Part shown: positions 1-35,516 of the stretch, piece by piece
How the letters are laid out: the number at the start of each line of letters is the position of its first letter
Position numbering within the stretch: the first letter of the stretch is position 1
Made by a program: the position numbers and the translations under genes
Source of the DNA: a virus
Strand: one strand, 5' to 3'
Virus record (IMG/VR): IMGVR_UViG_3300046012_000502
Span: 1-35,516 of that record
DNA: 35,516 bases
The notes under the pieces: model-generated
The model's database searches: none
What the model saw: the letters and a program-made list of their open reading frames with translations, nothing else
What the model was told of the DNA's origin: nothing

Positions 1-519
1 AAAGATGATGGCGCTTTTGAGAATGGCCGTGAAGATACGGTCCATCGGGATCGCGTTCTTTTCGCGCAGCCACAGCACGTCCTCCGGCTCGAAAATCCTG
101 GTGTTGTGTTCATCGACGCAACAGAGCGCCACGAAGTGGGCGCGGATTTCCTGCTTGCTCAGCTTCTTGTCGCCCGCGAGCATGACGAATTCCAACAGAT
201 CGCGATCGGCCGCGGTGGGCGTCCGCACGCGCACGCTGGCGCCCTTCTTCCATTCGTCCACCGGCACCACGATGAACCGAATGTCCTGCGCGGCCTGCAC
301 TTCGTCGCGCGTGATCAGTCGGAGCGGCGCATCGGGCACCGCGGCGATCGGGGCCGGCTCCGGCTCAGGATCCTGCGCGGGCTCTTTCACCGGCTCAGGA
401 TCCTGCGCCGGGTGCGCGATGGGTTCCGTGGACTCGCCCGGCCGCGGTTCAGGCGGCGTGGCGCGCAGGGGGGCGGACAGTTCGGGCGATTCAGAGTCGG
501 GCATCGGGGAGGCGCGCAT
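1..519 (-). CDS. tail assembly chaperone, C-terminus cut by the window edge
   Basis: The frame opens at an ATG at 519 (a second in-frame ATG lies at 504) and runs off the left edge. The first 65 or so residues are Pro/Glu/Ala-rich with a repeated AQDPEP unit. From about residue 68 the sequence reads LITRDEVQAAQDIRF, VPVDEWKKGASVRVRTPTA and later PMDRIFTAILK. This arrangement is typical of the tail assembly chaperone that follows the major tail protein in siphoviruses and helps load the tape measure protein. Its position two genes after the major tail protein fits. Such genes often have a programmed frameshift near their end, but that part is outside the window. The disordered N-terminal tail is unusual for the family. 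Confidence 0.75.
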   Translation of the reverse strand, partial: MRASPMPDSESPELSAPLRATPPEPRPGESTEPIAHPAQDPEPVKEPAQDPEPEPAPIAAVPDAPLRLITRDEVQAAQDIRFIVVPVDEWKKGASVRVRTPTAADRDLLEFVMLAGDKKLSKQEIRAHFVALCCVDEHNTRIFEPEDVLWLREKNAIPMDRIFTAILKSAIIF

Positions 520-546
520 CGCGCGGTGAGGGGAAAGACGAACCTG

Positions 547-585
547 CACGAGCACCAACACGAGCACCTGCGCGAACACGAGCAC
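547..585. repeat. three direct repeats of CACGAGCAC
   Basis: CACGAGCAC occurs at 547-555, 559-567 and 577-585, and the last two copies share the longer CACGAGCACCTG. The repeats lie in the untranslated leader just upstream of the tail chaperone start at 519. They could be a regulatory or structured leader element, or slippage-derived. No function is assigned. Confidence 0.6.
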
Positions 586-638
586 CTGCTGGCGCGCGGT
601 GCGGGGAGACTCGCGACAGAGCCATCGAACCCGCTTTC

Positions 639-675
639 CATGCCGAGGGCATGTGGCGCCCGCGCGCGCGCGCCA
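639..675 (-). terminator. double hairpin downstream of the ZU5-like gene
   Basis: Two adjacent perfect hairpins follow the stop codon at 695. One has arms CATGCC (639-644) and GGCATG (648-653) with a 3-base loop. The other has arms TGGCGC (654-659) and GCGCCA (670-675) with a 10-base loop. Neither is followed by a clear U run, so they may be a weak terminator, an RNA-stability element or an attenuator. Gap 520-694 holds these hairpins and the CACGAGCAC repeats; I see no gene in it. Confidence 0.35.
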
Positions 676-694
676 GCCGATTACCTGCCGTGCC

Positions 695-1204
695 TTACCG
701 CGGCGCTTCGCCGCTGTCCCCGTCGTCCACCCACACGCACGAGCCGTCCGTCACGACGGTCGGATCGCACGGTTGGCCCGCGTTGAACCCGCTGGCCAGC
801 AGGTAGCCGGAGAACCCCCACACGTGCGTGACGGCCACGCCGCCCTCGTGCAGGTGGGCGCGGAAGAAGCCGACAGCCGCGGCCTCCGTGGTGATCGTGT
901 CCACCTTGGCGAACACGAGCCCCTCGCGCGGGTGCTGTTCGTCCAGCGCCTGGCGGATGATGGCCCGACGCGCGAGCGTCGTGGGGAGCGGCGGGGACGC
1001 CGACAGATGGAAGCCCACGAGCGACGAATCGGCCGACAGGAACACGGAGTGCTGCTCCGTCAGCGCGCCTTCGGGAAACTCCACCGACAGGCCCGCCTCC
1101 GGGATGGCGATCGTGCCGCCTTCGGGGCCAATGCTCGCGCTGGCCGAGAGGATGGCCGGCGTGAGGAGTCGAGCCAGGCCGGTGACGCGGTTCAGGTGGT
1201 GCAT
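695..1204 (-). CDS. ZU5-like beta-domain protein in the tail module
   Basis: 169 residues, with an ATG at 1204 preceded by AGGAG about nine bases upstream. Residues about 22-50 (ASIGPEGGTIAIPEAG followed by LSVEFPEGAL) match the GG-...-P.GAL signature of ZU5-like beta domains, which are found in bacterial surface and secreted proteins. The middle (residues 75-125) has no recognised motif. The end contains two cysteines and an acidic tail. It sits between the major tail protein and the tail chaperone, a slot that often holds tail-decoration or unknown proteins. I infer a virion-exposed beta-sandwich accessory protein; function is unproven, and the ZU5 call rests on a short motif. Confidence 0.6.
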   Translation of the reverse strand: MHHLNRVTGLARLLTPAILSASASIGPEGGTIAIPEAGLSVEFPEGALTEQHSVFLSADSSLVGFHLSASPPLPTTLARRAIIRQALDEQHPREGLVFAKVDTITTEAAAVGFFRAHLHEGGVAVTHVWGFSGYLLASGFNAGQPCDPTVVTDGSCVWVDDGDSGEAPR

Positions 1205-1343
1205 GAGTTGGTGCTCCTGGTGCGGGTGAATGCTGGTGCTGCGTGAGCGTTGCGACTGCGCCCTACCCTACCTCCTACACGAACGCCGCCACGGACCGGG
1301 CGCCGAGTGGCATCCACGAATCCGGGCGGCGTTACGCTGCCGA

Positions 1344-1360
1344 TCGCGCGCCGCGCGCGA
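1344..1360 (-). terminator. GC hairpin after the major tail protein gene
   Basis: Arms TCGCGCG (1344-1350) and CGCGCGA (1354-1360) with a 3-base loop lie just beyond the major tail protein stop at 1374. There is no U tract, so it may end or stabilise the abundant tail-protein message rather than be a classical terminator. Nothing else is evident in gap 1205-1373 apart from the ribosome site of the next gene. Confidence 0.35.
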
Positions 1361-1373
1361 CCCCTGCCGGTGC

Positions 1374-1823
1374 TCAGATGGTGGGGCCGTCGAGCACCGC
1401 CACGATCGTGCTGGGCTTCACCTGGAACACGAACTCGGTGTCCGGGAAGTTGTTGCCGGCCTTGCCCGACTTCTTGCGCGTGCTCACGCGCACCTGGGCG
1501 TTGAAGCCGTTGGTGCCGTCCCACAGCACCTGGAGCAGGAAGTAGTCGCGCGCGGTGACGTGCGCGGCGATCAACGCCTGGCCGTCGTCGTCGGCCGTGG
1601 ACAGCAGGCCGTCGAGCGTGAACGTGACGTGCTCGCGACCCACGTTGCTGAGCGGGTCCGCCTGCATGAACACGTCGGTCTCGGTCAGTTCTTCGTTGGC
1701 GTCGGTGCTCCAGCCGGTCATGAGGCCCACGTCTTTCCAGGTGGGCGTGGCCGGGGCTACCGGAATGTCGCTCACCTGAATGAGCGCATCCTTGCTGGGA
1801 AATGGGGTGCCTACGACGGGCAT
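1374..1823 (-). CDS. major tail (tube) protein
   Basis: 149 residues, with an ATG at 1823 and GAGGA about nine bases upstream. The protein opens with MPVVGTPFPSKDALIQVSDI and has the beta-rich, loop-rich layout of siphovirus tail tube subunits, including LLSTADDDGQALIAAHVTARDYF-like central strands and a C-terminal TEFVFQVKPSTIVAVLD strand pair. It lies downstream of the gp10-like and DUF3168 genes and upstream of the tail chaperone, as expected. It has its own untranslated leader and flanking hairpins, which fits an abundantly made structural protein. The assignment rests on order, size and composition more than on a diagnostic motif. Confidence 0.72.
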   Translation of the reverse strand: MPVVGTPFPSKDALIQVSDIPVAPATPTWKDVGLMTGWSTDANEELTETDVFMQADPLSNVGREHVTFTLDGLLSTADDDGQALIAAHVTARDYFLLQVLWDGTNGFNAQVRVSTRKKSGKAGNNFPDTEFVFQVKPSTIVAVLDGPTI

Positions 1824-1883
1824 GGTCGGAATCCTCGCGGTGAGGTAGGGGCGATGCGGGCGGGAACGGCTGGCGAAACACGC

Positions 1884-1900
1884 GGTCGCCCCTGGCGACC
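1884..1900. promoter_or_regulatory. perfect 7-bp hairpin in the major tail protein leader
   Basis: GGTCGCC (1884-1890), loop CCT, GGCGACC (1894-1900). It lies about 60 bases upstream of the major tail protein start, inside the likely 5' leader. It could stabilise the message or act as an operator. Confidence 0.4.
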
Positions 1901-1911
1901 ATCACGGGACC

Positions 1912-1945
1912 AAGATAGCGCCCGCGGCGGGCGGCGCAATGTCGA
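1912..1945 (-). promoter_or_regulatory. weak candidate promoter for the tail genes
   Basis: Read on the minus strand, a TATCTT hexamer (1912-1917) lies downstream of TTGCGC (1934-1939, 16-base spacing) and TCGACA (1940-1945, 22-base spacing). Neither pairing is near consensus. The gap 1824-2030 is less GC-rich than its surroundings, as a promoter region would be, and the tail protein downstream has a long leader. Treat as tentative. Confidence 0.25.
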
Positions 1946-2030
1946 GCGCCGGTCCACCACGGGCAGCGTCGTCAGGCCCGTATTGCAAAATCAGCGATAT
2001 GGCGAATCCTGCGATCCGCGCGATGCGGGA

Positions 2031-2360
2031 CTACTTGGCCGGCGCCGAGCGGGGCGCGCGGTTCTGCTGCGCCTGGGTGATCGCGGCGCGCGTCGTCTTG
2101 CTCACCACGAGGCCCGCGTTGGGGTCTGAGGGCGTCTCCGCGGCGGGCGCGGCCTGCTTGGGCAGGGACGGCTTGCTGTTGCCCGCGGTGGCCGTGGCGC
2201 CCGCCGTGGACGCGCTGGCGTCGGAGGTGGCACTCGCGGCCTGACTGTCGGCTGCAGGCGCGTCGGCCGTGGACGTGACGCGCACGCCGGGCGCGATGCC
2301 GTCGCGCACATCGACGCGCAGGTTAGAGCCGGTCGAGGGGGCTTGGTCGGTGTCCTTCAT
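2031..2360 (-). CDS. hypothetical Ala/Ser/Thr/Pro-rich protein
   Basis: About 109 residues from the ATG at 2360 (MKDTDQAPSTGS). An upstream in-frame ATG at 2435 would lie deep in the preceding gene and is less likely. The start overlaps the end of the preceding gene by 38 bases. The protein is mostly low-complexity (Ala, Ser, Thr, Pro) with no membrane segment or known domain, ending in a basic QAQQNRAPRSAPAK tail. Its place before the major tail protein suggests a small virion-associated or assembly protein, but this is context only. Confidence 0.5.
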   Translation of the reverse strand: MKDTDQAPSTGSNLRVDVRDGIAPGVRVTSTADAPAADSQAASATSDASASTAGATATAGNSKPSLPKQAAPAAETPSDPNAGLVVSKTTRAAITQAQQNRAPRSAPAK

Positions 2361-2799
2361 GGGTGGCTGTCTCAGCGGAGGGGGCGGCGCGCCGGCCGAA
2401 GAATTCCGGCATGCCAGAGGAGGCCCCGCGCTCACGCGCCGGGCGGAACTGACTCATGACCGCGGCAGCACTATGCGCCATCGCGTGCACTTGAATGGTG
2501 AGGCTGTCGATCTGCGCATCCACGAGCGCGCGCAGGGCCGGACTCGCCTGGGCGTTCTCCGCGAGCGCGGCCACCGACAACCGGAGCGCCGTGATCTGTG
2601 CGACCAGGGCCTGCAACGGCGGCGAGAGGGGCGCCGGGTCCGATGCCTCCGTGGCCCCGCCCGTGTCGGCGGCGTCCGTGGCATCGCGCGGCGCGCCGAA
2701 CGTGGGCACGTCGGTCGCGGGTTCGTCAACCATTGCCGCGCCGTCGTCCGGTTTGGTTGACGGAACGCCGATCGCGGAGACGCCGAACGGGGAGGCCAT
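2323..2799 (-). CDS. hypothetical protein with a central helical segment
   Basis: 158 residues. The ATG at 2799 overlaps the stop of the preceding DUF3168 gene (TGATG), so translation is coupled. The N-terminal 50 residues are acidic and probably disordered. Residues about 55-110 (PPLQALVAQITALRLSVAAL onward) form an amphipathic helical or coiled-coil stretch, followed by a short Arg/Gly-rich end. No known family is recognised. Co-translation with the tail terminator candidate suggests a tail assembly role, which is inference. Confidence 0.6.
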   Translation of the reverse strand: MASPFGVSAIGVPSTKPDDGAAMVDEPATDVPTFGAPRDATDAADTGGATEASDPAPLSPPLQALVAQITALRLSVAALAENAQASPALRALVDAQIDSLTIQVHAMAHSAAAVMSQFRPARERGASSGMPEFFGRRAAPSAETATHEGHRPSPLDRL

Positions 2800-3203
2800 C
2801 AGAGCGCCATGGGGGAATAGTGGACGACGCCGTGCGTGTACTCGCCGGTGCCGTCGCCGGCTACCGTGATCAGGCTCGCGGGGCCGTAACAGATGCCGAA
2901 CCCGGTCACGGTCAGGCGGACATAGTGGAGCACGCGGCGCAACTCGGTCCACATCTGCTGCACGGCGCGCTTGTCGTTCCCCGCGCACCACAGGTCGAGT
3001 TGCAGCGTGGCCTGGCTGCCGGAGGTGTGGAACACATCATAGCCATCCTCGCCCGTGGTGCCGAGGACGATGTAATCGAAGTCCGCGTTCACGGGCGCCG
3101 TGCCGCTGTACACTTTCTCGCCGCCCAGGAGCGCAGCGAGCGGAACGTCGGCCAGAATGGCTGCGCTCACCGCTACGTCGAGAGGCCATGCGAGAGCCGT
3201 CAT
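2799..3203 (-). CDS. DUF3168-like tail terminator/completion protein
   Basis: 134 residues from the ATG at 3203 (MTALAWPLDVAVSAAILAD); a GTG at 3212 would add three residues. The pattern of an N-terminal helix, ALLGGEKVYSG, a DYIVLG strand, LDLWCAG, then a helix and closing strands matches the DUF3168 family (lambda gpU-like). These proteins form the ring that ends tail-tube growth and joins the tail to the head. It directly follows the HK97 gp10-like gene, the usual order in siphoviruses. There is no obvious Shine-Dalgarno at either start. Confidence 0.72.
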   Translation of the reverse strand: MTALAWPLDVAVSAAILADVPLAALLGGEKVYSGTAPVNADFDYIVLGTTGEDGYDVFHTSGSQATLQLDLWCAGNDKRAVQQMWTELRRVLHYVRLTVTGFGICYGPASLITVAGDGTGEYTHGVVHYSPMAL

Positions 3204-3282
3204 GGGGAGCACCGGGTGAGAGAGCGGGAAACCATGTGGCGATATATACCAGCATATGCCGGCCGCGTCATTCCCGCGCGCC

Positions 3283-3702
3283 TCAACTCAGCCGGCGAAC
3301 GGCGCGCTGCAAGGCCCGCGAGAGATCGGCGTGAAAGCGCGGCGCCACGTCCCGCCAGGCTGGCCCCAGGGTCGGTTGTGCGGCCATGAACCGCGTGCCG
3401 AATTCCACGAAGTAGGGATAGAACGCGAACCCGGCCTCGATGAAATCGGTGGCGTCCCATCCCACTTCGAAGCCCAGCCCGCTCGTGGTAAACCAGGCTT
3501 TGATGTGATCGGCCATGAACTGCGTCCGCTTGGGGCAGAGCAGGAACGCGAGCGACACGGTATCCTCGGCCGCGCGCGCGACGACGACCCGGATTTCGTC
3601 TTGGGCGTCCTGGTCCGCGCGGTGGAAATTCGCGGCCAGCGCGCGGGTGTCCCGGATGCCCAACTCAAAGTGCGTGGCCCCGTAGAGGCTCGTGCTGGGC
3701 AT
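3283..3702 (-). CDS. HK97 gp10-like tail completion protein
   Basis: 139 residues, ATG at 3702. The sequence has the family layout: an early helix (ALAANFHRADQDAQDEIRVVVARAAE), a central strand, and the phrase FYPYFVEFGTRFMAAQPTLG near residues 93-112. An aromatic-proline segment followed by E-F-G-T and A-x-P is a hallmark of HK97 gp10-like neck or tail-completion proteins. It sits between the connector genes and DUF3168, as in HK97-like genomes. The following 79 bases (3204-3282) are non-coding. Confidence 0.75.
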   Translation of the reverse strand: MPSTSLYGATHFELGIRDTRALAANFHRADQDAQDEIRVVVARAAEDTVSLAFLLCPKRTQFMADHIKAWFTTSGLGFEVGWDATDFIEAGFAFYPYFVEFGTRFMAAQPTLGPAWRDVAPRFHADLSRALQRAVRRLS

Positions 3703-3714
3703 CCGGTGATTGCC

Positions 3715-4122
3715 TTAGTCGGTCGCTGCTTCGGTCCAGGTGAACGCCTGCACGTCCACCTCCCCATTTACTTCGATCGCCACGGAGTCCAGTTCCAACG
3801 TGAACCCGTCGCCCGCGGTTGGGCCGACATTGAAATTGCCGACGTGCTGCCCGCCCGCGGTGAAGATGGCGCCGACGCTCGCATTCGACGCGGCGATGCC
3901 GAGCGCCGTGCCTGCGGTGGCAAACGTGATCACGCCGTTGAGCAGGACGCCGGCTGGCGTGGCCAACCCGATCTGCACCAACTCCGTGCCGGCAGGCAGC
4001 GTGTCACCGTCTGCGGGCATCGCCCCGTCGTAGAGGCGTACGTACCCACCGACCAGCGCGTCGAGCACAGCCTGGGCTTTGAGGTTGCGCACATAGTCTG
4101 CGTACTGAGTGAGCTTGGCCAT
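3715..4122 (-). CDS. conserved phage virion-region protein of unknown function
   Basis: 135 residues, with an ATG at 4122 and AAGGA about seven bases upstream. The start (MAKLTQYADYVRNLKAQAVL, then YVRLYDGAMPADGDT) resembles a small phage family in which an N-terminal helix is followed by an R-[IL]-Y-[DS]-G-x-x-P strand and an alanine/glycine-rich beta domain. Members occur among head-tail genes, but I know no established function. The rest is beta-rich with many Ala, Gly and Thr, suggesting a virion decoration or fibre-like protein. Family recognition is from memory of the pattern only. Confidence 0.6.
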   Translation of the reverse strand: MAKLTQYADYVRNLKAQAVLDALVGGYVRLYDGAMPADGDTLPAGTELVQIGLATPAGVLLNGVITFATAGTALGIAASNASVGAIFTAGGQHVGNFNVGPTAGDGFTLELDSVAIEVNGEVDVQAFTWTEAATD

Positions 4123-4177
4123 GGGGGTCCTTGCGTCTCCGAGCGCGTTGGGATGTGGTGATCGTTCTATGCGGCGA

Positions 4178-5386
4178 CTACGGCCACGCGGCCATCATCG
4201 CTGCCTGAATGCCGGCGATGTCGCCGGCCGAGAGATTCTTGTTCAGGTGATACAGGCGTACCTCTTTCACGTTGGCGTGGAGCGTGTCACTGCCACCCCG
4301 CGCGAACAGTTGCCCCGTCGCCACGGTCGCTGCTTTCTGGAGCGTGAAGCGCTGGTTGAATACGCCCTGAATGATGGCGCCGCGTGCTTGCACAACGCCA
4401 TCCACCACCAGGTTCGGATCTGCCAGTCCGCCCATGTTCACACTGAACAGCTTCGGCCCTGCTGCGAGCGCGAACGTCCACAGATATTCCCAATTCGTGT
4501 CCGCGGGCGAGAAGCCGAACACCTGCGTGTGGTTGGGAAAGAACAGTAACTCGGCGCTGCCTTGCAGGAACGTGCCCGACGCCGGCAATGCGGGGAACGT
4601 GTCCACGCGAAAGAACGCCCACCCCACCGGGTAATCCACGGCCGGGCTGGGGAACGTCGCATACTGGCCGGCGAGCGTGGCGCCGTCCGCTGGCGAAATC
4701 GCGGGCGCGCCCCCAACCCAGGTCAGGTTGATGCCGCCCGATCGCGCCAGCCACCCTGCGCCCGTCAGGCCATAATCAGCCGTCCAGCGCAAGAGCAGCG
4801 GATCATCAAAGGGCTTCGACGTGCCCGCCATCGCGACCGATGTTTTGGGGCGCAGTGCCAAGTTCACCAGCACGGGCGGCACCACTACCGGGTTCGTCAC
4901 CGTACCGCGGCCGGCGACCGACGTGCGCGGTGCCAGCGCTGCCGTCGCACGGTTCGTCAGAACAACCTGGACCGTCGAGTCCTCACACTGGTAGCGCGCG
5001 GACAGTTCGTTCGCCGCGGCGCTCTGACTCTCCACCACGCGCAGCGTGCGCGTCCACGCCGTGCCGTCCGGGTGCTCGCCCGTGATCACCGCGATAGCGC
5101 CCGTGGGAATGACGGTGCCCGCGGTGAACGTCAGCCACCAGTTGCCGATCGGTTTCGGTTGGCCCGCAATGAGGGAATCGCTGATCCGACTCCCGCCCGG
5201 ACTCAGGCGGCAGGGCGCATCCGTGAGCAGGCGCGTGTAGCTCGGCGCCGGCAGGGCGCCACCCGTCCGGGCGCCCGTCGTCACCAGCACGGCCACGAGC
5301 GCCGTGTGCGGCAGGTTGGCATCGCTCAGCGCGCGGAGGCTGTCGAGCCCCTCCCGCGAGACGATCGCCAATTCCGAGCGCGGCAT
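4178..5386 (-). CDS. head-tail connector-like protein fused to a lectin-like (LamG/ConA) domain
   Basis: 402 residues, ATG at 5386. Residues 1-150 (for example TDAPCRLSPGG, then NWWLTFTAGTVIPTGAIAVI and TLRVVESQS) have the small beta-barrel layout of head-closure/stopper proteins, which convert the portal into a tail-binding surface. Residues about 175-402 look like a concanavalin A/LamG jelly roll: many beta strands, paired aromatic strands (FFPNHTQVFGFS, WEYLWTFAL), and the characteristic ending EVRLYHLNKNLSAGDIAGIQAAM, the strand-helix end of LamG-like domains. A fusion of a neck protein with a carbohydrate-binding domain would put a lectin at the head-tail junction. The N-terminal assignment is weaker than the C-terminal one. 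Confidence 0.6.
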   Translation of the reverse strand: MPRSELAIVSREGLDSLRALSDANLPHTALVAVLVTTGARTGGALPAPSYTRLLTDAPCRLSPGGSRISDSLIAGQPKPIGNWWLTFTAGTVIPTGAIAVITGEHPDGTAWTRTLRVVESQSAAANELSARYQCEDSTVQVVLTNRATAALAPRTSVAGRGTVTNPVVVPPVLVNLALRPKTSVAMAGTSKPFDDPLLLRWTADYGLTGAGWLARSGGINLTWVGGAPAISPADGATLAGQYATFPSPAVDYPVGWAFFRVDTFPALPASGTFLQGSAELLFFPNHTQVFGFSPADTNWEYLWTFALAAGPKLFSVNMGGLADPNLVVDGVVQARGAIIQGVFNQRFTLQKAATVATGQLFARGGSDTLHANVKEVRLYHLNKNLSAGDIAGIQAAMMAAWP

Positions 5387-5396
5387 CGAGCGCGCC

Positions 5397-5813
5397 CTAC
5401 CAGGTGAACGTGGTGTCCACGCCGGTCACGACTTGCGTGCCGCCCGTGGCGCCGTCGTCGGCCGCGAAGAAACTGTCACACTCGGCCTGGTACTTTCGCG
5501 CGAGCGTGTCAAACGCCGTGATCTGTTGGCCGAGGAAGGTCTGCGATGCCTGCCCGTCCACGCTCAGTGTGGCCGGCGTGAGGTTGAGCCGCTGCCAGAC
5601 CGCCTGGTACGCCTGCGAGTAGGCCCAGGCGAGCGCGAACGCATCCTGCCGCGGCGCCGTGGGATCGCTGATGTTCGCCGCTTCGGCGTAGCCGGCGTCC
5701 AGAAACCCCTGGATGAACGTCGCCTGGTCCGCGCTGCTGAGGTTGGGGAACAGCCCCGGCGTGAGCAGGCCCGCGGGTTGGAACAGATCGGCGGGAACGT
5801 GCGGTGAGGCCAT
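5397..5813 (-). CDS. probable head-tail connector (adaptor) protein
   Basis: 138 residues, ATG at 5813. The protein is mostly helical (SSADQATFIQGFLDAGYAEA, then QDAFALAWAYSQAYQAVWQR and AFDTLARKYQAECDSFFA), with a short beta end. Helical adaptors that dock under the portal occupy this slot, directly after the capsid genes and before the stopper. No diagnostic motif is visible, so the call rests on position, size and helical content. It ends 10 bases before the next gene and is probably co-transcribed with it. Confidence 0.5.
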   Translation of the reverse strand: MASPHVPADLFQPAGLLTPGLFPNLSSADQATFIQGFLDAGYAEAANISDPTAPRQDAFALAWAYSQAYQAVWQRLNLTPATLSVDGQASQTFLGQQITAFDTLARKYQAECDSFFAADDGATGGTQVVTGVDTTFTW

Positions 5814-5881
5814 GGGGGCGCGGTCCGCTCAGGGTGGACGTGCGGGGCCATCCCTGATGGCGCGATGGGGCTTCGCTCAAC

Positions 5882-5914
5882 GAATGCCGTTGTTATGGCA
5901 TTCTTATGGCATTC
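5882..5914. repeat. tandem TTATGGCATTC repeat with an inverted half-copy
   Basis: TTATGGCATTC is repeated exactly at 5893-5903 and 5904-5914. GAATGCC at 5882-5888 is the inverse complement of GGCATTC, so one hairpin (5882-5888 with 5897-5903) or an alternative one can form. The element lies just past the tRNA 3' end on the transcribed strand and is much more AT-rich than its surroundings. It could be a tRNA processing or termination element, or a regulator-binding site. Confidence 0.55.
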
Positions 5915-5925
5915 CTACCCAACAA

Positions 5926-5998
5926 TAGCAGGGGCGGGACTTGAACCCGCGACCTTCGGATTATGAATCCGACGCGCTACCAACTGCGCCACCCTGCG
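5926..5998 (-). tRNA. tRNA with anticodon CAT (Met)
   Basis: A full 73-base cloverleaf on the minus strand: acceptor CGCAGGG/CCCTGCT, D stem GCGC/GCGC with loop AGTTGGTA, anticodon stem TCGGA/TCCGA with loop TTCATAA, variable AGGTC, T stem GCGGG/CCCGC with loop TTCAAGT, and discriminator A. CCA is not encoded. Bases 1 and 72 are C and T and do not pair, a feature of initiator tRNAs, but the anticodon stem has only two of the three initiator G-C pairs and the D stem is elongator-like. It lies inside the virion operon, between capsid and connector genes. A tRNA-Ile with a modified CAT anticodon cannot be excluded. Confidence 0.92.
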
Positions 5999-6015
5999 CC
6001 AGGCACGCCTACCCG

Positions 6016-6201
6016 TCAGGACGACTCCTGCGGATCCGGCGTGACAATTTCCATCCGGCCCGCGGGACCGGCACTCCCACGCAGCGCGCGCGCGAACTCG
6101 CGCGGCCCCGTGGCCTGTGTGTCGAAGTCATACGGCCGCGCCATCTCGCGGTTGTCCCGGAGCGGGATCGGCTCCGGGGGAGTCGGGCGCGGCTTGGCCA
6201 T
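6016..6201 (-). CDS. small hypothetical protein
   Basis: 61 residues, ATG at 6201, ending 17 bases before the tRNA gene. It is Pro/Arg-rich (MAKPRPTPPEPIPLRDNREM) with no recognised domain. It starts four bases after the preceding small gene ends, so the pair is probably co-translated. Its position between the capsid and connector genes suggests a minor virion or assembly protein, without direct evidence. Confidence 0.5.
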   Translation of the reverse strand: MAKPRPTPPEPIPLRDNREMARPYDFDTQATGPREFARALRGSAGPAGRMEIVTPDPQESS

Positions 6202-6205
6202 GGGC

Positions 6206-6457
6206 TCAGTCCGAGATCAGCTTGCCGGACTTGTCGCAGGGCTGGCCGTGGGCGTTGTGGAACCCGCCGTAGCCGTCCCCGTACACGCCACCCGGGATCG
6301 TCTTGTCGTACCGGCGCCCACGCTTGTCCGTGGGAGAGGCCGGCTGCTGCGGTGGGGGAGCCGCGGGCGGGTTCTGGCTCGCGCCGTCGCCGCCGTTGCC
6401 GGCGCCGTTCGCCCCACTGGCGCCGTTGGCGCCTTCGTTCTCGTTGTCACCAGGCAT
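6206..6457 (-). CDS. small Gly/Asn/Pro-rich hypothetical protein
   Basis: 83 residues from the ATG at 6457 (MPGDNENEGANGASG). An ATG at 6577 is rejected because the extra codons would run through the strong hairpin at 6531-6576. The first half is a flexible Asn/Gly/Ala/Pro stretch. The second half (KTIPGGVYGDGYGGFHNAHG) is Gly- and aromatic-rich. No family is recognised. It lies directly after the major capsid gene, where head-decoration or assembly genes are common. Confidence 0.5.
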   Translation of the reverse strand: MPGDNENEGANGASGANGAGNGGDGASQNPPAAPPPQQPASPTDKRGRRYDKTIPGGVYGDGYGGFHNAHGQPCDKSGKLISD

Positions 6458-6530
6458 TGGATCGCTGAGGATGAAAGGTGAGCCTGTGAAACCGCTGCTG
6501 GACCTACGGAACCTACCTATCTGCAAACGC

Positions 6531-6576
6531 TGAACGCCGGGGACGGGGCGCCACTCGGCCCGCGCCCCGGCGTTCA
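6531..6576 (-). terminator. strong 12-bp hairpin downstream of the major capsid gene
   Basis: Perfect arms TGAACGCCGGGG (6531-6542) and CCCCGGCGTTCA (6565-6576) enclose a 22-base GC-rich loop that can itself pair. It starts 27 bases past the capsid stop codon on the minus strand. Only a short T-rich stretch follows, so it is either a leaky terminator or a 3' stabiliser that keeps capsid message high relative to downstream genes. Gap 6458-6603 holds nothing else. Confidence 0.6.
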
Positions 6577-6603
6577 CTCACTCACCCACGGAACCGGCGC
6601 GCG

Positions 6604-7665
6604 TCAGATCACCGGATCGACGTACGCTCCACCGCCCGAATACAGCACCGCGCCGTTCGTGCGGGTCCACACGCCGAACCCGAACTCGGACTCCATCACA
6701 TCCGCGTACAGCGGCGCGAAGGCGAGCTTGGCCGCCACCTTCAGCGTCAGCGCGTTGCCCTTGCGGACGCGGCACACGAGCGGCTTCGGAGCCGCCGTGT
6801 CGTAGACCACCGCGTAGTTCGCGAGTGCCCACGGCTTGAGCCAGACCTCAGCCGCGCCGTACAGGCCGATCGGCTTGTCGTCCGTCGTGAACGGGTCGAG
6901 CCGCTGCGTCGGCTCGTTGCTGTTCGCGTTCAGGGTGAGGCGCTGGTCGACGTACGGCTTGTACTTCGGGAGCGCCTCCCAGGCCGTCTGATCCGCCCGG
7001 TTGATCACGATCACCGGCTTGCCGCCCTGGTGGTGCTCCAGGACCGTCGCCAGCACGGCGTCGGCCGAGGCGGCGTCGAGCCCCGCCACCGCCAGGAAAT
7101 GCGTGTGCGTGGTGCCGTCGAACACCTCCCCGTTCGGGCCGTCCGGGATCCCGGCGCCGTCCGCGTTCAGGAGCCGCTTGACGTTCAGCGTCACCTTGTC
7201 CACGCGGTAGTCCACCATCGAGTAGTTCCCCGACAGGTAGAACGCGCGCTGCACCTCCTTGCGGATGCGCTGGAGGTGGCCCTTCTCGGCGGACAACTGG
7301 CTCTGCGCCATGTCGGCCACCGACTTGTTCTCGAAATACGCCTGATCCCAGCCGAGCGCGATCTGGAATCCGCGCAGGGGGAACATGACCTCCACGCCCG
7401 CCTGCCCCTTCTGCGTGTGGGCGCGCGTGAATTCGTCTGCTTCGATCATCTCCATGGTGTCGCTCGTGCCGTAAATACGGCGGCGATCCTGGGAAATGTC
7501 GGCCAGCCCGCTCACCGCGTCCGTGGTGAGGCGGTTGTGAATCTCCAGGTCGGCCTGGAGCACCGGCTGGATCGTTTCGAGGCCGAGTTCGATCGCGCTC
7601 TTGAACCGAACGTCCAAGAGGTCATCGATCGAATTCAGACCGATCTTCTGATTGGCGGTTGCCAT
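6604..7665 (-). CDS. major capsid protein
   Basis: 353 residues, ATG at 7665, with AGGAGA nine bases upstream, one of the best ribosome sites in the window. Features seen: an N-terminal helix (MATANQKIGLNSIDDLLDVR), DTMEMIEADEFTRAH, a long central helix ending in IRKEVQRAFYLSG, the phrase GLYGAAEVWLKPWA, and a C-terminal ANYAVVYDTAAPKPLVCRVR strand region. Size and layout fit an HK97-fold capsid subunit. It follows the scaffold and decoration genes, the canonical order. I see no N-terminal delta domain, consistent with a separate scaffold gene. Confidence 0.82.
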   Translation of the reverse strand: MATANQKIGLNSIDDLLDVRFKSAIELGLETIQPVLQADLEIHNRLTTDAVSGLADISQDRRRIYGTSDTMEMIEADEFTRAHTQKGQAGVEVMFPLRGFQIALGWDQAYFENKSVADMAQSQLSAEKGHLQRIRKEVQRAFYLSGNYSMVDYRVDKVTLNVKRLLNADGAGIPDGPNGEVFDGTTHTHFLAVAGLDAASADAVLATVLEHHQGGKPVIVINRADQTAWEALPKYKPYVDQRLTLNANSNEPTQRLDPFTTDDKPIGLYGAAEVWLKPWALANYAVVYDTAAPKPLVCRVRKGNALTLKVAAKLAFAPLYADVMESEFGFGVWTRTNGAVLYSGGGAYVDPVI

Positions 7666-7748
7666 CTGCGGGTTCTCCTAAGTCGAGCCGGAGGTGGTGC
7701 TGCCGCGCCCCTGGCGCACAGCGTGAACGAACTACGGGGCGCGGGCCG

Positions 7749-8162
7749 TCAGATGGCCCGGGTGATACGCATGGCGCTGGCGCTGATGGCCTGGGCGAAT
7801 CCCACCGCGTCACCCGTCGTGGCCGCGGTGTCCACGCCGCCTGCGCCTGCTCCACCCGTGGCGCCGATGAAGTACTTCTTCCCCGGCGTCAGGGTTTCAT
7901 CCGCATACTTGATCACGGTGCCGAGCCCGAACAGCGTCACGGGCTCGCCCGCATTCGCGGCGCGCGGACAGATGCCGGCGAATACGGCCTTCTCGTCCGC
8001 CGCGGCGCCGTCGCACGGGTACACCTTGCCATCCGCCTGCTTGATGTAGCAGGGGGCACAGACCGGGATGGCTGCGCCGGCAATGAGCCCACTGATCTGC
8101 GGGGCGATCATGCCGGTCGTGGCGTCCATGGACGCGCGGAGGCTCTTTACGACAGTGGCCAT
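7749..8162 (-). CDS. capsid decoration/stabilisation protein (DUF2190-like)
   Basis: 137 residues, ATG at 8162 with GAGGAG about nine bases upstream. The protein is a small beta-rich module: VCAPCYIKQADGKVYPCDG, then AVFAGICPRAANAGEPVTLFG and LTPGKKYFIGATGGAG, ending GFAQAISASAMRITRAI. Strands of the form [P]-V..G-G-x-A..G-E.V-T and L.P.G..Y.. are typical of head-decoration proteins related to DUF2190 and lambda gpD-like genes. It lies between scaffold and capsid genes, as in many siphoviruses. Confidence 0.75.
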   Translation of the reverse strand: MATVVKSLRASMDATTGMIAPQISGLIAGAAIPVCAPCYIKQADGKVYPCDGAAADEKAVFAGICPRAANAGEPVTLFGLGTVIKYADETLTPGKKYFIGATGGAGAGGVDTAATTGDAVGFAQAISASAMRITRAI

Positions 8163-8277
8163 TGGTCAAGCTCCTCGATGAAAGGGGCGGCGTGACGGCC
8201 CTGCCGTTTGTGCGCCCGGAATTCCTACTCGGGACGAAAGGCGAATCTACACGAACCGAACCGAAGCGACAGGGGCA

Positions 8278-8302
8278 ACCCGTCCGCGCGGTGGCGACGG
8301 GT
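8278..8302 (-). terminator. hairpin overlapping the scaffold stop codon
   Basis: Arms ACCCGTC (8278-8284) and GACGGGT (8296-8302) with an 11-base loop start at the scaffold stop codon. It may attenuate transcription or translation between scaffold and decoration genes. No U run follows. The rest of gap 8163-8301 shows only the decoration gene's ribosome site. Confidence 0.4.
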
Positions 8303-9105
8303 CAGAGGTGATAGTGGCCGGTGGAGCGCTTCTTGGCCACCGCGTCCTCTTGCTCCTTGGCACTTCGCTGCCCCGCCGTGGGGGCGGGCCGAACGCCGAC
8401 ACGCGGGAAGCGCACGCCTGGCGCCGCCGCGGTGCTGGTGCTCGTGCCGGTGCTGCTCGCACCCAGGCGCCGCGCTGGCGTCTGCGTGCTGGACGGTTCG
8501 CGATCCTCCGGGCTGTCGCCTTCGTTCTCCGGCTCGGCGGTGAGCGCGGGAATGAATTCAGCCTGCTCGCGTTCCAGGTAGTCCGCCAACGGCTCCAGCT
8601 TGTCGGCCGCGTCGGCGCGCTTGCGCACGTACGGCACCTGCTGATCCGTTGTCGTTCCGTCTGCGCCCCGCACCTTGACGGTTTTCGTCTCCACCACCAG
8701 CCCTTCCCGCGCGAGCAGCTTCTGCAGCGCGCGCACGTTGGGAAGGTCCAGCGCCTTTGCCGCGTCGGCGTACACCTGCTCCTGGGCGCTCGCGTCCACC
8801 TTCAGCGCGAGCGTGTCCCGTTCCGCGAGTTTCGTTTTCACGTCCGCGGCAGGAATGCCGAGGGCCTTGAACGCCACCCACTCCTTGCCCTCATCGGCCG
8901 TCAACCCAACGGTCCCGTCCTTCGGCAGCTTGCCCTTCGTCGCTTCGTGATCGGTGCGCTCGGTGCGCAGCTTGTCACGGAGTTTGAAGTTTTCGCGCAT
9001 CAGGCGCTCCTCGCGCTCAGATGTGCTCGCGCCGCTCTGCTTCATGCTGTCGAGCAGGCGACGGAAATCGGCCAGGCTGTCTGAGGCGGGCGTGGGTTCT
9101 GGCAT
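8302..9105 (-). CDS. capsid scaffold protein
   Basis: 267 residues from the ATG at 9105 (MPEPTPASDSLADFRRLLDS). The longer frame reaching 9258 adds Pro/Arg-rich codons typical of non-coding GC-rich DNA. The protein is highly charged and helical: SEREERLMRENFKLRDKLRT and ADVKTKLAERDTLALKVDAS indicate coiled coils. The end is disordered and basic (residues 200-267). This is the standard architecture of phage scaffolding proteins, which assemble the procapsid and then leave. It lies between the MuF-like gene and the decoration gene, and is the first gene downstream of the candidate promoter at 9298-9327. Confidence 0.75.
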   Translation of the reverse strand: MPEPTPASDSLADFRRLLDSMKQSGASTSEREERLMRENFKLRDKLRTERTDHEATKGKLPKDGTVGLTADEGKEWVAFKALGIPAADVKTKLAERDTLALKVDASAQEQVYADAAKALDLPNVRALQKLLAREGLVVETKTVKVRGADGTTTDQQVPYVRKRADAADKLEPLADYLEREQAEFIPALTAEPENEGDSPEDREPSSTQTPARRLGASSTGTSTSTAAAPGVRFPRVGVRPAPTAGQRSAKEQEDAVAKKRSTGHYHL

Positions 9106-9297
9106 GTGAGGGTGCGCGCCGTGCGCGCTGGGCGGGAGGGTGAGCGCGCGCCCGTTCGGTGGGACGGTCCACATTGGACCGGGGGAGCGAGACGCGCACA
9201 GCGGAGGGACAGGATCAACAGCGGCGTGGGCGTCGGGTGGTGCGAGCGCGCGGCGCATGCCGCGTCAGGGCGTGCTACCCCGGTCCACTAGCGGCCA

Positions 9298-9327
9298 AGA
9301 CTACCATCCGTCCCGCCAGACTGTCAA
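9298..9327 (-). promoter_or_regulatory. candidate late promoter for scaffold and capsid genes
   Basis: On the minus strand a perfect TTGACA (9322-9327) is followed 18 bases later by TAGTCT (9298-9303). It lies in the 288-base non-coding gap 9106-9393 and would give a leader of about 190 bases before the scaffold start. The -10 matches consensus poorly, which fits a promoter needing an activator. Three phased repeats lie immediately upstream. Confidence 0.5.
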
Positions 9328-9334
9328 CATCGAA

Positions 9335-9366
9335 TGTGGAAACCGTGTGGAGAACCATGGAGAACC
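9335..9366. repeat. three phased repeats upstream of the candidate promoter
   Basis: TGTGGAAACC (9335-9344), TGTGGAGAACC (9346-9356) and ATGGAGAACC (9357-9366) follow one another at about 11-base spacing, one helical turn. They lie just upstream of the -35 hexamer at 9322-9327. This arrangement is typical of a regulator bound to one DNA face. Confidence 0.55.
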
Positions 9367-9393
9367 CACTCGGAATTCGCACGCGCGCCGTGG

Positions 9394-10002
9394 CTACGGG
9401 TAGTAGCGCATGGTGCAGTGACAGTTCCCCAGGCATTGCCGCTGCCCGATCGGGATGCAGGTGCCCAGCGGCACGATGCCGATCGACGCCTGGTCCACGC
9501 ATTCGTCGCAATGCTCGGCCGGGTGCAAGAGCGAGCGCTCCCGCGTGTAGCCGGCGTCCCGCTGCACGTCCTGCTGCAGTTCGTGGAACGCGCCCCGCGC
9601 GGTGCTCGCGTACATGCCGGCGCGGCGAATGAACAGCCCGTCGAGCGGGAGCCCGTTCCGGATCTGCGTGGTGAATTCGTTCAGGTAGGCGTACTGCTCG
9701 CGCGTGTACGCGCCGACCCACCCGTAGTCGGCCGCGCCCATCTGATTGACGCCGCCCACGGCCACGTACGCCGCATTGAGCGCGGTGTCCTTGATGGCCT
9801 GCCGCATGGTGGCCTGCCACTCGGCCAGGGTGATGTTGCCGGCGCGCAGTTCGTTGGCTGCCTCCATGAGCCGATCGCGTTCCGAGTCAATGACGGAATC
9901 GAACGCCTTCCGCACCGCATCGCGCGACAGGAAGCGCCCGGTGGCGGGATCGAAGTAGCGCGTGGCGCTGGGGTTCCACTCATACGGCCGCGGCGTCGGC
10001 AT
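9394..10002 (-). CDS. MuF-like minor head protein
   Basis: 202 residues, ATG at 10002. The helical N-terminal half (TGRFLSRDAVRKAF, then MEAANELRAGNITLAEWQAT) is followed near the C-terminus by HCDECVDQASIG, then CIPIGQRQC and NCHCTMRYY. Cys-x-x-Cys, then a proline turn, then N/H-C-x-C-T next to an aromatic end is the signature of Mu gpF / SPP1 gp7-like head morphogenesis proteins. These bind the portal and enter the capsid. It lies between portal and scaffold, as usual. The C-terminal cysteines probably bind zinc. Confidence 0.8.
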   Translation of the reverse strand: MPTPRPYEWNPSATRYFDPATGRFLSRDAVRKAFDSVIDSERDRLMEAANELRAGNITLAEWQATMRQAIKDTALNAAYVAVGGVNQMGAADYGWVGAYTREQYAYLNEFTTQIRNGLPLDGLFIRRAGMYASTARGAFHELQQDVQRDAGYTRERSLLHPAEHCDECVDQASIGIVPLGTCIPIGQRQCLGNCHCTMRYYP

Positions 10003-10005
10003 CGG

Positions 10006-10218
10006 CTAGTGCGTTCCGCCAGGTGTGGCGTGCGTGTCGTCGTCGGGGATGGGCGCGGTGACGCCGCCAGCGTCCGGCACCAGCGTGGCGTGAATGAGAT
10101 CCGGGATGCCGCTTGCCCGGCGCCAGAGCGCCTGCGCGCGCGCCTCATCGTCGGGCGTGACCGCGGCCATCTGATCCAACGTGGCGGCGCTCGGCGTGGG
10201 AGAGAGTTGGACCGGCAT
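10006..10218 (-). CDS. small hypothetical protein
   Basis: 70 residues, ATG at 10218, separated by three bases from the neighbours on both sides. One central helix (DDEARAQALWRRASGIPDLI) lies between Pro- and Asp-rich ends. No family is recognised. It lies in the portal-to-MuF interval, where small head-assembly proteins occur in some phages. Confidence 0.55.
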   Translation of the reverse strand: MPVQLSPTPSAATLDQMAAVTPDDEARAQALWRRASGIPDLIHATLVPDAGGVTAPIPDDDTHATPGGTH

Positions 10219-10221
10219 CGC

Positions 10222-10527
10222 TCAGTCCAGGATCCCGTTCTGGCGCTGCTCGGCCTTATACCACAGCGCCGCGGCATGGTCCCGCGCGCGCGTCTCCGGC
10301 GTGCTGCGCACGAGCGTCCCCAGGAGACTCACGAGAATGATCAGATCGCCGCCGTCGTGCCGTTCGATGTGCAATAGTTGGTCGTGCAGCTTGCCGCCGT
10401 CGATGAACGCCTGCATCGCCGCGTCCACCCGGTCCATCTCGTGCGGCGCGATCAGCCATTCCATGTCCGTCCGCGTGTACAGCGTGACGGCCGTGCCAAT
10501 GTCGGGAGGAGTGTCCGTGGCAGCCAT
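10222..10527 (-). CDS. hypothetical protein in the head module
   Basis: 101 residues, ATG at 10527, three bases after the portal stop codon. The sequence looks globular: VTLYTRTDMEWLIAPHEMDR, then a helix-turn (AAMQAFIDGGKLHDQLLHIE) and a hydrophobic strand-helix GGDLIILVSLLGTLVRS. The hydrophobic stretch is short for a membrane helix. No known family is recognised. Tight spacing suggests it is made along with the portal. Confidence 0.6.
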   Translation of the reverse strand: MAATDTPPDIGTAVTLYTRTDMEWLIAPHEMDRVDAAMQAFIDGGKLHDQLLHIERHDGGDLIILVSLLGTLVRSTPETRARDHAAALWYKAEQRQNGILD

Positions 10528-10530
10528 GCG

Positions 10531-12597
10531 TTACTGCCCCCCGCTCTGACTGCCCGAGCCCGCGTTCGGCTTGGCGCCGCCGTCGCCCTTGCCCGGATCG
10601 GGCGCGGGTTCCGGAGCGGGAGCAGGCTTGTTCGCGTTCGCCTTGTCTCGCCCGCCCGTCGTCGGCGTGTTGTTCGGGCCTGGCGGCGCGCCCGTGAATT
10701 CCGTGCCCTCATGCAGCGCCGTGATGTCGTCGGGCGAGAGGCCCAACAGTTTCGCCGCGCCCGCGAGCCCGGCGCCGGCCAGCGTGAGCGCCGTCAACGC
10801 TTGGCCCTGCGCGAGTCGCAGCGCCGCGACGGCAGCGGGGTCGCTGCGCATCTTGGCCAGTTCCGCCTGCGGATCCTCCACGTCGAGCATGAGCATCGCG
10901 GTTTCGGTGCTCACCGTCTTGCCGATGGAGCCCACGATCTCCGTGCGTTCGTTCTGTGCGAGTGGGCCGGCGTCCAGGTGCGCCGTCACATCGGCGCGCA
11001 CGAGCGACGTGAGGGCGCCCGGCACCGCTGCCAGCGCTTCGGCCATGGCGAGCGGCGTCTCCAACAGGAACCGCCACGCCGCCTCCGCATCGGGCTTGAT
11101 TTCTAGCAGCGAGCCGATGAAGTCCACACGCTCCTGCTTCTTCGACTCGCCGCTCCGGTCCTGGCCATCGTCCACCGTGAGCACGTGGGCTTGGGAGACC
11201 TCGTGCAGGATCGTGGCGTAGTGCTCCTGGGCCGCGGCGACCTGGCTGTCCACGCTGGAGGGTTCTTTCCATTTCACGTCGGGCGTCGTGAGGACCGTGT
11301 TGCCCTTGTCGTCCTCTCCGAGTTCCAGGCCCTGGATGAAATTCGACGTGCCGGCGCCCGTCTTGTACTGACCGGGAATGAAGCGCCCCGTCTTTTTGCC
11401 AGCGGCGTCTGTCTCCCATTGCCCCGGCATCTGCGCGTTCAGCAGCACGCGCTCCAGGAACCCGCTGGTGACGACAGCGCGCGGCATGACGCTGCAGGCC
11501 AAGTTGAGCGCGCGCTGGTTCTGCTGCACTTGCGGCGTGACGATGGCCGGCAGGTGGATCTCGTGCATGGTGAGGCGCCCGCCCATCTGGAGCGCGTAGC
11601 GGTCCACGTCGCCCTGCTCATCCTGGGGCGCGCGCACGTTCTTGGGGTCCGCGTCCTCATCCTCTGCGACGGTGCGCAGGACGGTGTTGCCGTATTCGTC
11701 CAGGTAGCACAACTCCACGCATTCGATGTCGTCGTCGTCCGGGTTCTCGGCCTTCTGCGTGTACAGCCGGACGCCGCACTCCAGGCGCGTGTCGTCGTCG
11801 CACACGACGGCCGCGTGTTCGGGCATCGGGTGATCGGGCCAGAGGAGCGCGAGCGCGGCCTCGATGGACGGCGCCTGCACGTACGTGTTCCCGGCCGCGT
11901 CCTCACTGAGCCGGCCGGGCGGCACATACAACCGGATGGGGCCGCGCTCCGCGAACAGCGCCGTGCACACGGCGTCGATCAGCAGCGCGTGGGCATTCCG
12001 GGCGTTGAGCCATTGCGTCATGAGCTTCGTGGCCATCGCCACCGCGGCCGTCTCCTGGGGCGTCGGCTGCTCGCCGGCCGCGAGTTCGCGCTTCGGCACG
12101 AAGGCCCACCGCATCGGACGGCCCACGACGCCGCGCGCTTTGCGCACCACGATCTCCCGGACGACGTTCCGGCTCGTGAACGCGAGCGCGATCTCATTCA
12201 TCACGTCGCCAAACTTCGACTCGGTGCTCAGCGGGTGCGGGCCGATCCAGCCGGACCCGCCCTGCCAGTGATCGCCTTCGTAAAACGCGCGGTTCATCGC
12301 GATCGGGTTCTGATACCTGCGCGGCGTCGGATAGGCCGGCTCCCCGTTGACCAGGACGACCTTGCTTTCGCTCGCGGCGCTGGGATCGATGTGCTGATCG
12401 CGCAGCCGTTCATCGACGGCCGTTTGCGCGTCCGTGAAATCCCACGCATCGAAGGGCGCGCTGGGCAGGATGGCGATCTGCTTCGTGCCGGGGCCGGACC
12501 GTCGCGAGACTTGGAGCGCCGTGCGCGCCGCGGCCGTCATGCGGGCCAAGAGGCCGGGGGCACGCTTCGCGGGCAACGTCGGGAGGGGAGCCGTCAT
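10531..12597 (-). CDS. portal protein
   Basis: 688 residues, ATG at 12597, no strong ribosome site. Diagnostic regions: RYQNPIAMNRAFYEGDHWQG near residue 95 (the N-x-x-F/Y-x-G-D-x-W start of the portal wing), VNEIALAFTSRNVVREIV-like helices, a large acidic middle domain, a QEHYATILHEVSQAHVLTVD segment, and a helical C-terminal region ending in a Pro/Gly/Ala-rich tail. Portals form the dodecameric packaging and tail-docking ring at one capsid vertex. Size is slightly above average because of the disordered tail. Directly downstream of the large terminase. Confidence 0.82.
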   Translation of the reverse strand: MTAPLPTLPAKRAPGLLARMTAAARTALQVSRRSGPGTKQIAILPSAPFDAWDFTDAQTAVDERLRDQHIDPSAASESKVVLVNGEPAYPTPRRYQNPIAMNRAFYEGDHWQGGSGWIGPHPLSTESKFGDVMNEIALAFTSRNVVREIVVRKARGVVGRPMRWAFVPKRELAAGEQPTPQETAAVAMATKLMTQWLNARNAHALLIDAVCTALFAERGPIRLYVPPGRLSEDAAGNTYVQAPSIEAALALLWPDHPMPEHAAVVCDDDTRLECGVRLYTQKAENPDDDDIECVELCYLDEYGNTVLRTVAEDEDADPKNVRAPQDEQGDVDRYALQMGGRLTMHEIHLPAIVTPQVQQNQRALNLACSVMPRAVVTSGFLERVLLNAQMPGQWETDAAGKKTGRFIPGQYKTGAGTSNFIQGLELGEDDKGNTVLTTPDVKWKEPSSVDSQVAAAQEHYATILHEVSQAHVLTVDDGQDRSGESKKQERVDFIGSLLEIKPDAEAAWRFLLETPLAMAEALAAVPGALTSLVRADVTAHLDAGPLAQNERTEIVGSIGKTVSTETAMLMLDVEDPQAELAKMRSDPAAVAALRLAQGQALTALTLAGAGLAGAAKLLGLSPDDITALHEGTEFTGAPPGPNNTPTTGGRDKANANKPAPAPEPAPDPGKGDGGAKPNAGSGSQSGGQ

Positions 12598-12666
12598 GGT
12601 GCTGGGAGCCTCGCGGTGGGGTGAGGCCCGCGCGCCTCGCGGGGCTGGTTTGTGATGCGCGTGCTG

Positions 12667-14325
12667 CTACGTGGCCGAGTGCGAACCGGGAAGGTGCCGC
12701 TTCTCGCGCCGGCTCGTGAGGTAGGCATGGACGCCGGAGAGCGCGTCCACGATGTCACGATAGTCCGCGCCGGGACCGAAATCCACAAGCTCCTGCAACA
12801 CAATAGCGGCCCACGGCTCGGCCACAATGTAATACAGGCCATTGGCGGCATCACTGGCGGGGAGCGTGGCGCGCAGCGTCTTGTCGCCCGTTTCCTGCCG
12901 GATGCTCACCGGACAGATGCCCTGGAGCAGCTTGACGTGCTGATCGGCCACCTGCTTGCCGGCCGCGCCCGGGTCCTGCGGGAACAGCGCGCGCACCGTG
13001 AGCCCGTCGAGTTGGTGCGTCTGTTCGATGATCTTGTCGCGCTTGCCGGCGTGCCACTGGCCGTGCACGAGTCCCAGGATGTAGAGGTTCCCGTCGCCAT
13101 CCTTGCCCACTTTCAGGCCCGCCGTGAACGCGCCCGCGTCGTCCGACGCTGCCAAGTCCCACCAGCGCGCGATCTCTACCATCGCCGGCAGGGCGGACCG
13201 CTGGATCGGCTTGAACCACTCGCGCTTGAACATGCCGCCCTCGGACGCGACGGGCCGCTGCTGATAGAGCGCATTCCAGAAATAGCCCGACTCGCCGCCC
13301 TGCTCCCGCTTGAGCGACTCGTATTCGTCCACCGGGAACCGCGCGGTCCACAGCCAGCGCGCGTGATCGCGTACGTCCGGCTCCACCGTCACCGTGTCGG
13401 GCCACACGTGCGCGCGCGGGCCGATGGTGCCATTGATGGCGTCCACCGGGCCGCCGCTCAGATGCTGCGGGCGCGCCGGTTCGGCGCGGTGCTCGGCCGC
13501 GAGTTCGATCACGCGCCAGCCCTGACGCGCCACCGCCTCCTCACGCAAGAGGGAGCCGGCCATGTCGTCCATGTGCCAGCGCGTCATGAGCAGGATCATG
13601 GCGGCGCCCGGCGCGGCGCGGGTGCGGAACACGGCCTTGTACCATTGCCACCGCGCGCGCCGCACGAGCGCCGATGCCGCCTCCGTGTGGTCCTTGTACG
13701 GATCATCAATGACGCCCAGGTGGAACCCGCGGCCCGTCGCCGCGCCGCCCACGCCCGTCGCCCACAAGTTGCCGCCCTGGCGCGTGTGCCAACTCTTGAT
13801 GGCCGCGGAGTCCGTCGCGAGTTCCCCGCCCATCTGGAGGAAATTCGTGCGGCTGTCGCGCGACAGATCATAGGACAGTTCGGCGCCGTACGTGGTGAGC
13901 GCCACGTCCCGCGTCGGGTGCCGGTAGAGGTAGTACGCGGTGAACAGGCGCGTGACTAACTCGCTCTTTCCATGCCGGGGTGGCATGAACACCATGAGCC
14001 GGCGAATGAGCCCATCGGCCACATCCTGAAGGCGGCGCGCGAGCGCGGCCAAGTGCGGCGCCCACAGATAGCCCGGGTGCACGCGCGACACGTACTGCTC
14101 GAACGTGAGGTAGGGATGGGGCGCGCCGTCGAGCAGCGCGAAAAACACCATGCGCTCCTCCGGCTCCAGCGCGCGAGCGATGGCCGTCGCCTCATCGTTC
14201 CGGAGCGTGACCGGCGCGAGCCGAAGGCCGGGCTCCCCGGGTCCGCGCTGCCGGCGCTCCTCTTTCACCGCGCGGCGGCGCTCGGCGCGAGAGGGAGGCC
14301 GGCTCAGCGCCGCCACGTCGCTCAT
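12667..14325 (-). CDS. terL: terminase large subunit
   Basis: 552 residues, ATG at 14325. The ATPase half shows a Walker A-like PPRHGKSE (115-122), a Walker B VIDDP (205-209) and the coupling segment MILLMTRWHMDD (243-254). The nuclease half starts at RWWDLAASDD (about 387) and contains further acidic residues in DYRDIVDALSG (521-531), as expected of the RNase H-like packaging nuclease. It pumps DNA into the procapsid and cuts concatemers. It lies directly before the portal but is separated from the small subunit candidate by six genes. Confidence 0.93.
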   Translation of the reverse strand: MSDVAALSRPPSRAERRRAVKEERRQRGPGEPGLRLAPVTLRNDEATAIARALEPEERMVFFALLDGAPHPYLTFEQYVSRVHPGYLWAPHLAALARRLQDVADGLIRRLMVFMPPRHGKSELVTRLFTAYYLYRHPTRDVALTTYGAELSYDLSRDSRTNFLQMGGELATDSAAIKSWHTRQGGNLWATGVGGAATGRGFHLGVIDDPYKDHTEAASALVRRARWQWYKAVFRTRAAPGAAMILLMTRWHMDDMAGSLLREEAVARQGWRVIELAAEHRAEPARPQHLSGGPVDAINGTIGPRAHVWPDTVTVEPDVRDHARWLWTARFPVDEYESLKREQGGESGYFWNALYQQRPVASEGGMFKREWFKPIQRSALPAMVEIARWWDLAASDDAGAFTAGLKVGKDGDGNLYILGLVHGQWHAGKRDKIIEQTHQLDGLTVRALFPQDPGAAGKQVADQHVKLLQGICPVSIRQETGDKTLRATLPASDAANGLYYIVAEPWAAIVLQELVDFGPGADYRDIVDALSGVHAYLTSRREKRHLPGSHSAT

Positions 14326-14335
14326 GGGCGCGGGC

Positions 14336-14647
14336 TCAGTCGCGCGGATCCAGGATCAGCGCGTCCCCTGCTTCCGCGTCCGCCTTGTACGCGAGCGCCT
14401 GCGCGCGCGAGATGCCCGAACAGCCGATGCGCGGAATCTTGCGATCGAAGAAGGCCCGCGTGCTGGGCGTCCACATGGCCCACGCGCCCTGCCACCACAG
14501 CGCATCGCCCTCCGAAATGGAGCGTGCCTCCGGCGTGGCCTCCACGTAGATGGCACAGTGGTCGCCGCTCGTGGGTTCGCGCGTGTCGATCCAGAGCCGC
14601 CCCCCGGGGAGCGGCATCGTCTCCACGACTACGCCGCCGACGCTCAC
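14336..14647 (-). CDS. conserved-looking hypothetical protein
   Basis: 103 residues from a GTG at 14647 that overlaps the upstream stop codon (GTGA). Longer frames to 14752 are Arg-rich shadow sequence. The protein reads as compact and beta-rich: GGRLWIDTREP, CAIYVEATPEARSISEGDAL, then WWQGAWAMWTP and a C-terminal helix with a single Cys. The tryptophan-rich centre suggests a folded, perhaps beta-barrel protein. No function known. Ends 10 bases before terL. Confidence 0.62.
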   Translation of the reverse strand: MSVGGVVVETMPLPGGRLWIDTREPTSGDHCAIYVEATPEARSISEGDALWWQGAWAMWTPSTRAFFDRKIPRIGCSGISRAQALAYKADAEAGDALILDPRD

Positions 14648-15342
14648 GGCTCCACCCGTTCCACGTCGGCCGGCCCTTCGGCGGCGACGGCACGCGCGCA
14701 GTGGTCGGTCCACTCCCGCTGCTCGGCCGCGGGTGGGGCGTCGAGCGACCACGCCTGGTCATGGTTCGCGAGTGTCGTCGGCGCGTCGAGCGGCTCCGGT
14801 GCGTCGGCCGCGGGGACGGGCGCGACAGGGCGCTGGCGGGCCGCAGCTTTTCGCGCGCGCTTGTCGGCCGCTTTCGTGAGGCGCCGGTCCTGACGCGCTA
14901 CGCGCTGCTCCATCGTCTGACCGTGCCGGCGTTCTCTGTCGGCTTCCGCCGCGGCGCGTTCGCGCAGTTCGGGCGCCTGCTCCTTGATCCAGGCGATGAT
15001 CTGATTGGCCACCTTGAAGTCGCCTTCCCGTTTCGCTTCGGCCAAGAGCACGGCCGCGCGCGTGCCCGGCAACGGCTCCCCGCGCTCGGCCATGTCGGCC
15101 GCTTCGTGCAACTCGCGGGCGCTGCTCACGCGACGACGCAGGCCGGTGCGCACGTCGCGCATCCCGGAATCGGATGCGGACGCGCCCAGGATGGCTGCAG
15201 CGGCAATGGCGAGCGGGGAGGCGAGGCGCCGCTTGGGGCGCGGGGCCGCTGGTGTGAGCGGATCCTGGCTGAAGGCCATCCGGCTGCTCTGCAGCGGATA
15301 CAGTTCGTCGTCGGGCGGCGTGTGGTGCAGGTGGGTGCTCAT
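14644..15342 (-). CDS. hypothetical helical protein
   Basis: 232 residues from the ATG at 15342 (MSTHLHHTPPDDELYP). It overlaps the following gene's GTG by four bases. A short hydrophobic Ala/Ile segment (PLAIAAAAILGASA, about residue 45) is followed by a long highly charged helical or coiled-coil region (AADMAERGEPLPGTRAAVLL, WIKEQAPELRERAAAEADRE) and an Ala/Pro-rich acidic end. It does not match a known terminase or head family. The coiled coil and position next to terL make a packaging accessory role possible, but this is inference. Confidence 0.6.
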   Translation of the reverse strand: MSTHLHHTPPDDELYPLQSSRMAFSQDPLTPAAPRPKRRLASPLAIAAAAILGASASDSGMRDVRTGLRRRVSSARELHEAADMAERGEPLPGTRAAVLLAEAKREGDFKVANQIIAWIKEQAPELRERAAAEADRERRHGQTMEQRVARQDRRLTKAADKRARKAAARQRPVAPVPAADAPEPLDAPTTLANHDQAWSLDAPPAAEQREWTDHCARAVAAEGPADVERVEP

Positions 15343-15349
15343 GGGGCGC

Positions 15350-15799
15350 TCACGTGTGGGGGTTGGGAAAGTGCGTGCGGATGAAGAAGAAGAAGTTGGA
15401 GAGGTCCGCCCAGCCAGCGTGCTCCAGCGAGTCCACCCACTGGTGCAGACCCGCGAGCGCCGGCAGGCCAACGGGCACGGTCAACACGTCCGGCATGGCG
15501 TCCGCCGCGGGCACTCCGTCGAGCACGACGACAGGCCCCGTGCCCGGCCGCGCGTGGGCGATGGCGGGATCATAGCCCCAGCGCCGGAGGAAGGCGTCAT
15601 ACTCGGGCCCCACGAGCGGGCCGATGATCGTCTCGCCCGCAGCGCCGTTCCCGCGGTCCAGGACGTAGCGCTCCCCGTCAGCCGTGTCGAGCGTGCGGAG
15701 GATCCGGAGCCCGCTGATGTAGCCTTGGCCACGTTCCGCGTCGTCCGGCACATCGATGACGTGGGGCCAGTCGAGCGGACGCGCTGCGGTGTCGGTCAC
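15350..15799 (-). CDS. hypothetical protein
   Basis: 149 residues from a GTG at 15799 overlapping the stop codon of the preceding gene (GTGA). The sequence appears globular with several strands (GYISGLRILRTLDTADGERY, VVVLDGVPAADAMPDVLTVP) and an unusual end with four consecutive Phe (SNFFFFIRTHFPNPHT). No family is recognised. It is part of the coupled block between the two terminase genes. Confidence 0.6.
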   Translation of the reverse strand: MTDTAARPLDWPHVIDVPDDAERGQGYISGLRILRTLDTADGERYVLDRGNGAAGETIIGPLVGPEYDAFLRRWGYDPAIAHARPGTGPVVVLDGVPAADAMPDVLTVPVGLPALAGLHQWVDSLEHAGWADLSNFFFFIRTHFPNPHT

Positions 15800-16464
15800 G
15801 GGCCGTCCGTGGCGCCGGCCGCGTCGTCCACGGGCGGCACGTCGGCCTGGCGCTTGTAGCCGCGCACAGCCTCTGCGAACTCCGCGGTGAGCTTGCGTGC
15901 GATGGCGGTCTGAAAGGCTGCGGCGTCGAGTTCCGCGGCCTTCGCGTCGTCGTCACACGCGGCGAATTCCTCCCCCAGCGAGCACAGGCCGATCTCGCTG
16001 AGCATACGCAGGCGGTCCCGCGGTGGGATGTTGAGGTACGCCTCCGCGAGTTCCGCCACCTCCCCGGGCGCGAACATGACGTCGCGCAGCGGCAGCGGTG
16101 GCAACGGGGCAGCATCGTCGCGCACGCCGTGGAGGGCGAGCACGGGTTCCCCGTCGTCGCGCTCAGCCGCCTGCGCCTCCAGCACGCGCAGCACCACGGC
16201 CGGGTAGGTCTGCACGTCGAGGGCGTCCGGGAGCAGGCGCAGTGTCAGGACGGGGAACGGCTCGCCCGCGTCGTGCATGAGCGTGTAGCCGGCCACGTTG
16301 CGCATCTCGTGGCCATCCACCAGCAGCACCACGTCGCTGGACCGCCCACCGCGCCGGGCGATGTGGACCGTGCAGAGCCGATCCTGTTCAGGCGCGCCGG
16401 CCTGTTCAGGGCGTGTCGCGTCCTTTTGTTCAGGCGGTGCGTTCTGTTCAGGAGCGTCCGTCAT
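15796..16464 (-). CDS. hypothetical protein with PEQ repeats
   Basis: 222 residues, ATG at 16464 overlapping the upstream stop (ATGA). Four Pro-Glu-Gln units lie in the first 27 residues, encoded by a repeated CCTGAACAG. The following domain (CTVHIARRGGRSSDVVLLVD, then EPFPVLTLRLLPDAL) is beta-rich and resembles a small phage module with a G-x-E/D-[L/M]-x-x-V turn and L-x-L-x-L-L-P strand. The C-terminal half is helical and acidic. Function unknown. Confidence 0.62.
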   Translation of the reverse strand: MTDAPEQNAPPEQKDATRPEQAGAPEQDRLCTVHIARRGGRSSDVVLLVDGHEMRNVAGYTLMHDAGEPFPVLTLRLLPDALDVQTYPAVVLRVLEAQAAERDDGEPVLALHGVRDDAAPLPPLPLRDVMFAPGEVAELAEAYLNIPPRDRLRMLSEIGLCSLGEEFAACDDDAKAAELDAAAFQTAIARKLTAEFAEAVRGYKRQADVPPVDDAAGATDGP

Positions 16465-16736
16465 ACGGCTTCCTCCACGTCGATGGTCACGGTGGCCCGG
16501 AACCCACAGGCGGCGCGCAGTTGGGCGAACTGCGCGCCGAGCACATGCAGCGCGCGGCGCAACTCGGCAGGCGTGGCGTCGTCCGCCACCAGCGTTTGCC
16601 CACCGGGGAATATCACCACGAGATCCTGGGCGAGTCCCTCCTCGCCGCGCATGGACAGCCACCCGTCCTGGTCGGAGCGGTCCGAGTCGGGCGTGTAGGG
16701 CGACGGCGCGCCCGTCGTGCGGTCCGCGGCACTCAT
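16461..16736 (-). CDS. hypothetical protein
   Basis: 91 residues from the ATG at 16736, which overlaps the stop of the preceding gene (ATGA). A disordered N-terminus is followed by strands and one helix (LVVIFPGGQTLVADDATPAE, LRRALHVLGAQFAQLRAACG) and a final strand with an acidic end. No motif for a known function is visible. The overlaps on both sides show it is a real member of the coupled block. Confidence 0.6.
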   Translation of the reverse strand: MSAADRTTGAPSPYTPDSDRSDQDGWLSMRGEEGLAQDLVVIFPGGQTLVADDATPAELRRALHVLGAQFAQLRAACGFRATVTIDVEEAV

Positions 16737-16948
16737 CGGTCGGGCGACTCGCGCAGACAGTTCCGCGCGGCCTCCGTGAGCCCCGGCGTATGCGCGGCGG
16801 TGATCTCTGCGCACGCCTTCGCGTGCCCGTCGCCGCAGACCAATCCCTCCGGCGCGTCGGTGAGATACTCCCGGTACATCGTGCGCCGGCAGCGCCGGCA
16901 GGGCGCCGTCGTCATGAGGGCCGGGTCGATCACGCGCTCGTGGCTCAT
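16733..16948 (-). CDS. small zinc-ribbon-like protein
   Basis: 71 residues, ATG at 16948 overlapping the stop of the small terminase candidate (ATGA). Cysteines at 17 and 20 (CRRC), with later cysteines at about 38, 46 and 64, suggest a zinc-binding knuckle (TTAPCRRCRRTMYREYLTDA). A role in nucleic acid or protein contact is plausible, but there is no specific family. Such small Cys-x-x-Cys proteins are unusually frequent in this phage. Confidence 0.6.
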   Translation of the reverse strand: MSHERVIDPALMTTAPCRRCRRTMYREYLTDAPEGLVCGDGHAKACAEITAAHTPGLTEAARNCLRESPDR

Positions 16949-17742
16949 TGGCCGCTCAGTTCGCGGGCCAGCGCGTCGGCGTCGGCCGGCGTCGTGGTGC
17001 CCCGGTGCACGTGCGCTGCGCTCAGGCGTTGAAAGAGCGGACCCAGGCCCGGGTCCTTCTCCACGGCCAGCCGCGCAATGCGGCCGAACGCCTCCGCGCG
17101 TCCCTCCGCGGTTCCCAGGTTCGCGCCGGCCGCGGCGCCGTCCGCCTGCATCAGGTTTGTGATCAGCACTTTCACCGCCTCATAGAGTCCGAACATGCGG
17201 TTGATCTCTTGCACCACGCTGAGCGCGACGGCGTATCGCTTGGCCTCCACGGCCAGGCAGTAGAGGTCGTTCAGGCGTTGAAGCTGGACGCCGAGCACGA
17301 ACTCCTTGGCGCGCGTCACCGTGCGGCCGTCGTCCGCGGTCTTGATCTTGGCCTTCCGGATGTAGAGGTCGAGCGTCCGATCCGGGATCGGCGCATCGCC
17401 CCACACGAACGGCACGAGCGCGCTCACCGTGTCCGGCGTGGCACCCTCCGCGAGCGCCTTGGCGCGTGCCGCTGCCTCCTCCCGCTGGGCCTTCGCTGTC
17501 GCTTGTATCACGACGGCGCGCGTGCGCCCTTCGATCAACTGGCGCTGCACGGTGGCCACGCGGGCGTGGATCGTGGTTGCGGAGGCGGGAACGATCCCGC
17601 GGCCCGCGGCGGGTGGGCGTCGTCTCGGCCGGCTGTCGGGGAGTGTTGCGAGCGGGTCAGGCTTGCCGCTGCCGTCCACGGTGGATGGAGGCGGCGTGGG
17701 CGCTGGGGCGTTGTCGTCGCCCATGGCGTTCGACGGTTCCAT
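16945..17742 (-). CDS. terS: terminase small subunit candidate
   Basis: 265 residues, ATG at 17742 (a second ATG lies six codons on). Residues about 58-130 read as an HTH unit: VATVQRQLIEGRTRAVVIQA, then PIPDRTLDLYIRKAK, the pattern by which many TerS proteins recognise packaging DNA. Then LQRLNDLYCLAVEAKRYAVA and VVQEINRMFGLYE resemble the helical oligomerisation region of the same family. The first 50 residues are Pro-rich. It would bind phage DNA and load TerL. It has no strong ribosome site and lies beside a 233-base non-coding stretch with an inverted repeat. Evidence is pattern-based. Confidence 0.62.
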   Translation of the reverse strand: MEPSNAMGDDNAPAPTPPPSTVDGSGKPDPLATLPDSRPRRRPPAAGRGIVPASATTIHARVATVQRQLIEGRTRAVVIQATAKAQREEAAARAKALAEGATPDTVSALVPFVWGDAPIPDRTLDLYIRKAKIKTADDGRTVTRAKEFVLGVQLQRLNDLYCLAVEAKRYAVALSVVQEINRMFGLYEAVKVLITNLMQADGAAAGANLGTAEGRAEAFGRIARLAVEKDPGLGPLFQRLSAAHVHRGTTTPADADALARELSGQ

Positions 17743-17793
17743 GTGGTGGGCTGGGGCTAAGTCGTGCGGCGGGAATGGATTGCGGTCACGTCG

Positions 17794-17818
17794 GGTTCAC
17801 GTGGCGCTCGCGTGAACC
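17794..17818. promoter_or_regulatory. 8-bp inverted repeat upstream of the small terminase gene
   Basis: GGTTCACG (17794-17801) and CGTGAACC (17811-17818), loop of nine bases. It is 52-76 bases upstream of the terS start, in the otherwise empty gap 17743-17975. It could be an operator or part of a packaging recognition region; it could also be an RNA hairpin. GGGCATCGGG also occurs twice nearby, at about 17826 and 17867. I see no gene in the gap. Confidence 0.45.
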
Positions 17819-17975
17819 GCGCGTGGGCATCGGGTGGGGACGGCTCGTGGTGCGCAATGTCGGGCATCGGGGGCAGGGTTGCAAGGCAGAGTGCGTCACC
17901 GTGTGGCGCCTGCTGCTCGCGTGTGGGCCGTGGGTGGCGCCGCTCAGGATGGGGCGTGCTGCGCCGTGGGGGCGC

Positions 17976-18740
17976 TCAGTGACACGGGGGCGGGTTGTGT
18001 GGGGCTCCGGCTACCCACGCGGTCACGGTGCCGCCGTCGCCATCCTCCAGCGGTCGGAGCGTGTAGGTGCGTCCGTCCGTGGCGAGTCGCACGCGGTCGC
18101 CCAGCGCGCGAGCCATGACGGAGGGGAGCGTGTCCACGGGCTGGGGCGGCGCGTCGGCGGCGTCGGGGGCGTCGAGCATGCGGAGGCTGAGGCCGAGGGC
18201 GTCGTTGAGCAGGCCGGAGGCGTGCTCCATGCCGGCGAGCGCGCCGAGTCCTGCAGTTCCATGGGCGTGGGCGGTGCCGGCGCCGTCGTCGACGTCGAGT
18301 TCCGCCTGCACGGCGTCGGCGCTGCGCTGGCCCGCGGCGAACGCGGCGCGCAATTCGTCGCGGGTGAACGTCGGGTCCGGGCAATACGTGGCGGCGCGAT
18401 CGGCGGCGTGCACGGTCACGGCATAGGTCTGCGGGTAGGCCGAGCGGACGAAGGCGGCGATGAACGCGGCCAGGCGTTCTGGCGTGGTGAACGCGCCGCC
18501 CCCGAGCACGTCGTTCAAGTCCCGGCGATCGAAGGTGGCCGTGATCCACGCGCCCACGGTGCGGGCGAAGGAGTCCGGGTCCACGACGAACCCGGTCCGC
18601 GGCTCTACCGCGTCGGCGCGCAGCACGATGGCCACGTGGTAACTGTGCCCATGCGATCGGTGGCACGGGTGGCCAACGTCCAGGTGCGAGAGTGCGTGCG
18701 CGGCCTCGAATCGGAACACGTGGGTGATCTCGTAGTACAT
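17976..18740 (-). CDS. queD: QueD-like (PTPS-fold) protein with altered active site and C-terminal extension
   Basis: 254 residues, ATG at 18740. The first 130 residues match 6-carboxytetrahydropterin synthase (QueD) or 6-pyruvoyl tetrahydropterin synthase: FEAAHAL with His15, then HPCHRSHGHSYHV with Cys26, His30 and His32. Together these supply the three zinc ligands and the catalytic cysteine. GFVVD and LND are also conserved. In E. coli QueD the general-base pair is Asp70-His71; here the aligned residues are Asp71-Arg72 (FDRRDLND). The pterin-anchoring Glu in VKE is replaced (VHAADR). Residues 131-254 are an Ala/Asp-rich extension foreign to the family. Canonical QueD activity is therefore doubtful. 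No queC, queE, folE or dpdA homologue is seen in the window. Confidence 0.85.
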   Translation of the reverse strand: MYYEITHVFRFEAAHALSHLDVGHPCHRSHGHSYHVAIVLRADAVEPRTGFVVDPDSFARTVGAWITATFDRRDLNDVLGGGAFTTPERLAAFIAAFVRSAYPQTYAVTVHAADRAATYCPDPTFTRDELRAAFAAGQRSADAVQAELDVDDGAGTAHAHGTAGLGALAGMEHASGLLNDALGLSLRMLDAPDAADAPPQPVDTLPSVMARALGDRVRLATDGRTYTLRPLEDGDGGTVTAWVAGAPHNPPPCH

Positions 18741-18809
18741 GGGCAGCGCCGGCAGAGGTGGGAGAGCGCGAGCGGCGAGCGGGGAGCGCGGGCGAGAACG
18801 ACGGGCGGG

Positions 18810-19478
18810 TCAGCCCACGCGGGGCACGAGCGGCGGGTGGCGCGTCAGATGGAACTGGACGACGCCCAGCGCCATGCGAATGTTTTCATCCAGGACGGCA
18901 GGGGCGCGGCCGGGCAACACCCCATTCGCCGGCCGCTGGCGCAATTCTACGGAGAGCGCATGCAACTGCGCCAGCGTCACCTCCCGCCCCTGCGTGTGCG
19001 AGAGGCGCCCCGTCGTCACGCGCGGCATCCATCCCACGCGCTCCCGCTGGCGCTTGGCTTCGTTCGCCGCGCGCGCGCTCACCGCGTAGTCCTGCACGTG
19101 ACAGCCCGCGGCCCACGCTGCGGCCGCGATCATGCCGTAGCACTCTCCGATCGCGAACGCCGTCCCGGTTTGCTGGCCGCGCTGGCCCTGGGCGTTCCAC
19201 CCGCGCAGCGCATCGGCCGGGCGTTCGATCGCCACAGACACGACGCCCCACGAGAGCAACTGCGCGCGGCACCGATCGTAGAGGGCCAGCTTGTTCTCGG
19301 CCCCCGTGAGCGCGGCGCGGCCGGTGGGTCGGATCACGACGCCATCCACCCACCGCCACGTGGCGCGATCGGCGGGGCGCTCCGGGTCCACGAGCAAGCA
19401 GACCATCCCCGTGGTGCTGGCCGGGTCGATGCCGGCCACGGGGACGAACCGCGGGCGCGGAGGCGTGGGCGCCGTCAC
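18810..19478 (-). CDS. RuvC-like nuclease, putative Holliday junction resolvase
   Basis: 222 residues from the GTG at 19478 overlapping the upstream stop codon (GTGA). The larger frame upstream is Arg-rich shadow. VAGIDPASTTGMVCLL carries the first catalytic Asp (18); SVAIERPA carries a Glu (about 85); VLDENIRMALGVVQFHL (about 195-211) carries the late acidic residue in a helix, as in RuvC (D...E...D). RNase H-fold resolvases of this type debranch replicated phage DNA before packaging. The third and fourth acidic residues are less certain. It lies just before the QueD-like gene. Confidence 0.68.
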   Translation of the reverse strand: MTAPTPPRPRFVPVAGIDPASTTGMVCLLVDPERPADRATWRWVDGVVIRPTGRAALTGAENKLALYDRCRAQLLSWGVVSVAIERPADALRGWNAQGQRGQQTGTAFAIGECYGMIAAAAWAAGCHVQDYAVSARAANEAKRQRERVGWMPRVTTGRLSHTQGREVTLAQLHALSVELRQRPANGVLPGRAPAVLDENIRMALGVVQFHLTRHPPLVPRVG

Positions 19479-19699
19479 GCTGCACCCGCGTTGGCGTGGC
19501 GCACGAGTCGGACGGCCGCGCGCACGGCGTTCGTGTAGTCGGCCTCGTAGCGCCCCCCGCGCCACCGGCTGCGGAACGCTTTCTGGATTGCCGCGCGCAT
19601 GGCGTCGGGCACCAGGCTCCAGTGGGACACGCAGAGCATGCCGACGCGGGCGGTGTGCGGACAGTCGGGAACGGGGCACGGCTGAACGGTTCGGGTCAC
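19475..19699 (-). CDS. small zinc-finger phage protein
   Basis: 74 residues, ATG at 19699 overlapping the next upstream stop (ATGA). Cys8, Cys13, Cys23 and His26 (CPVPDCPHTARVG, then CVSHWSLVPDAMR) form a likely zinc knuckle followed by a W-x-x-[LV]-P-x-x-[ML]-R helix. A helical end (AVRAAVRLVRHANAG) follows. This pattern recurs in small phage proteins of unknown function. It is coupled to the RuvC-like gene. Confidence 0.65.
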   Translation of the reverse strand: MTRTVQPCPVPDCPHTARVGMLCVSHWSLVPDAMRAAIQKAFRSRWRGGRYEADYTNAVRAAVRLVRHANAGAA

Positions 19700-19992
19700 G
19701 GTTGGGGATCATCCTCATCGGGGTCGGTGGGCGCATCGCCTAGGACGGATTCATAGTCGAGCGGCTCCGGGCGCACGGGCGGCGCGATGGCCGCGTGCAC
19801 GGCGCGCGTGTGATCGCACGGGGTGGCGAGCTTGCAGGTGAGGCAGCCGTATCGCTGGTGCTGAATGTTGAACACCACGATGGCGCCGCTCGCCAGGTAG
19901 TACCGCGGTCCCGTCGCGCGCTGCTCCGTGCGGAGGATCGCGTCGGCGCCCGTGTGGGCGGCGCGGAACCGGAACGGGCTATCGTCCGCCAT
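19696..19992 (-). CDS. SWIM-like zinc finger protein
   Basis: 98 residues, ATG at 19992, overlapping the HNH gene by 14 bases. YYLASGAIVVFNIQHQRYGC leads into C-x2-C-x5-C-x-H (Cys50, Cys53, Cys59, His61), close to the SWIM pattern used for DNA or protein binding, though the first pair is spaced by two rather than one residue. The end is acidic and Pro-rich. A DNA-associated role is plausible given the HNH and RuvC-like neighbours. Confidence 0.6.
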   Translation of the reverse strand: MADDSPFRFRAAHTGADAILRTEQRATGPRYYLASGAIVVFNIQHQRYGCLTCKLATPCDHTRAVHAAIAPPVRPEPLDYESVLGDAPTDPDEDDPQP

Positions 19993-20512
19993 GTGGCCCC
20001 GCGGCGCTGGGGGACGGCACGGGGGCCGGCGTCACCGTGGGATAGAGCCACGGCTGGCCCAGGGCCAGGTAGTAGTCGAGCCGCGCCTCCACGTCGGCGC
20101 GCGTCGTCTCGACCCGCCCGTAGTACCAGGCGTAGAACCCGGCCGCGTAGGGCTTGAACCAGTCGGTGTGTTCCCACAGCCACGCGCGCTCCGGGATCAC
20201 CTTGGCCTGGACGATCAGGTGGTCCACTTGGCAGAGCGGCAAGAGGTTCCACCAGCGGCTGTTGTCTTTCTGCCCGTCGAGATGATGGACGGTGAGGGTG
20301 CGCAGCTTCAAGTCCTGGGCGTGCGTGCAGAATGGCGTGCACGGCGACAGGCGTTTCGCCGGTCCCAAGATCCCGCGCACCATGCCGTCCCCGCGCGGGT
20401 GGCCGCAGCGGAGACAGCGGAACCCCGTGGTGGCCATCGCGGCCTCACTGATGGCCGGCCAGTCGGCGGGATAGTCGCCGCGGAAGCGCGGCCCGTTGTC
20501 GGGCGTCGTCAT
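19979..20512 (-). CDS. HNH endonuclease
   Basis: 177 residues, ATG at 20512. Cys33-x2-Cys36 (FRCLRCGHPRGDG), then LTVHHLDGQKDNSRWWNLLP and LCQVDHL form a complete HNH treble-clef: HH at 76-77, Asp79, Asn84, Asn89, Cys94 and His98. The C-terminal 75 residues are aromatic-rich (WLWEHTDWFKPYAAGFYAWY). Phage HNH enzymes may be homing nucleases or assist terminase at cohesive ends. Here it is embedded in a coupled operon about 6 kb upstream of terL in the transcription order, which speaks for a resident function rather than a mobile gene. Confidence 0.85.
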   Translation of the reverse strand: MTTPDNGPRFRGDYPADWPAISEAAMATTGFRCLRCGHPRGDGMVRGILGPAKRLSPCTPFCTHAQDLKLRTLTVHHLDGQKDNSRWWNLLPLCQVDHLIVQAKVIPERAWLWEHTDWFKPYAAGFYAWYYGRVETTRADVEARLDYYLALGQPWLYPTVTPAPVPSPSAAGPHGGR

Positions 20513-20997
20513 GGCAGCGCCTCATACCCATCGCACGCCGTAGGCGGTTCCCGGTACAGGGTGCGGAACCCGGACGCGCTGCGCGGCGAGACGGAGACGT
20601 GGGCGAACACGGGAGCCGTCGCGTACGTGATGGCCATGCCGGCGCCTCCATTCTGGCGCGCGAGCGCGGCGCCGCAATCCAACCCGGACCGCAGCGCGCA
20701 GTCGGTGCAGAGCGCCATGGCGCCCAGGTTCGGCGCCCGCACGTCGCGCCCCATGTAGAGCCGCGGGTGCGGATCGATCAGCCGTGTGCTGCAGCGCCGG
20801 CACAGGACGACGTACACGGGCGGCGTGGTGGCGCGATCCCACGGGTCACACTCCACCCATACGGTGAGGTCGCCCTGGGCCAGCGCGTTCGCCACCAGTC
20901 CGCACGCCTGGCACGTGTCCGGGCGCCGCGGGAAGGGCAGCGTGGCCGAGAGGCCCGCGGCCATGCGCTCGGCCAGCGTCGGCGCGTGCGCGCTCAC
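20509..20997 (-). CDS. double zinc-ribbon protein
   Basis: 162 residues from a GTG at 20997 (GTGA overlap with the upstream stop). Three Cys-x2-Cys knuckles are visible: Cys29/Cys32 (DTCQACGLVAN), Cys66/Cys69 (VLCRRCS) and Cys97/Cys100 with Cys108 (LCTDCALRSGLDC). Enough ligands for at least one and probably two zinc sites. The end is beta-rich with no further motif. It overlaps the HNH gene start by four bases (ATGA). DNA- or protein-binding is likely but unproven. Confidence 0.62.
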   Translation of the reverse strand: MSAHAPTLAERMAAGLSATLPFPRRPDTCQACGLVANALAQGDLTVWVECDPWDRATTPPVYVVLCRRCSTRLIDPHPRLYMGRDVRAPNLGAMALCTDCALRSGLDCGAALARQNGGAGMAITYATAPVFAHVSVSPRSASGFRTLYREPPTACDGYEALP

Positions 20998-21284
20998 TGG
21001 AGCACGCCGCAATGCCGGCACCGCTGCGCTTCGGGCCGGATGTATTCGGCGCACTCGCGACAGCGCACGAGCGTCCCCGTGGCCAGCGCGCGACGGGTCT
21101 GCACCTCCACCGTGGGCTGCATGACGGCGGCGTGCAGGAGCGCCACGAGCGGCACGGTGAATCCGTAAAGCCACCAGCCGAAGGGCTCGCGGCCCTTCCC
21201 GGAGGCGAGACACGCGGTGAGGGTGGCGCATCCGATCAGCGCCAGAAAGCACACGAACAGCGAGCCAGCGGTCAGCGGGAGCAT
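20994..21284 (-). CDS. membrane protein with C-terminal zinc ribbon
   Basis: 96 residues from the ATG at 21284, with GAGGA about eight bases upstream; longer frames are shadow. Two membrane helices are evident (residues about 5-25, LTAGSLFVCFLALIGCATLT, and 36-55, GWWLYGFTVPLVALLHAAVM). A zinc ribbon follows: Cys75-x2-Cys78 and Cys89-x2-Cys92 (RCRECAEYIRPEAQRCRHCG). The two-helix hairpin plus cytoplasmic ribbon resembles small bacterial inner membrane proteins. Not a holin by neighbourhood, since no lysin is near. It could modify host envelope or exclude other phages, which is speculation. Confidence 0.65.
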   Translation of the reverse strand: MLPLTAGSLFVCFLALIGCATLTACLASGKGREPFGWWLYGFTVPLVALLHAAVMQPTVEVQTRRALATGTLVRCRECAEYIRPEAQRCRHCGVLQ

Positions 21285-21679
21285 AGGGGATTCCTCAGTG
21301 TGTGGTCTGCCGGCGTGAGTGCGCGCGCGGCCTCCTCCAGCTTGTCGAGCGGGATGTCCTTCAGGCGCTGCAGCGCCCATTCGAGTCGGCGCTTGGCAAC
21401 GGCCCGGCGTTCGTTGTCGCGTGCCTCCTGGAGCAGCGCGGGCGTCGGCTGCATGAGCCGCGGCGCGAATGGCCCGTCCCCGCTGGACGATCGGCCAGAC
21501 TTGGCCCCGAACGATTCCACGTTGCCCGTGCCGTGCTGCACGTGGATGCGCAGCTTGTCGCGGCGCAGCACGGTGCGCGCGTACGTCGCGTTCCGGTAGC
21601 TAACGATCACGTCGTCCCCGGCGCGCAGTTGGTCCTGCCATTCGCGGTCAGTCATGGGAGTGTTGAGCGTGGCGCTCAT
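21272..21679 (-). CDS. hypothetical protein with a C-terminal helical region
   Basis: 135 residues from the ATG at 21679 (MSATLNTPMTDREWQDQLRA), overlapping the upstream stop by ATGA and the next gene by 13 bases. N-terminal beta strands (GDDVIVSYRNATYARTVLRR, KLRIHVQHGTG) are followed by a charged helix (LLQEARDNERRAVAKRRLEW). The strand pair could be an SH3-like or PUA-like barrel. No family is recognised. Confidence 0.6.
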   Translation of the reverse strand: MSATLNTPMTDREWQDQLRAGDDVIVSYRNATYARTVLRRDKLRIHVQHGTGNVESFGAKSGRSSSGDGPFAPRLMQPTPALLQEARDNERRAVAKRRLEWALQRLKDIPLDKLEEAARALTPADHTLRNPLCSR

Positions 21680-22431
21680 GGCTGGGGCGCTCCGGCGCCC
21701 GCGGCCAGCGCCGACGCTTCCCGCACGAGCGCCGAGTAGCCGCACGTACAGTCGTTGCCGATCGCGGCGCGCCGCGGGCAGGCCAGGTCGTGCTCACCGT
21801 AGTAGCGGAACCCGCGCTGCCACCGCGCCACCTCCGCACGGAGTCGAGCGGCCGTCGCGTCTCGTGGGTCCAGCGCGGCAACGCCGTCGCGCAATGCCAG
21901 GATGGCGTCTCGCTGCGAGAGCGCAAAGATGGCGATCGATTCCGGCTCGCGACTAGAGAGGCCGACGCACCGCAGCGCGCACAGCGCCTCCTTCACGCCA
22001 AGCCCTCCGCGCTCGGCCAGCCGCTCCAGGGTTTGGCCGTGGTTCCGCTGCACCTGCTTGGCGAAGATGCCAATGATGGACCACGGGATGTCCGGCCCGC
22101 CCTGTATCGGGAACATGCGCACGGGCTCCGGAGCGGGTGGCGGCGCGTCGTCGCTCGCGGCGCTCGTGCCCTCAACCGGCTCGAACGCCCTCAAGAACAA
22201 GTGCTGGTTCACCACGTTCAGGGCGCCCGTCGCGTCGGTGATGATCCAGTCGCCCACGTCGGCGCGCAGGAGGAGGCGACCGTCCGCCGTGACATAGGCG
22301 CACCGGGCCAGCGGATCGTAGAGGACGCCCGCCACGTGCTCCGGGTTCGGGTGCGGCAGATCGAAGGTGGCGTCGGTGACTTGCACCGCCTCAACGACGA
22401 CGGCGCGTTGCCGAAACATGCTGCTGCTCAT
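21676..22431 (-). CDS. multidomain conserved phage protein
   Basis: 251 residues, ATG at 22431, preceded by an A/C-rich leader. Three parts are visible. Residues 1-85 contain ADVGDWIITDATGALNVVNQ and FLRAFEPVE, a small phage beta module that ends in an F-x-x-x-[FY]-E-P-V strand. Residues about 105-150 contain IPWSIIGIFAKQVQRNHGQT and LERLAERGGLGVKEALCAL, a helical element common in phage accessory proteins, in which RNH.Q.LERLAERGGL is strongly conserved. The end (CPRRAAIGNDCTCGYSALV) has a Cys-x-Cys zinc knuckle. None of the three has an established function; joining them in one protein is notable. Confidence 0.65.
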   Translation of the reverse strand: MSSSMFRQRAVVVEAVQVTDATFDLPHPNPEHVAGVLYDPLARCAYVTADGRLLLRADVGDWIITDATGALNVVNQHLFLRAFEPVEGTSAASDDAPPPAPEPVRMFPIQGGPDIPWSIIGIFAKQVQRNHGQTLERLAERGGLGVKEALCALRCVGLSSREPESIAIFALSQRDAILALRDGVAALDPRDATAARLRAEVARWQRGFRYYGEHDLACPRRAAIGNDCTCGYSALVREASALAAGAGAPQP

Positions 22432-22516
22432 TGGTTCCGCCTGGTGTGTGGGTGGGCTGATGCATGGGAGGTGGTGCCCCGGCCGGACCGTCCCCGGCCG
22501 GGTGTGCGGTCCATGG

Positions 22517-23008
22517 TCAGGCAGCGGCCTGCCGATATGCCGCGAGTCGAGCCACGGCCGCTGCGCGTGCTTCGGGGCTCAGGCGGCGCGGCCTGGTGTA
22601 GCGGACCCGGTGCGCCTTGAACGCGCGGCGCAATTCGTCGTGGGCCGCGCAGCCCAGGAAGTGCCGGACCAGGCGCAGGTAGATGGCGGCGTACTCCCAG
22701 CCGTGCGGCGGCACGCCGTGGGGGCTCACCGTGTGAGCCACCTCGTGGAGGATGTACAGCGGATAGCGCGTCCAGGGCGGCAGCGTGATGTGCGTGCCGC
22801 CGTGCGTGGCGCGGCCCACCCGTCCCCGGTTCGTGGCGGTGAGCCGGAAGTGCTTGATCCCGTGGTGGCGCTTGAACCAACGATCGCGTTCGATGCGCTC
22901 CAGGTACGCCCAGACCTCCAGCGTGGTGCCGAACGGCCGCACCCGGTCCGCGGCCACCGTCCGCTCGGCCTTGTACAACCTGCTCCTCTGACTGTCGCGT
23001 GCCTTCAT
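22517..23008 (-). CDS. TIGR04338-type putative metallohydrolase
   Basis: 163 residues, ATG at 23008 with GGGAGA about seven bases upstream. It opens with RDSQRSRLYKAERTV and carries LHEVAHTVSPHGVPPHGW: His88-Glu89-x2-His92 plus His102, a zinc-metallopeptidase-like site. This combination matches the TIGR04338 putative metallohydrolase family of actinobacteria and their phages. Substrate is unknown. It is the first gene after the 156-base gap 23009-23164, so it likely begins a transcription unit. Gap 22432-22516 downstream shows nothing. Confidence 0.75.
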   Translation of the reverse strand: MKARDSQRSRLYKAERTVAADRVRPFGTTLEVWAYLERIERDRWFKRHHGIKHFRLTATNRGRVGRATHGGTHITLPPWTRYPLYILHEVAHTVSPHGVPPHGWEYAAIYLRLVRHFLGCAAHDELRRAFKAHRVRYTRPRRLSPEARAAAVARLAAYRQAAA

Positions 23009-23078
23009 GTGAGTTCTCCCATGTGTGGATTGGAATGGCCCTTCTCACATGCAATCTAGCAATCGCCCTTTTCAGATC

Positions 23079-23095
23079 CGCCCGTTTTGCGGGCG
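23079..23095. terminator. hairpin in the gap between the two accessory operons
   Basis: Arms CGCCCG (23079-23084) and CGGGCG (23090-23095) with a 5-base loop, flanked by imperfect GATC copies. The surrounding gap 23009-23164 has AT-rich patches on either side of it. No U tract follows on the minus strand. It may end the upstream operon or bind a regulator. I could not identify a convincing -10/-35 pair on the minus strand. The same gap holds TTCTCACATGCA at 23042-23053, shared with the inverted repeat near 33079. Confidence 0.4.
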
Positions 23096-23164
23096 ATCGG
23101 GGCGTGTGGGGCATCGTGGCGCGAATGGCGAGGGGGGTTGACACGCTTTTCTGCGTTGCGGCGT

Positions 23165-23638
23165 TCACGCCTCTGTTACCTGCGCGCGCACCGCTGCGGC
23201 CACGTCGGCCGGCGCGGTCCAGAGGCCGAGCATCCCACGCGCGGGCACGGGCGTGGCGAGTGGGCGCACGTTCGCGAGCACGAACCCATAGCGCCCCGCA
23301 GCGTAGTTGCCGAAGAAGCGCTCGAACCGCGGCTGCTGGCCCAGGCGCGACTGCGCCTCGATCACGCCTGCCGTGCGATCGTCAAACCGATAACAGTCCG
23401 CGAGCGAGACGACAGCCACGATCACCCCCATCACCAGGGGCGTCGTGCCGAGCGCCACCGCGAACGGCCACCGGGTGGTGAGCCACCGCTCGTGCTCAGG
23501 AAATCCTTTGGCCGCATGGATGGCCACCGTGCCCCGGTGCTTCGTGCCCCAGGAGCGCGTCTCCGTGAGCTTCTCCGTGAGCGCGACGAGCGTAGCGTAC
23601 GGCTGGGTGAGTGAGAGACAGCGCAGCGGCTCAGGCAT
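23165..23638 (-). CDS. ASCH-domain protein
   Basis: 157 residues from the ATG at 23638 (MPEPLRCLSLTQPYATLV). The opening [L/I]-S-[L/I]-x-Q-P-[Y/W]-A, then K..ETRSW-x-T-K-H-R-G-x-V-A-I-H-A-A-K is the signature of ASCH (PUA-like) domains. A second conserved strand, GVIVAVVSLADCY, follows. ASCH proteins bind RNA or modified nucleosides; some are amidohydrolases, and some phage ones sit beside modification genes. Overlaps the end of the DUF1643 gene by eight bases. Confidence 0.82.
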   Translation of the reverse strand: MPEPLRCLSLTQPYATLVALTEKLTETRSWGTKHRGTVAIHAAKGFPEHERWLTTRWPFAVALGTTPLVMGVIVAVVSLADCYRFDDRTAGVIEAQSRLGQQPRFERFFGNYAAGRYGFVLANVRPLATPVPARGMLGLWTAPADVAAAVRAQVTEA

Positions 23639-24167
23639 GCGGCGCCTCCGCGTCCACGAACGGCACGAGCGGCGCATCGCCGCGGAGGTAGAGCGGGTGC
23701 CGCGGGAAGCCGCCCCGGGTGAGCCCGAAGCAGCGCGGCGCGAGCCGCCACACGCGCATCACATTCGTGAGCATGGCGGCGCGGGCCACCTCCGCACGGC
23801 TCGCGAGCGCCCCCCAGGCACAAACCAACACGTGCGCCTGCGGGAGCCAGTCCGAGAGCGTGTCGTTGTTCAGCGGGCCGATCATGTCCGCGGCTGCGCG
23901 GAGGTCCCGCGGGTTGGTGGCGCGGAACGCGAACAGGTTCACCATCGCGAGCGCGGTGCATCCCTCCCGCTGCGCGAACCCGACGCAGCGGCGAATGGTG
24001 GGATCGTCCATGGACGCATCTGCGGTGGACGGGTTGAGGCCCACGACGACCATTGTTAGGAGCGCCGGGTGCGCCACGGGAGAGGTCCACGCACGCCAGA
24101 GCGCGTAGCGATAGCGTTGATCCCGTGACAGCGTGGCGCCCTTGTCGATGTAGAGTGGGGTGGGCAT
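23631..24167 (-). CDS. DUF1643 protein
   Basis: 178 residues, ATG at 24167. RYRYALWRAWTS, VVVGLNPSTADASMDDPTIR with RCVGFAQREG, NLFAFRATNPRDLRAA and IGPLNNDTLSDWL match DUF1643 in order. LVCAWGA later is also family-like. The conserved Asn-Pro-Ser-Thr-Ala and acidic residues suggest an enzyme; its reaction is unknown. Coupled to the ASCH gene. Confidence 0.85.
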   Translation of the reverse strand: MPTPLYIDKGATLSRDQRYRYALWRAWTSPVAHPALLTMVVVGLNPSTADASMDDPTIRRCVGFAQREGCTALAMVNLFAFRATNPRDLRAAADMIGPLNNDTLSDWLPQAHVLVCAWGALASRAEVARAAMLTNVMRVWRLAPRCFGLTRGGFPRHPLYLRGDAPLVPFVDAEAPHA

Positions 24168-24172
24168 CGGTC

Positions 24173-24571
24173 CTAGGGTGTGGGGGGAAGTACCGCGTCG
24201 AGCGCACCGCGGATCGTCGGACTGACCTGGCTTACGTGCGTGCCGTCGATGGTGGCGGCGAACCCTTTGCCCGGGTAGAACCCGAACCCGATCATGCGCA
24301 GCGGGTTCTCGCGCGCCAGGCTGTCCATCCGGTGCTCCAACGCGGCGGACTCCACCAGCGCCGCAAGCGCCGTCGCGAGCGCATCGAATTGATCGGCCTC
24401 AGCCTCCATCGATGCGGCCATGGCGAGCGTGCGCTGGACCGGCCGCTCGCTCTGTGTGCGCTTCTCCGCGGTCAGCCGGCGCCACTCGGCCGCGCACGCG
24501 CGCAGCATAGCCACGCATTCCGGCACGTCGAGCGAGAGAGCCGCGGGCGGGATATGGATCGGCGGGCGCAT
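24173..24571 (-). CDS. hypothetical protein
   Basis: 132 residues from the ATG at 24571 (MRPPIHIPPAAL); it shares bases with the HAD stop (TGATG). A long helical N-terminal half (VAMLRACAAEWRRLTAEKRT, MAASMEAEADQFDALATALA) is followed by a short beta C-terminus (MIGFGFYPGKGFAATIDGTH). No family is recognised. Helical bundle proteins of this size often bind a partner, here perhaps the HAD-like phosphatase made with it. Confidence 0.6.
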   Translation of the reverse strand: MRPPIHIPPAALSLDVPECVAMLRACAAEWRRLTAEKRTQSERPVQRTLAMAASMEAEADQFDALATALAALVESAALEHRMDSLARENPLRMIGFGFYPGKGFAATIDGTHVSQVSPTIRGALDAVLPPTP

Positions 24572-24939
24572 CAGTCCGGGCACCCGCGATAGCGCATGGG
24601 CGTGTACACGGAATAGGGCGCGTCCTCGATCCAGATGTGCACGACGTACCCGGCCTCGCGGCACGCCTCCTCCTTCGTCTTGCCGCTCGCCCATACGACG
24701 GCATCGAACATGAGGGCGAGCGGTCCGAGGCACCGTTCAATCTCGGCGCGGTATTGCTCGCAGCGCTGCGTCACCAGCAGCACCGTGTGGCCGCGTTCGC
24801 GGAGCACGCGACACACATCCCGGAACCCCACGGGGTCCAGACTGCACGTGCCGTCGAAATCGCAGGCGATGGTGATGGGCGGGTTGAGCGCGGCCAGGGC
24901 ATGCGCCCCGGCGTTCGGCGCGGCGGGTCGGTCAGCCAC
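24571..24939 (-). CDS. HAD-superfamily phosphatase-like protein
   Basis: 122 residues, ATG at 24939. ITIACDFDGTCSLDP carries Asp27 and Asp29 (motif I nucleophile and acid/base); HTVLLVTQR carries the motif II Thr; ASGKTKEEA the motif III Lys; VVHIWIEDAPYS the motif IV acidic pair. A compact capless HAD of phage type. Substrate unknown; nucleotide or end-processing roles are common in phages. Neighbours give no specific hint. Confidence 0.8.
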   Translation of the reverse strand: MADRPAAPNAGAHALAALNPPITIACDFDGTCSLDPVGFRDVCRVLRERGHTVLLVTQRCEQYRAEIERCLGPLALMFDAVVWASGKTKEEACREAGYVVHIWIEDAPYSVYTPMRYRGCPD

Positions 24940-25186
24940 GGACTTTGATTCCCGCGTCGTGCGCCAGCGTGCTCAACACCCACTCGCCAGCGCGCAGGGC
25001 CATGCGAGAGCGGTCCGTGGAGGCGGCAATGACCTCGCACGTCTCGCCCTGCTGCGCCTCAATGAGAATGGCATAATGCGTCCCTTCGGGAAGCCGCGCT
25101 TTCACCGCGGCCATTAGCTCGCGCATGACTGGCGCCATCGCCAGGCCGAACGCCTCCCTGTCGTCGTTGTTCATGATCGGCGGCAT
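24932..25186 (-). CDS. small hypothetical protein
   Basis: 84 residues, ATG at 25186 with AGGAGG about eight bases upstream, one of the strongest ribosome sites in the window; this favours it over the ATG at 25174. A helix (LAMAPVMRELMAAVKARLPE) precedes two strands (THYAILIEAQQG, CEVIAASTDRSR) and a final helix. Compact alpha-beta layout, no known family. Overlaps the HAD gene by eight bases. Confidence 0.62.
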   Translation of the reverse strand: MPPIMNNDDREAFGLAMAPVMRELMAAVKARLPEGTHYAILIEAQQGETCEVIAASTDRSRMALRAGEWVLSTLAHDAGIKVRG

Positions 25187-25189
25187 GGG

Positions 25190-25507
25190 TCAACCCTCCT
25201 GGGGCGGCGCGGTGGTGGCGGTGCCCGTGGTGGCGACCATGTCTCTTGTGAGCAGGTTGTGCCGCTCCAGATCCGCCCGCAGCTGCTCGCTCGCGCCGAC
25301 GATGCTGCTGAGGAATTCGCTCGGCCCCTGGTAGGTGAGCGTCAGGCTGAACCCCAGGAGCGCGACGTGGACCTCGGCGCTGTTCTTGAGCCCCGATACC
25401 TCTACCGTGAATGCGATGAAGGTGAAATTGCGCCAGTTGCATCCGGGCAGAAAGGAATCCCAATCGTGCCCCAACTCGCAGAACCATCCGTAGTCTCGTT
25501 TCCTCAT
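25190..25507 (-). CDS. hypothetical protein
   Basis: 105 residues from the ATG at 25507, overlapping the upstream stop (ATGA). Aromatic-rich beta segments (YGWFCELGHDWDSFLPGCNW, NFTFIAFTVEV, HVALLGFSLTLTYQG) and a short helix indicate a small beta sheet protein. No family is recognised. Confidence 0.6.
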   Translation of the reverse strand: MRKRDYGWFCELGHDWDSFLPGCNWRNFTFIAFTVEVSGLKNSAEVHVALLGFSLTLTYQGPSEFLSSIVGASEQLRADLERHNLLTRDMVATTGTATTAPPQEG

Positions 25508-25902
25508 TCGTGCTCCGTGTGGGTGAGCGAACGGTGGAGGCGATCGATCTCGGCGGCAATCAGCGCGCCGGCTTTCGCGAGATCGTGAATGCGCGCGCGG
25601 GCAATGGCAGCCCTGGTGGGTATGCCCCAATGGTTGCACTCGCCAACGCTGCGGCACCCGCAGCGCGATGGCTCTGCCTCCGGCATGGTCGGCTTGAACC
25701 AACGTCGCGCCCACGGCCACGCTGTCTTGACTTCGAGCGGCCGTTGCCCGGGCCACGCATAGATCGCCCCCGCCAGCGCCATACTCTGATCGCGATGCGC
25801 GTCGTCGTGCTCAGTGGTCCAGCCTTCCGCGCTCACTTGCCGGGCGCGCTCGGCGGCGATCAGCGCCACGCCGTCCTGGGGCGCCATGGGCCGGGCGCTC
25901 AC
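25504..25902 (-). CDS. conserved phage protein of unknown function
   Basis: 132 residues from the GTG at 25902 that overlaps the methyltransferase stop (GTGA); an ATG at 25887 is the alternative. AERARQVSAEGWTTEHDDAH, then SMALAGAIYA, a Trp-Pro-Trp near the centre, and RIHDLAKAGALIAAEIDRLH follow the order of a widespread phage protein family (R-Q-x-x-x-E-G-W ... H-D-D-x-H ... AGALI-x-AEI-x-RL). Its function is not known. A Cys/His insertion (SRCGCRSVGECNHWG) in the middle is unusual and may bind zinc. Confidence 0.72.
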   Translation of the reverse strand: MSARPMAPQDGVALIAAERARQVSAEGWTTEHDDAHRDQSMALAGAIYAWPGQRPLEVKTAWPWARRWFKPTMPEAEPSRCGCRSVGECNHWGIPTRAAIARARIHDLAKAGALIAAEIDRLHRSLTHTEHE

Positions 25903-27434
25903 TGGAGGTCGTCCTTGTGGCCCATGAACAGCGGGGCATAGTCCACGATCCGCGCGCGCGCGATCTCGGCGTATTCCGGCGACAGTTCCAAGCCGAGAAA
26001 ATCGAATCCCTCTGCCACGGCGGCGCGGCCCGTGGTGCCAGACCCGCAGAACATATCCACGATCAATCCTCCCGGGGGCGCTATGAGTTTGCACAGCCAC
26101 TGCATGAGGTCCAGCGGCTTCACGGTGGGGTGATGGTTCGGCCGCGCCCCGGAACGGTTGGCGCCCGCGCGGGGGTTGGTCGCGCCCTGGGTGCCGGGCG
26201 GCGTGTCCGTGTTGGTCACGCGCGGCGCGATTTCATCGAGGCCCGCGTTGCGCTCGGCGCGGCTGGCCTTGCTGGTGTAAAAGAACCGTGACGCGCCTCC
26301 CGCATCATCGAACCCATAGACGCCGGTATGCGACGGCAGGCCCTTGCCCGCGCCATACACGCCGCCCGGGTTGCTCGTGAGTTCGCCGCGCTTCGACGCC
26401 GTGTGCCCGCTCTGTTCGTCCAAGAGCGCCGCGGCTTCTTCGTCCAGCAGCACGTTGGCCGGCCAGCGGCCGTTCGCGTTGCCTACCACGGTGGGCCGCG
26501 GCTTCCACCCGTCGTCGTTGTGCGGGAAATCGCTATCCGAGGCGCCCTTCAGGCGGCGCGTGTCCTCCGTGCCGATCAAGCAGCCGTCGATGTTGAGCGC
26601 GCCCGTGCCGTGGGCCAGGACGTTCCGCGCCACGGTGCCCGCGAGCGGCTTGCGCGCGATGATGATGGGTTCCCAGGCCGGCTTCAGCGCCGTGCCCCAG
26701 CCGTCCCACGTCTTGGCGGCGTCGGTGTGCGGCGCGGTGATGTTGAATTCCTTCGTGATGTACGTGCCCGCGCCCGGGCGATAGAGATCGCCCTCCACCG
26801 CGTCCTTGCCGGTGCGCGTGGCAATCACCTCGCGGCGGGCCAGGTTCTCTGACGCGCGCCCCGGTTCGCCCACCATGCGGTCCACCCATTCCGGGATCGG
26901 CTCCGGAATGAGCGGGCGCATGAGCGCCCAATGCTCCGGCGTCGGCACTGCGGGTTGGCTGCCGGCCGTCATGTAATGCGAGTCCATGAACGATTGCGTC
27001 ACCTCCCGGATCTGTTGCCGGGTGATGGACGTGGACCGCAGCCACGTGGTGAACGTGAGCGCGTCGGCGTGCGTGGCCTCCGGAGCGTCGAGCGCATCGA
27101 TGGCCTTGCCCACGTCGAGCGACTTGGGGAACCCGGACCCGTACAGCCACAGACATTGGTCGCGGATCTGCCAGCCGGCGTCCTCAATCGCGCACGCCAG
27201 CCGGTGGTAGGTGCGCGTGCCGCCGAACGCGGCCAGGTGCGCGCCCGGCTTGGCGACTCGCAGCGCTGCCTCCCAAAACTCTTGACCGGGCACGCCGCGG
27301 TCCCATCCCTTGCCCATGAAGCTGAGCCCATACGGCGGGTCCGTCACAATGGCGTCGACGCTGTTGGGCGCCATGTCGGCCAAGAGTGCGCGACAGTCGC
27401 CGGTCAGGACGCGCGCGTTCACCGCGCGGCTCAT
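25899..27434 (-). CDS. DNA methyltransferase, beta-class (probable N6-adenine)
   Basis: 511 residues, ATG at 27434. Motif IV TDPPYG (31-36) is N-terminal and motif I DMFCGSGTTG (460-469) C-terminal, the beta-class order; DPPY favours N6-adenine methylation. Between them are long target-recognition and family segments: VLAHGTGALNIDGC, GRWPANVLLDEEAA, and HHPTVKPLDLMQWL ahead of motif I. No restriction partner is present, so it is probably a protective or regulatory phage enzyme. Gap 27435-27474 shows nothing. Confidence 0.93.
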   Translation of the reverse strand: MSRAVNARVLTGDCRALLADMAPNSVDAIVTDPPYGLSFMGKGWDRGVPGQEFWEAALRVAKPGAHLAAFGGTRTYHRLACAIEDAGWQIRDQCLWLYGSGFPKSLDVGKAIDALDAPEATHADALTFTTWLRSTSITRQQIREVTQSFMDSHYMTAGSQPAVPTPEHWALMRPLIPEPIPEWVDRMVGEPGRASENLARREVIATRTGKDAVEGDLYRPGAGTYITKEFNITAPHTDAAKTWDGWGTALKPAWEPIIIARKPLAGTVARNVLAHGTGALNIDGCLIGTEDTRRLKGASDSDFPHNDDGWKPRPTVVGNANGRWPANVLLDEEAAALLDEQSGHTASKRGELTSNPGGVYGAGKGLPSHTGVYGFDDAGGASRFFYTSKASRAERNAGLDEIAPRVTNTDTPPGTQGATNPRAGANRSGARPNHHPTVKPLDLMQWLCKLIAPPGGLIVDMFCGSGTTGRAAVAEGFDFLGLELSPEYAEIARARIVDYAPLFMGHKDDLQ

Positions 27435-27474
27435 GCTGCCCTCCGGAGCGCTGCGGCGCCGGCCGCACGCTGCA

Positions 27475-27711
27475 TCAGAGCACCTCCACGGTGACGCGAA
27501 TGCGCGCCCCGTTGGTGCTGGGGAGGCCCATGTATTCCATGAGCGTGGCCAGGTCGTTGAACTGGCCCTCGGTGGCTACGTCGTCGGTGTTCGCGATCGG
27601 CCGCGGCGGATCGAACGGCATGACGAACCGCGCGCCACACGTGCGCGGCCGTTGGGTGTGCACCACTGCGCTGGCCATCTTCGGCGCCGTGGTGGTGGAC
27701 GGGTTAGGCAT
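27475..27711 (-). CDS. small hypothetical protein
   Basis: 78 residues, ATG at 27711. The leader is A/C- and C/T-rich (CTCTCACACTCTCACCACC) without a Shine-Dalgarno. KMASAVVHTQRPRTCGARFV and a later helix-strand (ATLMEYMGLPSTNGARIRVT) suggest a small alpha-beta protein. No family. It is the gene immediately upstream of the methyltransferase. Confidence 0.55.
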   Translation of the reverse strand: MPNPSTTTAPKMASAVVHTQRPRTCGARFVMPFDPPRPIANTDDVATEGQFNDLATLMEYMGLPSTNGARIRVTVEVL

Positions 27712-27756
27712 GAGTCGGTGGTGGTGAGAGTGTGAGAGGAATACGAATACGCCAGA

Positions 27757-28071
27757 CTAGCCGGCGCGCTGCGCTCGGCACGAGAGCGCAAGACAGGTAT
27801 CGCTCGGGTGGCGCGGTGGTGGATACGTCTTGCCGCGCCGCGCGGCAACATTGTTCGGTGACCGACAGACGATCTCCTTCGTCCCGCGCGCATTAAATCC
27901 CGTCTGCGCCGGCCCGACGATGCGAACACGCACGCGGCAGCGCCCGTGGCCGACAACAACGCCAGGCACCCAATGCTGGACGCCCCACCATACCCATACC
28001 TTGGCGTGCAATGGCCAGTCGTGGACGTGCGCCACGTGACAGGCGAAGTGTTCAGCGCGGGGGTGCCTCAC
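27757..28071 (-). CDS. small SH3-like/KOW-like protein
   Basis: 104 residues from a GTG at 28071 that overlaps the preceding 47-residue gene's stop (GTGA), the same coupling used elsewhere. The centre (HAKVWVWWGVQHWVPGVVVG, then HGRCRVRVRIVG) reads as a five-stranded SH3-like barrel with the surface turn W-x-P-G-V-V-V-G. A basic, Pro-rich tail follows. Likely nucleic acid- or protein-binding. The evidence for coding is the barrel pattern and the overlap; the family is unassigned. Confidence 0.58.
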   Translation of the reverse strand: MRHPRAEHFACHVAHVHDWPLHAKVWVWWGVQHWVPGVVVGHGRCRVRVRIVGPAQTGFNARGTKEIVCRSPNNVAARRGKTYPPPRHPSDTCLALSCRAQRAG

Positions 28072-28211
28072 GCTTCCTCGGCGCCCGGCTCATCGTCGCA
28101 CCCACATTCCGGGGTGTGCTGGTGCGCGCGGGCGCGGCGCTCGCGTTCCGCGCGGCGTTCCATGGTTTCGATGCGCGCGTCCTCGCGTTCTTCGTCGGTG
28201 GGCTCACGCAT
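28068..28211 (-). CDS. 47-residue charged protein
   Basis: ATG at 28211, stop at 28068. The sequence is almost entirely charged helix (MREPTDEEREDARIETMERR, then AERERRARAHQHT) and ends PECGCDDEPGAEEA with a Cys-x-Cys. It overlaps the preceding gene by eight bases and the following GTG by four, so it fits the operon's coupling exactly. It may be a small helical adaptor. No function known. Confidence 0.6.
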   Translation of the reverse strand: MREPTDEEREDARIETMERRAERERRARAHQHTPECGCDDEPGAEEA

Positions 28212-28506
28212 CGGCCGACGCCTCCGCGCGCACCGGCAACAGATCGCCTGCGGCGAAATCGCGCCGCTTGCCGTCTGGCCGGTCCATTTCTACCACGAAC
28301 GGCTGCGCGCGCCACGGGCCGGAATAGACGTGGCGCACGGTGCCGAACTGGCCGGCGACGTTGTGCGGAATCTCGCGCAGCGCCGGTCCCATGGCATCCG
28401 TGCCGGTGGGCCGCGCGCGCACGGGAGCCGCGATCGTGAGGTTGGGCCGCACCTGAACGCGGTCGCCTACCGCGAACGGCGGCGCCGTGTGGATCTGTGT
28501 GGGCAT
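28204..28506 (-). CDS. small SH3/KOW-like protein
   Basis: 100 residues, ATG at 28506 after the A/C-rich leader CCCACACGCCC. FAVGDRVQVRPNL, then AGQFGTVRHVYSGPW and FVVEMDRPDGKRRDFAAGDL are the strands and turns of a KOW/SH3-like barrel, in which a G-D-x-V-x-V strand leads the fold. Likely binds RNA, DNA or a protein. It is separated from a related-looking barrel (27757-28071) by the 47-residue gene. Confidence 0.65.
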   Translation of the reverse strand: MPTQIHTAPPFAVGDRVQVRPNLTIAAPVRARPTGTDAMGPALREIPHNVAGQFGTVRHVYSGPWRAQPFVVEMDRPDGKRRDFAAGDLLPVRAEASADA

Positions 28507-28527
28507 GGGCGTGTGGGTGTGGGTGGG
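28507..28527 (-). promoter_or_regulatory. A/C-rich leader without a Shine-Dalgarno
   Basis: The minus strand reads CCCACCCACACCCACACGCCC immediately before the ATG at 28506. The last 11 bases plus the start (CCCACACGCCCATGCC) recur exactly before the ATG at 29081, and a near copy precedes 33021. No AGGAG-type site is present. It may direct Shine-Dalgarno-independent initiation. Confidence 0.45.
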
Positions 28528-28548
28528 ATGTGAATGATGCGCGCTGTC

Positions 28549-28761
28549 TCAGCAGGCGCAACGGTCGGGCATTTCGGCGTAGCTCACCTCGGCGTATGTC
28601 CACTCCGTGGTGCCCACCGCGGCGCGCTCCACGCGCACCCACGGAAAGGCCGAGCCGGCACGCGCGCCGGAGTCGGGCACGAGCCGGAGCTTCAGGCCCT
28701 GGCGCTTGGCCTCTTGCTGGCGCCGCGCGTAGTCGCAGCGGTTACACGGGCGGTCGCTCAT
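28549..28761 (-). CDS. small Cys-x2-Cys / Cys-x-Cys phage protein
   Basis: 70 residues from the ATG at 28761 (MSDRPCNRCDYARRQQEAKR), overlapping the previous stop (ATGA). CNRC at the start and CAC at the very end, with AFPWVRVER and GTTEWTYAE between, match a small phage family of the form C-N-R-C ... G-T ... C-x-C. The four cysteines probably make one zinc site that closes the chain. Function unknown. Confidence 0.68.
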   Translation of the reverse strand: MSDRPCNRCDYARRQQEAKRQGLKLRLVPDSGARAGSAFPWVRVERAAVGTTEWTYAEVSYAEMPDRCAC

Positions 28762-29081
28762 ACGGGGCCGCGCGGGACGGGGACGATCTGCACGCTCCCC
28801 GCGCGCAACATGGCGCGGAGACAGTCCACGCACAGCGCCCCGACGCGAGACGCGCCGGGCGCCATGTTCTCTGCAGTCAGGATCTGCTCCTGCTCCACCG
28901 CGTGATGGCATTCCCGGCACACGGCATAGTCCGCGGTGCGACAGAGCGCGCTGGCCAACCGCCTGGCGACCCGTTCGGCCGCGGCGGTGATCGCGGGGAA
29001 TTCATTCTCGCGCGCCAGATCGCTCAGCGTGTGCTGCGCGTCCGTGGCGGCGTCCTGTAACTCATGAAAGTCTGATGGCAT
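28758..29081 (-). CDS. zinc-ribbon protein
   Basis: 107 residues, ATG at 29081, leader ending CCCACACGCCC. A charged helix (HELQDAATDAQHTLSDLARE) leads into CRTADYAVCRECHHAVEQEQ and ALCVDCLRAMLRAG. Two Cys-x2-Cys pairs separated by about 30 residues form a probable zinc ribbon. A nucleic-acid contact role is likely but untested. Confidence 0.6.
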   Translation of the reverse strand: MPSDFHELQDAATDAQHTLSDLARENEFPAITAAAERVARRLASALCRTADYAVCRECHHAVEQEQILTAENMAPGASRVGALCVDCLRAMLRAGSVQIVPVPRGPV

Positions 29082-29118
29082 GGGCGTGTGGGCCTATGGG
29101 GGTGAGTGGGCGCTGCGC

Positions 29119-29334
29119 TTACGGGGACGACGGCATCGGCTCCGAGAACACGTTGCGCCCTGGGTAGTGGCGTTCGATCATGCGCTCAAAGACGCGCGCG
29201 TGATACTCGCACTCCGGGCTCGGCGTTTCCCAGCCAGGCGCGTCGGACCAACAGCGGACCGTGGCCGGGTTCGGACACGGCGGCGCGCCGTCGAGAATGG
29301 TGGCGGGGGAGGTGCATGGCGTGGGGGATGGCAT
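29119..29334 (-). CDS. small Cys/His-rich protein
   Basis: 71 residues, ATG at 29334 with GTAGGAG eight bases upstream. Cysteines at residues 7, 20, 28 and 42 and His45 (CTSPATILDGAPPCPNPATV, then CEYHARVFERMIERHYPGRN) suggest a zinc knuckle followed by a helix. No family recognised. It lies immediately downstream of the palindrome at 29353-29366, which could regulate it. Gap 29082-29118 holds only its neighbour's leader. Confidence 0.58.
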   Translation of the reverse strand: MPSPTPCTSPATILDGAPPCPNPATVRCWSDAPGWETPSPECEYHARVFERMIERHYPGRNVFSEPMPSSP

Positions 29335-29352
29335 GGTGCGGCTCCTACGGGT

Positions 29353-29379
29353 CCCGTCGCGACGGGGTGCTGGATAATA
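29353..29379 (-). promoter_or_regulatory. palindrome and AT-rich box upstream of 29334
   Basis: CCCGTCGCGACGGG (29353-29366) is a perfect 14-base palindrome. On the minus strand TATTAT (29374-29379) lies seven bases before it and the ribosome site and start codon after it, the arrangement of a repressed promoter with an operator near the transcription start. I find no good -35 at the right spacing, so the promoter part is uncertain. Confidence 0.4.
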
Positions 29380-29404
29380 CGTGTGGGCGAGTCGGCGCGC
29401 GCGG

Positions 29405-30280
29405 TCACGGCGCCGGGGTGTCCTGGGGCAGCGGCAGCGTGACGATGCGCCGGGTGAGCGGATCCGTGAGCGTCGGCAACAGGCTGATCAGCCGGGCCTC
29501 GATCATCACGTCGCGCAGGCAATAGTCCACGAGTTCCCCGAGCTTGCCCTCTTGCCAGAGCACGGGGGCCATGGCGCCGTCCGCGGACTTCTGCAGGCCG
29601 TTCAGATTCTCCCGGGCGATGTCGTTGACGCGCCGCCCGGCGCGCGTGACGCGCGGCGTGTAGTTCGCCGGTTCCCCGATGGCCACGCGCAGGTGGCGCA
29701 GCATGTCATAGCTCCGGGTCACGGGGACGCCGTGCGCCATCACGAGCTTGTCATCGAACTCGTGATTACTGTGCCCCGCGACGACGCGGCCCGCAATGAG
29801 CGCGGCGAACGCGGCCAAGTTGTCGGCCAGAAACACGCGCGGGATCATGTCGCGAAGGTCTATGGCGCACACGACGCTGATGCCCATGCCCAGCCAGTCC
29901 GCCCGATCGCGGCAGTAGTCCCACGCCGGGTTCCGCTGCTCGCGGTCGTTCGGAATGCAGAGCTTCGTCTCGCAATCGTACACGATGCAATCGGCCGGCA
30001 CCGTCTGCACGGCGCCGCATTCCACGCACCGCGGCGAATGGTCCGAGCCGTTGTTGGGCCGGAGCGGTGCGGCGCTGGCCGGCGCGCTCACCGCCAGCGC
30101 CCGCGGGGGTTCGGCCGGGGCCGCGGGGGCGGTGGGCGTTTCCAGGAGTTGCATGTTGAGCGCGGACAGCCCCGGGTGGGATTGCAGCGCCACGCTTATG
30201 GCTTCGCCGCGCGTCTCGGCGTCCACGAAGCCCACGTGGAGCGAGTCGCGCGACGTGCTGCGCCGGATTTCGTATCGCAT
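29405..30280 (-). CDS. DEDDy-type 3'-5' exonuclease-like protein
   Basis: 291 residues, ATG at 30280. The first 90 residues include a flexible Ala/Pro stretch and a Cys-x2-Cys (CVECG, with a later Cys). The catalytic domain shows IVYDCETKLCI (Asp102, Glu104), VAGHSNHEFDDKLVM (Asn172, Asp176) and ELVDYCLRDVMIEARL (Tyr253-x3-Asp257). These are the three Exo motifs of DEDDy nucleases such as polymerase proofreading domains. It probably degrades single-stranded DNA or RNA ends. It begins right after the HerA-like gene ends (4-base gap), so the two are likely made together. Confidence 0.8.
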   Translation of the reverse strand: MRYEIRRSTSRDSLHVGFVDAETRGEAISVALQSHPGLSALNMQLLETPTAPAAPAEPPRALAVSAPASAAPLRPNNGSDHSPRCVECGAVQTVPADCIVYDCETKLCIPNDREQRNPAWDYCRDRADWLGMGISVVCAIDLRDMIPRVFLADNLAAFAALIAGRVVAGHSNHEFDDKLVMAHGVPVTRSYDMLRHLRVAIGEPANYTPRVTRAGRRVNDIARENLNGLQKSADGAMAPVLWQEGKLGELVDYCLRDVMIEARLISLLPTLTDPLTRRIVTLPLPQDTPAP

Positions 30281-30284
30281 GGGA

Positions 30285-32099
30285 TTATCCGTTCAAGTGG
30301 GGGGGAAACAGCGTCTCGCTCACCCAAACCTTGCCGCCACCGTGCTCGGCCAGGCCCAAGCCGCTGAGGCGATAGAGGGCGTTCGTGAAGGATTTCGTGC
30401 GCGGGTTCTCATAGCCCAGGGCGCGCGCTGCGCCGTCGCGCGTGAGCCGTCGCGGGCGCTCATTGATCAGGAGCCGCAAGAGGGTCCGCGCCACGCTGTC
30501 CAGTTTGGCGTACCACAGTTCGTGCAGATCCCCGGCGCGGTTCATCGCCAGCGGGGTGGAGAGACGCACGCCCTGATCGGTGAGCCACACGCACCCATCG
30601 CCGTGCTCCAGGTTCCCCTTGCCCGCGTTGGCGTATAGCTGGTTCGTGAAACTTTTCGTGCGCTCGGCGTAGCCCAGCATCGCCGCCAACTGGCGTCGGC
30701 TCGGCCGGTCCACGCCCGCCAGCCGGAGCGTGCGCAAGGCGTCGAGCATCCGCTGCTCCAGGTTGCCGCTCTGCGCGGCCGGCGCCGGGCCGTCATTGTC
30801 GGCCGCGGGCACGGTGCGCCTGGACCGCGCGACGGGCGCCACCGGGTTGGCCGGCGCCGGGTTCCGGAGCGCGCGTACCTCCGCGGCCGGCACCGGGGCG
30901 ACAGGCGCCGGGATGTCCATGAGGGTGGCGTGGGCGTCGTCCAATGTCTCGGCCATGCGCGTGCTCAGCGTGAGAAGCGGCTGCGCCGCCGAGGCCATCT
31001 GTTCAACGAGAGGGCCGAGATCCCGCGTGAGCGCAACGAGCGTGGCGAGTTGCGCCTCCCCATACCCGCGCTGCCATTCCTCCCGCAGCAGCGCCCGCAC
31101 GGCCGGCATGGCCATGAGTGCCGACACATCCGGATCGGCGTCGAATACGGGCCGATCGCGCTCGCGTTCCAATGCCTGAATCTGGCGCCGCAACTCGGCC
31201 GGGTCGTCCTGTTTCGCCTTTTCGATCGTCGCCGCCAACGTGGCCCGGAGCGCCTCCACGTCCACCGCTGCCATGGCGCGCGGCGTCACGCGCTGTTCGC
31301 CCGCGCGCGGCGTGTAGCTGCTATCGAACGTCCGGCGATGCCGCACCTGGACGCGACGAAAGAGGTCGAGCCAGCCCGGACTCCAGAACCACGCCTCGCC
31401 GCGCGTGAGGGACGCGAGCGACCCCAGGAACTCCTTCGCGTGGTTCCCCGTGTCGTGCGCCTCTACCCATTCCTGCAGCGCCTTGCGGTCCTGCGGGCCA
31501 GTGGTGCGGTGCACGATTAAGAGTTCCAACATGGAGAGCACGTCCTTGTTCACCGTCGCCGCGCGCTGATCGATCAGGGCAATGCCAAACCCGCTGCTCC
31601 GGCCTTGCCGCACGATCTGTTGCACGGCGCCGACGCACGCCGCGGCCTCCCCGTCCACGCGCTGGGGCACGAGCCGGCTGGCCTCATCGATGATCACCGC
31701 CAGCGGAGTGGGCGCGTCCTGTTGGCCTTTGAGGAAATACAGCCGGCGCAGGAACTGTGCGGTGAACCGGAGTTCGTCGTTCTTACTCTCAAAGCCGCGG
31801 AGCGACAGCACCACGCTCGCGCGCTCGGCCACCACGAAATCCGCGAGCAGCCGGCCGTCGCTTGCGCTGAGCGGCAGATCCTGATGGCGTCCGCCGAGCA
31901 CCACCACGGGGTAGCCCTCGCCCTGGCCGTCCGCGCTCGCCTTCAGACCCCACCATGCGTCGGTCGGGTCGAGCACCACGATCTGCTGGCCGCGCGCCAA
32001 CAATTCCTCGGCGTACACGGCCGCGGTGTTCGTCTTGCCGGATCCGCGGATACCTAAGACGGCCAGGGTTTCCGTGATCGCGTCGAGCGGCAGCGTCAA
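30285..32099 (-). CDS. HerA-like ATPase with tandem winged-helix C-terminus
   Basis: 604 residues if read from TTG at 32099, which overlaps the preceding stop (TTGA); an upstream start in the Arg/Pro-rich frame is less likely. Walker A GIRGSGKT (16-23), QQIVVLDPTDAWWGLKAS, Walker B AVIIDEASRL (134-143), and ALIDQRAATVNKDVL match HerA/VirB4-type DNA-translocating ATPases. Residues 283-317 are coiled coil. Two similar winged-helix units follow (about 446-513 and 532-597), both containing LGY..RTKSFTN.LY. As a hexameric pump it would move DNA or DNA-protein complexes. Directly upstream of the exonuclease gene. Confidence 0.82.
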   Translation of the reverse strand: MTLPLDAITETLAVLGIRGSGKTNTAAVYAEELLARGQQIVVLDPTDAWWGLKASADGQGEGYPVVVLGGRHQDLPLSASDGRLLADFVVAERASVVLSLRGFESKNDELRFTAQFLRRLYFLKGQQDAPTPLAVIIDEASRLVPQRVDGEAAACVGAVQQIVRQGRSSGFGIALIDQRAATVNKDVLSMLELLIVHRTTGPQDRKALQEWVEAHDTGNHAKEFLGSLASLTRGEAWFWSPGWLDLFRRVQVRHRRTFDSSYTPRAGEQRVTPRAMAAVDVEALRATLAATIEKAKQDDPAELRRQIQALERERDRPVFDADPDVSALMAMPAVRALLREEWQRGYGEAQLATLVALTRDLGPLVEQMASAAQPLLTLSTRMAETLDDAHATLMDIPAPVAPVPAAEVRALRNPAPANPVAPVARSRRTVPAADNDGPAPAAQSGNLEQRMLDALRTLRLAGVDRPSRRQLAAMLGYAERTKSFTNQLYANAGKGNLEHGDGCVWLTDQGVRLSTPLAMNRAGDLHELWYAKLDSVARTLLRLLINERPRRLTRDGAARALGYENPRTKSFTNALYRLSGLGLAEHGGGKVWVSETLFPPHLNG

Positions 32100-32623
32100 G
32101 CCGCCGCCGAGGTCCAGCGCATCGTGTGGGGTGGGAGCGTTGATGGGGTGATGTCGGGGTGTGGGGGAGTGTCGGGGCCTGCGGGCGGATGCTGTTCCGC
32201 GGCGCGGAGTTCGTCGGGCAATGGGGCGCCGCCCAGATGGAGGCGTAAGAATTTCAGCATGCCGCTCATGCTCATGCCGTCCGGCATGCGCGTTTCGTCC
32301 ACGAAGAGCCACATGTTGTCCGGGAGCGCACTCGCCATCCACCACGTGGGCTGCGGGGGTTCCGGCTTGGGGCGCGCGCCGCACCAGGTGGCCACGCGCA
32401 TGCGCGGCATCCCTGGGGCCGGGTCCTTGTCGATCACGACGAGCGCCGCGTCATAGCGGCTGCTAATGGCCACGACGCCACCGGCCTGCATGGCCTGGAG
32501 CGTCGAGAACGCGAACGCCACGCCGGGCACGCCATCCCGACTGCGGAAGGCGAGCGCGATGGGCAGGCCGGGCGGCGCGGGCTGCGGCGCATCACCGGGC
32601 GCGCCGGAGGGATCGGCCGTCAC
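32096..32623 (-). CDS. hypothetical protein
   Basis: 175 residues from a GTG at 32623 that overlaps the upstream stop (GTGA); the longer frame to 32938 is Arg-rich shadow. Beta strands (LPIALAFRSRDGVPGVAFAF, GVVAISSRYDAALVVIDKDP) precede a Trp-rich segment (PTWWMASALPDNMWLFVDET) and a helix (SGMLKFLRLHLGG). The last 25 residues are Pro/His/Thr-rich because they read through A/C-rich DNA. Function unknown; overlaps the HerA start. Confidence 0.6.
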   Translation of the reverse strand: MTADPSGAPGDAPQPAPPGLPIALAFRSRDGVPGVAFAFSTLQAMQAGGVVAISSRYDAALVVIDKDPAPGMPRMRVATWCGARPKPEPPQPTWWMASALPDNMWLFVDETRMPDGMSMSGMLKFLRLHLGGAPLPDELRAAEQHPPAGPDTPPHPDITPSTLPPHTMRWTSAAA

Positions 32624-33021
32624 CGGAGCGCGCCGCCTTCCATCGCGATCAGTTCGCGCAGGGGAGCGAGAATCGCGTCGGGCAATGCCTCCTGGGAAGC
32701 GGCGTATACGCGCACAGCCGCTCGCACGAGATCGCGCACGGCGCGCAGGTGCGCTTGTTCGTCGGACAACGCGGTGAGTTGCCCCGTGCGCGGGTGCAGC
32801 CGGCAGTCGCTGTTCGCGCTGAGGGGCTCCAGCGCGTGGCCCACGTGGGGCGCGCCGCCCTGGATCGCGGGCACCAGCAGGCCGTTCGCGCCGATGGCCA
32901 CGAGCACGCCGGGCGCGATGCGCTGGGCCGTGCGGCAAACGATCCCTTCCACCGCGAAAAGCGCGCGCGGCGAGCGCGGGAGTTGAGCGGCGAGCGATGC
33001 CTGAGAGTCGGAGGTGTGCAT
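32620..33021 (-). CDS. hypothetical protein
   Basis: 133 residues from the ATG at 33021 (MHTSDSQASLAAQ). Starting higher would translate the A/C-rich leader as His/Pro, so that start is rejected. APGVLVAIGANGLLVPAIQG is a beta-barrel-like segment, and a C-terminal helix follows (EQAHLRAVRDLVRAAVRVYA). No family. It lies after the inverted repeat at 33064-33091 and begins a coupled run leading to the HerA-like gene. Confidence 0.6.
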   Translation of the reverse strand: MHTSDSQASLAAQLPRSPRALFAVEGIVCRTAQRIAPGVLVAIGANGLLVPAIQGGAPHVGHALEPLSANSDCRLHPRTGQLTALSDEQAHLRAVRDLVRAAVRVYAASQEALPDAILAPLRELIAMEGGALR

Positions 33022-33046
33022 GGGAGTGTGGGGGTGTGGGTGTGGG
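33022..33046 (-). promoter_or_regulatory. A/C-rich leader
   Basis: On the minus strand the bases before the ATG at 33021 are nearly all C and A (CCCACACCCACACCCCC followed by ACACTCCC). There is no Shine-Dalgarno. It parallels the leaders at 28506 and 29081. Confidence 0.45.
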
Positions 33047-33063
33047 AATGTCGAGCGCGCCGT

Positions 33064-33091
33064 GTTCTCACATCTGCGTGCATGTGAGAAC
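33064..33091. promoter_or_regulatory. perfect 10-bp inverted repeat
   Basis: GTTCTCACAT (33064-33073) and ATGTGAGAAC (33082-33091) with an 8-base loop. It lies between the gene ending at 33105 and the one starting at 33021. TTCTCACATGCA from one arm recurs at 23042-23053, in the other main non-coding gap. A repressor operator, or a terminator without a U tract. Confidence 0.55.
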
Positions 33092-33104
33092 GGCACGGCG
33101 CAGG

Positions 33105-33491
33105 CTAGTCGTCGTCGTCGTCACGTTCTCCGGTGCTACGCCGGACCGCGCCGGCTCGGCGCATCTGGCGATCGATCGATGCGGCCACGTCCGCCTCACG
33201 CACGGGCGGACCGTCGCGCGTCGAGCCGCGGGGAACGTCCACGGGGTGCTTGCTCATGTCGTGCGGCGGACCCGCGTAGCGCCGGCCATCCCAATACGGC
33301 ATCGCCCCGCAGTGGACGCACGCCTGGTTCGGGATGAAGTCGCCCGCCTCCGCGGTGCCCCGGAGCGCGTCGGCGTAACTGCGCACGGACGGCAACTCGC
33401 CCACCGTGGCGCCCTGCGCCTGGATCCACGTCCGCATTCTGGCATCGCGCGCCATCACGTCCTCAATCTTGGCTGGCTGTCGGCGGTCCAT
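33105..33491 (-). CDS. hypothetical protein
   Basis: 128 residues from the ATG at 33491 ([16 protein letters not shown]), chosen because GGAGAGG lies six bases upstream; ATGs at 33497 and 33506 are alternatives. It overlaps the preceding gene by 29 bases. Helical N-terminus, then FIPNQACVHCGAMPYWDGRR with one Cys-x2-Cys, then a charged C-terminus ending DDDDD. No known family; the acidic tail is reminiscent of DNA-mimic or single-stranded-binding partner tails, a weak hint. Confidence 0.58.
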   Translation of the reverse strand: MDRRQPAKIEDVMARDARMRTWIQAQGATVGELPSVRSYADALRGTAEAGDFIPNQACVHCGAMPYWDGRRYAGPPHDMSKHPVDVPRGSTRDGPPVREADVAASIDRQMRRAGAVRRSTGERDDDDD

Positions 33492-34707
33492 GCGCATCCT
33501 CTCCATGGCTCAACGTGGGATCGTCCACCGTGATCACCGGCCCCTCCCCATCGGCGCCGGGGTCCCGCACGGCCGCGGCGAGCTTGGCCAAGAGCCGGTG
33601 CGGCTGGCTGTCGCGGTAGCCCTTTCGGGTTTGGGCAAAGCGTTCGATCTGGCCCCGATCGCGGAGGAGCGTTTCGATGCCGTCGTGGGCCTTTTTGCTC
33701 GCGTGCTCATTGCGGCCCATGATGAAATCGTCGTGGAACGCGCCGTCTAGCGCGTACAGGAGTTCGCTCACGTCGCCGCCGTTCTCGGCCAGGCGTGCCA
33801 TGATGCGCGCCTCCCGCTTGTGATCCAGAATGGCCTGCGCGTGGGCGAAGCGGGCGGTCCAGTACAGGAACACCATCTCGGCTTGCAGCTTCCGCTCTTG
33901 CTCGCGCGTGACGGTGCGCCGCGTCCCCGCCCCCATTTGTTGGAATACCTCCGCGAGGCGATCGCGCACGGCCGCGGAGTCGCGCGGCCCCCGGATGGCC
34001 GGCAACGGCGCCGCGGGCGTGGCGTCCGAGACCAGGTGCTGGCCCGGGGGGAGCGTCACCACAGCGTCCGGTCCATGGCTTCTCCGAATTACGATCTCTG
34101 TTCCTTCAGTCTCCGGGAACGGATCAGAACGGAACAGAACAGAACCCACGTGGGGCACGTGTGCCGACGTGTCGGCGTCATGTGGCTCACGTGTCTCTAA
34201 GTTATTGTCCCCCAACGCCGAACCGCTAGGCGCTTTTTCGGCGCGCCGCGCGACGACTCCGGCCTCGATGCAGACGGGCTCATCGATCAGCACGTCGGCC
34301 GTGAACCCGTCGAGCGTGCGCATGACGGGATCCGCGGCCAGCATATCGGCCCACCGCTCAGCCTCCGGGGGCGCGGGCGGGAGCGCGCTGTCGCTTTCGC
34401 GGCCGTTGAAAATCTGATGCGTCGTGAACCGCGGGATCCACCCGTAGAGGCGCGCCCCGACGCGGTACTTGATCACGTGCCCCGTGTTGGCGAGCGCGTT
34501 CAGAACGTGGGCGAATTCGATGTGGTCCCAGGGCGCGATCTCCACGCCGAGCCGGAGCGGGTCCCACACGAACCGCCCGCGCCGGTCCGTGTAGCAAAAG
34601 AGCATCGTGTAATAGTGCTGCATCGGCATGTCGAGCAGCCGCCCGATGCGCCACAGCGCGTAGTGCTTGGCCATTTCCGGTTTCACCGTGCGGATGCGTG
34701 AGTTCAC
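33463..34707 (-). CDS. phage replication initiator/helicase-loader-like protein
   Basis: 414 residues from a GTG at 34707 overlapping the annealing-protein stop (GTGA). [20 protein letters not shown], then [40 protein letters not shown] and [20 protein letters not shown] follow the order of the winged-helix domain common in phage replication proteins (R-I-R-T-x-K-P-E ... P-x-F-x-x-H-Q). The middle 130 residues are disordered, and the C-terminal part is helical ([36 protein letters not shown]), as in DnaD/loader-type proteins. It probably opens the origin or recruits a helicase. Long disordered linkers are unusual. Confidence 0.7.
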
Positions 34708-35516
34708 GGTGCCACCGCGGCTCCGTCCACGGTCTGGCCCTGCTGCGTGGGGGGCTCGCCTTCGGCCGCGCTCAGGTCCGCGCGCGCAGCCGCCTGGGCG
34801 GCGTCGTCCAAGAGCGCGGCGCGGCGTTCGATCTCGCCCTGCATTTCGTCCAGCATGCCGATCAGGAATTCCACGTCCTGCTCTTTCAGGAGCCCCTTCG
34901 ACTCCCCGGCGCGCTCGGCCGAGTAGTGCGCCTCCACTTTGCCGCGCGCCCACTTGACCGCCTCGGCCAAGCGTCGGTCCGCGATCACGAATTGCCCGCC
35001 CACCTCCGCACTCGTGTCCGGCGCGCCACCCTTGCCCTTCTTGACCTTGATGGCGCCCGCGTTCCAGATGGCGTTCAGCGGCACGCCCTTGTACGGCGCG
35101 ATCGTGTACGTCGGCCCGTCGCCGGTCCAGTCTGCGGCGGGCTCCGGCGCCTTGCCCTGCACGCCGCCCGCGGCGTGATCGCCCGCGTGCGTGACGCCGG
35201 CCTGGCGCTGCTCGGCGCCCTGGGAGTTGTTGTCGGCCTGCGCCATTTCGTCGTCCGTGTAGAGGCCCGACATTTCCTGCGGGAACGCTTTCCGGAGCGC
35301 GAGCGCCTCCGACACCTTGGCCAGCATGACGGTGGGCATCTTGGCCCACATGGCCGCGGGGCGCTTGCCTCCGGTCTTTTGCCCTTCCTCCCATTCGTCC
35401 ACCAACTGGACGTATTCATCCCACAGCGCGACGGCGTAGAGGGGGCGATCGAAGTCCCGGCGCAGCACGCCCACCTTGCACGCGCGCGGGGGCTCGGCGC
35501 TGAGCCAGACCTCGCT
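34704..35516 (-). CDS. bet: Bet/RecT-family single-strand annealing protein, N-terminus outside the window
   Basis: About 270 residues are visible and the reading frame is open to the right edge. [20 protein letters not shown], then [20 protein letters not shown] and [20 protein letters not shown] is the diagnostic C-terminal half of the RecT/Redbeta family. These proteins anneal complementary DNA strands during phage recombination. The last 150 residues contain [20 protein letters not shown], a possible extra domain, and a helical acidic end, longer than in lambda Bet. The following gene starts within its stop codon. Confidence 0.88.

Follow-up and report, generated by a model that had tools for sequence, protein, structure and literature searches.

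A solitary and diverged phage QueD-like protein, probably impaired in catalysis, with a private C-terminal extension

QueD helps to make a modified guanine base, and in phages it usually contributes one step to a pathway of DNA modification that protects their DNA from restriction. For what role would a phage keep a QueD-like gene that stands alone and whose product lacks two active-site residues? The question is raised by an IMG/VR viral record of 35,516 bases, analysed as a whole and referred to below as the window, which carries genes for tail, capsid, TerL, HNH, methyltransferase, HerA-like and RecT proteins and is a fragment, with RecT cut at its right end. Such a gene would offer a test case for repurposing after pathway loss, and a caution that not every viral PF01242 match is a preQ0 enzyme. 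Its features are as follows.

17976..18740, minus strand: QueD-like open reading frame (PTPS, PF01242; Pfam match), ATG at 18740, stop at 17976-17978, 254 aa
18375..18740, minus strand: PTPS/QueD T-fold domain, residues 1-122 (AlphaFold2 pLDDT; structural match to 4ntn_B)
18645..18698, minus strand: residues 15-32, zinc ligands H15, H30 and H32 and nucleophile C26 (CxxxHGH), invariant in the 49-sequence alignment A2
18525..18530, minus strand: D71-R72 (GAT CGC) replacing the Asp-His pair (alignment; D-H in 85/85 relatives)
18477..18485, minus strand: T86-P87-E88, the T-x-E substrate-ring site, kept (E88 invariant in A2)
18405..18413, minus strand: V110-H111-A112 (GTG CAC GCC) replacing V-x-E (alignment; E in 119/119 full-length viral relatives)
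17979..18377, minus strand: private C-terminal extension, residues 122-254, 133 aa (AlphaFold2; no phage match at E<=1)

The QueD-like domain, its active site and the extension

The QueD-like domain of the original prediction is borne out by Pfam, in which the protein scores 63 bits over residues 4-113 (gathering cut-off 22.4), and by a T-fold in the predicted model, which together place it in PF01242. AlphaFold2 with alignment A2 gave 10-residue blocks of residues 1-120 mean pLDDT values of 91-97, and the predicted domain matches E. coli QueD (4ntn_B) with a Z of 17.6 and an rmsd of 1.5 over 118 aligned residues (VIA-align); the nearest solved structures are the E. coli and Pseudomonas QueD proteins. 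The protein is nevertheless diverged. It reaches 54.7 bits against the NCBIfam QueD equivalog TIGR03367, below the cut-off of 89.25, its best matches are merely about 38-48% identical, and no close relatives of the whole protein or of the domain alone were found in viral contigs or genome contigs. In a 54-row tree, built on a short alignment and hence of limited resolution, it forms the longest terminal branch (1.41 versus a median of 0.41) inside a group of 43 QueD-like proteins whose branching is unresolved, so that a separate named subfamily is unsupported. Both a structure prediction and a tree of PF01242 members had been proposed as checks at the outset; the first yields a confident QueD-like T-fold domain, and the second puts the protein among QueD-like proteins, none of the compared relatives having both substitutions.

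The positions invariant across the 49 sequences of A2 are H15, H24, C26, R28, H30, G31, H32, D54, D71, N76 and E88. The zinc ligands and Cys26 are thus in place as originally read, and the protein has the CxxxHGH motif of QueD (PTPS-I; PMC5041015) along with the three zinc histidines. It has neither the CxxxxxHGH motif of PTPS-II (biopterin), C26 and H30 being separated by three residues rather than five, nor the ExxHGH motif of PTPS-III (folate), position 27 being His. The Asp-His pair, which we take to be Asp70-His71 in E. coli QueD, is catalytic in the PTPS/QueD family, and here it reads D71-R72, in agreement with the first reading of GAT CGC. The substrate glutamate of V-x-E is likewise missing, its place being taken by A112. 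The His-to-Arg exchange requires one base change (CAC to CGC), as had been proposed, and the Glu-to-Ala exchange requires two (GAA or GAG to GCC), so that a single sequencing error cannot account for both losses.

The original prediction held that the glutamate anchoring the pterin had been lost. The reading V-H-A stands, but this is only one of two acidic positions that contact the substrate, and the other, E88, is intact. In rat PTPS, T105/T106/E107 form the substrate-ring site, as quoted in a passage of PMC7546909, and on the basis of the common T-x-E motif T86 and E88 are taken to be equivalent to T105 and E107; as judged from the alignment, one of the two putative acidic contacts is still present in the window protein. 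We also considered D114 as a substitute acid, which is unlikely given that L013, L066 and other relatives in A2 carry an acid there in addition to the V-x-E glutamate.

The extension of 133 aa agrees with the unique tail noted originally: searched alone against 50,697 phage records, it gave no match at E<=1, and a comparison with the other window proteins returned short chance matches only. AlphaFold2 predicts a helix at residues 127-151 with pLDDT in the 70s; from residue 155 onward the confidence is low, and the extension folded alone has a mean pLDDT of 53. Its GC3 is 0.83-0.97 over residues 121-240 and 0.67 in the last 15 codons. Because this high-GC codon-position bias persists almost to the stop, the extension looks coding.

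Rarity of the two substitutions

Of the compared relatives, which comprise 80 viral loci and five proteins from phage and plasmid records, 85/85 carry both Asp-His and the glutamate of V-x-E. Neither of the two search patterns behind this set demanded His at position 72: one accepted Arg there as well, and the other placed no constraint on the position, so the set was not selected for His. The Asp-His pattern itself occurs in at least 120 stretches in viral contigs. A second set, consisting of 120 further viral stretches picked for Asp-His plus the locus L169, has Glu in 119/119 rows that extend to the glutamate column; the remaining two rows end at a contig edge. A scan of viral contigs at the usual 36-residue spacing, with Arg or Ser following the Asp, yielded one true viral PTPS, L169 (D-R); the remaining matches read as glycosyltransferase-like proteins, and a scan at the window protein's own 38-residue spacing gave matches by chance alone. 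An Asp-Arg pattern combined with the Cys had zero matches in genome contigs, in a scan without a positive control from that collection. Both substitutions are therefore rare, as first suspected, but His-to-Arg by itself is not unique, since L169 has it too; the two losses together occur in the window protein alone among all proteins examined.

L169 (1933-2316) encodes a viral QueD-like protein in a 105.8-kb record (IMGVR_UViG_3300032893_000735) in which neither QueC nor radical SAM had a match. It shares with the window protein the His-to-Arg change at the same position. Unlike the window protein, it keeps the glutamate (in R-E-T), has no extension, places near enterobacterial-type QueD in the tree and lies directly upstream of a phrog_887 transglycosylase gene. 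An Asp-Arg QueD beside a DpdA-like gene hints that Arg is tolerable in a pathway setting.

These comparisons bear on whether the window protein could be a working T-fold enzyme of altered chemistry, in which zinc, Cys26, Asp71, T86 and E88 act on a pterin- or purine-like substrate in a pocket reshaped by R72 and H111. The retention of the zinc ligands, Cys, D71, N76 and E88 speaks for it, as does L169 with its Asp-Arg beside DpdA; furthermore, one active-site change, Cys to Glu, redirects the chemistry of Plasmodium PTPS (PMC2229834). We nevertheless regard this as rather unlikely, in view of two losses at otherwise kept positions, the lack of a metabolic partner gene within 35.5 kb and the lack of a relative with the same residues that would define a subfamily.

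Gene context and pathway partners

QueC, TGT, FolE, radical SAM and the phage DpdA (phrog_887) had no match anywhere in the 35.5-kb window, which upholds the original remark that no other 7-deazaguanine gene is in view; the linkage to preQ0/7-deazaguanine genes that is typical of QueD (PTPS-I) is absent within this fragment. By comparison, QueC or a DpdA-like transglycosylase is present in 40/40 viral records with intact QueD (L007-L085), these being drawn from the best-scoring loci on longer contigs rather than at random. QueC occurs in 27 of them; each of the 13 records without it has phrog_887 together with a radical-SAM match. The distance from queD to the nearest QueC or DpdA gene has a median of 940 bases and is at most 5 kb in 36/40 and at most 16 kb in 39/40 records. 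The QueD-like gene of the window is flanked by 16.8 and 17.9 kb, enough to make the absence of partners informative even though the record is incomplete. The 40/40 linkage also provides a benchmark for finding such outliers.

Two alternatives are affected by this context. The protein could be an ordinary QueD that tolerates its substitutions, with the other pathway genes lying outside the fragment or supplied by the host. The window is indeed incomplete, and hosts may supply pathway steps (Hutinet et al. 2019, PMC6884629), but the flanks exceed the distance within which 39/40 records have a partner, and the compared relatives keep both H and E, which makes this highly improbable. Alternatively, queD is a remnant drifting toward deletion in a phage lineage whose 7-deazaguanine cluster has been lost, as the missing partners, the long terminal branch and the low identity of the best matches would allow. 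A decaying gene would fit poorly with an open frame under strong codon-position GC bias over nearly its whole length, with the retention of positions invariant in relatives, all zinc ligands included, and with a QueD domain that is still predicted confidently, and we consider decay unlikely.

The rest of the window yielded some further observations. The immediate neighbours upstream and downstream of the QueD-like frame gave no matches, and none of the terminase loci searched for syntenic phages carries a window-like PTPS. The nearest terminase relative, the TerL in L087 (255-1877), is 70% identical to that of the window; at E<=1e-5 it is the one gene that its 4.5-kb contig has in common with the window. 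A large frame at 30285-32384 has HerA-like ATPase matches (Pfam DUF87, HerA_C) and a 35% identical relative in L114, which also has a related TerL. The 511-aa N6/N4 DNA methyltransferase-like protein at 25899-27434 has partial homologues in several QueD-carrying loci (L011, L012, L194, L205 and L281). There is a weak Phage_ProQ_C_like match at 21272-21745 (PF24203, 28.1 bits, barely above cut-off) and a tRNA-Met (CAT) at 5926-5998, on the minus strand between structural-region frames.

Proposed role and comparison with known systems

Together, these observations suggest a phage QueD-like gene that would have become detached from the 7-deazaguanine pathway, because all 40 intact-QueD records carry QueC or DpdA and the window carries none, and because the record of the other Asp-Arg QueD likewise lacks matches to QueC and radical SAM. 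The protein is best read as a solitary and diverged phage QueD that is probably impaired in catalysis and whose private C-terminal extension is mostly predicted with low confidence. Its substitutions lie where every compared relative is conserved, and it is quite likely that canonical activity is lost and 6-carboxytetrahydropterin is no longer made at a useful rate. As to what it does instead, we see about an even chance that the protein belongs, as a diverged phage member, to the QueD (PTPS-I) branch of COG0720 and is retained for a non-catalytic role, a reading favoured by the sub-threshold equivalog score and terminal branch length and by a domain model that remains confident and QueD-like. 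The protein would still fold and assemble as a zinc-loaded T-fold oligomer, which may serve as a binding or scaffold protein instead of an enzyme. Against such a role, the intact T86, E88, Cys and zinc ligands make some substrate binding or residual chemistry possible, L169 hints at tolerance of Arg, and partners could lie beyond the fragment; with no close homologue found on which to gauge selection, decay without function also keeps some probability.

The PTPS active site is reportedly intersubunit, going by the title of Burgisser et al. 1995, so that one concrete form of a non-catalytic role would be mixed assembly with host QueD. In such an oligomer, R72 and A112 might spoil host active sites, or host residues might complete the phage half-site. 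This is speculative and distinctly unlikely, and the loss of canonical activity is better supported. Less probable still is a pseudo-QueD role in which the phage protein disturbs T-fold enzymes of the host or immunity that depends on 7-deazaguanine; mixed oligomers with host QueD would, for example, lower the preQ0-pathway intermediates used by type IV CBASS or Qat.

Reuse of this kind has a precedent in the QueC family: according to passages of PMC13329287, its members QatC and Cap9 were co-opted for the immunity systems Qat and type IV CBASS, so that 7-deazaguanine-pathway enzymes are turned to phage-host conflict. They differ from the window protein in fold and family, those passages contain no QueD counterpart, and they serve as precedent rather than as evidence on the window protein. 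The closest comparison in structure is E. coli QueD (4ntk, 4ntm, 4ntn; PTPS-I, COG0720), with which the window protein shares the fold, CxxxHGH, the three zinc histidines, the Asp and T-x-E; it differs in having Arg for the His of Asp-His and Ala for the Glu of V-x-E, and it departs from QueD (PTPS-I) in its extension of about 130 residues, its lack of linked preQ0 genes and its score below the NCBIfam QueD cut-off. Among phages, the QueD proteins of 7-deazaguanine DNA-modification clusters, such as those of Arthrobacter phages Sonali and Mufasa8, are 33-36% identical to the window domain; unlike the window protein, they keep D-H and V-x-E, and their genes adjoin those for queC, a transglycosylase and GTP cyclohydrolase.
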